A stretch of DNA of 64,000 nt from the NCBI RefSeq assembly GCF_000424625.1, contig NZ_AUKG01000001.1, forward strand, positions 620,001 to 684,000, written 5' to 3'. This DNA is from Conexibacter woesei Iso977N (GTDB taxonomy: Bacteria > Actinomycetota > Thermoleophilia > Solirubrobacterales > Solirubrobacteraceae). The position numbers and the translations under genes were made by a program. Every line of letters begins with the position of its first letter. Position 1 is the stretch's first letter. Positions 1 through 64,000 of this stretch are shown here, one piece after another. The notes beneath the pieces were generated by a model. That model did not search any database and had not been told where the DNA came from. It saw only the letters and a list, made by a program, of their open reading frames with translations.

Positions 1-604
1 AGAAGCCGGTGAGCGACTGGATCGCGCGATCGGTCGCGGAGATCACGCCGACCGACAGCGACCGCTCCTCGCCGAACGGCGAGCCGATCGCGGCGACCGG
101 CGCGCCGACCGCGACGTCCCTGGTCGTCCCGAGGGTCAGCGGGCGCAGCGTCAGGCCGCCCGGGTCGACCTTGACGAGCGCGACGTCGGCGAACGGGTCG
201 AAGCCGACGATCCTGGCCGGCACCTGGTTGCGGTCGCCGAAGCGGACGAAGACCCGCCTGGCCTTCCTGATCGCCGCGCCCTCGCCGGTCGTGACGACGT
301 GTGCGTTGGTGGCGATCTCGCCCCTGTCGGAGATCACGAAGCCCGAGCCGAGCCCGGCCTCGCTGCCGAACGCGGAGAGGATCGTGACGACACCCGGAGA
401 GTCGCGCCGGTAGATCGCCTGCGGGTCGAACCTGCCGGACGTGTCGGCGCTCTTGACGACCTCGACCCGCGTCGTCTTGGCGACCGTGTTGCCGGAAGCA
501 CCGGTGGTCCCGCTCCCGCCGTCGCCCCGCCCGCACCCGGCAGCGGCGAACACCGCGACGGCGAGCACCCCGGCCGCCGCGCGCCCGCGCCTGCGCCCGC
601 TCAC
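1..604 (-). CDS. HtrA/DegP-type trypsin-like serine protease lipoprotein, 3' end outside window
   Basis: The gene runs off the left edge, so about 201 N-terminal residues are visible. GTG at 604 overlaps the histidine kinase stop (GTGA). An arginine-rich n-region and hydrophobic stretch end in AAAGC, a lipobox with Cys24, so the product should be a membrane-anchored extracytoplasmic lipoprotein. The trypsin fold follows: oxyanion-side GLGSGFVIS, catalytic His102 in TNAHVV, catalytic Asp140 in ADVALVKV, and the GSPFGE loop. The catalytic serine and any PDZ domain lie outside the window. Downstream of a response regulator and kinase, the order matches mycobacterial mprA-mprB-pepD, so a role in envelope-stress proteolysis is inferred. 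The family call is firm; the physiological role is by analogy. Confidence 0.88.
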   Translation of the reverse strand, partial: MSGRRRGRAAAGVLAVAVFAAAGCGRGDGGSGTTGASGNTVAKTTRVEVVKSADTSGRFDPQAIYRRDSPGVVTILSAFGSEAGLGSGFVISDRGEIATNAHVVTTGEGAAIRKARRVFVRFGDRNQVPARIVGFDPFADVALVKVDPGGLTLRPLTLGTTRDVAVGAPVAAIGSPFGEERSLSVGVISATDRAIQSLTGF

Positions 605-2073
605 GCGGGCAGCTCCAGCGTGAACGTCGTCCGGCCGGGCTGGGAGTCGACGGCCAACCGCCCGTCCATCCGCTCGGCCAGCTCGCCGGCGATCGCGAGC
701 CCCAGGCCGGAGCCCTGGGCGTCGTCGGAGGTCACGAACGGCTCGAAGATCCGGGGCAGCATCGTCCGGTGGATACCCGGTCCGAAGTCCCCCACTCCCA
801 GCCGGGCGACATCGCCGCGCCGTGACGCCGACACCACCAGGTCGGTCCCCGGCGGCGTGTGGGTGATCGCGTTGTCGATCAGGATCCGCAGCACCTGCCC
901 GACGCGCTCCGGATCGCAGTGCGCCTCGACCGGCTCGGGCGGCAGCCGCAGCTCCAGGTGCGCCTCGTGCGCGACCAGCGTGGGCGCGAACTCGTCGGCG
1001 ACCAGCCGCGCGACCGACCCCAGGTCCGTGCGCTCGCGGCGCAGCTCCAGCGAGCCGGCCTCCAGCTTCGAGAGGTCCAAGAGATCCGTCGCCAGCTTCT
1101 GCATCCGCAGCACCTGCTGGCGCAGCTGCGTGATGAAACGGCGGCGGTCGTCCTCGTCGAGGTCCTCCTCCTCCAGCAGCTCCAGGAACCCGCCGAGCGA
1201 GAACAGCGGCGTGCGCAGCTCGTGCGACGCGGTCGCGATGAAGCGCTTGCGCGCGTCGTCGAGCTCGGCGAGCTGGCGGCGCATCTGCTCCAGCGTGTCG
1301 GCGAGCTGGCCGAGCTCGTCGTGGGCGTCGACCGGGAAGCGCGCGGTCAGGTCGCCCTGGGCGACGCGGTCGGCGACCGCCTCCAGGCGCCGGACGCGCA
1401 GCGACACGTTGCGCGCGACCAGCCACGCCGCGATCGCCGCAAGGGCCAGCGCGGCGAGCGCCGCCTCCAGCACGCGGTCGCGGACGACCTGGACGTCCTC
1501 GTCGACCGTGTCCAGCGGCCGCGAGAACACCAGCACCGACCCGACGACGCGCTTGTGGCTCCTCGGGTCCTGGTAGATCAGCGGCACCGCGGCCTCGCCG
1601 ACGCGGCCCGCGTCGCCCGCCTCGATCGCGGTCGTCGGCCTGCCGGTCTGCGCGGCGTCGACCGCGACGTCGAACTGCAGGTCGCGGATCTCGACCTGCC
1701 GCGTCGAGTCCGACTTCGGGTACGTCCTCAGCGCGCCCGGGTTCGTGTAGAGCCCGAGCAGCGTCACGCGCGCGGTTGCCTGGTCGGCGGCGTCGCGGAC
1801 GAGCGTGTCGATGTGGCGCGCGCTGTCGCCCTTGTCGATCGCGACGTCGATCCCGCGCGAGTTGACCTTCGCGGTCGTCATCAGCTGCTGCAGCGCCGCG
1901 TGGCGCAGCCCGTCGTCCAGCCCCTTCATGACCGCCCCGCCGACGACCGCGACCGCCGCCAGGACGATCAGGAACAGCGAGAGGGCCAGGCGGGTGCGGA
2001 GGGAGCGCATGCCGGCGCGCAATTCTGCCGACCGCCTGCGGCCCCCGCGCCGGGCGTCGCCGCGTCGTGCCAC
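601..2073 (-). CDS. Sensor histidine kinase with HAMP domain (MprB/EnvZ-like)
   Basis: This 490-residue membrane kinase probably phosphorylates the response regulator encoded immediately upstream, 18 nt away. TM1 is at about residues 29-47, followed by an extracytoplasmic sensor of about 150 residues, TM2 at about 201-219, and a HAMP segment (VADRVAQGDL). The HisKA domain has phospho-acceptor His284 in TASHELRTP. The HATPase has an N box (LIDNAITHT), G1 (DFGPGI) and G2 (GSGLGLAI). The GTG start at 2073 has a weak GAGG upstream. An ATG at 2010, directly before MRSLRTRLAL, is a credible alternative that removes 21 arginine-rich residues. It is translationally coupled (GTGA) to the protease downstream. 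Confidence 0.93.
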   Translation of the reverse strand: MARRGDARRGGRRRSAELRAGMRSLRTRLALSLFLIVLAAVAVVGGAVMKGLDDGLRHAALQQLMTTAKVNSRGIDVAIDKGDSARHIDTLVRDAADQATARVTLLGLYTNPGALRTYPKSDSTRQVEIRDLQFDVAVDAAQTGRPTTAIEAGDAGRVGEAAVPLIYQDPRSHKRVVGSVLVFSRPLDTVDEDVQVVRDRVLEAALAALALAAIAAWLVARNVSLRVRRLEAVADRVAQGDLTARFPVDAHDELGQLADTLEQMRRQLAELDDARKRFIATASHELRTPLFSLGGFLELLEEEDLDEDDRRRFITQLRQQVLRMQKLATDLLDLSKLEAGSLELRRERTDLGSVARLVADEFAPTLVAHEAHLELRLPPEPVEAHCDPERVGQVLRILIDNAITHTPPGTDLVVSASRRGDVARLGVGDFGPGIHRTMLPRIFEPFVTSDDAQGSGLGLAIAGELAERMDGRLAVDSQPGRTTFTLELPA

Positions 2074-2091
2074 GCCGCCTCGCCGCGCGGC

Positions 2092-2808
2092 CTAGCGGCC
2101 TTCGTCGCGGAAGCGGTAGCCGACGCCGCGCACGGTGAAGAGGTACTCGGGGTCCTTGGCGTCCGTCTCGAGCTTCTCGCGCAGATGGCGGATGTGGACG
2201 TCGATCGTGCGCGGGTCGCGGTAGGCGGAGTCGCCCCAGATCCGCGTCAGCAGCATGTCGCGGGTGAAGACGCGACCCGGGTTGCGAGCCAGAGCGTTGA
2301 GGATCTCGAACTCGACGAACGTCAGCTCGACCGCCTCGCCGCGGACCCTGACCGCGCGCTTGGCCGGGTCGATCTCCAGCTCGTGGACGCTGAGCGGCAG
2401 CTCGTCCTCGTCGGGCTCGGCGCTCTGGGTCTGCATCCCCGCACGCCGCAACGCGGCCCGGACCCGCGAGCGGAACTCCCGCAGCGAGAACGGCTTGGTG
2501 ATGTAGTCGTCGGCGCCCAGCTCGAGCCCGAGGACCTTGTCGATCTCCTCGGCCTTGGCCGTCAGCATGATGATCGGGACGGTGTTGCGCGCCCGGATCC
2601 GGCGGCAGACCTCCAGGCCGTCCATGCGGGGCATCATCACGTCGAGGACGACGAGGTCGAACCTGCCCTCGTTGAAGCGCGCCAGCGCCTCGCGACCGTC
2701 GGCGGCCGTCGTGACCTCGTAGCCGTCCTTGCGCAGAGGGAAGCTGAGCAGGGTCTGGATCGACTGCTCGTCGTCGGCCAACAGGATCCTGGGCGCGCGT
2801 TCGGCCAT
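2092..2808 (-). CDS. OmpR/PhoB-family response regulator (MprA-like)
   Basis: This 238-residue DNA-binding regulator heads the regulator-kinase-protease unit. The receiver domain shows the acidic pair Asp12-Asp13, phospho-acceptor Asp56 in VVLDVMMPRMDG, and the conserved lysine in DDYITKPF. The C-terminal winged helix carries the typical TRDMLLTRIWG and RTIDVHIRHLREKLE segments, ending in VRGVGYRF. The ATG at 2808 is chosen because the receiver fold begins a few residues later and a TANNNT hexamer (TACAGT) lies 12 nt upstream. Only 23 bp separate it from the divergent gene at 2832, so the two may be co-regulated. Confidence 0.93.
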   Translation of the reverse strand: MAERAPRILLADDEQSIQTLLSFPLRKDGYEVTTAADGREALARFNEGRFDLVVLDVMMPRMDGLEVCRRIRARNTVPIIMLTAKAEEIDKVLGLELGADDYITKPFSLREFRSRVRAALRRAGMQTQSAEPDEDELPLSVHELEIDPAKRAVRVRGEAVELTFVEFEILNALARNPGRVFTRDMLLTRIWGDSAYRDPRTIDVHIRHLREKLETDAKDPEYLFTVRGVGYRFRDEGR

Positions 2809-2820
2809 CGTGTGAGACAC

Positions 2821-2826
2821 ACTGTA
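2821..2826 (-). promoter_or_regulatory. Putative -10 hexamer TACAGT for the response regulator
   Basis: Read on the minus strand, TACAGT ends 12 nt before the ATG at 2808. It sits in the 23-bp gap between divergent genes. No convincing -35 element is seen. It belongs to a series of TANNNT hexamers close to start codons in this window. Confidence 0.4.
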
Positions 2827-2831
2827 GGTGG

Positions 2832-4610
2832 ATGCTCGAACCGCGCCTATACCGCGTTGCGTTCGTGCCCGTGCTCCTCGCGCTGCTGGTCGCGGCGTTC
2901 TCCCTTCAGGATCGCCCCCGCGCGGTCGGGACGACGCAGACCCCAGACGGCTTCGACCAGTACCGGGCACAGCGCACGCTCGAGGGCTTGCAGAAGGCCT
3001 ACCGCGACCGCCGTCCCGGCTCGTCCGGCGACGACGCGCTCGCGCGCTACGTCGCCGGGCAGCTGCGCCAGAGCGTCCCCGGGACCGTCGCCGAGCACCA
3101 CTTCAGCGGCGAGACGATCGACGGCAAGCGCGACCTCATCGACGTCGTCGCCACGCGTCCCGGCCAGCCCGGGCCGCCGCTGGTCGTCGTCGCCCACCGC
3201 GACGCGGCGCACCCCGGCTCGGTCGCCGAGCTGTCGTCCACCGCCGCGCTGCTGGAGCTGGCGCAGGTCGCGGCCGACGGCCGCCTGCGCCGGACCATCA
3301 CCTTCATCTCGACCTCCGGCGGCAGCGGTGGCTTCGCGGGCGCGCGCGAGGAGGCCCAGCGGCTCGGCGGCCGCGCCGACGCGATCCTCGTGCTCGGCGA
3401 CATGGCCGGCACGAAGACGCGGCGGCCGATCGTCGTCCCGTTCTCCAACGGGCGCGGCCAGGCCGGGATCCAGCTGCAACGCACCGTGCAGCGCGCGCTG
3501 CACGCCGAGCTCGGGACCGACGGCGGCGCGCCGCGCGCGATGACGCAGTGGGCGCGGATGTCCGTGCCGGTCACGATCTCAGAGCAAGGGGAGTTCCTGC
3601 GCGAGGGCCAGCCGGCGGTGCTGCTGTCGGCCTCCGGCGAGCAGCCGCCGGCGGCCAACGCGCCGGTCAGCGTCGCGAGGCTGAACCGCATGGGCCGCGC
3701 GGCGCTGCGCGTCCTCTACGCGCTCGACAACTTCCGCGACCTCGCGGCGCCCGCGCGCGACGACCTCGTGATCCGCGGCAAGGTGCTCCCGGGCTGGGCG
3801 GTCCGGCTGCTCGTCGGGACGCTGCTGCTGCCGCCGCTGCTGATGGGGATCGACGCGCTCGCGCGCGTCCGGCGCAGGCACGAGCCGCTCGGGCTGTGGA
3901 CCGTCTGGACGCTCGCCGCCGCGATCCCGTTCCTGATCGCGTGCATCTTCGCGGTGCTGCTGTCGAAGATCGGGCTGATCTCGGTCGCGCCGCCCGCGCC
4001 GATCCCGGGCAGCGCGCTGGAGCTCGGCACCGGCGCGATCGTCGGCTTCTTCGCGATCGTGCTGGTCTTCGCGCTCGGCTGGCTGGTCGCGCGGCCAGCG
4101 CTGCTGCACGCCTCCGGCGCCGCGCGCGCCGCCAGGCGCGAGCCCGACGCGCCCGGCGCGGTGATCGCGCTCGGCCTGACGACCGTGGCGATCACCGCCG
4201 CGCTGTGGATCGGCAACCCGTACGCCGCGGCGCTCGCGCTGCCCGCCGCGCACCTGTGGTTCTGGGCGCTGACGCCGGACCTGCGCTGGCCGCGCGCCGC
4301 GTCGCTGGCGCTCGTCCTGGTCGCGCTGTTCCCGCTCGTCCTGGTCGGCGCGATGGACGCGTCGGACTTCGGCCTCGACCTCCCGCACGGGATCTGGTTC
4401 TGGACGATCCTCGTCGCGGGCGGCCACGTCCCGCTCGGCTCGTGGGTCCTGTGGAGCTTCCTCTGGGGCTGCGCGAGCTCGGCCGCGATCGTCGCGCTCA
4501 AGCGCCGGCGGCCCAGCGACGAGGACCCGGAGGAGATCCGCACGCGCGGCCCGGTCACCTACGCCGGTCCGGGCTCGCTCGGCAACGTCGGCTCGGCCGC
4601 GAAGCGATGA
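2832..4610 (+). CDS. Membrane protein with degenerate M28 peptidase domain (likely pseudo-peptidase)
   Basis: This is a 592-residue membrane protein. An N-terminal hydrophobic segment (about residues 8-24) is followed by an extracytoplasmic domain shaped like an M28 zinc aminopeptidase, then from about residue 325 by several transmembrane helices. The M28 fold elements are visible: LVVVAHRDA (His122, Asp124), a helix ending TAALLELAQ, and TITFIS. However, the positions normally GAxDNxSG read GSVAELSST and the FxxEExG catalytic/ligand glutamates read TSGGSGG. Most zinc ligands and the general base are therefore missing, so I infer a non-catalytic binding role. It is coupled by ATGA to the sortase gene. 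The family assignment is moderately sure and hydrolytic activity unlikely. Confidence 0.75.
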   Translation: MLEPRLYRVAFVPVLLALLVAAFSLQDRPRAVGTTQTPDGFDQYRAQRTLEGLQKAYRDRRPGSSGDDALARYVAGQLRQSVPGTVAEHHFSGETIDGKRDLIDVVATRPGQPGPPLVVVAHRDAAHPGSVAELSSTAALLELAQVAADGRLRRTITFISTSGGSGGFAGAREEAQRLGGRADAILVLGDMAGTKTRRPIVVPFSNGRGQAGIQLQRTVQRALHAELGTDGGAPRAMTQWARMSVPVTISEQGEFLREGQPAVLLSASGEQPPAANAPVSVARLNRMGRAALRVLYALDNFRDLAAPARDDLVIRGKVLPGWAVRLLVGTLLLPPLLMGIDALARVRRRHEPLGLWTVWTLAAAIPFLIACIFAVLLSKIGLISVAPPAPIPGSALELGTGAIVGFFAIVLVFALGWLVARPALLHASGAARAARREPDAPGAVIALGLTTVAITAALWIGNPYAAALALPAAHLWFWALTPDLRWPRAASLALVLVALFPLVLVGAMDASDFGLDLPHGIWFWTILVAGGHVPLGSWVLWSFLWGCASSAAIVALKRRRPSDEDPEEIRTRGPVTYAGPGSLGNVGSAAKR

Positions 4611-5386
4611 GCGCGACGGCGGCGCCCACGGTCGACCCGGAGGTCCGCCGCGTGCGGCGCCGGCGCCGCTGGCACCGGTTGTCCACCGTCTTGATCGTCG
4701 CGGGCGCGCTGGTCCTGGCCGACGCGGCGGCGACGGTCCTGTGGATGGAGCCGGTCACGGCGCTTCAGACGTCGATCCGCCAGCACGGGCTGCGCAACGA
4801 CCTCGCCAAGCTCGACCACCGCGGCCCGACGCCGCTGGAGGCGCGCGCGCTGAGGGGCGTCACCGACTCCGACCGCCGGATCGCGATCCTCGCGCGGTCG
4901 CTGCAGGAGCACACCGCGCCCGGTGACGCGATCGCGCGGCTGCGGATCCCGCGCCTCGGCGCCGACGTGGTCGTCGTCAAGGGCTCCGATCCCGCCGACC
5001 TGCGCAAGGGCCCGGGCACGTTCGACGGCACGCCGCTGCCGGGCCAGCACGGCACGACCGCGATCGCCGGGCACCGGACGACCTACCTCGCGCCGTTCCG
5101 GCACATCGACGATCTGCACCCGAACGACCGGATCACGGTCGAGATGCCCTACGCGACGTTCACCTACCGCGTCCAGCGCACGCGGATCGTGTCGCCGCAG
5201 ACGGTCAAGGTGCTGCGCAGCGTCGGCTACGACCGCCTGATCCTCTCGGCCTGCCACCCGTTGTTCAGCGCCGCTCAGCGGATCGTGGTTGTCGCCCGCC
5301 TGACATCGGTGACCCCGTTGGGCGCAGCCGTTGCTGGACAAGGGTCGGAGGTTGAAGCAAGCCCCCTCAGCAGCACCGCGGCATGA
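4607..5386 (+). CDS. Sortase, class E-like
   Basis: This 259-residue transpeptidase is predicted to anchor surface proteins to peptidoglycan. A cytoplasmic basic stretch (RRVRRRRRWHR) precedes one TM helix at about 27-48, then the extracytoplasmic sortase barrel. The catalytic triad is visible: His156 in AIAGHRTTY, Cys216 in LILSACHP and Arg225 in AAQRIVVV. The start overlaps the preceding stop (ATGA), so it is co-translated with the M28-like membrane protein. I found no gene in this window ending with a clear LPxTG or LAxTG motif, TM helix and positive tail, so its substrates are presumably elsewhere. The class assignment (E) is inferred from overall form and the actinobacterial context. Confidence 0.9.
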   Translation: MSATAAPTVDPEVRRVRRRRRWHRLSTVLIVAGALVLADAAATVLWMEPVTALQTSIRQHGLRNDLAKLDHRGPTPLEARALRGVTDSDRRIAILARSLQEHTAPGDAIARLRIPRLGADVVVVKGSDPADLRKGPGTFDGTPLPGQHGTTAIAGHRTTYLAPFRHIDDLHPNDRITVEMPYATFTYRVQRTRIVSPQTVKVLRSVGYDRLILSACHPLFSAAQRIVVVARLTSVTPLGAAVAGQGSEVEASPLSSTAA

Positions 5387-5430
5387 CCCGATGGACCTGT
5401 CATCAAGGGGTCGAACGAAGGCAGCGCGAG

Positions 5431-5610
5431 ATGTACCTGAAGGAACTGAAACAGCGGGTGGAGGACGACAGCTACGTCGTCGACCCGCACCTCGTCGCCG
5501 CGGCGCTGTTGCAGCGCGCGGCGGCCCGTCGCGAGGACGTGCCGGTGATCACCCGACGGGGTGCTCGTGACCGCGCAGCGTCCCAGCGGCCCCGGCGCCC
5601 ACAAGGCTGA
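5431..5610 (+). CDS. Small FlgM-like protein
   Basis: This is a 59-residue protein. Its core, [20 protein letters not shown], resembles the C-terminal helix of anti-sigma-28 factor FlgM (pattern Y.VD...VA..L..R). An arginine-rich tail follows. The ATG at 5431 has GAAGG about 9 nt upstream, so it is probably translated from a leadered message, possibly with the sortase gene, whose stop is 44 nt away. Its last 62 nt overlap the 3' end of thiL on the other strand. No flagellar genes are nearby, although a chemoreceptor gene is present at 48757. The FlgM relationship is weak, and it may simply be a FlgM-fold regulator. Confidence 0.55.
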
Positions 5611-6514
5611 GGCCCGGCCCCGCCGCTGCGGCCGCGATCACGCGGCCGATCACGGTGACGGCGTCGCCGAGGCCGGCGACCGCGGCGGGCGGCAGGCACG
5701 CGAGCAGCTCGTAGTCCTCGCCGCCGGTCGCGGCCAGGACGCCGGGCTCGACGCCGAGCTGGTGGGCGATCGCCGCGACCGCCGGGAGGACCGGCAGCGC
5801 GTCGAGGTCGATCTCGAGCGTGACACTGCTTGACCGCGCGACGTGCGCGGCATCGGTGGCGACGCCGTCGCTGACGTCGATCAACGCCCGCGCCCCCGCC
5901 TGCGCGAGCGCCCTGCCGAGCGCGAGCCGCGGCTCCGGGCGCAGGTGCCGGCGCAGCAGCGCCGCGCGCTCAGGCGATGTCGCCCGCCCCTCCAGCAGCG
6001 CCAGGCCGGCGGCCGAGGCGCCGAGGTCGCCGGTCACGACGACCTCGTCGCCGGGCCGGGCGCCGTCGCGGCCGATCAGGTCTGCTTCGCGGTCGGCCCA
6101 GCCGACGACGGTCACCGACACCACCAGCGAGGCGGCGCGGGTCACGTCGCCGCCGGCGATCGTCGTGCCGGTCTGCGCGGCGAGCGCCTCCATGCCGCGG
6201 GCGAGCCCGATGGCGTCGTCGGTCGTCAGCCCCTCCGGGAGCCCGAGCGCGACGTAGGCCTCGCCGCTGTCGGCGCCCATCGCCGCGAGGTCGCTCAGCG
6301 CGGCGGCCAGCGCGCGCCAGCCGACGTCCTCCGGCGTCACCTCCGGATGGCCGAGCAGGAAGTGGACGCCGTCGACCATCGTGTCGACGCTCACCGCCTG
6401 GACCGCCCGCGCCCGCACGACCGCGCAGTCGTCGCCACTCCAGCGCACGACGCGCTCCGAGCGGTTCTCCAAGACCTTCTGGAACGCCGCGATCAGGTCC
6501 AGCTCGCCGCTCAC
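5549..6514 (-). CDS. thiL: Thiamine-monophosphate kinase
   Basis: This 321-residue enzyme phosphorylates thiamine monophosphate with ATP to give thiamine pyrophosphate. It is of normal length for the PurM/AIRS superfamily. Diagnostic features are GDDCAVV near the N-terminus, [10 protein letters not shown], the [10 protein letters not shown] helix, GGDVTRA for nucleotide/Mg binding, [22 protein letters not shown], and TGGEDYELL near the C-terminus. The GTG at 6514 begins [11 protein letters not shown] and has TAGCGT ending 7 nt upstream with no Shine-Dalgarno, suggesting a leaderless message. No other thiamine genes are adjacent. Confidence 0.95.
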
Positions 6515-6521
6515 GCGCCGG

Positions 6522-6527
6522 ACGCTA
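6522..6527 (-). promoter_or_regulatory. Putative -10 hexamer TAGCGT for thiL
   Basis: On the minus strand TAGCGT is followed by 7 nt and then the GTG of thiL. That spacing would place the transcription start at, or within a base or two of, the start codon. Confidence 0.5.
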
Positions 6528-6577
6528 CTGACCCTCCCGCAACGGTGCGCGAAGGAGCCCCTGGCGAGTTCGCGCGT

Positions 6578-6607
6578 CTGAACCTCGCCCCCTGGGCGAG
6601 CGTTCAG
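6578..6607 (-). terminator. GC-rich hairpin enclosing the infA stop codon
   Basis: Six plus seven base pairs (CTGAAC/GTTCAG and CTCGCCC/GGGCGAG, one bulged base) close a 3-nt loop. The infA stop codon is inside one arm. No U-tract follows. It is a likely Rho-independent-type end for the infA message and lies between infA and thiL. Confidence 0.5.
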
Positions 6608-6822
6608 CGGTGGCGGTAGATGATGCGCGCGCGGTTGAGGTCGTAGGGCGAGAGCTCGACGCGGACGCGGTCGCCGGGGAGGATCCGGATCCGGAAGCGG
6701 CGCATCTTGCCGGCGACATGGCCGAGGACCTCGTGGCCGTTGTCGAGCTCCACCTTGAACATGGCGTTCGGGAGGGCCTCGACGACTTCACCCTCGAACT
6801 CGACCTTGTCCTCCTTGGACAT
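6604..6822 (-). CDS. infA: Translation initiation factor IF-1
   Basis: This 72-residue S1/OB-fold protein binds the 30S A site during initiation. Recognisable IF-1 sequence includes [20 protein letters not shown], the [20 protein letters not shown] strand region, [10 protein letters not shown], and the end [15 protein letters not shown]. The length is exactly typical. It stands alone rather than in the usual ribosomal-protein/rpmJ block. It sits 81 nt after the PBP gene, with its own TACGGT hexamer 9 nt upstream and a hairpin at its stop codon, so it looks like an independent unit. It may be the sole or a second infA; the window cannot tell. Confidence 0.96.
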
Positions 6823-6831
6823 GTTGCGCCG

Positions 6832-6837
6832 ACCGTA
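6832..6837 (-). promoter_or_regulatory. Putative -10 hexamer TACGGT for infA
   Basis: On the minus strand TACGGT is followed by 9 nt and the infA ATG. It lies downstream of the hairpin that ends the PBP gene, which supports separate transcription of infA. Confidence 0.45.
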
Positions 6838-6872
6838 CCAGGGGTTCGGACCCAGCTGGAACGGGTTTTGTG

Positions 6873-6891
6873 AAAGGCGGACGAACCGCCT
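6873..6891 (-). terminator. Intrinsic terminator after the PBP gene
   Basis: Read on the minus strand, AGGCGG pairs with CCGCCT around a UUCGU loop, followed by a short T run. It starts 12 nt beyond the PBP stop codon. The stem is short but GC-rich, with a stable UUCG-type loop. Confidence 0.55.
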
Positions 6892-6903
6892 CGCGCGCCC
6901 GGC

Positions 6904-9189
6904 CTACGGCGGTGGTGCGCCGGTGCCGCCCGCGGCCCCGGTGGTCCCGCCGCCGGTGCCCGGCGCGCCCGTGCCCGCGCCGGTCGTGCCGTTGCCGGTC
7001 CCCGCGGTCCCGGTCCCGTTGCCGGTCGCGCCCGTGCCGCCGCCGGTCCCGGTCGTCCCGGTCCCGCCGCCGGTCGTCGGCTGGCCCTGCGGCGGCGACG
7101 CGTACTGGTCGCTCGGGTACCTCGCCGAGCCGTTGCCGGTGCCGGTCCCGTCAGCGCCGTTGCTGCCGATCCCCGGCCTCTTGTCCGGGCTGGTCGTGTA
7201 CGACCCCGGATCGACCTGGTTGTCCTTGACGCCGGTCCTGGAGTACTTGCCGAAGAACGGCGTCGAGACGAACGGCTGCCTGGGCTTCGGGAAGTCCCCG
7301 CAGTAGTTGCCGTGCGCGGTCTTCATGTACTCGCCCCAGATCGGCGCCGCGACCGCGCCGCCCTGCGCGTTGGCGCCGAGCGTCCGGCGGTCGTTGGCGT
7401 GGCCGACCCAGACCGAGGTGGACAGCTTCGGCGTGTAGCCGACGAACCACGCGTCGGTGAAGTCGTCGACCGTGCCGGTCTTGCCCGCGGCCGGGCAGCC
7501 GATCTGCGCCCGGACGCCGGTGCCCGACTGGACGTTCTCCTTCAGGATCTTCGTCGCCTCGGCGGTGACGCCGTCCTCGAACGCCCTGTGGCGGTGGGGC
7601 CTCTCGACGTGGCAGTCGAAGCCGCCGAGCCGCTTGGGGAAGCAGACCTTCGTGACGGCCGTGACCTTGTTGCGCCACCCACCGGACGCGATCGTCGCGT
7701 ACGCGTTGGCCATCTCCAGCGGCGAGACGCCGTGCTTGAGGCCGCCCAGGCCCTCGGCCGGGACGCTCTCCATCGGCGACTTGACGCCCATGTCGCGCGC
7801 GGTCTGCGTCACGTTCGGCGGCCCGACGTCGAGGTCGAGCTGCTGGTAGACGGTGTTGTCGGACGTCAGCGTCGCCTTGACGAGGTTCTCGCGGCCCGCG
7901 TAGGTGCCCTCGAACGTGTGCACGTCGATCGGGCCGTAGGTGGGGTCGTTGAACTTCAGCGGCATCGACGTGTAGGTCGTCGAGTCCGGGTTGACGCCCC
8001 TGCGCAGGGCGGTCATCAAGACCATCACCTTGAACGTCGAGCCCGCCGCGTAGCCGCCCTGGGACGCGAGGTCGAACTTCGACTGCGCGTAGTTGCCGGT
8101 CGACGCCATCGCCTTGAGGTCGCCGTTGGCCGGGTCGACGGTGACGATCGCGCCCGAGCGGTCGGTCCCGCCGAGGTTGTCGTCCAGCGCCTTGCGCGCC
8201 GCGCGCTGCATCTTCAGGTTCAGCGTCGTGTAGATGTGCATGCCGCCGGCCTGCACCTTCTTCGCGCCGTACTCGTCGACGAGCTGCTGCTTGACGTAGT
8301 CGTAGAAGTAGGACTCGCGCTTCTTGGAGTAGTAGCCGTTGGCCTTCACTCCGAGCCTGGACCTGATCGCCCTCGCGGCCGCCGCCTGCGTGATGTAGCC
8401 CTGGTCGGCCATGTGGCGCAGGACGTCGTCGCGACGCGCGCGCGCCGCCTGCGCCGACAGGAACGGGTTGTACAGCGACGGCGCCTGCGGCAGGCCGGCC
8501 AGCAGCGCCGCCTGGGCCAGCGTCAGCTTGTTGGCGGGCTTGTCGAAGAAGATGCGCGCCGCGGCCTGGATCCCGATCGCGGTCTTGCCGCCGACCGTGC
8601 CGTACGGGACGTTGTTGAGGTACTGGTCCAGGATCCAGCGCTTGCCCTTGCGCCCCGGGTGCTGGTTCTCCAGCTCCTCGGCGAGCTTCGCCTCGCGGAT
8701 CTTGCGCTTGTAGCCCTCGACGCCGGTCCGGACCCTGTCCCTGGTGTACATGTTGCGGATCAGCTGCATCGTCAGCGTCGAGCCGCCCTGGACGTCGTCC
8801 TTGGACTCCAGGTTCTTGACCGCCGCGCGGACGACGCCCTCGAAGTCGACGCCCTTGTGCTCGAAGAAGCGCCGGTCCTCGATCGCGACCGTCGCGTCGC
8901 GCATCACCTGCGGGATCTGCCTGCCGGTGATCGGCGTGCGCAGGACGTCGGAGGAGATGAAGCCCAGGCGGCTGCCGTCGGCGGCGTAGATGACCGACGC
9001 GGCGCCCTGGTCCAGGGGCTTGATCGTGTCCAGCGTCGGGCCGGAGTTGGCGACCGAGACGACCCAGCCGACCGCGCCGAGCCCGGCGAGGGCGGCGAAC
9101 GTCGTGAGGACGCCGATGGCGAGGAAGAGCGGCCGGGCAGGGCCGCCCCTGTTCCGGCGCCGACGGCGCTGTCGTTCGCGGCGAGACAT
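6904..9189 (-). CDS. Class A penicillin-binding protein (transglycosylase/transpeptidase)
   Basis: This 761-residue bifunctional peptidoglycan synthase has an arginine-rich cytoplasmic start, one TM helix at about 21-47, and then a GT51 transglycosylase with catalytic Glu104 in ATVAIEDRRFFEHKGVD, GGSTLTMQLIRN and RKIREAKLAEELE. The penicillin-binding transpeptidase has STFK at about 383-386, SDN in LTSDNTVYQQ, and KTGT at about 570. The last roughly 120 residues are a low-complexity Gly/Thr/Pro tail probably exposed at the surface. ATG at 9189 begins MSRRERQRRR, with no clear Shine-Dalgarno. A TAGAAT hexamer lies about 60 nt upstream. The family is certain; which PBP paralogue is not. Confidence 0.95.
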   Translation of the reverse strand: MSRRERQRRRRRNRGGPARPLFLAIGVLTTFAALAGLGAVGWVVSVANSGPTLDTIKPLDQGAASVIYAADGSRLGFISSDVLRTPITGRQIPQVMRDATVAIEDRRFFEHKGVDFEGVVRAAVKNLESKDDVQGGSTLTMQLIRNMYTRDRVRTGVEGYKRKIREAKLAEELENQHPGRKGKRWILDQYLNNVPYGTVGGKTAIGIQAAARIFFDKPANKLTLAQAALLAGLPQAPSLYNPFLSAQAARARRDDVLRHMADQGYITQAAAARAIRSRLGVKANGYYSKKRESYFYDYVKQQLVDEYGAKKVQAGGMHIYTTLNLKMQRAARKALDDNLGGTDRSGAIVTVDPANGDLKAMASTGNYAQSKFDLASQGGYAAGSTFKVMVLMTALRRGVNPDSTTYTSMPLKFNDPTYGPIDVHTFEGTYAGRENLVKATLTSDNTVYQQLDLDVGPPNVTQTARDMGVKSPMESVPAEGLGGLKHGVSPLEMANAYATIASGGWRNKVTAVTKVCFPKRLGGFDCHVERPHRHRAFEDGVTAEATKILKENVQSGTGVRAQIGCPAAGKTGTVDDFTDAWFVGYTPKLSTSVWVGHANDRRTLGANAQGGAVAAPIWGEYMKTAHGNYCGDFPKPRQPFVSTPFFGKYSRTGVKDNQVDPGSYTTSPDKRPGIGSNGADGTGTGNGSARYPSDQYASPPQGQPTTGGGTGTTGTGGGTGATGNGTGTAGTGNGTTGAGTGAPGTGGGTTGAAGGTGAPPP

Positions 9190-9250
9190 GGGTTCGGGGA
9201 GCGTGCGAGCGTTGTCGCGGCCCTCCCGAGGCCACGCCCGCGAGGTCCTG

Positions 9251-9256
9251 ATTCTA
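9251..9256 (-). promoter_or_regulatory. Candidate -10 element TAGAAT for the PBP gene
   Basis: TAGAAT on the minus strand in the 112-bp gap before the PBP gene is the best match to a -10 consensus there. It would give a leader of about 55 nt. No good -35 is seen at 16-18 bp. Confidence 0.35.
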
Positions 9257-9301
9257 GCCCGCTCGCGGGAGTCCTTCGCCGACGAACTGTCAGGACACGC
9301 G

Positions 9302-10081
9302 TCAGCGCACGCCCGCGCCGCGCAGCGCGCCGAGCGCGGAGGCGCGCAGATCGCCCTCCCTCGCCAGGCGTTCGGATGGCGGTCCGGGCGCGCCCATGAC
9401 GAGGATCCGGACGCCCTCGTGGGTCGTCTCGGCGATCCGCGCGCGCACGCCCTCCAGCGCCCGGATCGCCTCCAGGGCGGCCGCTTCGTCGGCGTCCGGC
9501 GCCAGCCAGACCGACACCTCGGTCGCCACGGTCGGCGAGCGGATCGAGTCGTTGCGGATGATCCCGCCGGCCAGGCGCTCGTTCGGGACCAGCAGGCGCG
9601 AGTCGGCGCCGGTGCGCAGCCACGTGTAGGTCAGCCCGACGTCCTCGACGGTCCCGGTCTCGCCCTCGAACGTGACGAGGTCGCCGATCCGGATCGGCTG
9701 GACGACCGCCAGCAGGATCCCCGCGACCGCGTTGGCCAGCGTCTGGCGGGCCGCGAAGCCGATGACGGCGGCGGTGATCGCCGACGACGCCAGGATCGTG
9801 TGGCCGATCTGGTCGAGCGCGTCGAACTCGCTCAGCGCGACCGCCACGACGATGATCCCGACGACCGCCTCGATCGCCCGCCGCGCGAAGCGCAGCCGCG
9901 TCGCGGTGTCCCGCGACAGACCGGCCTCGCCGGTGAGCGCGCCCACGGCACGCGTCGCCCGCCGGACCAGGTAGCGGTCGAAGAAGAAGACGATCAGCGC
10001 GCCCGCGAGCAGGATGCCCACGGCGGTGAACAGGTTGTCGTACTTATCGAGGAACGACTCGGATGCGAGGATGTGCAGCAC
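9302..10081 (-). CDS. Small-conductance mechanosensitive channel family (MscS) protein
   Basis: This is a 259-residue inner-membrane channel for osmotic down-shock. TM helices are at about 15-33, 60-78 and a pore helix around 85-110, where AAVIGFAARQTLANAVAG corresponds to the Gly/Ala-rich TM3 of MscS. VVQPIRIGDLVTFEGETGTVEDVG and NERLAGGIIRNDS mark the beta domain. The GTG at 10081 is chosen because TACGGT lies 10 nt upstream. The reading frame stays open far upstream, but that part overlaps the divergent gene. It is shorter than E. coli MscS by about 30 residues. Confidence 0.9.
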   Translation of the reverse strand: MLHILASESFLDKYDNLFTAVGILLAGALIVFFFDRYLVRRATRAVGALTGEAGLSRDTATRLRFARRAIEAVVGIIVVAVALSEFDALDQIGHTILASSAITAAVIGFAARQTLANAVAGILLAVVQPIRIGDLVTFEGETGTVEDVGLTYTWLRTGADSRLLVPNERLAGGIIRNDSIRSPTVATEVSVWLAPDADEAAALEAIRALEGVRARIAETTHEGVRILVMGAPGPPSERLAREGDLRASALGALRGAGVR

Positions 10082-11363
10082 CGTGGGCGTGACCGTACAA
10101 AAGCGCCGGGCCCAGCGCCTGCGCGCCGCGTGGTCGTCCTGGCGACCCGACGTCGCCGTCGCCTGGCGCGCGCTGTGGGCGTCGCGGCTGCTGGTCTGGG
10201 TCTCCGGCCTCGGCGCGATCGCGATCTGGGGGATCCACAAGACCCACGAGCACGACTTCGACCGGGCCGGGCTGACGCGCCCGTTCGGCGGGTTCCTGGA
10301 CACCTTGGTCGCGCCCGCCGCGCGCTGGGACTCCTACTGGTACCTGGACATCGCCCACCACGGCTACCAGGCGTCGCCGAACCGCCCCGCGTTCTTCCCG
10401 TTGTACCCCATGTCGATCAAGGCGATCGCGTGGGTGACCGGCGAGCCGCTGCTCGTCGGCCTGTTGTTGTCGTTCATCTGCTTCTTGGTGGCCTTGGCCG
10501 CGTTCCACCGCCTGGCCGTGATCGAGGTCGGAGCGGACGGCGCGCGCTGGGCGGTCTGGGGCCTCGTCCTGTTCCCGGGCTCGCTGTGGTTCAGCGCGGT
10601 CTACAGCGAGTCGCTGTTCCTGATGGTGTCGGTCGGCGCCGTGCTGTGCGCGCGCCGCGAGCGCTTCGCGTGGGCGGGCGTGCTCGGCGCGCTGGGCGCC
10701 GCGACGCGCAGCGCCGGGCTGGTCCTGATGCTCCCGCTGGCGCTGCTGTGGTGGGACGCCTACCGCGGCGCGCAGCCGCGCACCGCCGCCCGCCCCTCGC
10801 CGCTCAGCCTCGGCTGGGTCCTGCTCGTCCCGCTCGGCCTCGTCGCCTACTGCGGCTACCTCGCGGCCGACGGCGGCTCGTGGCACGCGCCGTTCGCCGC
10901 CCAGGACGTGTGGCACCGCGCGTTCAAGGGCCCGTTCTACGGGATCAACCAGGGCGCGATCGCCGCGTGGGACGGGCTGCGCCAGATCGTCCACGGCTCG
11001 CCGACGCCGGTCTACTGGGACCGCGCGGGCGGCGACAGCATCGCGGTCGGCCGCCACGACGTCGCGCTGTTCCTGTGCCTCGTGCTCGGCGCGATCGGGC
11101 TGGTCGGCGCGTTCCGGCGCCTGCCGCTCGCCCACGGCGCCTACGCGCTGTGCGCGCTGCTGCTGCCGCTCAGCTACCCGGTCGGCCCGCAGCCGCTGAT
11201 GTCGCTGCCGCGCTTCGAGGCCGTCCTGTACCCGCTGTTCCTCTGGCTCGGCTGGTGGCTGGCGCGCCGCGGCACGCTCTGGCGCGTGGCCGTCCTCGGG
11301 ACGTTCGCCGTCTTCCTCGCCGCCTGCTCGGCGCTGTTCTCGACCTGGCACTGGGTCGCATGA
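10071..11363 (+). CDS. GT-C membrane mannosyltransferase, PIG-V-like
   Basis: This polytopic protein of about 430 residues has a luminal-side motif typical of the PIG-V/GT-C group: RWDSYWYLDIAHHGY, followed by FFPLYP. These glycosyltransferases take sugar from a polyprenyl-phosphate donor and act on the outer face of the membrane. At least eight hydrophobic segments are visible. The start is uncertain: ATG 10071 (GAGG directly before it) and GTGs at 10083 and 10089 are possible, all within or beside the 5' end of the divergent mscS-like gene. It is coupled by ATGA to the HAD hydrolase. The acceptor is unknown. Confidence 0.83.
   Translation: MCSTVGVTVQKRRAQRLRAAWSSWRPDVAVAWRALWASRLLVWVSGLGAIAIWGIHKTHEHDFDRAGLTRPFGGFLDTLVAPAARWDSYWYLDIAHHGYQASPNRPAFFPLYPMSIKAIAWVTGEPLLVGLLLSFICFLVALAAFHRLAVIEVGADGARWAVWGLVLFPGSLWFSAVYSESLFLMVSVGAVLCARRERFAWAGVLGALGAATRSAGLVLMLPLALLWWDAYRGAQPRTAARPSPLSLGWVLLVPLGLVAYCGYLAADGGSWHAPFAAQDVWHRAFKGPFYGINQGAIAAWDGLRQIVHGSPTPVYWDRAGGDSIAVGRHDVALFLCLVLGAIGLVGAFRRLPLAHGAYALCALLLPLSYPVGPQPLMSLPRFEAVLYPLFLWLGWWLARRGTLWRVAVLGTFAVFLAACSALFSTWHWVA
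10092..10097 (-). promoter_or_regulatory. Putative -10 hexamer TACGGT for the mscS-like gene
   Basis: TACGGT on the minus strand is followed by 10 nt and the GTG at 10081. It lies inside the first codons of the divergent gene, so the two transcription units overlap at their 5' ends. Confidence 0.4.
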
Positions 11364-12100
11364 GGGCGCCGAAGGCGGTCTTCCTCGACGCGCTCGGGAC
11401 GCTCGTCGCGCTGGAGCCGCCCGCGCCGCTGCTGATGGCCGGGCTCGCGAGGGCCGATCCGCCGGTGAGGATCACGCTCGAGGAGGCCGCCGCGGCGATG
11501 CGCGTGGAGATGGCCTATTACAAGATCCACCACGACCTGGCGGTCGACAGGGACGCGCTCGAGGACCTCCGCCACGCGTGCACCGAGGCGCTGCGCCGCG
11601 CGCTGCCCGAGCCCGCCCGCGCCGTCGAGAAGCTGCAGCCGATCATGATGGCCGCGCTGCGCTTCCGCGCCTACCCGGACGCCGAGCCCGCGCTGAAGGC
11701 GCTGCGCGCCGCCGGGGTCACGCTGATCGTCGTGTCCAACTGGGACGTCTCGCTGCACGACGCGCTGCGCGACACCGGCCTGGACCGGCTGGTCGACGGC
11801 GCGATCTCCTCGGCCGAGGTCGGCGCGGCCAAGCCGAGCACCGCGATCTTCGACTACGCGCTCGGCCTCGCCGACGACCCCGCGCCGCGCGACGTCTGGC
11901 ACGTCGGCGACTCGGTCGAGGCCGACGTCGCCGGCGCCCGCGCCGCCGGCCTGCGGCCGATCTTCGTCGACCGGTCGGCCGAGACGGGTGCGGCGCCGCC
12001 GGTCCTGCCCGCGGGCGTGGCCCGGATCGCCGACCTGCGCGCGCTGCCCGCGGCCTTGATCCGCCCGCAAGCTCCGCGCCCTAGCCTTCGCGGGCGATGA
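11360..12100 (+). CDS. HAD-superfamily hydrolase (HDHD3-like)
   Basis: This is a 246-residue cytosolic phosphatase-type protein. Motif I reads FLDALGTLV, the DA(L/V)GTL variant seen in the REG-2/HDHD3 subgroup. It keeps the nucleophilic Asp but not the usual second Asp. Motif II is VVSNWD, motif III lysine is in GAAKPSTAIF, and motif IV is WHVGDSVEADVAGARAAG. A helical cap lies between residues of about 20 and 95. It overlaps both neighbours by 4 nt (ATGA), indicating one operon with the mannosyltransferase and the CPBP protease. The substrate cannot be predicted. Confidence 0.88.
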   Translation: MRAPKAVFLDALGTLVALEPPAPLLMAGLARADPPVRITLEEAAAAMRVEMAYYKIHHDLAVDRDALEDLRHACTEALRRALPEPARAVEKLQPIMMAALRFRAYPDAEPALKALRAAGVTLIVVSNWDVSLHDALRDTGLDRLVDGAISSAEVGAAKPSTAIFDYALGLADDPAPRDVWHVGDSVEADVAGARAAGLRPIFVDRSAETGAAPPVLPAGVARIADLRALPAALIRPQAPRPSLRGR

Positions 12101-13035
12101 GCACGACCCCGTCGTATCCGGCGCCGCCGGAGCAGCCCGAGCGCCCGCGCGCGGCAACGCCCGCGCCCGGCGGCGACGGCGCGTTCTCCGGCGACAGCCC
12201 GGCGGCGCGCGCGATCCCGAACTGGCCCGGCTGGTCGGCGCCGGCCGCGCTGATCGCGGGCTTCCTCGGCGCGCTGGTCCTCGGGCTCGTGATCGCGCTG
12301 ATCGGCGCGTTGTTCGGCGCCAGCATCTCGGACGGCCACACGTCGCCGTCGGTCTCGATCGCGTCGGTCATCGCCCAGGACGCCTGCCTGATCGCCGCCG
12401 CGCTGCTGTTCGCGCGCATGGTCACGTTCCCGCGCCCGCGCCAGTTCGGGCTGAACCGGCCGCTGTCGCTGCCGATGGCGGCCGCGTTCGTGGTCGGCGG
12501 CTACCTGGTGTTCATCGTCGTCTCCTACGTGTGGCTGACCGCGATCGGACAGTCCGGGACCAAGGACACGATCACCGAGGACCTCGGCGCGAAGGACTCG
12601 ACGGTCGCGCTGGTCTTCGTGACGTTCGTCGTGACCGTCTGCGCGCCGCTGGCCGAGGAGTTCCTGTTCCGCGGGTACTTCTTCGGCGCGCTGCGCTCCA
12701 ACGGCTTCTGGTTCGCCGCCGGCTTCACCGGCCTGGCCTTCGGGATCGTGCACGTCTTCGGCTCGCCGATCGCGTTCATCGTCCCGCTCGCGCTGCTCGG
12801 CGGCGGGCTCTGCTGGATCCGCGAGAAGACCGCGTCGCTGTACCCGGGGATCGCGCTGCACTGCCTCAACAACTCGCTGGCGATGGCGTCCAGCGAGCAC
12901 TGGTCGTGGGAGGTCCCGGTCGTCCTGATCGGCGCACCGCTGTGCATCGCCACGTTCATCTGGCTGGGCCTGAGGGCGTGGCCGGCGGCCCGTCCGCAGG
13001 CCGGACCGGTGAGCGCCACGGCGCCAACCGGCTGA
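12097..13035 (+). CDS. CPBP-family intramembrane metalloprotease
   Basis: This is a 312-residue Rce1/CPBP (Abi) protein. A Pro-rich cytoplasmic segment of about 45 residues precedes roughly eight TM helices. The family motifs are present: EExxxR in APLAEEFLFRGYFF, the FGIVHV histidine and the LHCLNNS histidine/asparagine motif, all expected to form the zinc and water site within the membrane. It overlaps the HAD gene by ATGA. A TAGCCT hexamer 9 nt before the ATG could be an internal leaderless promoter. The substrate is unknown. Confidence 0.9.
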   Translation: MSTTPSYPAPPEQPERPRAATPAPGGDGAFSGDSPAARAIPNWPGWSAPAALIAGFLGALVLGLVIALIGALFGASISDGHTSPSVSIASVIAQDACLIAAALLFARMVTFPRPRQFGLNRPLSLPMAAAFVVGGYLVFIVVSYVWLTAIGQSGTKDTITEDLGAKDSTVALVFVTFVVTVCAPLAEEFLFRGYFFGALRSNGFWFAAGFTGLAFGIVHVFGSPIAFIVPLALLGGGLCWIREKTASLYPGIALHCLNNSLAMASSEHWSWEVPVVLIGAPLCIATFIWLGLRAWPAARPQAGPVSATAPTG

Positions 13036-13053
13036 TCTCTTACGGAGCGGGGG

Positions 13054-13059
13054 TACGAT
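13054..13059 (+). promoter_or_regulatory. Putative -10 hexamer TACGAT for the L,D-transpeptidase gene
   Basis: TACGAT lies in the 34-bp gap and is followed by 10 nt and ATG 13070. No Shine-Dalgarno is evident. Confidence 0.45.
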
Positions 13060-13069
13060 TTCCGCGCCT

Positions 13070-14116
13070 ATGCACCGCCCAGCCGTCGCCGCCGCCGTCC
13101 TGACCACCCTCGCGCTGGCGGCTCCGGTCGCCGCCTCGGCGCAGACCACGACGGGCGCGCCGTCCTCGACGACCGCGCCCTCGACCACCACGCCGCCGCC
13201 GACCACGCCGGTCCCGGCGCCTGCGCCCGCGCCGGCCGCCAGGGGCACGCTGAGCGTGACGCTGGAGAAGGTCAACGGCAGGTCCGCAGCGATCCTCAGC
13301 GGCCAGCGCTTCCGCGTGCGCGGGACGGTCAGGCCGTACGTCGCGGGCCAGAGGGTCGTCGTGCGCTTCTACCGCGGCGACAGGAAGCTGGCGTCCAAGG
13401 CCGTGACCGTGAAGGGCAGGGACGGCGCGGCCAGCGGCTCGTTCGTCCTCGGCTACACGGCCAGGAAGGCCGGGCACATCACGGTCCGCGCCTCGCACCG
13501 CGCGACGGCGCAGCTGCTGACGCTGAAGGCCAAGGGCAAGGGCGTCGACGTCCTGCCGCTGCGCGCCGCGCCCGGGTCAAAGGGGCTTGCCGTCCGGATC
13601 CTGCAGACCAAGTTGAAGGCCTTGGGCTACGTGATCGGGCAGAAGGGCCTGTACGACGCCCGCACCGCCCGCGCGGTCCTCGCGTTCCGCAAGGTCACCG
13701 GGATGGCCCGGATCGAGACGGCCAGCGCCGACGTCTTCCGCAAGCTCGCCCACGGCGCCGGTGCCTTCAAGGTGCGGTTCCCGAAGCAGGGCCACCATGT
13801 CGAGGCGAACCTGTCGCTGCAGGTGCTGGCGCTGATCAACGGCTCGAAGGTCGAGCGGATCTACCCGATCTCGTCGGGCAAGCCCTCGACCCCGACCGTG
13901 CTCGGCACGTTCCGCGTGTACTCCAAGACGCCGGGCACCAACGCCAAGGGCATGGTCTACACCTCCTACTTCCACGGCGGCTACGGCATCCACGGCTACG
14001 CGGAGGTCCCAACCTTCGCCGCCTCCCACGGCTGCCTGCGCACCCCCGTCCCCGACGCCATCCCGATCTTCAACTGGATCAAGTACGGCGACTACGTGGA
14101 CGTGTATCCGGGCTAG
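13070..14116 (+). CDS. Secreted L,D-transpeptidase (YkuD) with peptidoglycan-binding domain
   Basis: This is a 348-residue exported protein. A signal peptide (residues 1 to about 24, ending ASAQT) is followed by a Thr/Pro-rich linker, an Ig-like or Greek-key beta region (about 60-150), a PG_binding_1 domain (about 165-215; VRILQTKLKALGY, LYDARTARAVLAFRK), and a YkuD catalytic domain. The active site HGY...SHGCLR is intact, with the nucleophilic Cys at about 322 and the catalytic His just before it. The enzyme forms 3-3 peptidoglycan cross-links. The domain order is common in Solirubrobacterales-type actinobacteria. Confidence 0.95.
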   Translation: MHRPAVAAAVLTTLALAAPVAASAQTTTGAPSSTTAPSTTTPPPTTPVPAPAPAPAARGTLSVTLEKVNGRSAAILSGQRFRVRGTVRPYVAGQRVVVRFYRGDRKLASKAVTVKGRDGAASGSFVLGYTARKAGHITVRASHRATAQLLTLKAKGKGVDVLPLRAAPGSKGLAVRILQTKLKALGYVIGQKGLYDARTARAVLAFRKVTGMARIETASADVFRKLAHGAGAFKVRFPKQGHHVEANLSLQVLALINGSKVERIYPISSGKPSTPTVLGTFRVYSKTPGTNAKGMVYTSYFHGGYGIHGYAEVPTFAASHGCLRTPVPDAIPIFNWIKYGDYVDVYPG

Positions 14117-14122
14117 GCGTAC

Positions 14123-14635
14123 ATGTTGGTCCGCCCGGACGCGGAGCTGCGCGCGTCGTTCCTGGCCGCGCTGGACGAGTTCCGGGCGGAGGGGCGGTAC
14201 CTCGACCTGGACCCGGAGTGGCTGGCCGAGCCGGACGCGTTCGCCGCGTGGGTCGACGCGGTGCGGCGCCAGGCGCTGCGCGACGAGCCGCGGCCCGAGG
14301 GCTGGCGGCCGACGACCATGTTGTGGTGGGTGGTCCAAGGTGAATATGTCGGTCGCGTCGCGCTGCGCCATGTCCTGACGCCCGCGACCGCCGGCGTCGG
14401 CGGCCACCTCGGCTACGACGTCCGACCGAGCGCCCGCCGCCGCGGCCACGCCACCGCGATGCTGCGCGCCGCGCTGCCGTTCGCCCGCAGCCTCGGCCTG
14501 CCCGAGCTGCTCGTCACCTGCGACCGCACCAACGAACCCTCCCGCCGCGTCATCACCGCCGCCGGCGGCGAACCCCTCGACCCCTACAACGACGAGCTGC
14601 GCTTCCGGGTCCCGACCGGGACGCCCTACCGTTAG
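14123..14635 (+). CDS. GNAT-family N-acetyltransferase
   Basis: This is a 170-residue acetyl-CoA-dependent acetyltransferase. The GNAT core is visible: a beta4 strand (GVGGHLGYDVRPSARRRGHATAML) containing the RRRGHA pyrophosphate-binding loop, then alpha3, LLVTCDRTNEPSRRVITAAGG (the typical N...S..vi.a.Gg pattern), and a short C-terminal strand. It begins 6 nt after the L,D-transpeptidase stop, so it is likely co-transcribed. Its TAG stop abuts the TAG stop of the convergent gene within the sequence TAGCTA. The substrate is unknown. Confidence 0.87.
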   Translation: MLVRPDAELRASFLAALDEFRAEGRYLDLDPEWLAEPDAFAAWVDAVRRQALRDEPRPEGWRPTTMLWWVVQGEYVGRVALRHVLTPATAGVGGHLGYDVRPSARRRGHATAMLRAALPFARSLGLPELLVTCDRTNEPSRRVITAAGGEPLDPYNDELRFRVPTGTPYR

Positions 14636-15730
14636 CTAGATGTAGGGGTTGGTTGCCGTCTCGGCGGCGAGGTGGTGGAGCAGGGCGGGCATGCCGCCGG
14701 AGGTGAAGGCTGCGCGCTGGCGGTCGGCGCCGTTGCCGAGTTGGAGGATGCGGGTGACTTCCTCCAGCGCGAAGGCGTCGCCGCCTGCCGCGGCCGCGCG
14801 GGCGACCGCGTCCTGGGCGATCTCGCGAACTGGGCGGCGGGTGCCGTTGTGCAGGAGCGTCGCGGCGAGGCCGTCGCGGGCTGCGCGGAACGAGGACTCC
14901 ATCAGCGCCTCGCGCGGCGTCCAGCCGCCCGCAGGCACCCGCGCGTCCTCGGCGGCCAGGGCAAGGCCATGCACAAGGGCGACGAGCCCGAGCACGGTGT
15001 CCAGCGAGGACTGCGCGTCCATCGCGCGGACCTCGACGGTCCCTAGCCTCGGGTGCGGCCGGATGTCCCACCACAGGAACGTGTAGTCCGGCGCGTCGCC
15101 CGCGGCGACGACACTGGCGACGCTCGACTCGAAGTCGTCGAACGACGAGAACGCGCGCGGGATCTCGCTGCGCGGATAGCCCCGGAACAGCTGCGCGCGC
15201 GACGTCGCCAGCCCCGAGTCGACCCCGTGCCAGAACGGGGAGTTCGCCGCCAAGGCCTGCAACAACGGCAGCCACTCGCGCAGGCCGTTGTAGACGTGGA
15301 TCGCGGTCGCCTCGTCGGGCATCCCGACGTGGACGTGCAGCGCGCACGTCGGCGTCCGGCGCAGCAGCCCCCGCAGCTGCGCGTGGATCTCGTGGTAGCG
15401 CGGCTCGTCGACATGGACAACATCGCCCCACGCGCCGTCCGGGTGGATCCCCGCGCCGATCAGCCCGGAGCCCGCGCCCGCCGCGGCGGCCAGCGCCCGT
15501 GCGCGCAGCTCCGCGACCGCCCTGACGCCGTCCTCCGGCGTCCTGGCCACCGGCGAGGCGACCTCGACCAGCGCCGCGTAGGTGTCCGGGTGCGCGCTGC
15601 CGGAGCCGGCGGGCACGTCGATCGCGCCGAGCACCTCGGCGCTGCCGTGCTTCAGCGCCAGCGTCGCCGCGTCGACGACGATCAGCTCCTCTTCGACGCC
15701 GAGCGCGAACGCCCGGCCGAACGCGCTCAC
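14636..15730 (-). CDS. Glutamate-cysteine ligase family 2 / carboxylate-amine ligase (YbdK-like)
   Basis: This is a 364-residue ATP-dependent carboxylate-amine ligase of the GCS2 group. It begins AFGRAFALGVEEELIVVD, the family N-terminal motif. CALHVHVGMPD provides the metal/ATP-binding histidines, and SLVHPRLGTVEVR-like sequence (RPHPRLGTVEVRAMD) is also typical. In actinobacteria related enzymes include EgtA and YbdK; without ergothioneine or mycothiol genes nearby the product is not assigned. The GTG at 15730 overlaps the upstream stop (GTGA). Confidence 0.88.
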   Translation of the reverse strand: MSAFGRAFALGVEEELIVVDAATLALKHGSAEVLGAIDVPAGSGSAHPDTYAALVEVASPVARTPEDGVRAVAELRARALAAAAGAGSGLIGAGIHPDGAWGDVVHVDEPRYHEIHAQLRGLLRRTPTCALHVHVGMPDEATAIHVYNGLREWLPLLQALAANSPFWHGVDSGLATSRAQLFRGYPRSEIPRAFSSFDDFESSVASVVAAGDAPDYTFLWWDIRPHPRLGTVEVRAMDAQSSLDTVLGLVALVHGLALAAEDARVPAGGWTPREALMESSFRAARDGLAATLLHNGTRRPVREIAQDAVARAAAAGGDAFALEEVTRILQLGNGADRQRAAFTSGGMPALLHHLAAETATNPYI

Positions 15731-16095
15731 ACGAAGCGCCCGGAGGCGACCCGCGCGAGCATGCCGAGGCCGAGGCCGTAGACGAGCAGCGCCAGGAGCG
15801 CGGGGACGGTGCGCCGGACCCACTTGCTCGAGCTGCCGTCCGCGATGCTCGCGAACGGCTTGAGCAGCACGTCATTGGCGTCGTCGACCCACTCGTGCAC
15901 CTTCGAGTTGGTCCTCTCGCGATCGCGCTCGGTGTCGGGATCCGGGCTCGGGTCCTGGGAAGCGGCGTCGCCGGCGATCTCCGCCTGGCTGGTCTTCGAG
16001 GCGGCGCTGGTCTGGTCGATCGCGAACCATCCCCACCCTGCGACCACCAGCAGGCTGCATGCCACCGCGGCGAAGCGCAGGATGCGTTCGATCAC
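15727..16095 (-). CDS. Small bitopic membrane protein, unknown function
   Basis: This is a 122-residue protein with an N-terminal TM helix (about 5-25) and a C-terminal TM helix (about 95-115) flanking an acidic, Ser/Asp-rich extracytoplasmic or cytoplasmic loop (DPSPDPDTERDRERTN). I do not recognise a family. The GTG at 16095 has TAACCT ending 6 nt upstream, and the gene is divergent from pyrE across a 21-bp gap. It is followed by the GCS2-type ligase with a GTGA overlap, so a shared job with that enzyme is possible but unproven. Confidence 0.7.
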   Translation of the reverse strand: MIERILRFAAVACSLLVVAGWGWFAIDQTSAASKTSQAEIAGDAASQDPSPDPDTERDRERTNSKVHEWVDDANDVLLKPFASIADGSSSKWVRRTVPALLALLVYGLGLGMLARVASGRFV

Positions 16096-16100
16096 ACATG

Positions 16101-16107
16101 TAGGTTA
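16101..16107. promoter_or_regulatory. Shared bidirectional -10 element TAGGTTA
   Basis: The plus strand reads TAGGTT (16101-16106), 10 nt before pyrE. The minus strand reads TAACCT (16107-16102), 6 nt before the GTG at 16095. The two hexamers overlap by five bases, so one element could serve both directions, and the two polymerases would exclude each other. Confidence 0.55.
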
Positions 16108-16116
16108 CGGCCGGAG

Positions 16117-16668
16117 ATGGACGCAACCCAACGCCTCGTGGACGAACTACGGACGCACGCGCTGATCATCGGCGACGTCGTCCTGACCTCCGGCAAGACC
16201 GCGAGCTACTACGTGGACGCCAAGCGCGCGATCCTGCAGCCCGCCGGCTTCGCCGCGCTGGGCGAGCTCGTCGCCCACCACGCCCGCGCATGGGGCGCGA
16301 CCGCCGTCGGCGGCCTCACGATGGGCGCCGACCCCGTCGCCTGCTCGGCGCTGGCCGGCGGCTTCGACGGCAAGGCCTTCTTTGTCCGCAAGGAGACCAA
16401 GCAGCACGGGCTCCAGCGCCGCGTCGAGGGACCGCTCCTGGACGCGAGCGACCGCTGCGTGATCGTCGAGGACGTCGTCACCACCGGCGGCTCGACGCTG
16501 CAGGCGATCGAGGCGGTCCGCGAGGCGGGGCATGAGATCGTTGGCGTGATCAGCGTTCTTGACCGGCTCGCGGGCGGCGCGGAGAAGATCGCGGCCGCCG
16601 CGGGCGCGCCCTACGTGGCCTGCACGACGATCGACGACGTCTACCCCGATCGACCGGATAGAAGCTGA
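16117..16668 (+). CDS. pyrE: Orotate phosphoribosyltransferase
   Basis: This 183-residue enzyme of de novo pyrimidine synthesis joins orotate and PRPP to give OMP. It has GDVVLTSGKTASYYVDAKRA at the N-terminus (substrate loop), GGLTMGADPVA, the flexible loop FFVRKETKQHGLQRRVEG, and the PRPP-binding motif CVIVEDVVTTGGSTLQAIEAV. ATG 16117 is preceded by CGGAG too close for a standard Shine-Dalgarno, and TAGGTT lies 10 nt upstream. No other pyr genes are adjacent. Confidence 0.95.
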   Translation: MDATQRLVDELRTHALIIGDVVLTSGKTASYYVDAKRAILQPAGFAALGELVAHHARAWGATAVGGLTMGADPVACSALAGGFDGKAFFVRKETKQHGLQRRVEGPLLDASDRCVIVEDVVTTGGSTLQAIEAVREAGHEIVGVISVLDRLAGGAEKIAAAAGAPYVACTTIDDVYPDRPDRS

Positions 16669-16690
16669 ACACGACGGGCCCGCGCGCGTG

Positions 16691-16696
16691 TAGGTT
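16691..16696 (+). promoter_or_regulatory. Putative -10 hexamer TAGGTT for the RsbU-like operon
   Basis: TAGGTT is followed by 7 nt and GTG 16704. This supports the GTG rather than the TTG at 16695, which would fall inside the hexamer. Confidence 0.45.
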
Positions 16697-16703
16697 GCGC
16701 AGC

Positions 16704-17890
16704 GTGCACGTGCCGGCCGGGACAGGCCCAGCGGAGGTGCTCCCCACCTCCTTCCTCCGGGTCCTCCTCGTCGAAGACGACGACGGGGATGCGTTCCTGT
16801 TCGAGGAGCTGCTGCGCGACGCCGATCTCGACGTCGTCGTCGAGCGTGAGCGCACGGTCGCCGACGCGGCCCAGCGCCTGCCGGCCGACATCGCCTGCGT
16901 GGTCCTCGACCTCGGCCTGCCCGACGCCGACGGCCTCGCCGCGCTGCACGGCCTGCGCGAGGCGGCGCCCGACGTCCCGATGCTCGTGCTGACCGGCCTG
17001 AGCGACGCGGCCCGCGGGCTGGAGGCGGTCGCCGCCGGCGCCCAGGACTACCTCGTCAAGGGCCGCGTCGACGGCGAGCTCCTGGCCCGCTCGATCCGCT
17101 ACGCGATCGAGCGCCAGCGCGCGGAGGTCATCCAGGGCCAGCTGCGCGCCGCGAACCTGACCGCCGAGGAGAACGCGCGCCTGGAGCGCGGCCTGCTGCC
17201 GCGCCCGCTGGTCGCGGACCCGGCCGTCGCCGTCGACTCCGGCTACCGCCCCGGCCGCGAGCGCGCGCTGCTCGGCGGCGACTTCTACGACGTGGTCGAG
17301 GCGCCCGACGGGACGCTGCACGCGATCATCGGCGACGTCTGCGGCCACGACCCGGACGCCGCGGCGCTCGGCGTCTGCCTGCGGATCGCGTGGCGCACGC
17401 TCGTCCTCGGCGGCCGCGCCGCCGACGAGCTGCTCGGAACGCTCGAGCAGGTGCTGGAGCACGAGCGCCTCGCCGACGAGGTCTTCGCGACCGCGTGCAT
17501 GATCTCGGTCGCGCCCGACCGCCGCAGCGCCGTCGTCCGCGTCGCCGGCCACCCGCTCCCGGTCGTCATCGCCGACGGCCGCGCCTACGAGCTGCCCGGC
17601 CCGCTCACGCGCCCGCCGCTGGGGATCGGCGCGGGCGCCGGCGCCTGGCCCGAGATGCCGGTGCAGCTGCCCGCGCACTGCCAGTTGATGCTCTACACCG
17701 ACGGGCTGATCGAGGGCCGCGTCAACGGCTCGCCGCAGCGCCTCGGCGGCGAGCGCCTGGTCGAGCTGGTCGCCGAGCAGGCCGGCCGCGAGGACGGCGC
17801 CGCGCTGATCGACCGCCTGATCGCGACCGCCGAGCGCCTCAACGGTGGCGACCTCGCCGACGACGTCGCCGTCCTCGTGCTCGCCCTGCG

Positions 17891-17894
<4 letters not shown>
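16704..17894 (+). CDS. Response-regulated PP2C-type serine phosphatase (RsbU/SpoIIE-like)
   Basis: This 396-residue two-domain signalling protein has a receiver domain at about 15-135 with an acidic DDDGDA cluster and phospho-Asp in [12 protein letters not shown], then a conserved QDYLVKG lysine. A short coiled linker precedes the SpoIIE/RsbU phosphatase (about 165-396): [35 protein letters not shown] and DDVAVLVL, with the metal-binding aspartates intact. Such proteins normally dephosphorylate an anti-sigma-factor antagonist. No antagonist or RsbW-type kinase gene is adjacent. It is coupled by ATGA to a histidine kinase that may phosphorylate its receiver domain. Confidence 0.92.
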
Positions 17895-19482
<1,588 letters not shown>

Positions 19483-19486
<4 letters not shown>

Positions 19487-19926
19487 CCCCCAAGCCCGCC
19501 GGCCAGCCGATCGAGGTCCTCCTGGTCGAGGACGACCCGGGCGACGTCCTCCTGATCAGGGAGGCGTTCGAGTTCAACAAGGTCCACAACAACCTCAACG
19601 TGGTCAACGACGGCGAGCAGGCGCTGGCCTACCTGCGCCAGGAGGGCGAGTACGCCCGGTCGCTGCGCCCGGACCTGATCCTGCTCGACCTCAACCTCCC
19701 GCGCAAGGACGGCCGCGAGGTCCTCGCCGAGGTCAAGGCCGACGAGCGCCTCCGCGCGATCCCGGTCGTCGTGCTCACGACGTCGGAGGCCGAGGAGGAC
19801 GTGCTCAAGAGCTATCAGCTGCACGCCAACGCCTACGTGACCAAGCCGGTCGACTTCGAGCGCTTCGTCGCGATCGTCCGCCAGATCGACGACTTCTTCG
19901 TCTCGGTCGTCAGACTGCCGTCATAG
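19483..19926 (+). CDS. Single-domain response regulator (Rcp1-like)
   Basis: This 147-residue protein is a receiver domain only. It shows [18 protein letters not shown], typical of the cyanobacterial-phytochrome Rcp1 group, phospho-Asp in [17 protein letters not shown], the TTS switch residues and [12 protein letters not shown]. It has no output domain, so it acts through protein partners or as a phosphate sink. It overlaps the kinase gene by ATGA. Its final 6 nt overlap the 3' end of the convergent LuxR-type gene. Confidence 0.93.
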
Positions 19927-22704
19927 GTCGCGCGTGAGCGCGGCGGGCAGCTCCTGACGGGAGCGGATCCCGAGCCCGTCGTAGGCGGCCGCGAGGTGCG
20001 ACTCGATCGTCTTGACGGTCAGGAACAGCGTCTGCGCGATCTGGCGGTTGGTCAGCCCGGACGCCGCCAGCTCCGCCACGCGACGCTGGCTCGGCGTCAG
20101 CGACGCCGCGCCGATCGGCGTGTAGCGGCGGCCGCGCTCGCCGGTCGCGGCCAGCTCGTCGAAGGCGGCCTTCGCCAGGCCGGTCGCGCCACAGCGGCGC
20201 GCCAGCTCCAGGCCCTCGCGCAGCGGCGGGCGCGCGTCGACGTCGCGGCGCGCGCGGCGCAGCGCGGTGCCCAGCTCGACCAGCGCCTCGGCCCGGGCCA
20301 GCCGCGCGGGCGAGCCGTCGAGGATCGCGACCGACTCCTCCAACATGGTCAGCCGCTCGCCGGCCGCGACGGTCAGCGCCGCGGCGCGCAGCGCCTGCGA
20401 GAGGTTGGCGGGCGCGCCGAAGCGGCGGGCGTGGGCCAGCGCGACCGCGGCCTTGGCGACCGCCCGCTCGTGGTCGCCCTGGGCGGCCAGCGCCCGGACG
20501 ACCGTGATCTTCGCGGGCGTCTGCGGGATCCCGATCGCGCCCCAGCACGCCGACAGGCGGTCGAGCTGCTCGAGGTCGGCGACGGCCTCGTCGTAGCGGC
20601 CCTGCTCCAGGCGCAGCAGCCCGCGCGGGAACAGCGCCATCGCGAACCACACGCGGTCGTCGATCGCGCCGGTCATCCCCGACGCCTCCAGCTCGGCCTC
20701 GGCGGCGTCGGGCTCGCCGCGCTGGAGCAGCAGGCTCGCCAGCGCCGCGCGCATCGCGGGCTCGGCGAGCCGCAGGCGCCCGAGCCGGACGACCTCCAGC
20801 GCCTGGCGACAGTCGGCCTCCGCCGCGGCGAGGTCGCCGAAGGCGTGCGCGACGCCCATGTTCATCCACAACGCGGCGAACAGCTCGGGCGTCGCGTGGC
20901 GCCGCCTTGCGTGGGCCAGCGCCTGCTCGGCCGCGCGCCGGGCGAGGGCGAGCTCGTCGGCCAGCATCAGCGTGAGGACCGGGCGGCCGGGCGCCAGCAG
21001 CTCGGGCTGCTCCAGGAAGATCCGGCCGTCGTGGGCCAGCGCGCGCCGGGCCGCGGCGACCGCGTCGGTCGCGGTGCCGTCGTAGCAGTGCCACTCGGAC
21101 TCGAGCGCGTCGGCCAGGCGGCTGAGCGCGCTGTCGGGCGGCAGGCGGTCGGCGTAGCGGAGCAGCTGCTCGCGCCCCGTCGTCAGCGGGCGCTGCCTGA
21201 GCGCGCCGAGCTGGGCCTCGAGCTGGAACGCGTGCTCGGCGTCGTCGGCCTCCTGCGCGCGCCGGAGCTCGTCGCGGATCAGCGTGACCGCCCGCCGCGC
21301 GTGCCCGCTGAGGACCATCCACATGCTGACCTTGATGGTCCGGCGGCGGCGCAGCTCCGGGTCGCGCGCGAGCTCGTCCAGCACCGCGGGCAGCGTCGCC
21401 TCGAACAGCGCGCGGTCCGACGCGCGGATCCCGGCGGTGACGATCGCGTCGAGGATCGCGGGCCGCAGGTCGTCCGGCGCGGGCTCGCGCAGCGCGCGCG
21501 TCAGGTAGGCGGACGCGCTGCGCGGCGCGCCGCTGGCCAGCGCGGCGCGGGCCGCGGCCAGCAGCGTCTCGGCCGTCGCGCGCTCGCCGCGCGCCTCGGT
21601 CGCCACGAGGTGCGTCGCCAGCCGCTCCGGCCCCGCGCCGCGCTGCGCCAGCAGCGCCGCGGCCCGTGCGTGCGCGGCGGCGCGGGCGCCGAACGGCAGC
21701 TCGGCGTGCAGCGCGGTCCGGACGAGCGGGTGGATGAAGCGCAGCGCCGCGTCCTGCTCCAGGATCGCGGCGGAGCGCAACGCGTCGGCGCCGCGCGCCG
21801 CGTCGTCCTCGCCCAGCCCCGCCAGCGCCGCGGCGAGCGCGACGTCGCAGCCGTCGCCGAGGACGACCACCGCCTCGGCGACCGCGCGCGCCTCCGGCGG
21901 CAGCCGCGCGAGCCGGACCTGCACGGTGCGCGTCACGCGCTCCGGCGCCAGCTCGCGCACGCGCGCGGTCTCCTCCGCGGCGGGCGCGACCGCCTCGGCG
22001 GCCAGCGTCCGGGTCAGCTCGCAGAGCAGGAACGGGTTGCCGCCGCTGACCTCGTGGCAGGCCGCGGCGAACGCGGCGTCCGGCGCGCGCTCCAGCTCGG
22101 CGGCCAGCAGCGCGCGCGTCCCGTCCGCGCTCAGCGCGCGCGGCTGCAGCCGCGCCGCGGCGCCGTCGGTGGCGATCCGCGCCAGCGCGCGCTCGGCGCC
22201 CGGCTCGTCCGGGCGGCAGGCGACCGCGAGCAGGACCGGCAGCTCCTCCAGCCGCGGGACCAAGAACCCCAAGAAGTCCAGCGACGCCGCGTCGGCCCAG
22301 TGCGCGTCGTCGACGCAGAGCAGCAGCGGCGTGTCCTCGGCCAGCCCCGCGGTCAGCCAGTAGAGCGCGTGCAGGACCGCGAACGCGTCGCCCGCGGGCT
22401 CGGCCGCGAGCCCGAGCGCACCGCGCGCGGGCGCCATCGCCTCACGCGCGTCGGCGGGCGTGAACAACTGGCGCACGAGCGCGAACGGGAAGTCGCGCTC
22501 CAGCTCCGTGGCGCGCGCCGACAGGACGCGCATCCCGGCGGTGCGGCCCGCGACGCGCGCGGCCTGCAGCAGCCGCGTCTTGCCCAGCCCCGCCCGTGCC
22601 TCGACGACCACGAGCCGCCCCGCGCCGGCGCACGCCGCCTGCGCCAGCGTCTCCAGCTCCTCCAGCTCGCGCGCCCGCTCGAGCAGCTCGCTCCCGTCCG
22701 CCAC
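19921..22704 (-). CDS. Large ATP-binding LuxR-type transcriptional regulator (LAL family)
   Basis: This is a 927-residue regulator. The N-terminal AAA/STAND ATPase has Walker [16 protein letters not shown] and Walker [14 protein letters not shown] long helical, TPR-like region (about 400-850) is rich in Ala/Leu repeats. The C-terminal LuxR helix-turn-helix reads [20 protein letters not shown], then [16 protein letters not shown]. This is the LAL/MalT-like layout, in which ligand and ATP drive oligomerisation and DNA binding. The GTG at 22704 is chosen because TACTGT lies 6 nt upstream; an upstream TTG at 22740 is less likely. The inducer is unknown. Confidence 0.9.
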
Positions 22705-22710
22705 CCCGCC

Positions 22711-22716
22711 ACAGTA
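22711..22716 (-). promoter_or_regulatory. Putative -10 hexamer TACTGT for the LuxR-type regulator
   Basis: On the minus strand TACTGT is followed by 6 nt and GTG 22704. It sits in the 42-bp gap after the secreted-protein gene. Confidence 0.45.
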
Positions 22717-22746
22717 GACCAGAGCCAGGCATGTTCCCAAGAGCGG

Positions 22747-23490
22747 CTACGAGCAGGCGATCGCCCCGTTGGTCTGATCGCCCGCCGTCGCGCCCGTGCT
22801 GTCGTAGAGGTAGTGCGCGGTGACCTGGTACCTCCAGCCGCCCTTCGGGCACCTCGTGCTCACGATGTAGTCCTTGGCGTAGGACTTGCCGCCGACCGTG
22901 AACCTGATGTTGTTGAGGTTCAACGGCACCCCGGCCACGAGCTGCAGCGAGCGCGGGATCGCCACGCTCTCGCTCTCGCCCCACGGGCCGGTGGCCGGCC
23001 GTGTGGTCCTGAGCGTCAGCGTCTCCCGCACGCGGGCGGGGTTGTCGAGGACCGCGTAGGCGTACGTGATGTCCGGGCCGCCGTTGGCGAACGTCACGCG
23101 CAGCGACGCCGGGACCGTGTCGGCCCTGCCGGTCGCCGTCGCCGCGCCCATGATCGACCCCTTCGGGCAGCCGGCCGGTCCCCGCCGGTCGAGCGTCGCC
23201 TTCGAGCAGGTCGCGAAGCGGCCGCGGTTCCACACCAGCCCGCGCCCGACCAGGATGTCGATCCCGGTCACGATCGGCGGCTCCAGGTCGGGCGCGGTGG
23301 TCAGCCTGGCGGTTGCGGAGATCGCCAGGCCGCGGGGGTGGGCGGGCGTCCCCGCCCTGCTCGGCGAGGCGACGGCGTGCGCCTCGATCCGTGTGGCCGG
23401 CTGGTCCTGGGCGAACGCCGGGACGACGACGGCGACGACGGCGCCCGCCGCGGCCACGGCGGCGAGGGCATGCGGGGCTCGGGTCTTCAT
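22747..23490 (-). CDS. Secreted protein of unknown function with four cysteines
   Basis: This is a 247-residue protein. ATG 23490 starts a clear signal peptide (MKTRAPHALAAVAAAGAVV, cleavage near AFAQD). The mature part looks all-beta and has four cysteines in FATCSKA, AGCPKG, TRCPKG and the C-terminal IACS, which could form two disulfides. I do not recognise the fold; similar CPKG-containing secreted proteins occur as paralogues in Solirubrobacterales as far as I know. It is divergent from the 1414-residue secreted protein across 219 bp and 42 bp upstream of the LuxR-type gene. The function is unassigned. Confidence 0.75.
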   Translation of the reverse strand: MKTRAPHALAAVAAAGAVVAVVVPAFAQDQPATRIEAHAVASPSRAGTPAHPRGLAISATARLTTAPDLEPPIVTGIDILVGRGLVWNRGRFATCSKATLDRRGPAGCPKGSIMGAATATGRADTVPASLRVTFANGGPDITYAYAVLDNPARVRETLTLRTTRPATGPWGESESVAIPRSLQLVAGVPLNLNNIRFTVGGKSYAKDYIVSTRCPKGGWRYQVTAHYLYDSTGATAGDQTNGAIACS

Positions 23491-23580
23491 GGCGCCGAGT
23501 CTGCGCCGCGGCGGCGCGCACCACCACGGGGCGAGCACCCTGAACTCGACCCTGAAGGACATCAACTCGACCCCAGGTCA

Positions 23581-23598
23581 CCAGATGATGACATCTGG
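23581..23598. promoter_or_regulatory. Inverted repeat CCAGAT-N6-ATCTGG in a divergent promoter region
   Basis: A perfect 6-bp dyad with a 6-bp spacer lies in the 219-bp region between two divergent secreted-protein genes. Just downstream a direct repeat GGGAAACGG/GGGAAACCG occurs. It could be an operator. No adjacent regulator is obviously its partner, though the LuxR-type gene is nearby. Confidence 0.35.
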
Positions 23599-23696
23599 GA
23601 AACGGCTGGGAAACCGCTGTGAAGGGTCCCATCGGCGACAAATGCGGTACGGGGCCGTGCCGGGTACGCACGCGTCCCCGGACCGTCTCCCTCACC

Positions 23697-23703
23697 GGAA
23701 GGA
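23697..23703 (+). promoter_or_regulatory. Shine-Dalgarno GGAAGGA deciding a TTG start
   Basis: GGAAGGA sits 6 nt before the TTG at 23710. This is one of the strongest ribosome-binding sites in the window. It supports the rare TTG start, which is directly followed by a textbook signal peptide. Confidence 0.7.
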
Positions 23704-23709
23704 CCCTCG

Positions 23710-26700
23710 TTGTCATCCCCACACACGCCGCGTTCGCGGCGTCGCGCCCGGCTGGGCGCCGCCGTGGCGGCCGCTGCCCTCGTCGTGGCGCTGCCCACCG
23801 CCGCGCAGGCTGCCGACCAGCTCGCGCTGACCGACAGGACCGAGCCCCTCGGGCCCGGCATCACCCTCCGCCACCTCAAGACGCTGAGCGCGTCCGGGTG
23901 GCTCGACGAGCAGGTGCTGACCGCCGACCTGGGCAACCCGGCCGTCTCGTCGGACCTGCTCAGCTCCGGCAAGGTCGCCAAGGGCTCGCCGATCTCCGAC
24001 CAGGCGGACGCCGCCGGCGCGATCGCGGGCGTCAACGGCGACTTCTTCGACATCGACAACTCGCAGGCGCCGCTCGGCGTCATGGTGCAGAACGGGACGC
24101 TGCTGAAGTCCCAGCAGGCGGGCGCCTGGAACGCGGTCGGCGTCGGCCAGGACGGCATCGGCCGCCTGATCGACACGACGCTGCAGGCGTCCTCGACCGT
24201 GCACGGCGTCGACTACCCGCTCGCCACGGTCAACGCCGCGGGCGGCGCGCCCGCGGGCGCGATGATCGCCTACACCTCGGCGTGGGGCTCGTACTCGCGC
24301 GCGATCGGGATCGGCACCTCCACCAACGTCGCCGAGGCGACGATCGCCGACGGCAAGGTCGTCTCGATCAACTCGACCGGCGCCGGCTCGGGCGACATCC
24401 CGGCCAACGGCTTCGTGCTCGTCGGCCGCGACAGGTCGGCCGACGCGATCCGCACCTTCCAGCCCGGCGACAACGCGTCGTTGTCCTATGGGTTGAAGGA
24501 CGCCGTCGCGCAGCAGATGAAGTTCGCGCTCGGCTCCAACACGCCGCTGGTCACCGACGGCCAGGTCAACCCGCAGGGCGACACCTCGGTCGCGCCGCGC
24601 ACGGCGATCGGGTTCAAGGACGGCGGCAAGACCATGTTGTTGGTCACGACCGACGGCCGGCAGACGTTCAACCCGGGCCCGACGCTGACCCAGATGGGCC
24701 AGATCATGCAGGGCCTCGGCGCGACCATGGCCATGAACCTGGACGGCGGCGGCTCGACGACGATGGTCGCCGCGCCGCTGGGCCAGCAGGACGTCACGGT
24801 CCGCAACGTGCCGTCCGACGGGCACGAGCGCAACGATCCCGACGGCGTCGGCCTGTTCGTCAGCAGGGGCGACGGCACGGTCCACGACCTCGTGGTCCAG
24901 CCCGCGGGCGACGACTCAGAGGACGCCCGCGTCTTCCCCGGCCTGCACCGCACGCTGGTCGCCAAGGGCCTCGACGACCACCTGACGCCGGTCGCGCTGG
25001 CGCGCGGCGACGTCCGCTGGTCGGCCAACGGCGGCGCGACGGTCGACAACGGCCAGGTCGCCGCGCCGGACACCACGTCCGGCGGGTCGATCCGCGTGCG
25101 CGCCACGACCGACACCGCGCAGGAGGACGAAGCGGTGCGGGTCCTGCATCCGGTCCAGGCGCTCGAGACCTCCAGCCAGCGGCTGTCGTTCGGCGCCGCG
25201 GGCGCCGACCAGGCCCAGACGCTGACGGTCACCGGCCGCGACGACCAGGGCTACACGGCCCCGATCGAGGCCGAGGACCTGGACCTCGACTACGACCACT
25301 CGGTCCTGCAGATCCAGCCGAGCGGCTCGGCGCTGAAGATCGTCCCGCTGAAGGCCGGCGGCACGGTGCTGACGCTGAAGGCCGCGGGCGTGACCAAGCA
25401 GCTCGCGATCTCGGTCGGCGTCCAGACCGTTGACGCCTATGACTTCAACGCCGGCGGCGTCGCCGCGGGCCGCTGGAAGTTCACGGGCACGGCGACCGCC
25501 AACGCCAGGGTCACCGACGCGAGCGACGGCATCCACATCGACTTCGCCGCCGCGCGCAACATCGGCCTCACGGCCAACGGCTCGGGCCCGAGGATCCAGG
25601 TGCCGCTGCCCGGCCAGCCGCTGGTCGTGCGGATGCACGTGTACTCGTCGGTCGCGATGGCCCTGTCCTACCTGTCGGTCGCCAACGGCAACGGCGGCTA
25701 TACCGGCCTGTACTCCACGCCGGTCAGGGTCGGCTGGCAGGACATCGACTTCGCGATCCCGGCCTCGACGCCGTTCCCGATCTCCTTCGACACGTTCCAG
25801 GGGATCGAGACGACCGTCGCCAACCAGAGGGCCGGGACCATGATCATCGGGTCGGTCTCGGCCGACATCCCGAGCCCCGTCGACCAGCCCGCGGTCCCCG
25901 CGCTGCAGGCCGACCGGCTGATCTCGCCCGACGGCACGCTGCCCACGGGCGGCAGGGACTGGAACTTCGCGACGTTGAGCGACATCCAGTTCACCGCCGA
26001 CAACCCGACCCTCGCCCAAGCGGGCATCGCGGCGATCCAGCGGATCCGCAAGACCCACCCGGACCTCCTGGTCCTCAACGGCGACGTCACCGACCGCGGC
26101 CTGCCGCAGGACGTCACGCTCGCCCGCCAGGTCCTGGAGGAGGCCGGCTGCGACATCATCCCGGTCGGTCAGGAGCCCGCAGCGGACAGCACGCCCGATC
26201 CGAACGGCAAGCTGCCCTGCTACTACGTGCCGGGCAACCACGAGTCCTATGGGTTGAACAACGTCCAGTCCGACACGAGGCCGTGGGAGGCCGAGTTCGG
26301 CCGGCCCTACCGGACCTTCGACCACAAGGGCACGCGGTTCGTCCTGCTCGACTCGGCGCTCGGCAACCTGCACGCCTCGGCGTGGCAGCAGCTGCCGATG
26401 CTCCAGCAGGCGCTGGACTCGGCCAAGGACGACAACTCGATCGACGACGTGATGGTGTTCGCGCACCACCCGGTCGACGACCCGGCCGACACGAAGTCCT
26501 CGCAGCTCGGCGACCGCGACGAGGTCAGGCTGATCGAGAAGCTGCTCACGGACTTCCGCGAGCAGTCGGGCAAGGGCGCGGCGATGGTCGGCTCCCACGC
26601 CCAGATCGCCAACGTCCACCGCGTCGACGGCGTCCCGTACACGGTGCTCCCGTCCTCGGGCAAGGACCCGTACGGCACGCCGGACCGCGGCGGCTTCACC

Positions 26701-27954
26701 GGCTGGCTGCGCTGGGCGGTCGATCCGGCCAAGGACGCCGGCCAGCAGTGGCTGACCGCCGACGTCCACGCGTTCGCGCAGTCGATCACGCTCAACACGC
26801 CCGACAGCGTCGAGGTCTCGCAGACCGCGACGCTGAGCGGCTCGATCGTGCAGCCGGAGGGCGTGGCGCCCGGGACCCGCGTGGTGCCGCTGCGCTACCC
26901 GATGTCGGTGCGCTGGGGCGGCGACGACGGGCTGGCGGTCGGCTCGGGCGCCGACGCGATCGACGCAGCCCGCAGGGCCGGCAAGGTCGCGATCCTCGAT
27001 CCGCGGACGGAGGTCCTGACCGGCCTGCGCGCGGGCAGGGTCGCGATCACCGTGACCAACGACTCGCTGCGCCAGTACACGGACGACTCGTCGCTGGCGC
27101 CCGTCACGGTCAGCAAGACCGTGACGGTCAGGCCCTACAGCGGGCCCGGCCCGCGGGCCGATGTCGCCACGCCGGTCTTCCCGGACCAGATCGTCGGGAC
27201 GATCAGCGCCGCGCAGAGGGTCGTCGTCACCAACACCGGCGACGCCCCGCTGCACGTCAAGAACATCAAGATCACCGACGCCGACGGCCGCAGCGCCGGC
27301 GACTTCGTGATCGCCGACGACGGCTGCGGCTCGGCGACGGTCCCGGCGGGCGCGGCGTGCACGGTCCTGGTCCGGTTCGCGCCGGCCCGGGAGTCGGTCA
27401 CCTCGCACGAGACGCTGACGCTCGGCGACGACAGCGCCGAGGGCGCGCACGCGGTCGACCTGACCGGGACGAGCGTCCCGGCGCCGGCGGTCGGCGAGAA
27501 GGGCGACAGGGGCGACACCGGCGCGACGGGCGATACCGGCCCGGCGGGCCCGGCCGGGGCCACCGGAGCGACCGGTCCGCAGGGCCCGACCGGTGAGCAG
27601 GGCCCGGTGGGTCAGCAAGGTGACCAAGGGACCAGGGGCGACACCGGCCTGACCGGCGCCAACGGCGCCGCCGGACCGGTCGGAGCCCAGGGCGTCAAGG
27701 GCGACCCCGGTCGCGACGCCGCCGTCACCTGCAAGGTCAAGGGCAGCAGGAGCGTCGTCTGCTCGGTCGTCTTCGTCGCCGGGCAGGCGAAGGTGAAGGC
27801 GGCGTCCTCCGCACGCCTGACGCGCAACGGCCGCACCTACGCCAAGGGCTCCGTCGCCCGCCTGCGCACGGTGCGCAGGGTGGTCAAGGGCGGCTACAGC
27901 CTCCGCGTGGGCAGCGGCAGGAGCGCCGCGATCTACCGGATCACGATCCGCTAG
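23710..27954 (+). CDS. Secreted phosphodiester glycosidase (NAGPA) / metallophosphoesterase fusion with collagen-like stalk
   Basis: This is a 1414-residue exported protein. A signal peptide (1-34, AQA|AD) precedes an NAGPA-type phosphodiester glycosidase domain at about 60-390 (AGVNGDFFD, AMNLDGGGSTTMV, NDPDGVGLFV). Beta-sandwich regions fill about 390-740. A calcineurin-like phosphoesterase spans about 750-1010, with LSDIQF, LNGDVTDRG, VPGNHES, FAHHP and MVGSHAQ. The first and last motifs have Gln where His is usual. An ASH/choice-of-anchor-D-like domain (about 1150-1257) is followed by 25 uninterrupted Gly-X-Y triplets (1262-1336) and a 78-residue C-terminal domain with two cysteines. No LPxTG or TM anchor is seen. 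A role in degrading phosphodiester-linked glycopolymers is inferred. Confidence 0.9.
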   Translation: MSSPHTPRSRRRARLGAAVAAAALVVALPTAAQAADQLALTDRTEPLGPGITLRHLKTLSASGWLDEQVLTADLGNPAVSSDLLSSGKVAKGSPISDQADAAGAIAGVNGDFFDIDNSQAPLGVMVQNGTLLKSQQAGAWNAVGVGQDGIGRLIDTTLQASSTVHGVDYPLATVNAAGGAPAGAMIAYTSAWGSYSRAIGIGTSTNVAEATIADGKVVSINSTGAGSGDIPANGFVLVGRDRSADAIRTFQPGDNASLSYGLKDAVAQQMKFALGSNTPLVTDGQVNPQGDTSVAPRTAIGFKDGGKTMLLVTTDGRQTFNPGPTLTQMGQIMQGLGATMAMNLDGGGSTTMVAAPLGQQDVTVRNVPSDGHERNDPDGVGLFVSRGDGTVHDLVVQPAGDDSEDARVFPGLHRTLVAKGLDDHLTPVALARGDVRWSANGGATVDNGQVAAPDTTSGGSIRVRATTDTAQEDEAVRVLHPVQALETSSQRLSFGAAGADQAQTLTVTGRDDQGYTAPIEAEDLDLDYDHSVLQIQPSGSALKIVPLKAGGTVLTLKAAGVTKQLAISVGVQTVDAYDFNAGGVAAGRWKFTGTATANARVTDASDGIHIDFAAARNIGLTANGSGPRIQVPLPGQPLVVRMHVYSSVAMALSYLSVANGNGGYTGLYSTPVRVGWQDIDFAIPASTPFPISFDTFQGIETTVANQRAGTMIIGSVSADIPSPVDQPAVPALQADRLISPDGTLPTGGRDWNFATLSDIQFTADNPTLAQAGIAAIQRIRKTHPDLLVLNGDVTDRGLPQDVTLARQVLEEAGCDIIPVGQEPAADSTPDPNGKLPCYYVPGNHESYGLNNVQSDTRPWEAEFGRPYRTFDHKGTRFVLLDSALGNLHASAWQQLPMLQQALDSAKDDNSIDDVMVFAHHPVDDPADTKSSQLGDRDEVRLIEKLLTDFREQSGKGAAMVGSHAQIANVHRVDGVPYTVLPSSGKDPYGTPDRGGFTGWLRWAVDPAKDAGQQWLTADVHAFAQSITLNTPDSVEVSQTATLSGSIVQPEGVAPGTRVVPLRYPMSVRWGGDDGLAVGSGADAIDAARRAGKVAILDPRTEVLTGLRAGRVAITVTNDSLRQYTDDSSLAPVTVSKTVTVRPYSGPGPRADVATPVFPDQIVGTISAAQRVVVTNTGDAPLHVKNIKITDADGRSAGDFVIADDGCGSATVPAGAACTVLVRFAPARESVTSHETLTLGDDSAEGAHAVDLTGTSVPAPAVGEKGDRGDTGATGDTGPAGPAGATGATGPQGPTGEQGPVGQQGDQGTRGDTGLTGANGAAGPVGAQGVKGDPGRDAAVTCKVKGSRSVVCSVVFVAGQAKVKAASSARLTRNGRTYAKGSVARLRTVRRVVKGGYSLRVGSGRSAAIYRITIR
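27493..27717 (+). repeat. Collagen-like Gly-X-Y repeat, 25 triplets
   Basis: Twenty-five consecutive Gly-X-Y triplets, rich in Asp, Thr, Pro, Ala and Gln, begin GEKGDRGDTGAT and end GDPGRD. Uninterrupted Gly periodicity predicts a trimeric triple-helical stalk near the C-terminus of the secreted fusion protein. Confidence 0.9.
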
Positions 27955-28347
27955 CGCAGCGCGAGCCGGCAGCATCGCGGCACCCGGCCGCGTCGCCACG
28001 CCGTGCGTCCCCCGAGGGCGCGCGGCCGGCGGCGCGGCCGTTCGCGTTCCTGGGGAGCGCCTGTGCGCCATGCGCACGCCGTTTGGGCCTGCGCCGATTC
28101 GGCACACCGTTGCGGTGACGACTTGTCCAAACTGGAGTCGCTTGGCTCTGGGACTCGCGTGAAGGTGAGATTGTGTGTGGTCAAGTCACCTGACATATCC
28201 CCCTCAAGAGGAGTAGCCTGCGCGCGGTTCGTGGCTGGGCCTCTCCCATTGAGGAGGTGCAGAGGCCCTGATAGCGCGGACGTTCGAACAGCTTCTGGGA
28301 GAGGGACCCATCAAGCAGGACGACACCACACTCGTGGGGGCCGAGGC
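27955..28347. other. 393-bp intergenic region before the ABC importer
   Basis: This is the longest gap in the window. It has GC-rich dyads in its first 100 bp, possibly terminating the preceding gene, and a more AT-rich part around 28110-28240. I see no RNA gene or conserved riboswitch and no coding frame I would defend. Confidence 0.5.
28171..28199 (+). promoter_or_regulatory. Candidate promoter TTGTGT-17-CATATC
   Basis: A -35-like TTGTGT and -10-like CATATC are separated by 17 bp in the AT-richer part of the gap. It would give a leader of about 140 nt for the importer operon. Both hexamers deviate from consensus. Confidence 0.25.
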
Positions 28348-29334
28348 GTGAGCACCGGCACCCCCGAATCGCTCATCGAGAGCGAACCCGTCGACGTGAC
28401 GGAAAGCAACGCAGCGGATATCGCTGCTCGCTCGCCCCTGGAGCTCTTCTGGAGGCGCCTGCGACGCGACAAGGTCGCGCTGATCGCGCTTGGCGTGGTC
28501 GCGTTCATGATCTTCGTCGCGATCTTCGCGCCGCTGATCGTGAGGGTCTTCGGCCTGCCGGACCCGAACACGCAGAACGACAACCTGCTCGACGACTTCG
28601 GCTCCCCCACGGGGCCGAGCTCCGCGCACCCGATGGGCGTCGACCAGCGTGGTCGCGACGTCCTGTCCCGGGTGATCTACGGAGCCCGCGTGTCGCTGGA
28701 GGTCGCGATCATCGCGACCGTCCTGATCGTGCTCATCGGCGTCACCGCCGGGCTGATCACCGGCTACTACCGCGGCAAGGTCGACACGCTGCTGTCGCGC
28801 GTCATGGACCTGTTCCTGGCCTTCCCGGTCCTGGTCCTGGCGGTCGGCCTCGGCGTCGCGTGCGCCGACGGCTGCCTGAAGGTCGCCGGCCACAGCGTCA
28901 TCTCGCCGGGCATCCCGGTGATCATCTTCGTGATCACGCTGACGACGTGGCCCTACATGGCCCGCATCGTGCGCGGTCAGGTGCTGTCGCTGCGCGAACG
29001 CGAGTTCGTCGAGGCGTCCCGCTCCTTGGGCGCCAGCGACAAGCGCATCATCTTCCGGGAGCTGCTCCCGAACCTCATCGCCCCGATCATCGTCTACGCG
29101 ACGGTGCTCATCCCGCAGAACATCCTGTACGAGGCGGCTCTGTCGTTCCTCGGCGTCGGCGTGGATCCGTCCAAGCCGAGCTGGGGCGCGATGATCTCCG
29201 ACGCCACCTCGATCTTCCAGGACGCTTGGTGGTTCATGGTCTTCCCAGGCCTGGCGCTGCTGATCACGGTCCTCGCCTTCAACATCGTCGGCGACGGACT
29301 GCAGGACGCGCTCAACCCGCGGACGTCGAAGTAG
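28348..29334 (+). CDS. Peptide-type ABC transporter permease (DppC/OppC family)
   Basis: This 328-residue inner-membrane permease has a short N-terminal cytoplasmic tail, TM1 near 48-70 (VALIALGVVAFMIFVAIFAP), the OppC_N-type segment HPMGVDQRGRDVLSRVIYGARVS, and four to five further helices. The EAA loop reads REFVEASRSLGASDKRIIFRELLPN. GTG 28348 is preceded by GGGGGCCGAGG. Unusually it comes first in the operon, before the binding protein. It should pair with the DppB-type permease at 31287. Substrates of this family are di- or oligopeptides, or sometimes other solutes. Confidence 0.94.
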   Translation: MSTGTPESLIESEPVDVTESNAADIAARSPLELFWRRLRRDKVALIALGVVAFMIFVAIFAPLIVRVFGLPDPNTQNDNLLDDFGSPTGPSSAHPMGVDQRGRDVLSRVIYGARVSLEVAIIATVLIVLIGVTAGLITGYYRGKVDTLLSRVMDLFLAFPVLVLAVGLGVACADGCLKVAGHSVISPGIPVIIFVITLTTWPYMARIVRGQVLSLREREFVEASRSLGASDKRIIFRELLPNLIAPIIVYATVLIPQNILYEAALSFLGVGVDPSKPSWGAMISDATSIFQDAWWFMVFPGLALLITVLAFNIVGDGLQDALNPRTSK

Positions 29335-29408
29335 TGCACGTGCGACGCCGCCCATCCCCTGTGTCGAGCCCTGAGAACGCTCGACCGCCCCATCAGAAAG
29401 GACCCCAC

Positions 29409-31205
29409 ATGTCTCGGAGTCACCTCCGATTCCTGGTGGCGAGCATGCTGGTCGTGCTCGCGTTCGTGATCGCAGCCTGTGGCGGCGACGACAACAACTC
29501 GTCGTCGACCGGCTCCACTTCCGGCGCCGCCGCCGATTCGAACAACGGCAAGACCGCTGACGCCGCCGCCAGGAAGGGCGGCACGGTCACGATGCTCGCC
29601 GCCTCCGACGTCGACTACGTCGACCCGGGCCACACCTACTACACGTTCGGCGAGATGGTGACGCTGGCGACCAACCGCCCGCTCTACTCGTTCAAGCCGG
29701 ACGACGCCAACAAGCCCGTGCCGGACCTCGCCGACGGCGAGCCGCAGATCTCCGCCGACAAGGAGACCGTCACGGTCAGGATCAAGCCGGGCATCAAGTA
29801 CGCCCCGCCGGTCAACCGCGCGGTCAAGTCGGCCGACGTCAAGTACGCCTTCGAGCGTTTCTTCTCGGTCAACGTCGGTGGTCAGTACGCCACCTACTTC
29901 AACATGATCAAGGGCGCGCCGCAGAAGCCGACGACCGGCGTCAAGCCGATCTCCGGCATCGAGACGCCCGACGATCAGACGATCGTGTTCCACCTCACCA
30001 GGCCGACGGGCGTGCCGTTCTCGGCCGCGCTGGTCATGCCGATCTCGGTGCCGGTGCCGGAGGAGTACGCCAAGCCGTTCGACGCCAGGAACCCGTCGAC
30101 GTACAACACGCACGTCGCGTTCACCGGCCCGTACATGATCAAGAACAACGCTTCTGGATCGCTGACGGGCTACAAGCCGGGCAAGAGCATCACGATCGTC
30201 CGCAACCCGAACTGGGACGCGAAGACGGACTACCGCCCCGCCAACGTGGACGGCTACCTGCTCCGCACCAACGCGACCGACGCCAACGTGTCGGCCCGTC
30301 AGGTGATCGACGGCAACTCGATGTTGCTGGACACCAACCCGCCGGCGAACATCCTGAAGGAGCTCGTCACCAAGACCAAGGACCAGTACCTCTCGGTCCC
30401 GTCGGGTGGCTACCGCTACTTCCCGTTGAACCTTGAGGTCAGGCCGTTCGACAACATCAACGTCCGCAAGGCCGTCATGGCGGGCTTCTCGCGCAACGCC
30501 GCGCGTCTGGCCCGTGGTGGCAAGTACGTCGGTGACATCGCGACGCACTGGCTGCCGCCGAACTTCCCTGGCTTCGACCAGGCCGGCGGCTACAAGGGCT
30601 TCCCGGACATCGATTTCTTCAACGCCAACAACGAGGACGGCGACATGACCGTCGCCGCCAAGTACTTCAAGGCGGCGGGTTACCCGTCGGGCAGGTACAC
30701 GGGCAGCGAGCAGCTGCTGGTCGTCGGCGCGAACGCCGACCCGGGCAAGGCCCAGGCCGAGGTGGCCACGGCCCAGCTGCAGAAGATGGGCTTCAGGGTC
30801 CGTCTGCGTCTCGTCCCGCAGGACGCGGTCTACACCGATTGGTGCCAGGTCCCGTCCAAGAGGGTCGCCATGTGCGGCGGCGCCGGCTGGTTCAAGGACT
30901 TCGCCGACCCGCAGTCGATGCTCGAGCCGGTCTTCAAGGGCTCGAACATCAACCGTCAGAGCGGCAACATCAACTACTCGATGTTGAACGATCCGAAGGT
31001 TGACGCGGCGATGAACAAGGCCGCGCTGGCCGCTGGTGATGACCGCCTCAGGCAGTGGGCGGCCATCGACAAGATGATCATCGAGGATGCCGCCGGCATC
31101 CCGTTCATCTGGGACAAGACCACGCTGGTGCGTTCGAAGAACATCGTCGGCGTCGCGAACCCGTACATCGCGCTCTGGGACCTGTCCTACATCTCGATCA
31201 AGTAG
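29409..31205 (+). CDS. Solute-binding lipoprotein, family 5 (peptide/nickel type)
   Basis: This is a 598-residue extracytoplasmic receptor for the adjacent importer. The signal sequence ends in the lipobox VIAAC with Cys24, followed by a Ser/Thr/Asn-rich linker. The SBP_bac_5 fold is evident: GGTVTMLAASDVDYVDPGH, ADGEPQISADKETVTVRIK, the SADVKYAFERF signature and repeated TGPYMIK-like strands. AAAGGA lies 7 nt before ATG 29409, a good ribosome-binding site. Codon use includes more GGT and CGT than neighbours, consistent with high expression. The ligand is not predictable. Confidence 0.95.
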   Translation: MSRSHLRFLVASMLVVLAFVIAACGGDDNNSSSTGSTSGAAADSNNGKTADAAARKGGTVTMLAASDVDYVDPGHTYYTFGEMVTLATNRPLYSFKPDDANKPVPDLADGEPQISADKETVTVRIKPGIKYAPPVNRAVKSADVKYAFERFFSVNVGGQYATYFNMIKGAPQKPTTGVKPISGIETPDDQTIVFHLTRPTGVPFSAALVMPISVPVPEEYAKPFDARNPSTYNTHVAFTGPYMIKNNASGSLTGYKPGKSITIVRNPNWDAKTDYRPANVDGYLLRTNATDANVSARQVIDGNSMLLDTNPPANILKELVTKTKDQYLSVPSGGYRYFPLNLEVRPFDNINVRKAVMAGFSRNAARLARGGKYVGDIATHWLPPNFPGFDQAGGYKGFPDIDFFNANNEDGDMTVAAKYFKAAGYPSGRYTGSEQLLVVGANADPGKAQAEVATAQLQKMGFRVRLRLVPQDAVYTDWCQVPSKRVAMCGGAGWFKDFADPQSMLEPVFKGSNINRQSGNINYSMLNDPKVDAAMNKAALAAGDDRLRQWAAIDKMIIEDAAGIPFIWDKTTLVRSKNIVGVANPYIALWDLSYISIK

Positions 31206-31221
31206 CACCCTGATCCGCGCT

Positions 31222-31255
31222 CGCCGCCCCCGGGACCTCGGTTCCGGGGGCGGCG
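31222..31255 (+). terminator. Strong intercistronic hairpin after the binding-protein gene
   Basis: CGCCGCCCCCGG pairs perfectly with CCGGGGGCGGCG, extended by two more pairs, around a 6-nt loop. There is no T-run. It lies between the binding-protein and DppB-type permease genes. It probably acts as an attenuator or 3'-end protector that raises binding-protein mRNA over the permease, as in other peptide-transport operons. Confidence 0.6.
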
Positions 31256-31286
31256 CCGCACGGTTGGAGAACTCTTCCCCACACCT

Positions 31287-32243
31287 ATGGCCAGCTACAT
31301 CGCTCGACGGATCCTCTGGACGATCCTCCTGCTGTTGGTGATCACCGCGGTCACCTTCCTCATCTTCTACGTGTTGCCGACGGCCGACCCGGCCGCGCTG
31401 CGTGCAGGACGCGATCCGTCCCCTGACCTGATCAGGGCCATCAAGCATCAGCTTGGGCTCGACCAGTCGCTGCCACAGCAGTACTGGCACTACACCGACC
31501 GGCTGTTCTTCCACTTCGACTTCGGTCAGAGCTTCATCAACAACACGTCGGTGAAGTCGCTGATCTTCGACCGGCTGCCGAACACGATCTTCCTGGTCGT
31601 CGGCGCCGCGGTGATCTGGTTCACGGCCGGCGTCGTGATCGGCACGGTCTCCGCCACGCGGCGCGGCTCGTTCGCCGATCGCTTCCTGATGGGCGGCGCG
31701 CTGATCGCGATCTCCGCGCCGGTCTACTGGATGGGCCTGGTCTGCCTGTACCTCTTCGCCGACGACATCGGCAAGTGGAAGATCTTCCCGGGCTCCGGCT
31801 CCTATCAGGACGCCCACGGGTTCTTCGAGAAGTGCTGGACCTTGCTGCTGCCCTGGATGGTGCTGGCCGCCGCGTTCGCCGCGATCTACGCGCGACTGCT
31901 GCGGTCCAACCTCCTGGAGACCATGAGCGAGGACTACATCCGCACCGCGCGGGCCAAGGGCCTGAAGGAGAAGCGGGTCATCGTGCGCCACGGGCTGCGC
32001 TCGGCGATCACGCCGATCGTGACCGTGCTCGGCCTCGACATCGGCATCCTGATGGGCGGTGCGATCCTGACCGAGACGGTGTTCAACATCGACGGCATCG
32101 GGCGCCTGTCCTATGACGCGATCCAGCGTGGCGACCTCGCCACGATCCAGGGCACGACGATCGTCCTGGCCGCCGGCGTGGCGATCATGTCGCTCGTCGT
32201 CGACGTGCTGTACGCGTTCCTCGACCCGCGCGTGCGCTACTAG
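31287..32243 (+). CDS. Peptide-type ABC transporter permease (DppB/OppB family)
   Basis: This is a 318-residue permease with six TM helices. It begins ASYIARRILWTILLLLVITA, the typical DppB start, followed by the LGLDQSLPQQYWHYTDRL periplasmic segment. The EAA loop is DYIRTARAKGLKEKRVIVRHGLRSA, and it ends ETVFNIDGIGRLSYDAIQRGD. GGAGAA lies upstream of ATG 31287 as a ribosome-binding site. It partners with the DppC-type permease at 28348 despite being separated from it by the binding-protein gene. Confidence 0.94.
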   Translation: MASYIARRILWTILLLLVITAVTFLIFYVLPTADPAALRAGRDPSPDLIRAIKHQLGLDQSLPQQYWHYTDRLFFHFDFGQSFINNTSVKSLIFDRLPNTIFLVVGAAVIWFTAGVVIGTVSATRRGSFADRFLMGGALIAISAPVYWMGLVCLYLFADDIGKWKIFPGSGSYQDAHGFFEKCWTLLLPWMVLAAAFAAIYARLLRSNLLETMSEDYIRTARAKGLKEKRVIVRHGLRSAITPIVTVLGLDIGILMGGAILTETVFNIDGIGRLSYDAIQRGDLATIQGTTIVLAAGVAIMSLVVDVLYAFLDPRVRY

Positions 32244-32259
32244 TGAGGGAGTGAGTCCC

Positions 32260-33429
32260 ATGGCGCAGCCGCTGCTTGAGGTCAAGGACCTCGTCGTGCA
32301 CTTCGAGACCGAGGACGGCATCGTCCAGGCGGTCGACGGGATCAGCTACACGGTCGACAAGGGCTCGGCCCTCGGGATCGTGGGCGAGTCCGGCTCGGGC
32401 AAGTCCGTGTCCTCGATGACCGTGATGGGCCTGACCCGCGCGGGCAACGCGAGGATCAGCGGGTCGATCACGTTCGACGGCAAGGACCTGCTCGCCGCTT
32501 CGGACGAGGAGATCCGCAGGGTCCGGGGTGGGGAGATCGCGATGATCTTCCAGGACCCGCTGTCCTCGCTGCATCCGTTCTACAAGATCGGCCACCAGCT
32601 GGTGGAGGCCCACCGGTCGCACAACAACGTCTCGAAGGCGCAGGCGCGCGATCGCGCGATCGAGATGTTGGGGTTGGTCGGGATCCCGGATCCGCGGCAG
32701 CGGATCGACGGCTACCCGCACGAGTTCTCGGGTGGCATGCGCCAGCGCGTGATGATCGCGATGGCGCTGATCAACGACCCCAAGTTGCTGATCGCCGACG
32801 AGCCGACGACCGCGCTGGACGTCACCGTGCAGGCGCAGATCCTGGAGCTGATCCAGAAGCTGCAGAGCGAGCTGGACACCGCGGTGGTCATGATCACCCA
32901 CGATCTTGGTGTCGTGGCCGAGGTGACCGAGGACATCGCGGTCATGTACGCGGGGCGGATCGTCGAGTACGGCACCGCCGACACCGTGTTCGCGGCGCCG
33001 GAGCACCCGTACACGTGGGGGCTGCTGAAGTCGATCCCGCGGCTGGACACGCCGCGCGACCAGGAGCTCGTCCCGGTCTACGGGCGGCCGCCGTCGTTGA
33101 TCAACAAGCCTTCCGGGTGCTCGTTCCATCCGCGCTGCCCGTACGTGCGCGAGGCGCACAAGAAGATCGACCCGGTGCTCGAGCCGGCCGGCGGGACCGA
33201 TCCGTCGCACAAGGTGGCGTGCCTGCTGCCGGCGGCGACACGGCGCGAGCTGTGGGCCGGCCTGCGCGCGGGCGAGACGCCGGACCAGGTGATCGAAGAG
33301 GTCGAGATCCCGGAGGAGAAGCTGTCGGCTTCGGCAGAGGGCGCCGAGGTGGCAGGCGGCGCCGTGTCGAGCGGCGAGCCCGCCGCTCCGGCGGAGACGA
33401 CCGCCGAGACGAACGAGGTGACGGAGTGA
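32260..33429 (+). CDS. Peptide-type ABC transporter ATPase (DppD/OppD family)
   Basis: This 389-residue ABC ATPase has Walker [10 protein letters not shown] loop [11 protein letters not shown], signature FSGGMRQRV, Walker [14 protein letters not shown] and switch His in MITHDLGVV. The oligopeptide-transporter C-terminal domain contains the cysteine motif [10 protein letters not shown] and a later VACLLP, which in this family can bind an Fe-S cluster or metal. An acidic Ala/Glu-rich tail of about 45 residues is longer than usual. GGGAG precedes ATG 32260. The start of the next gene overlaps its stop. Confidence 0.95.
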
Positions 33430-34460
33430 GCGCCGGCAGCGACAACCTGGTCGAGGTCCGCGACCTCCAGATGCACTTCCCGATCCGCTCGGGGTTCCTG
33501 ATCCAGCGCCAGGTCGGAGCGGTCAAGGCCGTCGACGGCGTGTCGTTCGACGTCAGGCGCGGCGAGACGCTGGGCCTGGTCGGCGAGTCCGGTTGTGGCA
33601 AGTCCACGACCGCGCGGCTGATCACGAAGCTGCTCGACCCGACCGGTGGCTCGATCATGTGGGACGGCCGCGACATCGCCGGCCTCTCGCGCAAGCAGAT
33701 GAAGCCGCTGCGTCGCGAGATGCAGATGATCTTCCAGGATCCGTACTCGTCGCTGAACCCGCGCAAGACGGTCGGCACGATCATCGGCGAGCCGTTCATC
33801 ATCCATGGCGTCGAGACCGACGAGCGCAAGCGCAAGGGCCTCGTCCAGGATCTGATGGAGCAGGTCGGGCTCAACCCGGAGCACTACAACCGCCTGCCGC
33901 ATCAGTTCAGCGGCGGTCAGCGCCAGCGCATCGGCGTGGCCCGAGCGATCGCGCTGAAGCCGAAGCTGATCGTGGCCGACGAGCCGGTTTCCGCGTTGGA
34001 CGTGTCGATCCAGGCGCAGGTGCTGAACCTGCTCAAGCAGCTCCAGCGCGATCTCGGGCTGACGGTCATCTTCATCGCCCACGACCTGAGCGTCGTGCGC
34101 CACACCTGCGACCGCGTCGCGGTGATGTACCTCGGCAAGATCGTGGAGCTGGCGTCGTCGGAGGAGCTCTACGCGCATCCGCGGCATCCGTACACGGGCG
34201 CGCTGCTGTCAGCGGTGCCGGTCCCGGACCCCCGCCTGGCGCGCAACAAGAACCGCCAGGTGCTGGGCGGCGACGTCCCCTCGCCGGCCAACCCGCCGTC
34301 GGCCTGCCGCTTCCACACGCGCTGCCCGAAGTTCGTCGAAGGCACCTGCGACGTCGTCTACCCCGACCTCGAGGTCAAGGACGGCGGCAACCTCACAGCC
34401 TGCCACTTCCCCCTGACCGACGAAGAGATCGCCCGCCGCGTCCCGACGGCCGCGGCCTAG
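33426..34460 (+). CDS. Peptide-type ABC transporter ATPase (DppF/OppF family)
   Basis: This is the 344-residue second ATPase of the importer. It has the DppF-type N-terminus [15 protein letters not shown], Walker [26 protein letters not shown], signature [15 protein letters not shown], Walker [15 protein letters not shown] and switch [11 protein letters not shown]. The C-terminal cysteine pattern is [16 protein letters not shown], with a further Cys in TACHFP. GTG 33426 overlaps the upstream stop (GTGA) and has GAGG upstream. It is the last gene of the five-gene operon and is followed by a hairpin. Confidence 0.95.
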
Positions 34461-34470
34461 CACCCTCCGG

Positions 34471-34496
34471 ACGGCCGCCCTCCGGCGGCCGTCCAC
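34471..34496 (+). terminator. Hairpin terminator of the ABC importer operon
   Basis: GGACGGCCGCC pairs perfectly with GGCGGCCGTCC around a 4-nt loop, starting 11 nt after the last stop codon. There is no T-tract, which is common for high-GC actinobacterial ends. Confidence 0.6.
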
Positions 34497-34590
34497 CCAC
34501 TCCGCGCCGCTTCTGGCTCGGTACACACGCCTCGACTCGCCGCGGCGCTTCCGGCGTCGGTGGCCGCGGCAGGCGTTGCCGCTCGGTCAA

Positions 34591-34626
34591 CGGTGCATTT
34601 TGGTTCGTATGGAACCCAAATGCACC
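34591..34626. repeat. Long near-perfect inverted repeat, AT-richer than surroundings
   Basis: CGGTGCATTT..GGTTC is mirrored by GGAACC.AAATGCACCG, giving about 16 paired bases with one mismatch and a 4-5 nt loop. It lies in the 205-bp gap before the YbaK-like gene, 27 bp upstream of that gene's -10 hexamer. It could be an operator, a bidirectional terminator or a dispersed palindromic element. Confidence 0.6.
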
Positions 34627-34652
34627 GCTCACCCCGCGCGGCGACCTCCGGA

Positions 34653-34658
34653 TAGGCT
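34653..34658 (+). promoter_or_regulatory. Putative -10 hexamer TAGGCT for the YbaK-like gene
   Basis: TAGGCT is followed by 7 nt and ATG 34666, with no Shine-Dalgarno. This supports ATG 34666 rather than an upstream in-frame start. Confidence 0.5.
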
Positions 34659-34665
34659 CGGGGTC

Positions 34666-35073
34666 ATGTACGAGGGTGCCGTCACGTTCGATGAGCCGGC
34701 TCATACCGCTGAGCAGGCGGCCGCTGCGATCGGCGTCGAGGTGGGCGCCATCGTCAAGTCGTTGGTGTTCTTGCGGGGTGAGACGCCGGTGATGGTGTTG
34801 TGCTCGGGGGCCAACATGGTGGACAACGAGGCGTTGGGGCTGACGCGCGCGAGTGCGAGGTTGGTCAGGGACGTCACGGGGCAGCCGATCGGCGGTGTCG
34901 CGCCGTATGGGCATCCGCAGCAGCTGGAGACGCTCGTCGACGAGGACCTGCTCACGCACGACGAGGTCTGGGCCGGCGCCGGGGATCCCAACAAGGTGTT
35001 CCCGATCGCCCCGGTCGACCTCCTGCGCAAGACCGGCGGCACGCCCGCGCGCGTGCGGGTCCGTAGCGCCTAG
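34666..35073 (+). CDS. YbaK/EbsC-type aminoacyl-tRNA deacylase domain protein
   Basis: This is a 135-residue protein of the trans-editing YbaK/ProX family, which hydrolyses mischarged aminoacyl-tRNAs. It matches the family pattern: HTAEQAAAAIGVEVGAIVKSLVFL contains the conserved Lys, then MVLCSGANMVDN, GGVAPYGH and KVFPIAPVDLLR. It is slightly short at the N-terminus, where family members usually have a preceding helix, but the leaderless-type TAGGCT spacing supports this start. Which mischarged tRNA it edits cannot be told. Confidence 0.85.
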   Translation: MYEGAVTFDEPAHTAEQAAAAIGVEVGAIVKSLVFLRGETPVMVLCSGANMVDNEALGLTRASARLVRDVTGQPIGGVAPYGHPQQLETLVDEDLLTHDEVWAGAGDPNKVFPIAPVDLLRKTGGTPARVRVRSA

Positions 35074-35087
35074 GCCGCCGCCGACAC

Positions 35088-37046
35088 CTACAACTCGACG
35101 TGGGAGCCCATGACGACGGTCCTGTCGTCGGGCAGCCCGAAGTACGCCACCGGGTTGGACGTGTTGCGCGACATCGCCATGAAGAGCTTCTTGCGCCAGC
35201 GCGCCATCCCGGGCGCGCCGGTCATGACGATCGTCATGCGCGAGATGAAGAAGCTCGCGCCGTTGACGTCGATCGAGCCCTCCATCTGCTTCGACGCCCG
35301 CCGCAGCGTGCGCGGGATGTCGACGTCGTCCTGGAACCCGTGGTGCGCGGTCAGGTGGACGATGCCGTCGTCGCCGTAGCCGAGCTCGTCGACCGTCACG
35401 CGCTCGACCTCGCGCACGTGCGGGACGCGGTCGACCACGACGCTGACGATCACGACGTTCTCGTGCATCACCCGGTTGTGCTCGAAGTTCGCGCGCAGCG
35501 CCAGCGGCGTCGTGTCGATGTTGGCGTTCAAGAACACCGCGGTGCCCGGCGCGCGGAAGACCGGCGGGTCGACCGCGTGGACCTCGTCGATGAACCCGCG
35601 CAGCGGGCCCTCCTCCTCGGTCCGGTTGGCGGTCAGGATCTGCCGGCCCTTCTGCCACGTCGTCAGGACGGTGAAGATGATCGCAGCGATCAGCAACGGG
35701 AACCAACCGCCGTGCACGACCTTCGGCAGGTTCGCGGTGAAGTACGTCAGGTCCACCAACAGGAACACGGCCGCACCCGCCACCGCGGTCCGCAGCGGCC
35801 TCCTCCACACCACGTGCACGACCACGAAGAACAGGATCGTGTCGATCGCCAGCGTCCCGGTCACCGCGATCCCGTACGCGGACGCCAGGTGCTGCGACGA
35901 CTGGAACCCGAGCACCAGCGCGACGACCGCCACGAAGATCCCCCAGTTCACGGCCGGCGCGTAGACCTGCCCGATCTCGCTCCGCGACGTGTGGCGGATC
36001 GTCAGCCGCGGCAGGAACCCGAGCGAGATCGCCTGGCGCGTCACGCTGAACGCCCCGCTGATCACGGCCTGCGACGCGATCACCGTCGCGAACGTCGCCA
36101 GCACCACGACCGGGATCCGCGACCAGTGCGGCATCAGCAGGAAGAACGGGTTCTCGATCGCCTTCGGATCCCGCAGGATCAGCGCGCCCTGGCCCATGTA
36201 CTGCAACAACAGCGCCGGGAACACGAGCCCGAACCACGCGCGCCGGATCGGCGGCCGGCCGAAGTGCCCCATGTCGGCGTACAGCGCCTCGGCGCCGGTC
36301 ACGGTCAGCACGACCGACCCCAGCGCGATGAACGCGGTCGACCCGTGCTCACCCAGGAACGCGATCGCGTAGGACGGCGACACGGCACGCAGGATCCCCG
36401 GATGCTGGACGACCTCCACCAGTCCGGTGACCGCGAGCAACGTGAACCAGATGCCCATGACCGGCCCGAACAGCCGCCCGACCGCGCCGGTCCCGAAGCG
36501 CTGGATCGAGAACAGCACGGTCAGGATCGCCAGCGTGACCGGGACGACCCACTCGTGGAACGACGGCGAGACGACCTCCACGCCCTCGACCGCAGAGAGC
36601 ACCGAGATCGCCGGCGTGATCATCCCGTCGCCGTAGAACAGCGACGCGCCGAAGATCCCCAACATGATCAGCGTGACCTGCGCCCAGCGCCTCTGCAGGT
36701 TCACGCTCTGGATCCGCGCGATCAGGGCCATGATGCCGCCCTCGCCCTCGTTGTCGGCGCGCATGATCAAGGTCACGTACTTGATCGAGACGATGATCGT
36801 GATCGTCCAGAAGACCAGCGAGATGACGCCGTAGACCGTCGTGTGCGTCGGCTGCACGGCGTGGTGGTCGGCCGAGAAGACCGACTGCAGCGCGTACAGC
36901 GGCGACGTCCCGATGTCGCCGAAGACGACGCCGAGCGCACCGAGCGTCAGCGCGGCCGCGCCGCCGGCGTGGACCGCGGTGGCCGGGCGCCCGTGCGCGT
37001 GCCCGTCGTCGGGCGTGTGCTCAGGCGCCGGCTTGGACGCCGTCAT
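35088..37046 (-). CDS. kup: Kup-family potassium transporter
   Basis: This is a 652-residue proton/K+ symporter. After a His-rich N-terminal tail of about 30 residues comes the Kup signature LGALGVVFGDIGTSPLYALQ, then ISLVFWTITIIVSIKYVTLI, RADNEGEGGIMAL, and about 12 TM helices. It ends with a cytoplasmic C-terminal domain (about 480-652) containing VFRAPGTAVFLN and YFGLPDDRTVVMGSHVEL. The length is normal. Its first 26 nt overlap the 3' end of the upstream gene at 37021, so the two are probably co-transcribed. Confidence 0.95.
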   Translation of the reverse strand: MTASKPAPEHTPDDGHAHGRPATAVHAGGAAALTLGALGVVFGDIGTSPLYALQSVFSADHHAVQPTHTTVYGVISLVFWTITIIVSIKYVTLIMRADNEGEGGIMALIARIQSVNLQRRWAQVTLIMLGIFGASLFYGDGMITPAISVLSAVEGVEVVSPSFHEWVVPVTLAILTVLFSIQRFGTGAVGRLFGPVMGIWFTLLAVTGLVEVVQHPGILRAVSPSYAIAFLGEHGSTAFIALGSVVLTVTGAEALYADMGHFGRPPIRRAWFGLVFPALLLQYMGQGALILRDPKAIENPFFLLMPHWSRIPVVVLATFATVIASQAVISGAFSVTRQAISLGFLPRLTIRHTSRSEIGQVYAPAVNWGIFVAVVALVLGFQSSQHLASAYGIAVTGTLAIDTILFFVVVHVVWRRPLRTAVAGAAVFLLVDLTYFTANLPKVVHGGWFPLLIAAIIFTVLTTWQKGRQILTANRTEEEGPLRGFIDEVHAVDPPVFRAPGTAVFLNANIDTTPLALRANFEHNRVMHENVVIVSVVVDRVPHVREVERVTVDELGYGDDGIVHLTAHHGFQDDVDIPRTLRRASKQMEGSIDVNGASFFISRMTIVMTGAPGMARWRKKLFMAMSRNTSNPVAYFGLPDDRTVVMGSHVEL

Positions 37047-37674
37047 CCGTGTCGTCCTCGTCCTCGTCGTCTTCGTCGTACAGGGACTCGCGCGCGACCT
37101 CGCGGCCGACCGCGTCGAAGACCGCGACGTCGAGCGTGTCGCCGCGGTAGTCGTCGGGCGCCAGCAGCGTGAAGCGGTTCTCGATCAGGATGCACTGGTC
37201 GACCGTCACGCCCGCCAGCTCGGCGGTCGCCACCGCGACGCGGTCGACGACCGGCGTGCCCCACACGAGCGTCATCGCCGCGACCGCGCCGTTCTCACCG
37301 CGCCAGCCGCCGACGACCTCCTCGCAGACGTCGATCCTCCACTCCGGGTTCTGCTCGACGGTCTCCTCCGTCCAGTCGGCGGTGGAGACGAAGTGGTCGG
37401 GCTCCTGGCCCTCCTCGACCGCGGGGGCGAAGGAGACGACGCCGTACAGCTCCAGGCCGGACGAGGTCCGCGACGTGGCCGGGACGAACGTCCGCCCGCC
37501 CCAGGTGCGGTCCGGGAACCAGACGATGTCGCCCGGCTCGCCGACCTCATCCTCGATCGCCAGGCACGCCGCCAGGAACTCCTCCCGCAGCTTGTCCGCC
37601 CAGCGCCCGTAGGGCAGCAGCTCCTGCGGCGGCTCAGCGGCGAAGCGTGGGACGAAGCGATCCTCGGGCGGCAT
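37021..37674 (-). CDS. Conserved hypothetical protein with acidic tail
   Basis: This 217-residue soluble protein has no signal peptide or TM helix and no motif I recognise. Features are GDIVWFPDRTWGGRTFVPA, a central WRIDVCEEVVGGWRGENG, and a strongly acidic C-terminus (DEDDEDEDDTDDG). ATG 37674 (MPPEDRF) is chosen over ATG 37686 because TATGGT ends exactly 7 nt upstream. It lies upstream of and overlapping kup, so a role in K+ homeostasis or pH response is conceivable but unsupported. Confidence 0.72.
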   Translation of the reverse strand: MPPEDRFVPRFAAEPPQELLPYGRWADKLREEFLAACLAIEDEVGEPGDIVWFPDRTWGGRTFVPATSRTSSGLELYGVVSFAPAVEEGQEPDHFVSTADWTEETVEQNPEWRIDVCEEVVGGWRGENGAVAAMTLVWGTPVVDRVAVATAELAGVTVDQCILIENRFTLLAPDDYRGDTLDVAVFDAVGREVARESLYDEDDEDEDDTDDGVQAGA

Positions 37675-37681
37675 TGCGGGG

Positions 37682-37687
37682 ACCATA
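37682..37687 (-). promoter_or_regulatory. Putative -10 hexamer TATGGT
   Basis: On the minus strand TATGGT is followed by 7 nt and ATG 37674. The upstream alternative ATG falls inside this hexamer, which argues for the shorter start. Confidence 0.5.
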
Positions 37688-37756
37688 CGCGCTTGCGCGC
37701 GGCGCGGGCGGTCGGCCGATGGGCCAGGGATGCTCGCGTCTGCGCACCGCTGAAGC

Positions 37757-37762
37757 TACGCT
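37757..37762 (+). promoter_or_regulatory. Putative -10 hexamer TACGCT
   Basis: TACGCT is followed by 7 nt and GTG 37770, the same geometry as the divergent gene on the other strand. Confidence 0.45.
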
Positions 37763-37769
37763 GCGCGAC

Positions 37770-37973
37770 GTGCAACCGGCGGCGCTGTGGAGACGGTACC
37801 TGAGGTTCCGGAAGAACCCGGTCTACGACGGCGTGATCACCGGCTGCTGCTTCATGCCGCTGATCCTGCTCTGGCATCCGTTCGGCAACGCCCTGGATGT
37901 CCTGCTGGCCTTCGCGCTGCCGGTGACGCTCGGCCTGCTCGGCTGGCGCGAGCGGCGGGCGGAGCGCGAGTGA
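37770..37973 (+). CDS. Small membrane protein, unknown
   Basis: This is a 67-residue protein. A basic N-terminus (LWRRYLRFRKNPVYDGV) precedes two short hydrophobic segments, GVITGCCFMPLILLW and LDVLLAFALPVTLGLLGW, ending in a charged tail RERRAERE. I recognise no family. It is divergent from the gene at 37674 and directly followed by a second small frame whose sequence resembles its C-terminal helix. Confidence 0.55.
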   Translation: MQPAALWRRYLRFRKNPVYDGVITGCCFMPLILLWHPFGNALDVLLAFALPVTLGLLGWRERRAERE

Positions 37974-37995
37974 GCATCCGCATGCCTGGCAGCGG

Positions 37996-38136
37996 GTGAG
38001 CTCGGTGTACCTCGCGGCCTTCGCGCTCCCGGCCAACGTCATCGGGACGCGCCGCTGGTTCCGCGAGCGCGCGGAGGAGCATGTCGAGTCCGACGCCTTC
38101 GCGCAGCGCGTCGCCGACGAGCGGCTCGCGCGCTAG
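37996..38136 (+). CDS. Possible 46-residue protein resembling the end of its neighbour
   Basis: The GTG 37996 frame reads VSSVYLAAFALPANVIGTRR followed by WFRERAEEHVESDAF and a short charged tail. LAAFALP...RRWFRERAEE parallels LLAFALP...GWRERRAERE of the preceding gene. It may be a diverged partial duplication or a small real gene. Its TAG stop overlaps the TAG stop of dtd (CTAG). There is no clear ribosome-binding site. Low confidence. Confidence 0.35.
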   Translation: MSSVYLAAFALPANVIGTRRWFRERAEEHVESDAFAQRVADERLAR

Positions 38137-38555
38137 GGCAACTCCATCAACAAGGTCACGGGGCCGTCGTTGACGAGGGTGACCTCCATGTGCGCTCCGA
38201 AGATCCCGCCTTGCGCGCCGAGGCGGTCCCGGAAGCGGTCGTAGAGCGGTTCCGCGTGCTCGGGGCGGGCTGCGGTGATGAAGGAGGGGCGGTTGCCTTT
38301 GCGGGTCTCGCCGTAGAGGGTGAACTGGGAGATGACGAGGATCTCGCGGTCCGGGCCGAGGGCGTCGTTCATCTTGCCGTCGGCGTCCTCGAAGATGCGT
38401 AGTGCTGCAACCTTGTCGGCCAGGCGGTCGCAGATCGCCTCGTCGTCCTCGTGGGTCACCCCGAGGAGCACCAGGAGGCCCGGGCCGATCGAGCCGACCA
38501 CGGCGCCGTCGACCGACACGGAGGCCGACGAGACGCGTTGGATCAGTGCGCGCAT
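38133..38555 (-). CDS. dtd: D-aminoacyl-tRNA deacylase
   Basis: This 140-residue chiral proofreading enzyme hydrolyses D-aminoacyl-tRNAs. It starts MRALIQRVSSASVSVDG and carries the active-site motif SQFTLYGETRKGNRPSF and the C-terminal NDGPVT loop (the GPVT cis-Pro element). The length is normal. It begins 3 nt after the AEC permease stop, so it is the last gene of the TlpA-GalT-AEC-Dtd run on the minus strand. Confidence 0.95.
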   Translation of the reverse strand: MRALIQRVSSASVSVDGAVVGSIGPGLLVLLGVTHEDDEAICDRLADKVAALRIFEDADGKMNDALGPDREILVISQFTLYGETRKGNRPSFITAARPEHAEPLYDRFRDRLGAQGGIFGAHMEVTLVNDGPVTLLMELP

Positions 38556-38558
38556 GAG

Positions 38559-39482
38559 CTAGATGATGGGGGAGAGGATCAGCGCGAGCACCACCACGAG
38601 CGTCGTCGACCACGCGATCGTCGCCGCGGCGAGCCGCAGGTCCAGCCCGTAGAGGTGGCCGACGATCAGCGCGTTGATCCCCGACGACATCCCGGCCTGG
38701 AGCAGGTACGCGTCCGGCACGGAGACGGTCAGCGCGGAGAAGAGCGCGAGCAGCGACGGCGCCACCGCCAGCCGCAGCGCCAGCGACACGCCGACGGCGG
38801 GCGACAGCGGCGGCGGGAAGCCGAACGAGCCCTCCTCGCGCTCGGCCATCATGTTGACCCCCAACATGAAGAACCCCAGCGGCAGCACGGCGTAGGCGGC
38901 GCCGAAGCGCGCGACCCTCACGATGGCCTCCGGGGCAAGGGCATCAGGAACGATCAACCCCAGGATCAACGCCCAGATCACCGGGTTCTTGGTCAGGAAC
39001 GCCCGCGCGCGCTCACGCGGCGACTCGCCCGCGTCGGTCCCGTACGCGGCGCCCACCGCGAACCCCGCGGTGTACAGCATCACCTGCGAGATCACGGTGT
39101 CCCACGCGATCGCCGGCGCCAGCGCGTCGTGCCCCAGCAGCGCGCCGGCCAGTGGCGTACCCAAGTACCCCGTGTTGGCCAGGATCACCGTCAGGATCAG
39201 CGTGCCCACCGACGGCCGCGGCAGCTTCAGGACCCGCGTCCCGATCTGCGCGGCGAGGACGCCGACGATCGCCAACTCCAAGTACCCCAACAACAACCCG
39301 ATGCCCACGCCGCCGCCCAGGTGCAGCCGCGCCACGACGAAGAACACGATGAACGGCAGGATCACCCACACCATGACGTCGATCAGGCGCCTCGTGAACC
39401 GCTGCGCGCCCTCCCCGTAGCGGCGCTCGGCGAACGCGCCGACCAGGGTCGACGCGACGATCGCCAGCGCGACGAGGATCAC
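38559..39482 (-). CDS. Auxin efflux carrier (AEC) family permease
   Basis: This is a 307-residue membrane transporter with about ten TM helices in two repeats. AEC/BART hallmarks include ILANTGYLGTPLAGALLG in the first half and the conserved asparagine and glycine helix-break near GMSSGINALIVGHLYG in the second. Bacterial members export or import small carboxylates or amino acids; the substrate is unknown. GTG 39482 overlaps the galT stop (GTGA). Confidence 0.85.
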   Translation of the reverse strand: MILVALAIVASTLVGAFAERRYGEGAQRFTRRLIDVMVWVILPFIVFFVVARLHLGGGVGIGLLLGYLELAIVGVLAAQIGTRVLKLPRPSVGTLILTVILANTGYLGTPLAGALLGHDALAPAIAWDTVISQVMLYTAGFAVGAAYGTDAGESPRERARAFLTKNPVIWALILGLIVPDALAPEAIVRVARFGAAYAVLPLGFFMLGVNMMAEREEGSFGFPPPLSPAVGVSLALRLAVAPSLLALFSALTVSVPDAYLLQAGMSSGINALIVGHLYGLDLRLAAATIAWSTTLVVVLALILSPII

Positions 39483-40480
39483 GCGGCGGCGTCGCGCAGG
39501 CGCGCGGCTGCGGCTTCCGGCGCCACGATGTTCAGCCCGACGCCGGTCCCGAGCTCCAGCCCGGCGAGGTGCGTCAGCCGCGGCGTGATGTCGATCCGCC
39601 AGCAGAAGTGCTCGGCGCCCGCGGGCGCCGTCCGGACCCACAGGTTCAGCGGCGGCATGAACCCCAACACGCTCCGCAGCCGCCCGAGCGCGTCGTGCAA
39701 CGCGGCGGCGCCGAAGGCACCGTCGTACGACGGGTCCTCGAACGGCCCCACCGGGCGCCGCGGCGCCAGCATCAACTGGTACGGGAACCGCGCGGCGTAC
39801 GGGCTCAGCGTCACGACCTCGTCGTCGATCGCGACCAGCCGCTCGCGCAGCCGGACCTCCTCGGCGACCAGGTTCTCCATCAGGTTGCCGCCCATCGTCT
39901 GCACGGCGTAGGCGCCGAAGCGCTCCCGCTCGCGCGCGACCTGGGCCGGCACGAAGTCCAAGGCGTACAACTGCGCGTGCGTGTGCGGCAGCGACGCGCC
40001 ACCCTCGACGCGCTCGTTGACGAGCAGGTGCACGTAGGCGGCGTCCGCCGCGTGCGCGCGCATCCGCTCGCGCCACATCGACAGCGCCAGCCCGACCTGC
40101 TCGACGCTCAGCGACCCCAGCGACGTCACGGGATCCGGCGCGTTGACGATCACCTCGTGCGCGCCCCGCGCGGGCGTCGCGGTGAACAGCTCCGGCGCGT
40201 GCGAGCCATCGACATCATCAAGGTCCGCCACCAAGGCGGGGTACTTGTTCGGGACCACGCGGACGACCCACCCCGGCCCGTCTGGCGCGCTCCCGTCCGG
40301 ACGCAGCGCGGCGACCTCCGGCGGTGTCTGGGCCTCGTTGCCCGGCGCGAACGGATCGCCCGCGGCGTCGACGACACCGGCGTCGGCCGACGCGATCGGC
40401 CACCCGCCCGGGCGCTCCGCGCGCCCACCCGCGACGATCGTCTTCAGCCCGGTGAGCGGATCGACGCGGACTTCGTTCAC
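39479..40480 (-). CDS. galT: Galactose-1-phosphate uridylyltransferase family protein
   Basis: This is a 333-residue HIT-superfamily nucleotidyl transferase. It begins NEVRVDPLTGLKTIVAGGRAERP, and VVPNKYPAL is typical. The active-site segment is LPHTHAQLYALDF: a His-x-His-x-Gln motif with Thr in place of the usual proline of HPHxQ. EHFCWRIDITPRLT appears near the C-terminus. No galK or galE is adjacent, so it could act on another sugar-1-phosphate. GTG 40480 overlaps the TlpA-like stop (GTGA). Confidence 0.85.
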   Translation of the reverse strand: MNEVRVDPLTGLKTIVAGGRAERPGGWPIASADAGVVDAAGDPFAPGNEAQTPPEVAALRPDGSAPDGPGWVVRVVPNKYPALVADLDDVDGSHAPELFTATPARGAHEVIVNAPDPVTSLGSLSVEQVGLALSMWRERMRAHAADAAYVHLLVNERVEGGASLPHTHAQLYALDFVPAQVARERERFGAYAVQTMGGNLMENLVAEEVRLRERLVAIDDEVVTLSPYAARFPYQLMLAPRRPVGPFEDPSYDGAFGAAALHDALGRLRSVLGFMPPLNLWVRTAPAGAEHFCWRIDITPRLTHLAGLELGTGVGLNIVAPEAAAARLRDAAA

Positions 40481-41073
40481 TGGGGCTGGCCCAAGGCGTA
40501 GCGCTTGATGTCGGCCGCGAACCCGTCGTCGCTCGTGTACGGCCCGTCGTGCACGTACTGCTGCTTGCCGCGCGCGTCGTAGAACACGGTCGTCGGGAAG
40601 AACTTCGCGATCCCGAGGTCCTGCGCGATCCGCGAGTTGCGATCGACCAGCGACGGATACGGCACCGGGAAATGCGACAGGAACTTGCTCGCGTCGCCGT
40701 CGTTGTCCTGCGAGTCCAGGCCCAGGAACGCGACCTGCTTGCCGTACTTGGCCGACGTCGCCTGCAGCACCGGGAACTCGCCGCGGCACGGCGCGCACCA
40801 CGAGGCCCACTTGTTGACCACGACCGGGTGGCCCTTCAGCGCGGCCAGCTGCTCGTTGTAGGACCTCTTGGTCGCCGGGATCAGCTTCGACGGCTTCGCG
40901 TACAGCGCGGCCAGCGGCCCCGGCGCGGCGGCCAGCGACCGCGACGCGGCGGTCACGTTGAACCTGTCCGGCTCCGGCGCCCTGGTGCTCCCTCCGCTCT
41001 GGAGGATGCCGACGACCACGATGGCGATCACCACGCCACCGCCGAGGACCCAGAACCACGCACGCCGCGACAT
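40477..41073 (-). CDS. Membrane-anchored thioredoxin-like protein (TlpA/ResA)
   Basis: This is a 198-residue protein with an N-terminal TM anchor (residues about 6-25) and an extracytoplasmic thioredoxin fold with active site WASWCAPCRGEFP. A later cis-Pro loop reads FFPTTVFYD. TlpA/ResA proteins reduce disulfides outside the membrane, including apocytochrome c, which fits the ccm genes at 54380-56713 although they are not linked. ATG 41073 follows TAACGT by 8 nt. It heads the galT-AEC-dtd run. Confidence 0.9.
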   Translation of the reverse strand: MSRRAWFWVLGGGVVIAIVVVGILQSGGSTRAPEPDRFNVTAASRSLAAAPGPLAALYAKPSKLIPATKRSYNEQLAALKGHPVVVNKWASWCAPCRGEFPVLQATSAKYGKQVAFLGLDSQDNDGDASKFLSHFPVPYPSLVDRNSRIAQDLGIAKFFPTTVFYDARGKQQYVHDGPYTSDDGFAADIKRYALGQPQ

Positions 41074-41081
41074 GCCCCGGA

Positions 41082-41087
41082 ACGTTA
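41082..41087 (-). promoter_or_regulatory. Putative -10 hexamer TAACGT for the TlpA-like gene
   Basis: On the minus strand TAACGT is followed by 8 nt and ATG 41073, with no Shine-Dalgarno. Confidence 0.45.
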
Positions 41088-41122
41088 GCTGGACGTCGCT
41101 GGGGAACCGCCGTCCGATCAGG

Positions 41123-41128
41123 TATCCT
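41123..41128 (+). promoter_or_regulatory. Candidate -10 TATCCT for the helicase gene
   Basis: TATCCT is the best -10 match in the 194-bp gap on the plus strand. It predicts a leader of about 130 nt. The -35 region is weak. Confidence 0.3.
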
Positions 41129-41145
41129 TGGCGTACGAGGCGAGG

Positions 41146-41160
41146 GAACAGCTGCTGTTC
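41146..41160. promoter_or_regulatory. Perfect palindrome GAACAGCTGCTGTTC in the helicase leader
   Basis: A 7-1-7 dyad lies about 12-26 bp downstream of the transcription start predicted from TATCCT. It contains GAAC/GTTC ends like actinobacterial LexA boxes, but the spacing differs. It is a plausible repressor operator or RNA hairpin. Confidence 0.4.
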
Positions 41161-41267
41161 ACGGGAGCCCCCTCGCGTCCTTCGGTCCCATCCCCCGGGA
41201 CCGCCAAGCGCACGTCCGCCGCTCCGGTTCCTTCGCGGACGCCCCTCACTCAGAGCAGAGCCGCTGC

Positions 41268-44200
41268 ATGGCTGAATCAACGCCGCCGGCCTTCGAGGCC
41301 GCAACCGTCCCCGATCCGGAACTCGTCAAGCGCGCCGAGGCGTTCACCCGTGAGCGCTTCCTGCACGAAGGCGAGGACCCCGCGGTCGCCCTTGCGCCCG
41401 GGTCCGCCCGGCGCCGCGCGCTCGACTTCGCGCTGCTGGAGATCGAGCGCGGCGAGAAGGTCCCGAGCACGAAGTGGCGGCGCCGCTACGCGCTGCTCCT
41501 CGGTCTGGAGCGCGTGCTCTCCGAGGACGAGCCGCGCCTCGCCGACGGCACGCTGCTCAACCCGCACCAGGTGGATGCGCTCTCGGGCACGCTCGTCGCG
41601 CTGCTCGCCTCGACCCAGAAGGGCGCCAACGGCAGCGCGGTCGCCGCCGACGCGGCGCCGGTCCTGGCCGTCGAGGAGGAGGTCGCGCCGGAGTCCGAGG
41701 CCGCGGCTGCGGAGCCCGAACCCGACGAGGTCGAGCCGGACGACGACCACGACGAGCACGACGACGACGATCACGACGACGACGAGCCCGAGGACACCAC
41801 CCCGGTCGACATCGAGATCGAGGGCCTCGACGACGAGGACGAGGAAGAGGACGAGCAGCCCTCCGAGGAGGAGCTCTACGACGACGAGGCCGACGAGGAC
41901 GTCGACGAGGACATCGAGGAGGGCGCGGCCGACGACCCCAACGCCGACAAGCGCTTCTGGTTCGAGCACGCGACCGGCGCCGGCAAGACCGTCGCGGCGA
42001 TGGGCTTCGTCGAGGCGTCGCGCACCGGCGGCGTCCTGATCCTCACGCACCGCCGCAACCTCGTCGACCAGTTCCTCGGCGAGCTGCACCAGCGCGGGTA
42101 CGGCAAGCGCGAGTCCCCGCCGCTGCTGGACTCCGACACGGGCGCGACCAAGCGGGTCGACGGCCCGGTCACGGTCGAGACCTACCAGTGGTTCGTCCGC
42201 AACGCCGGCCGGATCTCCGACGCCTACACGATCGTCATCTGCGACGAGGCGCACACGGCGCTGGGCGACAAGACGTCCGCCGCGATCCGCGCGTGGACCG
42301 GCCCGATCTTCGTCGGCATGACCGCGACGGGCGCGTTGATCGCCCGCCACGTCACCGACCTCTTCCCGACCCAGACCTCGCGCTTCGACCTCGCCCAGGC
42401 GGCGCGGCGCGGCGTGATCGCGCCGCTGCGGTCGCTCCGGATCCCGCCGGGTCCCGGCGTCCGGACGATCGCCAAGGTGCCCTTGCGCAAGGGCGAGGTC
42501 GACGTCGAGTTCGACCAGGAGATGCTGGCCGAGCTGCTGGACCAGCTGCCGTTCAACCTGGCGATCGCCGACCTCTACAAGACGCGCTTCAACGGCGTCC
42601 CGGGGGTCGTGTACGCCGCAGGCGTGCGCCACGCGATGAACGTCGCTGAGGCGTTCCGGGAGCTGGGGATCAAGGCGATGGGCGTGTCGGGGGAGACCCC
42701 GAAGCGCGAGCTCGCCGAGATCCTGGCGAAGTACGAGCGCGGCGAGATCGACGTGCTGGTCAACGCGCAGCTGCTGGCCGAGGGCTGGAACTCGCCGCGC
42801 GCGACCATCTGCATGCACTTGGCGCCGACGGCGTCCAAGCGCATCTACCAGCAGCGCGTGGGGCGCGTGACGCGGCGGCATCCGGGCAAGGAGTCCGGGA
42901 TCGTCGTGGACTTCGTGCACCCCGCGACGCGGCACGACGACCCGGTCGTGACGCTGCACTCGCTGCTGGACCGCGACGTCTACCGCGGTGGCGCGATCGT
43001 CGTCGGCCCGGTGCGGCGCGGGCGTGGCCGGCGGGTCCGGGTCGAGCGCCGGGTGATCCCGGTGACGGCCGACATGGACAAGCGCGTCGAGGTCTTCGAG
43101 CGCGAGCTGTGGCGGATCGCCGTCGAGTTCCTGGACTACGGCGAGCAGGTGCAGTGGGCGGCGCTGGCGGGTGCGCGGGTGGCTCCGAGTGGCTGGCGCC
43201 GCGCGCGGGCGATGTTGCACTTCGACAAGACCGGTGAGCTGAAGCGGGCGTTCCTGCTGACGTCGGTCGAGCGCAACAAGAACTCGCAGCTGCGGCTGCG
43301 CGCGCTGCAGGAGATCGCGCAGGCGCGCGACGCCGACGCGTTCGAGCGTGCCGTTGACGTGGTCCGGACGTGGTCGCGTGACGAGCGGCGCGAGGGCGTC
43401 AAGGTGTTGTTGCAGGCCTTGGCCGAGCGCCGGATCGGTCGCCGGGATCAGGCGTCGCACTGGATCTGGGACCTCGCCGACATGACGCGCGACGTCCACG
43501 AGGAGTACGCGGTCCAGCGCTGGCCGGAGACGAAGCGGTTGTTGGGGTTGTTGGTGAACTCCAGCGGCGGCGCGCATGCGCGCAACGCTCGTCGCCTGGT
43601 GCACGCGGCACGGAAGCAGGACCGGCGCTTGAGCGCCGCGCTGCTGGCCGCCGCGGTCGCGCACACGCCCGAGGCGATGGAGGTCGTCCGGGGCGCGCGC
43701 ACGCGCATGGCCCGGAAGCCGAGCGCGCTGTCGCGCGAGCTGCTGCGCAACTTCCCGAAGCGCAAGGGCCGCAACCGCAGGCGCAGGGGCAAGAAGGGCG
43801 ACGAGGCGGTCAAGGCCACGCAGGTGGAGGTCGCTGTCGGCGCCGTCGACGAGGCGGTCGCCGCGAACGGCGGCGCGACCGAGGCTGCCCCGCAGCAGGA
43901 CCAGCAGCCGTCGAGGAAGAGGCGCCGCCGCTCCCGCCGCAAGCGCAACGGGAACGTGAACGCCAACGGGGCGGAGCAGCAGCAGGTCGACACGCCGCAG
44001 GCCGAGACGCCGCAGGCCGAGATCGACCACGAGGCCGCCGCCGCGGGCATCGAAGCCGCCGCGGCGCTGCTCCTGGGCGGCCGCACCGAGACGCCGGACG
44101 CGCGCCGCCGCAGCACCCCCGTCTCCGACGGCCGCCGCCGCGGCACCCCCGTATCCGCACCCACGGACGAGACCCGCCAGCGCACGACGCCCAAGTCCGC

Positions 44201-45074
44201 CGAGCCCGAGCCCGAGTCGACGCCGGCCGCCGAGACTCCGGCCGAGGCCGAGGCTCCGAAGCCCCGCCGCCGTCGCACGCCGAAGGCCGCTGCCGCCGCG
44301 GAGTCGACCCCGGCCGTCGAAGCTGCGCCGGCCGAGCCGACTCCGACCGCCGACGCTCCGGCCGAGGAAGCGCCCAAGCCGCGCCGTCGTCGCACGCCGA
44401 AGGCCACCGAAGCCGCAGACCCCGAGTCGACCCCGACCGCCGACACTCCGGCCGAGGAGGAAGCTCCGAGGCCACGCCGTCGTCGCACGACGAGGGCCGC
44501 CGAAACGACCGACACGGCGACTCCGCCCGCCGACGACGAAGCGCCCAAGCCGGCGCGCCGCCGGACGACGAGGGCTGCCGAGGCGGAGGCGACTCCGGCC
44601 GAGGATGCTCCGAGGCCGGCGCGTCGCAGGACCGCGAGGGCTGCCGAGTCCGCGGACGGCGAGGCTGCGAGGCCCGCGCGTCGCAGGACGACGAGGGCTG
44701 CCGAGTCCGAGGCTGCGAGGCCGGCGCGTCGCAGGACGACGAGGGCTGCTGAGTCTGAGGGCGGCGAGGCTGCGAGGCCGGCGCGTCGCAGGACGACGAG
44801 GGCTGCTGAGTCGGAGGACGGGGAGGCTGCGAGGCCCGCGCGTCGCGGGACGACCAGGGCCGCTGAGTCCGAGGCTGCGAGGCCGGCGCGTCGCAGGACG
44901 ACCAGGGCTGCCGAGTCTGACGGCGAGGCGGCCAGGCCGAGGCGGAGGCGGACGGTCAGGGCGGCTGAGGCGCCGGAGCAGTTGTCGCTGGATGCGACCG
45001 CCGCGGAGGAGTCGAGGCCGGCTCGCCGGACGCGCCGCAGGGCGGGCGATGATCAGCTCGACGACGCCGCGTAG
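41268..45074 (+). CDS. SF2 DEAH helicase with acidic insert and repetitive basic C-terminal tail
   Basis: This is a 1268-residue nucleic-acid-dependent ATPase. An N-terminal domain ends in a Q-motif-like LNPHQVDALSGTLVALL (about 104-120). A highly acidic Asp/Glu/His-rich stretch follows (about 135-228), then motif I ATGAGKT (about 234), DEAH in VICDEAHTALG, MTATG (motif III), and QQRVGRVTRRHPG (motif VI, about 529). Residues about 610-840 are helical. From about 840 the tail is Lys/Arg-rich and from about 990 has eleven or twelve repeats of the type RPARRRTTRAAES. It resembles a DNA- or RNA-repair/RNP helicase (RapA/XPB-like core), but no exact family is assigned. Confidence 0.88.
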   Translation: MAESTPPAFEAATVPDPELVKRAEAFTRERFLHEGEDPAVALAPGSARRRALDFALLEIERGEKVPSTKWRRRYALLLGLERVLSEDEPRLADGTLLNPHQVDALSGTLVALLASTQKGANGSAVAADAAPVLAVEEEVAPESEAAAAEPEPDEVEPDDDHDEHDDDDHDDDEPEDTTPVDIEIEGLDDEDEEEDEQPSEEELYDDEADEDVDEDIEEGAADDPNADKRFWFEHATGAGKTVAAMGFVEASRTGGVLILTHRRNLVDQFLGELHQRGYGKRESPPLLDSDTGATKRVDGPVTVETYQWFVRNAGRISDAYTIVICDEAHTALGDKTSAAIRAWTGPIFVGMTATGALIARHVTDLFPTQTSRFDLAQAARRGVIAPLRSLRIPPGPGVRTIAKVPLRKGEVDVEFDQEMLAELLDQLPFNLAIADLYKTRFNGVPGVVYAAGVRHAMNVAEAFRELGIKAMGVSGETPKRELAEILAKYERGEIDVLVNAQLLAEGWNSPRATICMHLAPTASKRIYQQRVGRVTRRHPGKESGIVVDFVHPATRHDDPVVTLHSLLDRDVYRGGAIVVGPVRRGRGRRVRVERRVIPVTADMDKRVEVFERELWRIAVEFLDYGEQVQWAALAGARVAPSGWRRARAMLHFDKTGELKRAFLLTSVERNKNSQLRLRALQEIAQARDADAFERAVDVVRTWSRDERREGVKVLLQALAERRIGRRDQASHWIWDLADMTRDVHEEYAVQRWPETKRLLGLLVNSSGGAHARNARRLVHAARKQDRRLSAALLAAAVAHTPEAMEVVRGARTRMARKPSALSRELLRNFPKRKGRNRRRRGKKGDEAVKATQVEVAVGAVDEAVAANGGATEAAPQQDQQPSRKRRRRSRRKRNGNVNANGAEQQQVDTPQAETPQAEIDHEAAAAGIEAAAALLLGGRTETPDARRRSTPVSDGRRRGTPVSAPTDETRQRTTPKSAEPEPESTPAAETPAEAEAPKPRRRRTPKAAAAAESTPAVEAAPAEPTPTADAPAEEAPKPRRRRTPKATEAADPESTPTADTPAEEEAPRPRRRRTTRAAETTDTATPPADDEAPKPARRRTTRAAEAEATPAEDAPRPARRRTARAAESADGEAARPARRRTTRAAESEAARPARRRTTRAAESEGGEAARPARRRTTRAAESEDGEAARPARRGTTRAAESEAARPARRRTTRAAESDGEAARPRRRRTVRAAEAPEQLSLDATAAEESRPARRTRRRAGDDQLDDAA
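44250..44985 (+). repeat. Tandem coding repeats for a basic (R/K)PxRRRTxRAAE motif
   Basis: About 11 imperfect copies encode AxRPxRRRT(T/P)(R/K)AAE, with unit lengths of 13-30 residues. Copies 6-10 are nearly identical at DNA level, which implies recent expansion or slippage. The motif resembles histone H1-type or AT-hook-like nucleic-acid-binding tails. Confidence 0.85.
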
Positions 45075-45549
45075 CGAGCCGGATCAGGCGCTCGCGTCCG
45101 CGGCGCGGACGATCTGGACGGTCGAGATGGTGGCGTCGACCGCGGGGGCGACGCTCGCCGCGGTCATCGCCGGTAGCGCTATCACCGACCATGCGCACGG
45201 CGGCTGGCACACGTTCGGTTCGATCTTGCCGTACGTGGTCGCGATCCTCGGCGTGCTGCTCGCCGCGACGGTCCCGACCCTGCGCGTCCGCCGCTGGCGC
45301 TGGCGCCTGGACGACGACGAGCTCGACCTCCGCCGCGGCATCGTCGTCGACACCCGCACGATCGTCCCGCTGACCCGCATCCAGCACGTCGACATCCGCC
45401 GCACCGTCTGGTCGCAGCTGTTCGGCGTCGCCTCCGTCGTCGTCCACACCGCCGCCGGCACCACCGAGATCCCCCTCCTCCCGGAAGCCACCGCCGCCGG
45501 CGTCCGCGACCGCATCGCCGGCCTGATCCGCACGCCCGATGACGAGTGA
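45049..45549 (+). CDS. bPH2-domain membrane protein (YdbS-like)
   Basis: This is a 166-residue protein. Two TM helices (about 25-45 and 55-75) are followed by a bacterial PH (bPH2, formerly DUF304) domain: WRWRLDDDELDLRRGIVVDT, TIVPLTRIQHVDIRRTVWSQLFGVASV (written here in two parts of the same stretch) and ending IPLLPEATAAGVRDRI. The TxxPxxRIQxVDxxxxxxxxxxGxxxV pattern is characteristic. ATG 45049 overlaps the helicase 3' end by 26 nt, and its own stop overlaps the next start by 11 nt, giving a YdbS-YdbT-like pair. Confidence 0.88.
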   Translation: MISSTTPRSEPDQALASAARTIWTVEMVASTAGATLAAVIAGSAITDHAHGGWHTFGSILPYVVAILGVLLAATVPTLRVRRWRWRLDDDELDLRRGIVVDTRTIVPLTRIQHVDIRRTVWSQLFGVASVVVHTAAGTTEIPLLPEATAAGVRDRIAGLIRTPDDE

Positions 45550-47140
45550 CGACCCCTCCGTCCCACCACCCGCGCCGGAGTCTCCGGACCCCGGGTTGAG
45601 CGACGGCCGCCCCGCGTCGCAGCAGGCCGCGCCGAGTGACGACCGCGTCGCGTCGCCGCCGGCTGTGTCGAGCGACGAGCGCGCCGAGGTGCAGCCGGCC
45701 GCGGCGGAGTGGCAGGCGCCGGCGGCTCCGGACGCCGGGGTGGGTGGCTCAGCGGCGGATGGGCCGTACCGGCTGCATTACGCCGCGGCCGTCGCGCACG
45801 GGTTGCGGAGCTTGCGCGATGCCGCGGTGCCGTTGTTGATCGCGGTCTTCGCGGGCGGTGGTGGGGGTGGGATGCTCTCGCTCGGGATCGCGGTTGTTGG
45901 TGTTGTCGTGACGTTCGCGTTGGGGATCGCGCGGTGGCAGACGACGACGTACACGATCACGCCTGGCGCCCTGCACTACCGGTCGGGGCTGCTCTCGCCG
46001 GACGATGTGGTCGTCCCGATCGAGCGGATCCAGGCGGTCGACACGATCGCCGGGCCGGTGCAGCGGCTGTTCGGCGTCACCGGCCTGCACGTCCAGACCC
46101 CGGGCGGCGGCGATGACGGGGACGTCGTGCTGTCCGCGCTGTCGGCCGCCGATGCCGCGCACCTGCGCGCCGCGCTCGGCCATGCCGACGAGGCCGCCAC
46201 CGAGGAGGACAGGCATCCGTACCGGCAGCTGTCGACCCGCTCCCTGCTGCTCACCGCCCTCACGGCCCCGCAGCTGACCGTCGTGCTCCCCGTCGTCGGT
46301 GCCGCCTTCGGCGTCCTGCAGGACGGCAACCTCGCGGGCTCGGGCGAGGCAGAGGTCAACAACATCAACTCGTTCGGCGAGGCTGCGACCATCATCATCA
46401 TCTTGCTGGTCGGCGCGTGGGTGCTGTCGTTCCTGGGCGCGATCGTCGCGTTCGCGGGCTTCGAGGTCGAGCGGGCCGAGGGGCGGCTGCGGCTGCGCCG
46501 CGGGCTGCTCCAGCGCCGCGCGGTCAGCGTCCCGGTCGGGCGGATCGACGGCGTCCAGATCGTGGAGTCCCCGCTGCGCCGGCCGTTCGGGCTCGTCACG
46601 CTGCGCCTCGAGGTGACGAGCCTCGGCGGCCGCGAGACCGCCGCCCGGACCCTCTACCCGCTGCTGCCCCGCCGCGACGTCCCGGACCTCCTGGCCACGC
46701 TGCTGCCCGAGCTTTCCGGCTCGCTCGCGATCGCCGACCGCCCACCCGCGCGCGCCCGGCGCCGCTACGTGACCTGGCCGCTCGCCGCCGCGCTCGCCGC
46801 CTCGGCGTTGTTGATCATCTTGCTCCCGGCCGCGTGGCCCGCCGCGCCGGTCCTGGTCGTGCTCGCGATCCTGTCCGGCCTCGACGCCTACAACATCGCC
46901 GGCCTGCGCCTGCACGAGACCGAGCCCCGGATCATCGTCCGCGCGCGCCGCCGCGGCTCGCGCGTCACGCTGATCGCCCGGCGGCGACGCCTGCAGGAAC
47001 TCGAGCTGACCCGCTCCCCGCTGCAGCGCCGTGCGGGCCTCGCCTCGATCCACCTCGAGGTCGCCCGCGGGACGCGCCTCGGCGTCCGCCACGTCGAGCG
47101 CCCGCTCGCCGTCCGCGTCCTCGACGACGCCCCGGCCTGA
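45539..47140 (+). CDS. Multi-bPH2-domain membrane protein (YdbT-like)
   Basis: This is a 533-residue protein. A disordered Pro/Ser-rich N-terminus of about 75 residues precedes two TM helices and three bPH2 units. Each unit has the signature of an R/Q-x-x-V/I strand plus FG: VVPIERIQAVDTIAGPVQRL, SVPVGRIDGVQIVESPLRRP, and a third C-terminal unit with RRRRLQELELTRSPLQRR. In Bacillus, YdbS and YdbT confer resistance to membrane-active compounds; a similar role is inferred. It forms an overlapping operon with the gene at 45049. Confidence 0.88.
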   Translation: MTSDDPSVPPPAPESPDPGLSDGRPASQQAAPSDDRVASPPAVSSDERAEVQPAAAEWQAPAAPDAGVGGSAADGPYRLHYAAAVAHGLRSLRDAAVPLLIAVFAGGGGGGMLSLGIAVVGVVVTFALGIARWQTTTYTITPGALHYRSGLLSPDDVVVPIERIQAVDTIAGPVQRLFGVTGLHVQTPGGGDDGDVVLSALSAADAAHLRAALGHADEAATEEDRHPYRQLSTRSLLLTALTAPQLTVVLPVVGAAFGVLQDGNLAGSGEAEVNNINSFGEAATIIIILLVGAWVLSFLGAIVAFAGFEVERAEGRLRLRRGLLQRRAVSVPVGRIDGVQIVESPLRRPFGLVTLRLEVTSLGGRETAARTLYPLLPRRDVPDLLATLLPELSGSLAIADRPPARARRRYVTWPLAAALAASALLIILLPAAWPAAPVLVVLAILSGLDAYNIAGLRLHETEPRIIVRARRRGSRVTLIARRRRLQELELTRSPLQRRAGLASIHLEVARGTRLGVRHVERPLAVRVLDDAPA

Positions 47141-47168
47141 GCCGCCGCGGGGCGCGAAGGGCGGCGGC
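47141..47168. terminator. Hairpin between convergent genes
   Basis: GCCGCCGC and GCGGCGGC pair perfectly around a 12-nt loop in the 44-bp gap between the YdbT-like gene and birA. It could terminate both strands. No T-tract is seen. Confidence 0.4.
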
Positions 47169-47184
47169 GGTGCGGTGTCGCGGG

Positions 47185-47871
47185 CTAGGAGGGGAGCCGG
47201 CCGAGGTGGACCTCGCCAGCGTTCAATGTGATGGTCTCGCCTGAGGCGAGGGTGACGAGGAGCTCACCGGTGGCGTCGATGCCGGCGGCGGTGCCGGTGC
47301 CGCCGGACCAGGCGATCGTCTGGCCGAGCAGCGCGTCGCGCGCCCGCCAGGCGGCGAGGGTCTCCTCAAGGGGCGCGGCCAGCCACGACGACAGCGCGGC
47401 GAGCAACGACGACAAGAACGGCTCGACCTCCGACCGCGCCCGCCCGAGCGAGCCGGCGCGGTCCTGCACCTCCGGCGGCAACAGCGCGACGTCGACCGCC
47501 ACGTTGACGCCGATCCCGAGCACGGCCCAGCCCTCGTGCGGGCGGCCCTCCGCCAGGATCCCCGACACCTTGCGCCCGTCGACCAGAACGTCGTTGGGCC
47601 ACTTGATCCTCGCGCCGTCGCCGATCGTCTCGGCCACCGCCACCGCCGCGATCAGCGGCAGGACCGGCGGTGGGTCGCGCAAGATGATGGACATGGTCAC
47701 CGCGGCGCCGACCTGCGTCGTCCAGACGCGCCCTTGACGGCCGCGGCCGGAGGTCTGCGCCGAGGCGGTCACCAGCGCTCCGGAAGGCGCGCCTGCTGCC
47801 GCGAGGTCCCTTGCGCGGTCGTTCGTGGAGCCGACGGTCCGGAGATGGAGGCGCGGAGTCCCGAGCTTCAT
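47185..47871 (-). CDS. birA: Biotin-[acetyl-CoA-carboxylase] ligase, class I
   Basis: This is a 228-residue biotin protein ligase. It has no N-terminal helix-turn-helix, so it is a ligase without repressor function. Motifs are GSTNDRARDLA, ASAQTSGRGRQGRVW (biotin-AMP loop), KWPNDVLVDGRKVSGILAE and a C-terminal SH3-like cap (ATGELLVTLASGETITL). ATG 47871 overlaps the upstream stop by ATGA. It attaches biotin to acyl-CoA carboxylases. Confidence 0.95.
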   Translation of the reverse strand: MKLGTPRLHLRTVGSTNDRARDLAAAGAPSGALVTASAQTSGRGRQGRVWTTQVGAAVTMSIILRDPPPVLPLIAAVAVAETIGDGARIKWPNDVLVDGRKVSGILAEGRPHEGWAVLGIGVNVAVDVALLPPEVQDRAGSLGRARSEVEPFLSSLLAALSSWLAAPLEETLAAWRARDALLGQTIAWSGGTGTAAGIDATGELLVTLASGETITLNAGEVHLGRLPS

Positions 47872-48671
47872 CGCGGCCGGATGCGCAGCTCGTCGTCGAT
47901 CGCCACGCCCAGCAGCTCGCGCGCCGAGCCGCGGTTCACGGCCAGCGCCAGCGTCCGGTAGGCGTCTTCGTAGAGCAGCAGCTGCCCCGCCGGCACGTCG
48001 GCGAACGTGGTCGCGTAGACGCCCGCCCTGTCGTTGACGACCACGCCGTGCCCGAGCCGGAACCCGGACTCCGTCAGCTCCGCGTGCTCGACGTCGAGCA
48101 TCACGTTCCCGAAGCGGTCGAAGCCCACGGCGTGCGCGAACAGCTCGTTCGCCTCGGCATCCAGGAAGGCCAGCGGCATGTCGGCCCGGACGATCTCGTC
48201 GGCGTCGATCGGGTCGCCCGCCTCGAGCAGCTCCGCGCCGCCCGCCAAAGCGGCAGCCACGGGCGCGAAGAGATCCCGCCCGTGGAACGTGGCCGAAACC
48301 GGCTCCAGCCGGTGCTGCGACCGCGTCACGTCCACGACCTCCGCGATCCCCCCGAACCGCTGCGCCGCCAGCGACAGCAGCCCGTTGTCGGGCCCGACCA
48401 GCAGCCGGTCCTCCTCGGTCGTCCGCAGCGCGATCGCGCGCCGCGCGGTCCCGACGCCTGGATCGACGACCGCCAGGTGCACGCCCGGCGCGCAGAACGG
48501 CAGCGACCGCCGCAGGACCATCGCCGCGCTCCGCACGTCGTGGCGCGCCAGCCCGTGCGTCAGGTCGATCACCCGCGCGTCGGGCGCGATCCGCGCCATC
48601 ACCGCGTGGCAGACGCCCACGAAGTCGTCTTCGAGGCCGTAGTCGGACAGGAACGTGATCGGACGCGCCAT
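47868..48671 (-). CDS. SAM hydroxide adenosyltransferase (DUF62 family)
   Basis: This 267-residue enzyme converts S-adenosylmethionine plus water (hydroxide) to adenosine and methionine. Family features include [53 protein letters not shown] and [18 protein letters not shown] 48671 ([10 protein letters not shown]) is preceded by TAGCCT at 8 nt and no Shine-Dalgarno. It is coupled to birA. Related enzymes include fluorinases and chlorinases, but no halide-site evidence is seen. Confidence 0.92.
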
Positions 48672-48679
48672 CGCGCGCC

Positions 48680-48685
48680 AGGCTA
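48680..48685 (-). promoter_or_regulatory. Putative -10 hexamer TAGCCT
   Basis: On the minus strand TAGCCT is followed by 8 nt and ATG 48671, as at other leaderless-type starts in this window. Confidence 0.45.
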
Positions 48686-48756
48686 TCGCCCGCAAACCCG
48701 CAGCCCAGACGAGGACCGCGATCGGACCTCAACCCATCGGCTCCCCCGACCGGGTG

Positions 48757-50625
48757 ATGGATCGCCTGACGACCACGCCGATCTCCGAGCGCATGAAGCT
48801 CTCCATCCGCAGCAAGCTCATCGGCAGCTCGCTCCTCATCATCGCGCTGTGCGCCGTTGGCTCGCTGCTGGCGATCGGCCACCTCGGGACCGTCAAGCAG
48901 TCCGGCAAGGACCTGCACGACAAGGCCTACACCCCGACGGTCAACTCGATCTACGCCACGGCCCTCGCCAAGGACCTCCAGCTGCAGTTCACCAACTACC
49001 AGCTGCTCGTCGCCCAGTACGGCCCGACGAAGGCCGGCAACACGCCGCAGTTCAAGACGCTGATGGCCGCGACCACCAAGGACCAGAAGGCCCTGGCCGT
49101 CGCCGCCAAGCAGCTCGACGCCGCCCCCGGCAGCGAGGCCAAGCTCGCCGCCAACGTCAAGACCTCGATCAAGAACTACAACGACGCGCTGAAGGCCGCG
49201 ACCACGCTGCCCAAGAACGCCTCCGCCGCCCAGTCGGCCAAGGTCATCGGCGCGATCCCGGGCACCGCGGTCAAGCTCGAGGCCGTCGCCGGCCAGTTCG
49301 CCCAGGCGTCCAACACGTACGCCCAGAAGGCCGAGAACAAGATCGACAGCTCCTACAAGTCGGGCCGTGACGCGATCATCATCACGTTGATCGTCGCGAT
49401 CCTCGCCGGCGTCGCGATCTCCTTCGTCGTCGCCTCCCGCATGGCCCGCCGTATCCGCCTCGTCGTCGACCGCCTGGCGATGCTGCGCGACAACTGCGCG
49501 ACCGAGCTGCGCCAGGGCCTGAACCGCTTCTCGCAGGGCGACCTGACCCAGGACGTCGTCCCGGTCACGCCGCAGCTCGAGGACCTCGGCACCGACGAGA
49601 TCGGCGATCTCGGCCGCGTCGCCGAGGCGCTGCGCTGCAACACGGTCGCCTCGGTCGAGTCCTACAACGACTCGCGCGCCGCGCTGACCGGCATGATCGG
49701 CCGCGTCTCGCAGTCCGCCGCGACGCTGTCCAGCGCCTCCGAGCACCTTGCGACGTCCTCGGGCGACGCGGGCCGCGCCGTCGGTGAGATCGCCCACGCG
49801 GTCGAGGACGTCGCCAACGGCGCCGAGCGCCAGGTCCAGGCCGTCGACGGCGCCCGCCAGATGACGGGCGAGATGGTCGAGGCCGCGCGCTCCTCCGCCG
49901 CCACCGCGGCCGAGACCGCCCGCGCCGCCGACGCCGCCCGCGAGGTCGCCTCCGAGGGCGCCGCCGCCGTGGCCCAGGCCACCGAGGCGATGGTCGCCGT
50001 CCGCGACGCCTCCGTCCAGGCCACCGGCGCGATCCGCGAGCTCGGCAGCAAGTCCGAGCAGATCGGCGGCATCGTCGACGCCATCACCGGTATCGCCGAG
50101 CAGACGAACCTCCTCGCGCTCAACGCCGCGATCGAGGCCGCCCGCGCCGGCGAGCAGGGCCGCGGCTTCGCCGTGGTCGCCGAGGAGGTCCGCAAGCTGG
50201 CCGAGGAGTCCCAGCAGGCCGCGTCCTCGATCTCGTCGCTGATCGGCGAGATCCAGGCCGAGACCGGCCGCGCCGTCGAGGTCGTCGAGCTGGGCGGCGC
50301 CCGGACCGACGAGGGCACCAAGACCGTCCAGCAGGCCCGCGAGGCGTTCGAGCGCATCAACGGCCAGGTCGAGGAGATGGGCGCGCGCGTCGGCGAGATC
50401 GCCTACGCCGTCGACCAGCTGACCCAGACCTCTCAGCGCATGGACGCCGAGATCGCCGAGGTCGCCGCCGTGTCCGAGCAGACCTCCGCCGCCACCCAGC
50501 AGGTCAGCGCCTCCACCCAGGAGACGTCGCACGCCGCGCAGACGATCGTCGCCTCCGCCGGCACGCTGGCCGAGACGGCCGGCGAGCTGACCCGCCTGGT
50601 CGGCGAGTTCACCCTGCCCGAGTAG
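48757..50625 (+). CDS. Methyl-accepting chemotaxis protein
   Basis: This is a chemoreceptor of about 622 residues. TM1 (about 22-42) and TM2 (about 207-227) flank a helical, 4HB-like extracytoplasmic sensor. After a HAMP domain comes a long coiled-coil signalling domain with the hairpin tip, including [20 protein letters not shown] and [15 protein letters not shown]. Many Ala/Glu heptads are present. The start could be GTG 48754, ATG 48757 or ATG 48793; the last begins directly before MKLSIRSK. No che genes are nearby. The 3' end overlaps the convergent cobA-hemD gene by 17 nt. Confidence 0.93.
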
Positions 50626-52183
50626 TAGCCGCCGCCGCTACGAGAGCATCCACGAGGCCGCCGGGCGTGTGCTCGGCGGCCTCGACGTCCGGTTCGAGGC
50701 CCTGCGATCGCAGGGCCTCGGTCGTGATCGGGCCGATCGAGGCGAGGCGCAGGCCGGACTCCCGGACCGCCTCGGGGCCGCCCGCGGCCTCCAGGAAGAA
50801 CCGTGCGGAAGACGCACTGGTGAACGTCGCCCAGTCGGCGCCCAGGGCCGCCGCGCGGGTGCGCGCGTCGAGCGGCTCGGCGACCGTCACGTAGGGCTCG
50901 ACCACATCAACTTGCACGCCCTGCGCGTCGAGCGCGTTGCGCACGATGTCGCGCCCGCCCCGCGCCCGGACGATCAGCGCGGTCCTGACGTCGTCGCGCG
51001 CGGCGACCAGCTCGGCCAGCGACTCGCCGACGGCCCTGCGCGGGATCAGGTCCGGCTCGACGCCGTGCGCGCGCAGCGCGTCCGCGGTGCCGGGGCCGAT
51101 GACGGCGACCTCGACGCCCGCGAGTGCCCGCGCGTCGCGGCCGGAGCGCTTGAGCTCCGCGAAGAACCGCGCCACGCCGTTGGGCGAGGAGAGCACGAGC
51201 AGGTCATAGCCATTGAGTTGGTCCGGGACGCTGAACTCCAGCGGCTGCGGGACGATCGTCGCCGCCTCGACCACACGCGCGCCGAGGTCGCGCAGCGAGC
51301 GCGCCAGCCCGCTGGCCTGCGCCTTCGGGCGCGTCACGACGACGCTCACGCCCTCCAGCGGCCCGCGGCCCAGCCACGCCAGCTCCTCGCCGAGCGCGGC
51401 GACCGGGCCGACGATCGTCACCGACGGCGGCTTGATCTGCGCCGCGTCGGCGAGCGCCGCGATCGTGCTCAGCGTGCCGTGCACCGAGCGCTGGTCGGGG
51501 AGCGTGCCGCGCTCGACGATCGCGACCGGCTCGCTGTCGGGGCGCCCGCCGGCGACGAGGCTCTCGGCGATCCGCGGCAGCGCGCGCACGCCCATGTAGA
51601 ACACCAACGTGCCCGGGAACGCGGCCAGCGCGGGCCAGTCGATCATCGTCTCGGGCTTGGCCGGGTCCTCGTGGCCGGTGACGAACGCGACCGCCGCGGC
51701 CATCCCGCGCTGCGTGACCGGGATGCCGGCGTAGGCGGGCCCGGCGATCCCGGCGGTGACGCCGGGGACGACCTCGAACGCGATGCCGTGCTCGCGGCAC
51801 AGCAGCGCCTCCTCGCCGCCACGGCCGAAGACGAACGGGTCGCCGCCCTTGACGCGGACGACGAGCTTGCCCTCCTGCGCGTGCAGGAGCAGCAGCCGGT
51901 GCGTCTCCTCTTGGGGTACCTGCTTGCCGCCGCCGACCTTGCCGACGTCGATCAGCTCGGCGTCGGCGCGCGCGCCCTCCAGGGCGGTCGACGGGATCAG
52001 CTTGTCGTACAGGATGACGTCGGCCTGCGCGATGGCCTCCAGCGCGCGGGCGGTCATCAGCCCCGGGTCGCCGGGGCCGGCGCCGACGAGGATCACGCGG
52101 CCGGGGCCGGGCGCGGAGGCGGTCATGACGCCGCGAACGGCATGCGCCCCGCGCCCGGCGTCGTCGTGCGAGCCCGGAGTCAT
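50609..52183 (-). CDS. cobA-hemD: Fused uroporphyrinogen-III C-methyltransferase / uroporphyrinogen-III synthase
   Basis: This is a 524-residue bifunctional protein. The N-terminal SUMT (about 27-270) has [31 protein letters not shown] and GVPVTHR-like GIPVTQRG, and makes precorrin-2 from uroporphyrinogen III. The C-terminal HemD (about 275-524) cyclises hydroxymethylbilane and includes [20 protein letters not shown] and a [15 protein letters not shown] motif. ATG 52183 overlaps the hemC stop (ATGA); an internal ATG at 52126 is an alternative. The fusion directs tetrapyrrole to both haem and sirohaem/cobalamin. Confidence 0.94.
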
Positions 52184-53031
52184 GCAGCGGCCTCCGCCTC
52201 GCGCAGCAGCTCGCGCGCGCCCATCGCGTCGAGGCGGTCGACGATCAGCGCGGCGGCGTCGTCGCCGGTCGTGGCGACCGTGTCGCGCAGCCAGGCGCTG
52301 CCGTCCGGGAGGCCGACGAAGGCGTGCAAGGCAACCCCATCATGATGGACGCCGACCGGCGTGTCGCAGGTCGCTTCAAGTGCTTCAACAACTTCGCGCT
52401 CGGCGCGCAGTGCGGCGTCGGCGGCAGGATCCACGAGCACGGACGGGATCTCGCGCCCCTCGACGGCCAGCGCGCCCTGGCCCGGGGCCGGGACGAACAC
52501 CGCGGGGTCGAGCGTCGCGCCGATCTCGCGCTCCAGCCCCAGTCGCCGCAGGCCCGCGGCTGCCAGGACGAGCGCGTCGCACTGCCCCTCGCGCAGCTTG
52601 CGCAGGCGCGTGTCGACGTTGCCGCGTAGTTCTACAACTTGCAGGTCTTCCCGGACCGCAAGCAGCTGCGCGCGCCGCCGCAGCGACGCGGTCCCGACCC
52701 GCGCGCCCTCGGGCAGCGCGTCCAACGAGTCGACCCCGACAAGCACGTCGGCCGCGTCCTCGCGCCCCAGCACCGCGCTCAGTCTCATGCCCGGCCGCAG
52801 CAGCGACGCCGCCGGGACGTCCTTCGCGGAGTGCACTGCGAGGTCGATGTCCCCGCGCTCCAGCGCGTCCTCGATCGTGTCGATCCAGCGCGCCTTGTCG
52901 CCCGCCACACCGCGATCTCCGGACGTCGTGATCTCGACGATCTCGGACTCGATGCCCGCCGCGCTGAGCGCCGCGGCGACCGCGTGGGCCTGGACCAGCG
53001 CCAGGCGCGATCCGCGCGTGCCGAGCTTCAC
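52180..53031 (-). CDS. hemC: Hydroxymethylbilane synthase (porphobilinogen deaminase)
   Basis: This 283-residue enzyme condenses four porphobilinogens. It begins KLGTRGSRLALVQAH and contains DKARWIDTIEDALERGDIDLAVHSAKDVPA, the RVGTASLRRRAQL loop, ELRGNVDTRLRKL and APGQGALAVE. The dipyrromethane-cofactor cysteine is in EALEATCDTPVGVH. GTG 53031 overlaps the hemA stop (GTGA). It is somewhat short, typical of actinobacterial HemC. Confidence 0.96.
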   Translation of the reverse strand: MKLGTRGSRLALVQAHAVAAALSAAGIESEIVEITTSGDRGVAGDKARWIDTIEDALERGDIDLAVHSAKDVPAASLLRPGMRLSAVLGREDAADVLVGVDSLDALPEGARVGTASLRRRAQLLAVREDLQVVELRGNVDTRLRKLREGQCDALVLAAAGLRRLGLEREIGATLDPAVFVPAPGQGALAVEGREIPSVLVDPAADAALRAEREVVEALEATCDTPVGVHHDGVALHAFVGLPDGSAWLRDTVATTGDDAAALIVDRLDAMGARELLREAEAAA

Positions 53032-54383
53032 CGTGCGTCGCGGCGCCGCAACGGCCGCACCTCGGCCTCGCCGCCCTCGACCGCCGCGTCCGCAGCCTCG
53101 TCGGCGCCCTCGTCCAGCAGGCCGAACAGCTCGCGCGCCATCTCCAGGCGCCCGTGGCTGATCTCGCGGTCGTTGGTCTTCAGCCGGATCGTCGGCTCGT
53201 GCAGCAGCCGCTGCATGATCGAGCGCGCCAGCGCGTCGATCCGGGCGCGGTCGCGCGGCGACGCGCTCTCCCAGCGGCCGGCGTTCTCGGCCAGCACCTG
53301 CTCGACGATCGACTCGCCGTGCTCGCGCAGGGCGGAGATCGTCGGCATCACGTCGAGCTGGCCCATCCAGCGGGCGAAGCGCTGGATCTCGTCTTCGACG
53401 ACTTCCTCGGCGTGGACGCGCTCGGCCTCGCGGACCTGCCTGTTGCGCGCGACGACCGACTGCAGGTCGTCGATGTCGTACAGCGCGACGCCGTCCAGCT
53501 CGGAGCACGCGGGCTCGATGTCGCGCGGGACCGCCAGGTCGATCAGCAGCAGCGGCGCGCCGTTGCGCTCGCGCATGACGAGCGCCAGCTCGTCGACGCC
53601 GATCAGCGGGTGCGGCGAGGAGGTCGAGGAGACGACGATGTCGGCCTCGGCCAGGCGCTCGGGCAGGTCGTGCAGCGAGGAGACGCTGCCGCCGAAGCGG
53701 TCGGCGATCGAGCGCGCGCGGTCGGCGTGGCGGTTGGCGACGAAGATCGTCCGGACGCCCTGCTCGGCCAGCGCCTGCGCCGTCAGCTCCGACGTCTCGC
53801 CCGCGCCGATGATCACGACGTCGCGCTTCTCGAGGTCCGGGCCCATCAGGTCGCGCGCGAGCCCGACGGCGATGCCGGAGACCGACGCGCGGCCGTCGCC
53901 CAGCGCGGTCTCGGACCGCACGCGCTTGCCGGTCTGCAGCGCGGCGGTGAAGAGGCGGTTGGTCATCGGGCCGGTCGTCCCGGCCTCCAGCGCGGCCTCG
54001 TAGGCGCGCTTGGTCTGGCCCTGGATCTCGGCCTCGCCGACGATCATCGACTCCAGGCCGGAGACGACGCGGTAGAGCTGGCGGGCGGCGTCGCAGTTGC
54101 GCGGCGCGTACATCGCCTCGGCCAGCTCGGTCGCGCGCGTCCCGGCGCGGCGCGCCAGCGCGGTCAGCAGCTCGGACTCGGCCGCGACGGGGTCGCCGAC
54201 GACGTAGATCTCGGTGCGGTTGCACGTCGAGATCGCGACCGCCTCGCGGATCGCGTCGCCGCTGACCAGCTCGCGGCACAGCTCCTGCGCACGCGGCGTG
54301 GTGAACGCCAGGCGCTCACGGACCGCGACCGGCGCGGTCTTGTGCGAGATACCCAGGCAGAGCAGCTCGCCGCCGCGGCTCAC
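53028..54383 (-). CDS. hemA: Glutamyl-tRNA reductase
   Basis: This is the 451-residue first enzyme of the C5 tetrapyrrole route. It has LLCLGISHKTAPVAVRERLAF, the catalytic cysteine in AISTCNRTEIYVV, GLESMIVGEAEIQGQTK, the NADPH-binding VVIIGAGETSELTAQAL, and the C-terminal dimerisation region. GTG 54383 overlaps the ccmD stop (GTGA). A charged C-terminal extension of about 30 residues (DEGADEAADAAVEGGEAEV) is not usual and may be disordered or regulatory. Confidence 0.96.
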   Translation of the reverse strand: MSRGGELLCLGISHKTAPVAVRERLAFTTPRAQELCRELVSGDAIREAVAISTCNRTEIYVVGDPVAAESELLTALARRAGTRATELAEAMYAPRNCDAARQLYRVVSGLESMIVGEAEIQGQTKRAYEAALEAGTTGPMTNRLFTAALQTGKRVRSETALGDGRASVSGIAVGLARDLMGPDLEKRDVVIIGAGETSELTAQALAEQGVRTIFVANRHADRARSIADRFGGSVSSLHDLPERLAEADIVVSSTSSPHPLIGVDELALVMRERNGAPLLLIDLAVPRDIEPACSELDGVALYDIDDLQSVVARNRQVREAERVHAEEVVEDEIQRFARWMGQLDVMPTISALREHGESIVEQVLAENAGRWESASPRDRARIDALARSIMQRLLHEPTIRLKTNDREISHGRLEMARELFGLLDEGADEAADAAVEGGEAEVRPLRRRDAR

Positions 54384-54592
54384 GCCACCGTCTCCTCGCG
54401 CTCGCGCGGAGCGTCGTCGGAAGCGGCGGCGATCCTGCGGTCGACCAGCTCGTCGATCTCGGCGACGTCGCGCCGGATGTTGCTCAACTTGTAGGCCATG
54501 ATCCCGACGTAGATCACCAGCAGCGCGACGAACACGAGGTAGGCCGCGGCGACGTAGCCGGCGTTGTCGGGGAGGGTGGTCGAGGCGAGCAT
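54380..54592 (-). CDS. ccmD: CcmD-like small membrane protein
   Basis: This is a 70-residue protein with one TM helix (about 12-34; AAAYLVFVALLVIYVGIMAY) and a charged cytoplasmic tail. Its size, topology and position directly after ccmC fit CcmD, which helps release haem-loaded CcmE from CcmABC. The sequence itself is poorly conserved in this family, so the call leans on context. It abuts ccmC and overlaps hemA by GTGA. Confidence 0.75.
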   Translation of the reverse strand: MLASTTLPDNAGYVAAAYLVFVALLVIYVGIMAYKLSNIRRDVAEIDELVDRRIAAASDDAPREREETVA

Positions 54593-55321
54593 CTATCGGA
54601 CCTGCAGTTCGGGGGCGGCGGAGCGGCGCGCGCGCACCGCGTCGTCGCCCGCGAGCTTGCGCTTGAGCGCGCGCAGCTGGGCGACGGTCGTCTTGTGGGC
54701 GATCTCGTAGTTGAAGAGCAGCGCGTACAGGAGCGTCATCCCGGCGATGCAGACCAGGAAGGCGAGCGCCATCTTCCCGGGCAGGTTCTCGGTCGAGCTG
54801 AGCGTGCGCGGGTGCACCAGCGAGGTGGCGCTGCGCACCGCGATGAAGTTCAGCGGCACGAACGCGCCCGCGGTGATCGCGAAGACCGAGGCGTAGCGCG
54901 ACTGCTTCTCGCGGTCCTCGATCGAGAACCGCAGCGGCGTGTAGGTCGCGTAGAGCAGGAAGATGATCAGGAACGAGACGAGCGTCGGCTCGTCCCAGAC
55001 CCAGTAGTGGCCCCACGACGCCTTGGCCCAGATCGCGCCGGTGACGAGCACGCCGAGGCCGAGGATGATCGACACGTGGATCGCGACGTAGGCGCGCAGG
55101 TCCCACTTCGAGTCGCCGGTGCGGAGGTGACCGATCGCACAGAGGCCGGCGAACACGAACCCGCACAGCGCGACGATCGCCATCGGCACGTGCAGGTAGA
55201 AGATCTTCTGGATGAAGCCCTGGTCGGCGTCCATCGGGGCGTAGAACGCGGCCAGCGCGTAGCCCCCGATCAGGACGATCACGGTCGCGGCGGACAGGGC
55301 GCGGAGACGAGGGCCAGACAT
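54593..55321 (-). CDS. ccmC: Haem-handling membrane protein CcmC
   Basis: This is a 242-residue CcmC/CcsA-family protein with six TM helices. The tryptophan-rich haem motif is seen as WGHYWVWDEPTLVSF (WGxxWxWD). Flanking histidines lie in IFYLHVPMAI and AVRSATSLVHP. It binds haem at the outer membrane face and passes it to CcmE. ATG 55321 lies 24 nt after ccmB. The product fits CcmC better than CcsA because it is short and accompanied by ccmA and ccmB. Confidence 0.93.
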   Translation of the reverse strand: MSGPRLRALSAATVIVLIGGYALAAFYAPMDADQGFIQKIFYLHVPMAIVALCGFVFAGLCAIGHLRTGDSKWDLRAYVAIHVSIILGLGVLVTGAIWAKASWGHYWVWDEPTLVSFLIIFLLYATYTPLRFSIEDREKQSRYASVFAITAGAFVPLNFIAVRSATSLVHPRTLSSTENLPGKMALAFLVCIAGMTLLYALLFNYEIAHKTTVAQLRALKRKLAGDDAVRARRSAAPELQVR

Positions 55322-55345
55322 GATGGTGCGGGCGCTGCGGCGGAT

Positions 55346-56026
55346 CTAGTCCTCGAGCAGGAAGTCGAAGACGGCGTAGGCGAGCAGCCCGAAGACCAGA
55401 TCATAGAGCCCGACGATGGTCAGCCAGCGCGTGGGGAGCGCGGCGGCGCCGCCTGCGGCGAAGGTTGGCGCGAGCAGCTTGGCGGTCCCGATGACCACGG
55501 GGAGCAGCAGCGGGAGCGCGATCAGCGGCACGATCAGGTCGCGCGCGCGGGTCTGGATCGCCAGCGCGCCGACGAGCGTCCCGACGATCGCGATCGCCAG
55601 ATCGGCCAGGATCAGCGCGACGATCGCCTGCCCGAGGACGGTGAACGTGAACTCCGGGTCGAGCAGCATGAACGCGAACGCGGGGACCGCGATCAGCTCC
55701 AGGACGAGCAGGAACGAGAACAGCGCGAGCGCCTTGGCGACGAGCATCGCGGTGCGGTCGACGGGCGCGAGCAGGAAGCCGTCGAAGCCGCCCTCCTCGT
55801 GGTCGGCGACGAAGAGGCGGTTGATGCCGAGGATCGCGGAGAAGAGGACGGTGATCGTCAGGATCCCGCCGGCCAGCGCGCCGTCGACCGCGTCGCGCTG
55901 GAGGGAGAAGTGGAAGACGACGAGCGTCGTGATGCTGAACAGCGCCATCGCGGGGACGACCTGGAACGTGCGCAGCTCGAGGCGCAGCTCCTTGCGCAGC
56001 AGGGCGGAGACGGCGCGCCACATCAT
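55346..56026 (-). CDS. ccmB: Cytochrome c biogenesis ABC permease CcmB
   Basis: This is a 226-residue membrane subunit of the CcmAB complex with six TM helices. It begins LLRKELRLELRTFQVVPAM and contains the conserved NRLFVADHEEGGFDGFLLAP stretch, LADLAIAIVGTLVGAL and LPLLLPVVIG. It starts immediately after ccmA (adjacent start and stop). Together with CcmA it powers release of haem-CcmE. Confidence 0.95.
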   Translation of the reverse strand: MMWRAVSALLRKELRLELRTFQVVPAMALFSITTLVVFHFSLQRDAVDGALAGGILTITVLFSAILGINRLFVADHEEGGFDGFLLAPVDRTAMLVAKALALFSFLLVLELIAVPAFAFMLLDPEFTFTVLGQAIVALILADLAIAIVGTLVGALAIQTRARDLIVPLIALPLLLPVVIGTAKLLAPTFAAGGAAALPTRWLTIVGLYDLVFGLLAYAVFDFLLED

Positions 56027-56713
56027 CTAGCGGTACAGCTCCCCGATCTGGGCGCTGGAGACCTCGGTGGCGGGCGCGAGCAGCTCCTGCCTGCCGCCTC
56101 TGAGCCCCAGCGCGAGGTCCGCGCCGAGCAGGCCGCCGACCGGGTCGTGGCTGGTGACGACGCGCGTGCGGCCCGAGGCGGCGCCGATCAGCGGCTCGAC
56201 GAGCTGCGCGGCGCGCGGGTCGAGGTTGGCGGTCGGCTCGTCGAGCAGCAGCAGCTCCGGGTCGTGCAGGACCGCGCGGGCGACCGCGGCGCGCTGGACC
56301 ATTCCGCGCGAGTAGGTGTGGATCGGGTCGTCGCCGCGCGGGGTCAGCTCGACGGCGGCCAGGACCTCCTCGACGCGCTGCGCGCCGACGCCGTGCAGGC
56401 GCGCGTGGAACTGGAGGTTCTCGCGCGCGGTGAGGTCGTTGTAGAGGAGGCTGGAGTGGCCGAGGAAGCCGACGCGCCCGCGCACCGCCCAGCCCGCGTC
56501 GGGCAGGTCGCTGCCGAGGATCGTCGCCCTGCCGCCGTGCGGGCGCAGCAGCGTGGCGAGGACGCGCAGCAGCGTCGTCTTGCCTGCGCCGTTGGGGCCG
56601 AAGACGACGAGCGTCGCGCCGGGTTCGACGGTCAGCGTGACGTCCGAGAGCGCGGCGCGGTCGCCGTAGCGGCGGGTGAGCTTGCTCAGCTCAATGGCTG
56701 GGGGCGTCGCCAT
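56027..56713 (-). CDS. ccmA: Cytochrome c biogenesis ABC ATPase CcmA
   Basis: This 228-residue ABC ATPase has Walker A FGPNGAGKTTLL, the CcmA-typical helical segment GFLGHSSLLYNDLTARENL, signature YSRGMVQRAAVARAV (degenerate LSGGQ, usual in this family), Walker B LLLLDEPTANLD and switch VVTSHDP. Its 5' end overlaps the moaB 3' end by 23 nt. It heads the ccmABCD-hemA-hemC-cobA/hemD run. Confidence 0.94.
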   Translation of the reverse strand: MATPPAIELSKLTRRYGDRAALSDVTLTVEPGATLVVFGPNGAGKTTLLRVLATLLRPHGGRATILGSDLPDAGWAVRGRVGFLGHSSLLYNDLTARENLQFHARLHGVGAQRVEEVLAAVELTPRGDDPIHTYSRGMVQRAAVARAVLHDPELLLLDEPTANLDPRAAQLVEPLIGAASGRTRVVTSHDPVGGLLGADLALGLRGGRQELLAPATEVSSAQIGELYR

Positions 56714-57176
56714 GTTCGCGCTGGAGCGTACGGACTGCGTGCTCCAGGACGGGTGCCACCACGGGGAACAGCTCGGCGACGGCCTTCGGGCTGCCGGGGA
56801 AGTTGATGATCAACGTGCGGTGCGCGATGCCCGCGACGCCGCGGCTGAGCATGCCCATCGGCGTGTGCCTGGCGGACTCGGCGCGCAGCGCCTCGGCGAT
56901 CCCGGGCGCGTCGCGCTCGATCACCGCGCGCGTCGCCTCGGGCGTGACGTCGTCCGGGGTGAAGCCGGTCCCGCCGGTCGTGAAGATCAGCGCGAAGCCG
57001 TCGTCGACGAAGTGGTGCAGGCGGTCCTCGATCAGGCTGAAGTCGTCGGGGACGACCTCCATCGCCTCGACGTCGGCGCCCGCCTCCTCGGCGAGGTGGG
57101 CCAGCAGCGGGCCGGACTCGTCCTCGCTGACGCGGCGCGAGACGGAGGTCGAGACGGTCAGGACGCAGGTGCGCAT
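56691..57176 (-). CDS. moaB: Molybdopterin adenylyltransferase-type protein (MoaB/MogA)
   Basis: This is a 161-residue MoCF/MPT-binding protein. It starts MRTCVLTVSTSVSRR, with the nucleotide-binding motif LIFTTGGTGFTPDDVTPEA and later GMLSRGVAGI and INFPGSPKAV. These proteins adenylylate molybdopterin before Mo insertion. It overlaps the neighbours at both ends (23 nt with ccmA, 19 nt with the membrane gene), so it lies in the same run, and moaC lies two genes upstream. Confidence 0.93.
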   Translation of the reverse strand: MRTCVLTVSTSVSRRVSEDESGPLLAHLAEEAGADVEAMEVVPDDFSLIEDRLHHFVDDGFALIFTTGGTGFTPDDVTPEATRAVIERDAPGIAEALRAESARHTPMGMLSRGVAGIAHRTLIINFPGSPKAVAELFPVVAPVLEHAVRTLQREHGDAPSH

Positions 57177-58003
57177 GAGCGCTCGGGAGCGTAGCGGTCC
57201 TCCGGAGAGGAACGCTCAGCACGCAGGCGCCACAACGCGTCGATCGCCAGCGCGAGGACCACGGGGAGCGTCGCGGGGTACGCGGTCGGACCGGCGAGCA
57301 GCGCGGCCTCGGCGAGGAACAGCACGAGCGTCAGGAGGCCGACGCGCGAGGCGCCGCCGGGCTGGCGGGCCGCGATCGCGCCCGCGATCCCGGCGATCGC
57401 GAGGTCGCCGTAGCCCATGTGCACGGTCCCGACGACGGCCTCGCCGAAGAACGGCACGTGGCCGGTGGAGACCGCGTCGAGCGCGTTGGTGGCGTCGGTG
57501 ACGGGGCCGAGCGCGACGAGGATCACGTCGGCGATCGCGAGCGTGGCGGCGCCCGCGGCGAGCGCCGCGGGGTGGCCGAGGCCGAGGCGCGGGATCAGCG
57601 CGCCGATCGCCACGCAGGAGAGGACGAGCAGTGCGAGCACCGCGACCTGGCCGACGAGCTCGCCCTGGAACGTGAACGCGGCGGCGATCAGCGCGACGAC
57701 GATCCCGGGCCAGGCGCGGCGCGCCAGGCCCTTGGTGGCGATCGCGGCGAGCGCGGGCACGCCGACGGTGGCGATCTGCAGGACGAGGCGGGCGGCGTCC
57801 GGGTGGCGCGCGAGCAGCGCGACCATCGCGACGAAGATCGCGGGCGGCGCGAGCAGCGCGAGCGCCCAGCGCGGGCGGACGACCGGCGCGCCGTCGCGGC
57901 GGGCGAGGGCCGCGCTCGGGCCGGCGAGGGACACCGTCAGGCCCTGCGCGGTGGCCATCGTCGTGACCGCGGGGATGTCGACCCCATGGAACAGCACGCC
58001 CAC
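57158..58003 (-). CDS. Polytopic membrane protein with GxGD motif, function unknown
   Basis: This is a protein of up to 281 residues. After about 45 mostly polar residues come roughly eight hydrophobic helices. One helix contains an aspartate (LAIADVILVALGP), and about 46 residues later HMGYGDLAIAGIAGAI provides a GxGD motif, followed near the end by YPATLPVVLALAID. This D...GxGD...P-x-L-P order recalls presenilin/signal-peptide-peptidase (A22) proteases, but spacing and flanks are atypical. The start may be GTG 58003 or ATG 57958. It lies between moaB and moaC in the same orientation. Confidence 0.65.
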   Translation of the reverse strand: MGVLFHGVDIPAVTTMATAQGLTVSLAGPSAALARRDGAPVVRPRWALALLAPPAIFVAMVALLARHPDAARLVLQIATVGVPALAAIATKGLARRAWPGIVVALIAAAFTFQGELVGQVAVLALLVLSCVAIGALIPRLGLGHPAALAAGAATLAIADVILVALGPVTDATNALDAVSTGHVPFFGEAVVGTVHMGYGDLAIAGIAGAIAARQPGGASRVGLLTLVLFLAEAALLAGPTAYPATLPVVLALAIDALWRLRAERSSPEDRYAPERSCAPAS

Positions 58004-58057
58004 GCGGGTACCCGCCGTGGCGTCCGCCCCCTCAAACGTGGGGTGTCAGGAGGCTGA

Positions 58058-58555
58058 TCAGGCGCCGCGGCGCCAGGTCCCGGAGCGGCCGCCGGACTTC
58101 TCGAGCAGCACGACGTTCTCGATCGCTACGTCTCGCTCCACACCTTTGACCATGTCGTAGACGGTCAGCGCGGCGACGGTCGCGGCGGTCATCGCCTCCA
58201 TCTCGACACCCGTCTTGGCGGTGACGCCCGCCGTGGCGGTGAGCGTGATCGTGCCTGCCGCGGCGTCGATGTCCGCCTCGACGTCGACGTGGTCGAGGCC
58301 GATCGGGTGGCAGAGCGGGATCAGCTCACCGGTCCTCTTGGCCGCCATCACGCCCGCGATCCGCGCGGTGCCGAGCACATCGCCCTTCGGCGCATCGCCC
58401 TGCGCGACCACCTTGGCGGTCTCCGGGCTCATCCGCACCGTCGCCCGCGCGACAGCCCGCCGCATCGTCGTCGGCTTCTCCCCGACATCGACCATCCGCG
58501 CCTCCCCGCTCTCGTCGAGGTGGGTCAGCCGCGGCGCTTCCGTCTCATCGCTCAT
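58058..58555 (-). CDS. moaC: Cyclic pyranopterin monophosphate synthase
   Basis: This 165-residue enzyme rearranges the GTP-derived intermediate to cyclic pyranopterin monophosphate in Mo-cofactor synthesis. It matches the family: LTHLDESGEARMVDVGEKPTT-like start (split here), AGVMAAKRTGELIPLCHPIGL with the active-site Cys-His, TGVEMEAMTAATVAALTVYDMVK, and a final LLEKSGGRSG. ATG 58555 has TAGGCT 10 nt upstream. It is divergent from the gene at 58626. Confidence 0.96.
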   Translation of the reverse strand: MSDETEAPRLTHLDESGEARMVDVGEKPTTMRRAVARATVRMSPETAKVVAQGDAPKGDVLGTARIAGVMAAKRTGELIPLCHPIGLDHVDVEADIDAAAGTITLTATAGVTAKTGVEMEAMTAATVAALTVYDMVKGVERDVAIENVVLLEKSGGRSGTWRRGA

Positions 58556-58565
58556 CGCGCGCCGA

Positions 58566-58571
58566 AGCCTA
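58566..58571 (-). promoter_or_regulatory. Putative -10 hexamer TAGGCT for moaC
   Basis: On the minus strand TAGGCT is followed by 10 nt and ATG 58555. The 70-bp divergent region also holds the promoter and palindromes for 58626. Confidence 0.45.
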
Positions 58572-58585
58572 GACGTTCGTCGGTG

Positions 58586-58634
58586 TTGACCGCCGGTCAG
58601 GAAGCGTCTATGGTCCTGTTGACCGATGGTCAAC
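58586..58634 (+). promoter_or_regulatory. Promoter TTGACC-17-TATGGT with two related palindromes (TetR-like operators)
   Basis: The -35 TTGACC (58586-58591) and -10 TATGGT (58609-58614) have ideal 17-bp spacing. TGACCgccGGTCA (58587-58599) covers the -35, and GTTGACCgatGGTCAAC (58618-58634) covers the start codon at 58626. The dyad centres are 33 bp apart, about three helical turns. Predicted initiation near 58621 leaves almost no leader. The shape is typical of TetR-family operators; no such regulator gene is adjacent. Confidence 0.65.
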
Positions 58635-58949
58635 GAGATCGAACCGACCCACGAAGCGCGCATCTTCGACCCGCGCAACGGCCGCCTGGTCAGCGCGTTC
58701 GTCCTGGTCCTGCTGCTGCCGTTCGTGGTGGCGTCGATGATCTTGCCGATCCGCTGCACCGGGCTCGGCGACGGCATCCCGGACACGGCCTGTGCCCATC
58801 ACCCGCTGCTCATCGCGGTCGTCTTCCCGGGCGCTCCCGCAGCGATCGTCCTCGGCGTCGTGCTCACCGTGGTCCGGCGCCGGTGGCGCTGGATCGGCCT
58901 CGGCGTCCTGCTCGCGCTCGCCTGTCTCTCCACCCCCTGGATCGGGTGA
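58626..58949 (+). CDS. Small membrane protein under palindromic control
   Basis: This is a 107-residue protein with two or three hydrophobic helices: VSAFVLVLLLPFVVASMIL, LLIAVVFPGAPAAIVLGVVL and WIGLGVLLALACLSTPW. Two cysteines (PIRCTG, DTACAHH) lie in the first loop and could form a disulfide outside the membrane. I do not recognise the family. ATG 58626 is inside a 17-bp palindrome, and a strong promoter lies directly upstream. Repressor-controlled expression suggests an efflux or membrane-stress accessory role, which is only inference. Confidence 0.68.
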   Translation: MVNEIEPTHEARIFDPRNGRLVSAFVLVLLLPFVVASMILPIRCTGLGDGIPDTACAHHPLLIAVVFPGAPAAIVLGVVLTVVRRRWRWIGLGVLLALACLSTPWIG

Positions 58950-59009
58950 ACACCTACAACAACAAACGAAGGAGCGAGATCGAGATGGGGCGGCTGAGCG
59001 CCGCGACGC

Positions 59010-59756
59010 CTACGCCGCCGCGGGCGTGTGCTGCTCGCGGGCCTTGGCGATGAGGTCCAGCACGGCCTGCTCGTCGCCCGCGCGCAGGAGGGCGATCGGG
59101 TCGGGTGTGCCGTTGACGATCGACTCGAAGAAGTCCTTGCGGTCCTGGTAGGTCGGCAGCGTGCCCTTGGCCCAGCCGCGGGTCTGGTTCAGCAGGACCG
59201 CCAAGCGGGCGTACTCCTCGCCGAACTGGGCGCCGATCTCGGCCTTCATGCGCTTGGCCAGCGCGGGCGAGGCGCCGGCGGTCGAGATCGCGATCGCCAG
59301 CGGGCCGGTGCGCAGGATCGCCGGCAGGATGAAGTTGCACAGCGGCGGCACGTCGACGATGTTCACCAACATCGCGCGGCGCTCGGCGTCCTCGTAGATC
59401 TTGATGTTCGTGTCGGTGTCGTCGGTGCAGGCGATCACCATGAACACGCCCTCGAGATCCTCCGGCCCGGCGTACTCGCGCTGCTCCCAGGCGATCGACC
59501 CCTCGGCCGCCAGCTCGGCGACCGCGGGAACGACTTCCGGGGAGATCACGGTGACGTCACCGTCGCAGGCCAGCAGGCCCTCGGTCTTCTCCAGGCCCAG
59601 CGCGCCGCCGCCGATGACGAGCGTCTTGCGGCCCCTCAACTTCAGGCACGCGATGTAGAAGGGCGTGTCCAGCATGTCCCGCACGCAGGTCTGGTCGCAG
59701 ACCCCGCGCTTGAACTGGCAGACGCACTCCTTCCCTTCATAGGCGGCAGCAGGCAT
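59010..59756 (-). CDS. Precorrin-2 dehydrogenase / sirohydrochlorin ferrochelatase-like protein (CysG N-domain)
   Basis: This is a 248-residue Rossmann protein. The NAD-binding motif [18 protein letters not shown] and the following [46 protein letters not shown] and [20 protein letters not shown] are characteristic of SirC/Met8/CysG-N, which oxidises precorrin-2 to sirohydrochlorin. Before the Rossmann fold is an extra segment with four cysteines (Cys11, 13, 20, 24; CxCx6Cx3C) that standard members lack. ATG 59756 has TACCCT 7 nt upstream. It complements the CobA domain encoded at 50609. Confidence 0.88.
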
Positions 59757-59763
59757 CTCCCAC

Positions 59764-59769
59764 AGGGTA
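59764..59769 (-). promoter_or_regulatory. Putative -10 hexamer TACCCT
   Basis: On the minus strand TACCCT is followed by 7 nt and ATG 59756. This supports that start over the in-frame GTG at 59795. Confidence 0.5.
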
Positions 59770-59797
59770 GACGGCCGTACCGTGGTGTAGAGCACAC

Positions 59798-60619
59798 GTG
59801 ACCGACTCCTACTTCACCGACGACTCCCTGCTGCGCCGCGTCCACCGCGAGAAGGTGGTCGGCCTGTCCGGGCCGCGCGCGCTGCTGATGATGGCCGCGC
59901 ATCCCGTGGCGTTCGAGGGCTTCTTCATGGCGACGGGCTCCCTCGACGACCCCTACAAGCGCCTGCGCCGGACCGCCGAGGTGATGGACGCCGTCGCGTG
60001 GAGGTCGCGCGCCGAGGCCGACCGCAGGACCCGGCGCGTTCGCGCCATGCACGCGCAGGCTCGCGGCACCCTCCCGCGCGCGGCCGGCCCGTTCCCGGCG
60101 GGCACGCCGTGGGCGGCCGACGACCCGGAGCTGCTGCTGTGGATCGTCGCCTGCCTGGTCGACTCCGCGGTCCTGGTCTACGAGCGCTACGTCACCGGCC
60201 TCACCCCGGCCGAGCGCGACGCCTACTGGGCCGACTACCGCGTCGTCGGGCGCCTGTTCGGCCTGGCCGACGCCGACATGCCGCCGACCTGGAACGACTT
60301 CAAGGCGTACATGAACGACATGCTGCGCTCCGGCGACCTGCACGTGACCCCGACTGCGCGCGAGGTCGGCATCGACGTCGTCCTGCGCCCGCCGGTCCCG
60401 CTCAAGGCCCGCCCGCTCGTCGAGCTGGCGAACTTCATCACGGTGGGGTTGCTCCCCGGCAGGGTCCGCCGCGGCTACGGGTTCTCGTGGGACCCGGCCC
60501 GCGCGCTGGCCGTGCGCGGCGGCGCCGAGTACGTCAAGCGCGTGCTCGTCCCGCTGCTCCCGCGCGGCTGGCGCTACGTGCCGGGCGCGGTCGCGCCCGC
60601 CGCCGGCGCGGCGGCCTGA
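59798..60619 (+). CDS. MpaB/DUF2236-family oxygenase-like protein
   Basis: This is a 273-residue protein. It matches the oxygenase MpaB family (related to rubber oxygenase Lcp): [32 protein letters not shown] with a conserved His, RRTAEVM, then [18 protein letters not shown], a segment with candidate haem- or metal-ligating residues. [14 protein letters not shown] is also conserved. The GTG at 59798 starts TDSYFTDDS. It is divergent from the precorrin-2 dehydrogenase-like gene. Its last 46 nt overlap the convergent XRE-cupin gene. The substrate is unknown. Confidence 0.85.
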
Positions 60620-61173
60620 GGCAGCCCCGGCGCCCACTGCATCAGCAGCAGCGCGCGCGTGTTGGCGCGCGCCTCGTAGAGGTGCGGCTCGTCGGCGGCG
60701 AACGTCGCGTAGTCGCCGCCGGCCAGGCCGACCTCGCGGCCCAGCGGCCCGACCTTCAGCCCGCCGCGCGTGACGAAGACGTGCTCGCGCGTGCCCGGGC
60801 CGTGCCCGCCGGCGTTGCGCGTCGAGCGCCTCGGCCACGACGCCTCGTAGACCTCGACGGTCCCGCCGGGCGTGAAGCGCGCGATCAGCCGCAGGTCGTT
60901 GGCCGTCCCCGGGATGTCGGTGCCCTCGTCGCTGCGCACGACCTGCACCGGCGCCGGATCGGCCGCCGTGATGAGGTCGCCCATCGGGAGCTGGAGCGCC
61001 GCGGCGATCGCGCTCATCGTCTCCAGCGTCGGGTTGCCGCGCCCGCCTTCCAGCGCGCTGAGCGTCGCCTTCGCCACGCCGCTGGAGCGTGCGAGCTCGG
61101 ACAGCGACTGGCCCTTCTGGGCGCGCAGGCGGCGCAGGTTGTCCCCGACGACCTTGACAATATCGTTCGGCAT
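60574..61173 (-). CDS. XRE-family regulator with C-terminal cupin domain
   Basis: This is a 199-residue repressor-type protein. The HTH_3 domain (about 8-65) has VGDNLRRLRAQKGQSLSELA, RSSGVAKATLSALEGGRGNPT and LETMSAIAAAL. A cupin_2 domain (about 105-185) includes GTREHVFVTRGGLKVG and GGDYATFAADEPHLYEA. It is divergent from azlCD across 11-17 bp, and such XRE-cupin proteins often control the neighbouring azlCD or related export genes. ATG 61173 has TAGCAT 11 nt upstream. Confidence 0.92.
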   Translation of the reverse strand: MPNDIVKVVGDNLRRLRAQKGQSLSELARSSGVAKATLSALEGGRGNPTLETMSAIAAALQLPMGDLITAADPAPVQVVRSDEGTDIPGTANDLRLIARFTPGGTVEVYEASWPRRSTRNAGGHGPGTREHVFVTRGGLKVGPLGREVGLAGGDYATFAADEPHLYEARANTRALLLMQWAPGLPQAAAPAAGATAPGT

Positions 61174-61177
61174 GGCG

Positions 61178-61200
61178 AACGTTCATGCTAATGGAACGAA
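61178..61200. promoter_or_regulatory. Candidate operator and -10 in the XRE-cupin / azlC divergent gap
   Basis: GAACGTTC (61178-61185) is a perfect 8-bp palindrome. GTTC and GAAC half-sites recur across the azlC start. On the minus strand TAGCAT (61190-61185) precedes the regulator ATG by 11 nt. This is a compact region where the regulator could repress both genes. Confidence 0.35.
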
Positions 61201-61859
61201 CGGTCGCGACGACGACCTCCTACCGGGAAGGCGCCCGCCGGGCGGTGCCGCTGGCCATCGCGGTCGGCGGCTTCGGGGTCACCTACGGCGTGCTCGCGCG
61301 CCAGGCCGGCTTCACGATCCCCGCGACGATCCTGTTCTCGGTGCTCGCCTTCGCGGGCAGCGCGCAGTTCGCGGCGGTGTCGATCGTCTCGGACGGCGGG
61401 ACGGCGGCCGCCGCGATCGTCGCGGCGCTGCTGCTCAACGCGCGCTACCTGCCGATCGGGCTGTCGGTCGCGCCGTGGCTGCCGGGCCGCCCGGCGGTCC
61501 GGGCGCTGCAGGGGCAGGTGACGGTCGACGAGTCGTGGGCGGTCAGCCACACCGGCGGCGGGCGCTACGACCCGCGGCTGCTCGTCGGCGCGGGCGCGAC
61601 GCTGTGGGCGTCCTGGGTCGTGTGCAGCGTGGCGGGCGTCGCGGCGGGCTCGGTGCTCGGCAACCCCGAGACCTACGGCTTGGACGCCGCGTTCCCGGCG
61701 CTGTTCCTCGCGCTGCTCGCCGGCCAGGTCAGGGAGCGCCGGCTGCTGCTCGCCGCGCTGGCGGGCGCGGCGATCGCGCTCATCATGGTGCCCTTGGTCC
61801 CGCCCGGCGTGCCGATCGTCGCGGCGTCGGTCGTCTGCCTCGTGGGCGTGCTGCGATGA
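61185..61859 (+). CDS. azlC: AzlC family branched-chain amino-acid exporter large subunit
   Basis: This is a 224-residue membrane protein. AzlC features include REGARRAVPLAIAVGGFGVTYG, FAGSAQFAAVSIV, LLLNARYLPIGLSVAPWL, and VTVDESWAVS. About seven hydrophobic segments are present. With AzlD it exports branched-chain amino acids and analogues. The start may be ATG 61185 or ATG 61191. It is divergent from the XRE-cupin regulator and overlaps azlD by ATGA. Confidence 0.92.
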   Translation: MLMERTVATTTSYREGARRAVPLAIAVGGFGVTYGVLARQAGFTIPATILFSVLAFAGSAQFAAVSIVSDGGTAAAAIVAALLLNARYLPIGLSVAPWLPGRPAVRALQGQVTVDESWAVSHTGGGRYDPRLLVGAGATLWASWVVCSVAGVAAGSVLGNPETYGLDAAFPALFLALLAGQVRERRLLLAALAGAAIALIMVPLVPPGVPIVAASVVCLVGVLR

Positions 61860-62164
61860 GCACCGCCTGGATCGTCGTCCTCGGCGCGGGAGTGGGCACG
61901 CTGTTGTTGAAGGGGTTGGCGCCCGCGGTCCTCGGCGGCCGCGCGCTGTCGCCGCGCCTGATGGGCGCGATGGCGCTGCTGGCCCCGACGCTGCTGGCCG
62001 CGCTGATCGTCACCAACACGTTCGCGACCGGTCGTCACCTGGAGGTCGACGCGCGCGCCGCGGGCCTCGCCGCGGCGCTCGTCGCGATCGCGCTGCGCGC
62101 GCCGATCCTGGTGACGATCGGCGCGGCGGCGCTCACCGCGGCGCTGCTGCGGGCGCTGACGTAG
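61856..62164 (+). CDS. azlD: AzlD family branched-chain amino-acid exporter small subunit
   Basis: This is a 102-residue membrane protein with three to four helices. It matches the AzlD form: WIVVLGAGVGTLLLKGLAPAVLG, LLAPTLLAALIVTNTF, and a C-terminal pair of Ala-rich helices. Its ATG overlaps the azlC stop (ATGA), so translation is coupled. It is the last gene of this short operon and is followed by a 183-bp gap containing a strong hairpin. Confidence 0.93.
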   Translation: MSTAWIVVLGAGVGTLLLKGLAPAVLGGRALSPRLMGAMALLAPTLLAALIVTNTFATGRHLEVDARAAGLAAALVAIALRAPILVTIGAAALTAALLRALT

Positions 62165-62328
62165 ACATACAAGTCGTTTTCGCGGCCCGAACCGCTGCAC
62201 TTCCTGCGCACGGCGCGACACGCCGTTCTCCGGACCGTACGTTGGCGCGGACTCGGCCCGAGCGACGGGAGGCGCCAGGACCTAGCCGAAGCGTGCATGC
62301 GTGACGCACGGCGTCGCAGGGGCGACGC

Positions 62329-62360
62329 GCGCCGCCGGTTCACTCCTCTACCGGCGGCGC
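62329..62360. terminator. Perfect 11-bp hairpin spanning the aldehyde dehydrogenase stop codon
   Basis: GCGCCGCCGGT pairs with ACCGGCGGCGC around a 10-nt loop. On the minus strand one arm encodes the last codons of the dehydrogenase. No T-tract is present. It is likely a bidirectional end between azlD and the convergent dehydrogenase gene. The rest of 62165-62328 shows no gene. Confidence 0.5.
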
Positions 62361-63937
62361 AGCGTGCGCAAGGTGCGCCGCGTGACCGCGAACGCCGGGC
62401 CTGCACCCTCCCGCAGGCCCTGCGTCCGGTCCGCGTCGCGGGTCGAGCGCAGGCGCGCGAGCGACCGGACCGTCCGGGCCAGCGCGCGGTCGTAGGGGAA
62501 CCACCAGAACGCGCGCCCGCGCGCGGGCTCCCACGTGACGACCTTCGGCTCGGCGCACGTGCGCAGCGCGACCGCGCCGCGGGCGCGGCCGATCCCGGAG
62601 CCGCGCACGCCGCCCCACGGGAGCTGCGGTGCTGAGCGCGTCGTGCGGTGGTCGTTCATCCACACCATGCCGACACGCAGCTCGCGCGCGATGCGCGCGC
62701 CCTTGTAGCGATCAGCGGTCCACACCGAAGCGCCGAGGCCGAGCGGCGAGCCGTTGGCCAGCGCGATCGCGTCCTCCTCGGAGTCGACGACGGTCACCGA
62801 GATCACGGGCCCCGGGACCTCCTCGTGGGCGAGGCGGGACCCCTCGGAGACGTTCGTCAGGACCGCAGGGGCGCAGAACGCGCCGGACAGCCCCGCGACC
62901 GCGACCGGCCCGCCGCAGTTGAGGACCGCGCCCGCGGCGACCGCCTCGTCGATCAGCTCGACGACGCGCCGCAGGCGCTCGCCGCCGACGAGCGGGCCGA
63001 CCTCGGTCTCCGGGTCCAGCGGGTCGCCGACGTGCAGCGCGCGGGCGCGCGCGATCAACCCCTCCAACAACTCCTGGGCGACCGCCCGGACCACGTACAC
63101 GCGCTCGATCGACCCGCCGGACTGGCCGGCGTTGGCGAACGCGCCGTAGGCGATGCCGTCGACCGCGCGGGCGACGTCGGCGTCGGCGCAGACCAGTGCG
63201 GCGTCGGCGCCGCCCAGCTCGGCCACGACGCGCTTGATCCCGCGCGCGCACGCCTCCAGGACCTTCGTGCCCGCGACCGCGCTGCCGGTGAAGCGCACCT
63301 GCGCGACCGGCGCGTCGACCAGCGCGGCGCCGGTCTGGGCGTGGCCGTGGACGATCCCGAGCAGCCCGGGCGGCAGGCCGGCGCGCGCGAACACGCGGCC
63401 GATCCGCTCGCCGGTCAGCGCCACGTGGGGCGAGGGCTTCAGCACGACGCCGTTGCCGGCCATCAGCGCGACGGCGACGTCGCCCAGCGGCGTGGCGAAC
63501 GGCTCGGCCGCCGGACCGAGGACACCAACGACTCCGAGCGGCTCGTAGGACCAGCCCGCGCGCGTGAACGGGTGCAGCGCGCGGGTCAGCCCGACCCTTT
63601 CGCCGTCGAGGATCCCGGGGCCGTGTTCGGCCAGCCACTGCAGGGTCTCGATCGCGGGCAGGATCTCGGCGATCTCGACCTCGGTGCGCGGGCGCCCCTG
63701 CTCGCGCGCGATCAGGTCGGCGAGCTCGTCGGCCTCGTCGATGACGGCCTGCGCGGCGCGCGCCATGTAGCGGGCGCGGTCGGCCAGGCGCAGCTGGGCC
63801 CAGAGGCCCTGGACGGCGCCGGCCTCGGCGACCGCGTCGCGCACGGCCTTCGGCGAGGCGACCGGGACGGCGCCGAGCGCGTCGCCGGTCGCGGGCGCGA
63901 TCGCTTCGAGGGACGGGGCGTCAGCGGGGGCGGCCAC
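62348..63937 (-). CDS. Aldehyde dehydrogenase-superfamily protein lacking the catalytic cysteine
   Basis: This is a 529-residue protein with the full ALDH fold: the RADLIAREQGRPRTE-type helix, GVVGVLGPAAEPFATPL, NGVVLKPSPHVALTGE, VRFTGSAVAGTKV, the general-base glutamate in VVAELGGADAALV and PWGGVRGSGIGRARG near the end. The catalytic loop normally GQxC reads GQSGGS, so position 274 is Gly (codon GGC). A basic C-terminal extension of about 75 residues, after the usual end, is also unusual. It is probably not a normal NAD(P)-dependent dehydrogenase. The GTG start at 63937 lacks a TANNNT hexamer. Confidence 0.85.
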   Translation of the reverse strand: MAAPADAPSLEAIAPATGDALGAVPVASPKAVRDAVAEAGAVQGLWAQLRLADRARYMARAAQAVIDEADELADLIAREQGRPRTEVEIAEILPAIETLQWLAEHGPGILDGERVGLTRALHPFTRAGWSYEPLGVVGVLGPAAEPFATPLGDVAVALMAGNGVVLKPSPHVALTGERIGRVFARAGLPPGLLGIVHGHAQTGAALVDAPVAQVRFTGSAVAGTKVLEACARGIKRVVAELGGADAALVCADADVARAVDGIAYGAFANAGQSGGSIERVYVVRAVAQELLEGLIARARALHVGDPLDPETEVGPLVGGERLRRVVELIDEAVAAGAVLNCGGPVAVAGLSGAFCAPAVLTNVSEGSRLAHEEVPGPVISVTVVDSEEDAIALANGSPLGLGASVWTADRYKGARIARELRVGMVWMNDHRTTRSAPQLPWGGVRGSGIGRARGAVALRTCAEPKVVTWEPARGRAFWWFPYDRALARTVRSLARLRSTRDADRTQGLREGAGPAFAVTRRTLRTLRRR

Positions 63938-64000
63938 GCCCGGATGGTGTCAGCCGCGGCGCACGGGCGGGCCGGTGCGCGCCTACTCGCCGCGGCCGCG

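What the first reader, a model, noticed from the sequence alone, without database searches (positions are those of the whole stretch)
23710..27954. Secreted NAGPA glycosidase, metallophosphoesterase, ASH and collagen-like stalk in one chain
I know of NAGPA-domain and calcineurin-like phosphoesterase proteins as secreted enzymes in actinobacteria, and of bacterial collagen-like stalks. A single protein combining both catalytic domains with 25 uninterrupted Gly-X-Y triplets suggests a trimeric, surface-displayed enzyme. A phosphodiester glycosidase next to a phosphoesterase fits stepwise degradation of sugar-phosphodiester polymers (capsule, teichoic-type polymers or glycolipids). It has a TTG start with a very strong ribosome-binding site.
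Basis: partly seen in the sequence, partly recalled or inferred. Interest (0 to 1): 0.65.

Follow-up and report, generated by a model that had tools for sequence, protein, structure and literature searches.

The report
Collagen-tailed two-enzyme secreted phosphodiester hydrolase
A soil bacterium makes a secreted protein in which two predicted phosphate-bond-cutting enzymes sit on a collagen-like stalk that ends in a small, strongly positively charged cap, and related bacteria put the same stalk and cap on several other kinds of phosphate-releasing enzymes.

Summary
One 1414-aa ORF (23710-27954, +) has a signal peptide, a NAGPA domain (E 1.2e-39), a metallophosphoesterase (7e-9), an ASH/choice-of-anchor-D-like domain (below curated cut-offs), 25 uninterrupted Gly-X-Y triplets and a 78-aa C-terminal domain. 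An AlphaFold model puts the enzymes with NAGPA (Z 23-34) and GpdQ-type phosphodiesterases (Z 24).

The two-enzyme fusion is not new: it recurs in Actinobacteria here and is named in print (Updegrove 2024). Two things stand out. First, the phosphoesterase site is non-canonical family-wide: DxQ in place of DxH in 31 of 32 rows, and no second His of GHxH in 30 of 30 readable rows. Second, the tail is a reusable cassette: collagen, then a two-cysteine, acid-free, +18 cap that fits no Pfam family.

The cap is in 51 of 146 genomes of its family and 3 of 396 in a phylum sample, all of that family. It follows collagen directly in 30 of 35 and 23 of 24 places. Phosphoesterases make up 16 of 29 and about 10 of 24 scanned carriers, against at least 7 of 60 other collagen ORFs.

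Best reading: a tethered, probably trimeric enzyme that frees phosphate from sugar-phosphodiester polymers. Trimer, anchoring and substrate are inferred.

The parts
23595..23627 (+). Three CTGKGAA-type units at an 11-bp period (starts 23595, 23606, 23617), 83-115 bp before the start codon; possible binding site of an OmpR/PhoB-family regulator
   Evidence: the two-unit pattern (up to 1 mismatch) has 7 matches genome-wide, 2 of them here, against 0 for the reversed control; not found in the stretch examined for 19 homologues
23697..23703 (+). Shine-Dalgarno-like GGAAGGA, 6-base spacer to TTG
23710..27954 (+). Whole coding sequence, 1414 aa plus TAG stop
   Evidence: homologues
23710..23814 (+). 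Sec-type signal peptide region (aa 1-35, ...ALPTAAQA-A), read by eye
   Evidence: sequence; crude regex
23815..24870 (+). NAGPA / phosphodiester glycosidase domain (about aa 36-387); motifs NGDFFDI, PRTA, DGRQ, NLDGGGS
24871..25911 (+). Predicted almost all-beta middle region (about aa 388-734), mostly well predicted, fold not identified
   Evidence: no Pfam match for aa 401-737
25912..26799 (+). Metallophosphoesterase domain (aa 735-1030): D758-x-Q760, G791-D792-x-x-D795, G842-N843-H844-E845, H919, H963-A-Q965
26800..27129 (+). Conserved predicted beta-rich domain after the phosphoesterase (aa 1031-1140)
27130..27483 (+). ASH / choice-of-anchor-D-like Ig domain (aa 1141-1258), below curated cut-offs
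27493..27717 (+). Collagen-like stalk, 25 uninterrupted Gly-X-Y triplets (aa 1262-1336), about 21 nm if triple-helical; KGD near each end
27718..27951 (+). C-terminal cap (aa 1337-1414): predicted 7-strand beta domain, 2 Cys (1341, 1351), 18 basic and 0 acidic residues, no Pfam family

Best explanation
This is a secreted, collagen-tailed, two-enzyme hydrolase of sugar-phosphodiester polymers. The chain is exported by a signal peptide. Three chains probably assemble through the Gly-X-Y stalk, so that three NAGPA plus phosphoesterase heads sit at one end of a rod of about 21 nm. The cap at the other end (+18 per chain, no acidic residue) most likely holds the rod, by charge, to an anionic cell-surface or matrix polymer, in place of an LPXTG or membrane anchor. 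The NAGPA domain would cut the glycosyl-1-phosphate bond and leave a phosphomonoester. The phosphoesterase domain, with a complete beta-type metal site and an altered alpha-type site, would then cut the remaining phosphoester and free phosphate near the cell. Because relatives put the same stalk and cap on PhoA, PhoX, PAP-type, GDPD and other phosphoesterases, the likely role is organic-phosphate scavenging. Shown: the ORF, the domains, the predicted folds, motif conservation, the cap's charge and place, and the passengers. Inferred: trimer, anchoring, substrate, order of reactions, role.
For: Domains. Model of aa 32-1140: mean pLDDT 89.6, pTM 0.86. NAGPA part: 6ozd Z 33.6, 3ohg Z 28.1, guinea-pig NAGPA Z 25.5 (rmsd 2.4, 224 aligned); phosphoesterase part: GpdQ Z 24.3 (rmsd 2.1, 223 aligned). 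NAGPA signature motifs shared with solved members. Catalytic-motif conservation in 32 rows. No LPXTG in the protein, and by crude patterns neither LPXTG nor a C-terminal membrane segment in 32 family rows. Cap charge 18 basic, 0 acidic, against a mean net charge of +1.4 (sd 6.7) for the last 78 aa of 24 window ORFs picked by codon composition, this one included and the highest; mean net +20, range 11 to 28, in 53 related caps. Cap directly after collagen in 26 of 31 re-fetched places plus the 4 NAGPA-family places of the same search, and in 23 of 24 places in two further genomes. Phosphoesterase passengers: 16 of 29 cap carriers, 14 of the 26 that have stalk and cap together, and about 10 of 24 in the second set, against at least 7 of 60 other collagen ORFs. 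Fisher p 2.5e-5 for 16 of 29 and 7.7e-4 with the three phytase-like rows not counted as phosphoesterases; 7.2e-5 for 14 of 26; 0.0035 for 10 of 24. Precedent for surface phosphoesterases fused to NAGPA, and for ShfP releasing glycerol: PMC11488536 (abstract and section 7 read).
Against: No family row has the motif-I His (0 of 32) or the second motif-V His (0 of 30 with a residue there), so the phosphoesterase may be weak, mononuclear or inactive; one relative (L029) has lost the site altogether. Core relatives in Lentzea, Streptomyces and Saccharopolyspora, in Solirubrobacter (L007, L008) and in two genomes of the same family (L050, L051) have no collagen tail, so the tail is not needed for the enzymes. 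Among the 25 largest neighbour clusters shown, none recurs beyond the family itself and the shared gene order of the Lentzea-type loci, so no polymer or transport gene supports the role. About half the cap's carriers are not phosphoesterases (Kelch, FG-GAP, RCC1, rhamnosidase, M14 peptidase). Two of the 16 phosphoesterase rows (L150, L156), and the PF04185 row of the second set (L257), do not have collagen next to the cap. The counts include orthologues from related genomes, so the p-values overstate independence, and the control count is a lower bound. The cap's model is only moderate (pLDDT 77) and its best structural matches are weak (Z 6.7 at most).
Confidence: 0.42

Rival explanations
1. 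Only the NAGPA domain is an enzyme here. The phosphoesterase has become a binding or structural domain (or a poor mononuclear enzyme), and the protein is a surface glycosidase or lectin-like adhesin.
For: Motif I reads DxQ in 31 of 32 rows and the second motif-V His is absent in 30 of 30 rows with a residue there. A phosphoesterase-fold protein titled as an anchor, Plasmodium GAP50, is among the structural matches (3tgh, Z 20.1).
Against: D758, Q760, D792, N843, H844 and H919 are kept in 31 of 32 rows and H963 in 30 of 31, which points to a selected active site; the one degenerate row (L029) shows what relaxed selection would look like.
Confidence: 0.25
2. The stalk and cap are an adhesin-type device: the cationic cap binds the anionic substrate or extracellular DNA (or a surface in soil), and the enzymes are cargo at the cell side or free in the matrix. 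Phosphate scavenging is not the common theme.
For: The cap is cationic and is also found on Kelch, FG-GAP and RCC1 repeat proteins. Several bacterial collagen-like proteins act in adherence (PMC8968730, passages read).
Against: Phosphoesterases of several unrelated folds are over-represented among cap carriers.
Confidence: 0.25
3. The protein acts in turnover or signalling at the cell's own envelope, as proposed for ShfP in B. subtilis, and not in feeding. Tandem copies in relatives are duplicates tuned to different envelope polymers.
For: ShfP relatives include NAGPA fusions and ShfP releases glycerol (PMC11488536). Tandem copies occur in L004, L025, G198 and G268. The repeat upstream has sites elsewhere just before a response-regulator gene and between divergent HtrA-like genes (identified by eye), which suggests an envelope-stress link.
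Against: The repeat was not found in the stretch examined for 19 homologues; no envelope gene recurs beside the gene in the clusters shown.
Confidence: 0.2

Closest known systems
ShfP (YvnB) of Bacillus subtilis and the surface calcineurin-like phosphoesterase radiation
   Same: [quoted passage not shown] the paper states that relatives may be fused to NAGPA.
   Different: Here motif I is DxQ and the HxH pair is not kept, while ShfP has H1114 and H1116 (PMC11188070, passages); a collagen stalk and cationic cap stand where ShfP has a lamin-tail domain and an Ig array.
NAGPA / 'uncovering enzyme' and bacterial DUF2233 proteins (3ohg, 6ozd, 5h3k, 6pku)
   Same: Same fold (Z 25.5-33.6 for these four) and the motifs RTAxG, DG(R)Q, NLDGGGS, with small variations.
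   Different: No phosphoesterase or collagen domain is named or matched in these entries; the window protein has both.
GpdQ glycerophosphodiesterase (2dxl, 2zo9, 3d03)
   Same: Nearest solved relative of the phosphoesterase by sequence profile (1.4e-6) and by structure (Z 24.3).
   Different: Single-domain enzyme with DxH and the HxH pair (ligands recalled, not from a call).
Bacterial collagen-like proteins Scl1/2, BclA, Lcl
   Same: Gly-X-Y run flanked by non-collagenous domains (matches; review passages).
   Different: Those are adhesins or exosporium proteins, and Scl has an LPXTG anchor. Here the stalk carries two enzyme domains and ends in a cationic beta cap.
ColQ-tailed acetylcholinesterase (recalled)
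   Same: Enzyme held in a matrix by a collagen tail with cationic sites (recalled).
   Different: Eukaryotic, and the tail is a separate subunit.

Membership tests
NAGPA / phosphodiester glycosidase (PF09992) | Profile score above the curated cut-off | tested here: met
   136.7 bits against cut-off 25
NAGPA / phosphodiester glycosidase (PF09992) | NAGPA fold and signature motifs of solved members | tested here: met
   VIA Z 23.2-33.6 against eight entries; RTA..G, DG.Q, NLDGGGS aligned
NAGPA / phosphodiester glycosidase (PF09992) | Cleaves a glycosyl-1-phosphodiester | not testable with these tools
   needs an assay
Calcineurin-like metallophosphoesterase (PF00149) | Profile score above cut-off and fold | tested here: met
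   36.8 bits against 21.5; GpdQ Z 24.3
Calcineurin-like metallophosphoesterase (PF00149), canonical dinuclear type | Motif I DxH and motif V GHxH | tested here: not met
   D758-x-Q760 and S-H963-A-Q965; DxH in 0 of 32 rows, second motif-V His in 0 of 30 rows with a residue there. Canonical ligand roles recalled
Calcineurin-like metallophosphoesterase (PF00149) | Motif II GDxxD, motif III GNH, motif IV H | tested here: met
   kept in 31 of 32 rows
Bacterial collagen-like protein | Long uninterrupted Gly-X-Y run | tested here: met
   25 triplets; PF01391 46.8 bits against 27.2
Bacterial collagen-like protein | Forms a triple helix | not testable with these tools
   no multimer prediction or CD available
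ASH / choice-of-anchor D domain | Score above the curated cut-off | tested here: not met
   ASH 17 (whole) and 20.6 (shorter stretch) against 27 bits; choice_anch_D 36.9 against 45; E-value 4.2e-9 leaves a distant relative likely
Sortase-anchored (LPXTG) surface protein | C-terminal LPXTG | tested here: not met
   none in the protein or at the C-terminus of 32 family rows

The most novel reading that the evidence does not exclude
Bacteria of this family (named relatives: Conexibacter, Solirubrobacter) display a whole set of phosphate-releasing enzymes of unrelated folds (NAGPA-phosphoesterase, PAP-type, PhoA, PhoX, GDPD, LTD-EEP) on collagen rods that end in one shared, undescribed two-cysteine, nearly acid-free cap. 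The cap works as an electrostatic anchor on the anionic envelope: a tethering system of its own kind, and a bacterial counterpart of collagen-tailed enzymes.
Probability: 0.3. Interest if true: 0.75.

Novelty: new variant of a known kind. Interest (0 to 1): 0.55.

Why it matters
Collagen-like proteins of bacteria are best known as adhesins and spore-coat proteins. A recurring stalk and cap that carries phosphate-releasing enzymes would be a different use of bacterial collagen, an anchor with neither LPXTG nor a C-terminal membrane segment detected, and a handle on how these little-studied soil bacteria obtain organic phosphorus. The phosphoesterase with DxQ and no HxH, conserved across Actinobacteria, is also a clear test of how far the dinuclear site can change.

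Tried and rejected
PHO-box idea: the triple 11-bp repeat upstream looked like a PhoB site. The genome-wide search gave 7 matches, 2 of them this gene's own, against 0 in the reversed control. By eye, the five other sites lie before an MprA-like regulator gene, between divergent HtrA-like genes, and by genes with no visible phosphate link. The stretch examined for 19 homologues (200 bp before to 330 bp into the open frame) lacks it. Kept only as a possible OmpR/PhoB-family site.

Operon or partner gene: among the 25 largest clusters shown, no neighbour recurs beyond the gene order shared by the Lentzea-type loci. Sortase or membrane anchor: none found by simple patterns. Sigma-70-type promoter: none found in 23400-28200; terminator-like sites no more than in shuffles. 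Known fold for the cap: best VIA Z 6.7, under the level that the tool calls meaningful. Known family for the cap: no Pfam family matched more than 2 of 24 members at E 0.1. GAP50 and other families absent or present in that list are not evidence of function.

Slips of mine: and the first protein used an out-of-frame start at 25920 and mean nothing; redone in frame. One search counted 15 of 24 caps because of repeated row names, redone on all 24; its Fisher tests used 6 of 60 controls, later raised to 7. In one search my ORF choice was wrong for several loci (among them L098, L105, L106, L109, L110, L114); redone.

Dropped rows: L159 and L160 (67 and 90 aa frames, weak matches) before the Pfam scan of 29; 4 NAGPA-family places (window gene, G198 twice, G111) were not re-fetched. 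In the second set, NAGPA-family places and frames under 400 aa of G672 and G673 were left out before the 24. The 60 control ORFs are what was left of the listed collagen hits (frames of about 400 aa or more, eight genomes, whose list is itself cut) after taking out the cap set and the NAGPA family; so they are not a random sample. Eight of them have weak cap matches between 1e-8 and 1e-4 (L193, L179, L224, L163, L214, L187, L218, L200); two of these, L193 and L163, are related to the PF04185 protein L257 and are counted in the control. Several control frames are cut by the fetched stretch or look spurious (L175, L182, L183, L198, L199, L207).


Full report
What is there. The ORF 23710-27954 (+) starts at TTG with GGAAGGA six bases upstream and encodes 1414 aa. 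Pfam finds NAGPA (1.2e-39), Collagen (2.5e-12) and Metallophos (7.1e-9; 6.1e-10 on the domain alone). The ASH call is below the curated cut-off in Pfam, and choice_anch_D below it in NCBIfam. The collagen run is 25 triplets with mostly Asp, Ala and Pro in X, mostly Thr and Gln in Y with a single Pro there, and KGD near both ends.

Whether it is more than chance. Relatives with the same order of domains occur in other genomes. In GTDB genomes, 37 loci encode relatives of all or part of the protein. Those with NAGPA, phosphoesterase, collagen and a C-terminal domain include Conexibacter and Solirubrobacterales genomes and, outside the class as I recall the taxonomy, Nocardioides lianchengensis; Lentzea, Saccharopolyspora, Umezawaea and Streptomyces oceani have the two-enzyme core without collagen. 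In a sample of 299 genomes of the class, 10 besides the window's own have a match that spans both enzyme domains (G081, G098, G111, G157, G166, G184, G190, G198, G234, G268); the copies examined from G157 and G234 lack collagen (L050, L051). The three other same-genus genomes listed in that sample (G017, G228, G298) show only short NAGPA matches.

Structure. AlphaFold on aa 32-1140 with 32 rows gave mean pLDDT 89.6 and pTM 0.86. VIA-align puts the N-terminal part with 6ozd (Z 33.6), 3ohg (28.1), 5h3k (27.8) and vertebrate NAGPA (23.2-25.5), and the phosphoesterase with GpdQ (Z 24.3, rmsd 2.1 over 223), Lmo2642 and Rv0805 (about 22) and purple acid phosphatases (about 19-21). Aligned profiles show the NAGPA motifs RTAxG, DG(R)Q and NLDGGGS in the solved proteins too. 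The middle region is mostly well predicted but was barely tested by that search.

An altered phosphoesterase site. In 32 aligned rows, D758, D792, D795, N843, H844 and H919 are kept in 31, and H963 in 30 of 31 (L010 is cut by its contig). But motif I reads DxQ in 31 of 32 and DxH in none, and the second His of motif V is Q in 16, G in 11, S in 2 and A in 1 of the 30 rows that have a residue there. L029 has lost the whole site. In GpdQ terms (ligand roles recalled) the beta site is intact and the alpha site has lost both His. ShfP, by contrast, has H1114 and H1116, and alanine substitutions there, as at its other motif residues, partly or wholly abolished complementation (passages of PMC11188070). 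The invariance argues for a working, unusual site. Activity is not shown.

The tail is a cassette. A profile of the 78-aa domain (alignment A2) gave 35 matches in 18 of 249 class genomes, 15 of the 18 in the window's family. I re-fetched 31 of the 35; the domain directly follows a Gly-X-Y run in 26. The 4 not re-fetched are NAGPA-family places, in which it also follows collagen, so 30 of 35. Of the 5 that do not, two are short weak matches (L159, L160), one has collagen further upstream (L150) and two have none (L153, L156). With the larger alignment A3 it is in 51 of 146 genomes of the family, up to 18 copies in one, and in 3 of 396 genomes of a phylum sample, all of the same family. These searches score only some of each genome's candidates, so they are lower bounds; one search also had hits in three genomes of the class outside the family (G188, G117, G042, the last weak). 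Outside the class, L006 (Nocardioides) carries one. No Pfam family matched more than 2 of 24 members. Its model is a seven-strand beta domain of moderate confidence (pLDDT 77) with only weak structural matches (Z 6.7 at most). It has exactly two Cys in 52 of 53 copies, the first typically a few residues after the stalk; from the strand register of the model (strands 2-8 and 12-18, Cys at 5 and 15) they would face each other in the first hairpin, so an intrachain disulfide is likely (inference). Here it has 18 basic and no acidic residues while the enzyme, ASH and collagen parts are net acidic; 53 copies average +20 net, 48 with at most two acidic residues. The last 78 residues of 24 window ORFs, picked by codon composition, average +1.4, sd 6.7, and this protein is the maximum. 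Caps of other collagen ORFs are cationic too (22 percent basic, 2.7 percent acidic in 38).

What the tail carries. Of 29 cap-bearing ORFs scanned one by one, 16 have a phosphoester-cleaving domain: Metallophos 5 (one is NAGPA plus Metallophos, a relative of the window protein), Alk_phosphatase 3, PhoX 2, GDPD 3, phytase-like 3 (the last a family named for an activity that may not apply). Of the 26 among the 29 with stalk and cap together, 14 are phosphoesterases; L150 and L156 are the two without. The others are Kelch, FG-GAP, RCC1, M14 peptidase, SQHop-like, or nothing. As a control I took 60 collagen ORFs from eight genomes that were left after removing that set. Tallies and homology give at least 7 phosphoesterases: L208 and L228 (by homology), L198 (by motif), L163 and L193 (PF04185 tallies and their relative L257), L211 and L195 (Exo_endo_phos tally and relatives; assignment inferred). 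The tallies show only 25 families each, so weak single matches may be hidden. A second set from two further genomes (24 ORFs, NAGPA family left out) has Metallophos 3, Alk_phosphatase 2, GDPD 2, Exo_endo_phos 2 and PF04185 1, plus two weak phytase-like, so about 10 if no protein counts twice; 23 of 24 follow collagen, the exception being the PF04185 protein L257. Fisher p is 2.5e-5 for 16 of 29 against 7 of 60 and 7.7e-4 with the phytase-like rows not counted, 7.2e-5 for 14 of 26, 0.0035 for 10 of 24 and 0.0074 for 9 of 23. Many rows are orthologues, so these are descriptive. Phosphoesterase families also appear with other caps (L208 is the window genome's own PAP-type collagen protein; L228 is a GDPD), so caps seem to be exchanged while the collagen tail stays.

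What it most likely does. See Best explanation. The new weight comes from the passengers, which point to phosphate release as a common theme, and from the charged cap, which offers an anchor. Neither is proved.

Novelty. NAGPA with a calcineurin-like phosphoesterase is in print (PMC11488536, section 7 read). In the listings, from an open-access library that lacks most subscription journals, I saw no paper on collagen-tailed phosphoesterases, on collagen-like proteins of Thermoleophilia, or on this cap. I rate it a new variant of a known kind.

Noticed in passing
window 23595-23627: Three CTGKGAA units at an 11-bp period upstream of the gene; other genome sites of the two-unit pattern lie just before an MprA-like response-regulator gene (L169) and between divergent HtrA-like protease genes (L172), both named by eye, which suggests an envelope-stress regulon.
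   Followed up: partly
L208 (G000 C1 about 118.9-122.2 kb): The same genome has a second collagen-tailed phosphoesterase, of purple-acid-phosphatase type, with a different C-terminal cap; its relatives L142 and L146 carry the cap described here.
   Followed up: partly
L004, L025, L046/G268, G198: Tandem copies of the NAGPA-phosphoesterase-collagen gene, about 50 percent identical to the window protein.
   Followed up: no
L042, L044, L045, L046, L048, L049, L164: A second type of C-terminal cap after collagen (pattern like VTVSCRL...RRSVxCTV), similar in size and two-cysteine start, possibly a distant relative of the first type.
   Followed up: no
L029 (Kineococcus xinjiangensis) 7785-11258: A relative whose phosphoesterase has lost the metal-binding motifs while NAGPA stays recognisable.
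   Followed up: no
G000, G198, G081, G111, G184, G212, G157, G166: These genomes are rich in collagen-like frames (11 to 51 Pfam Collagen matches per genome, overlapping matches included), among them two fused to penicillin amidase and three to M14 peptidase in one set of 30.
   Followed up: partly
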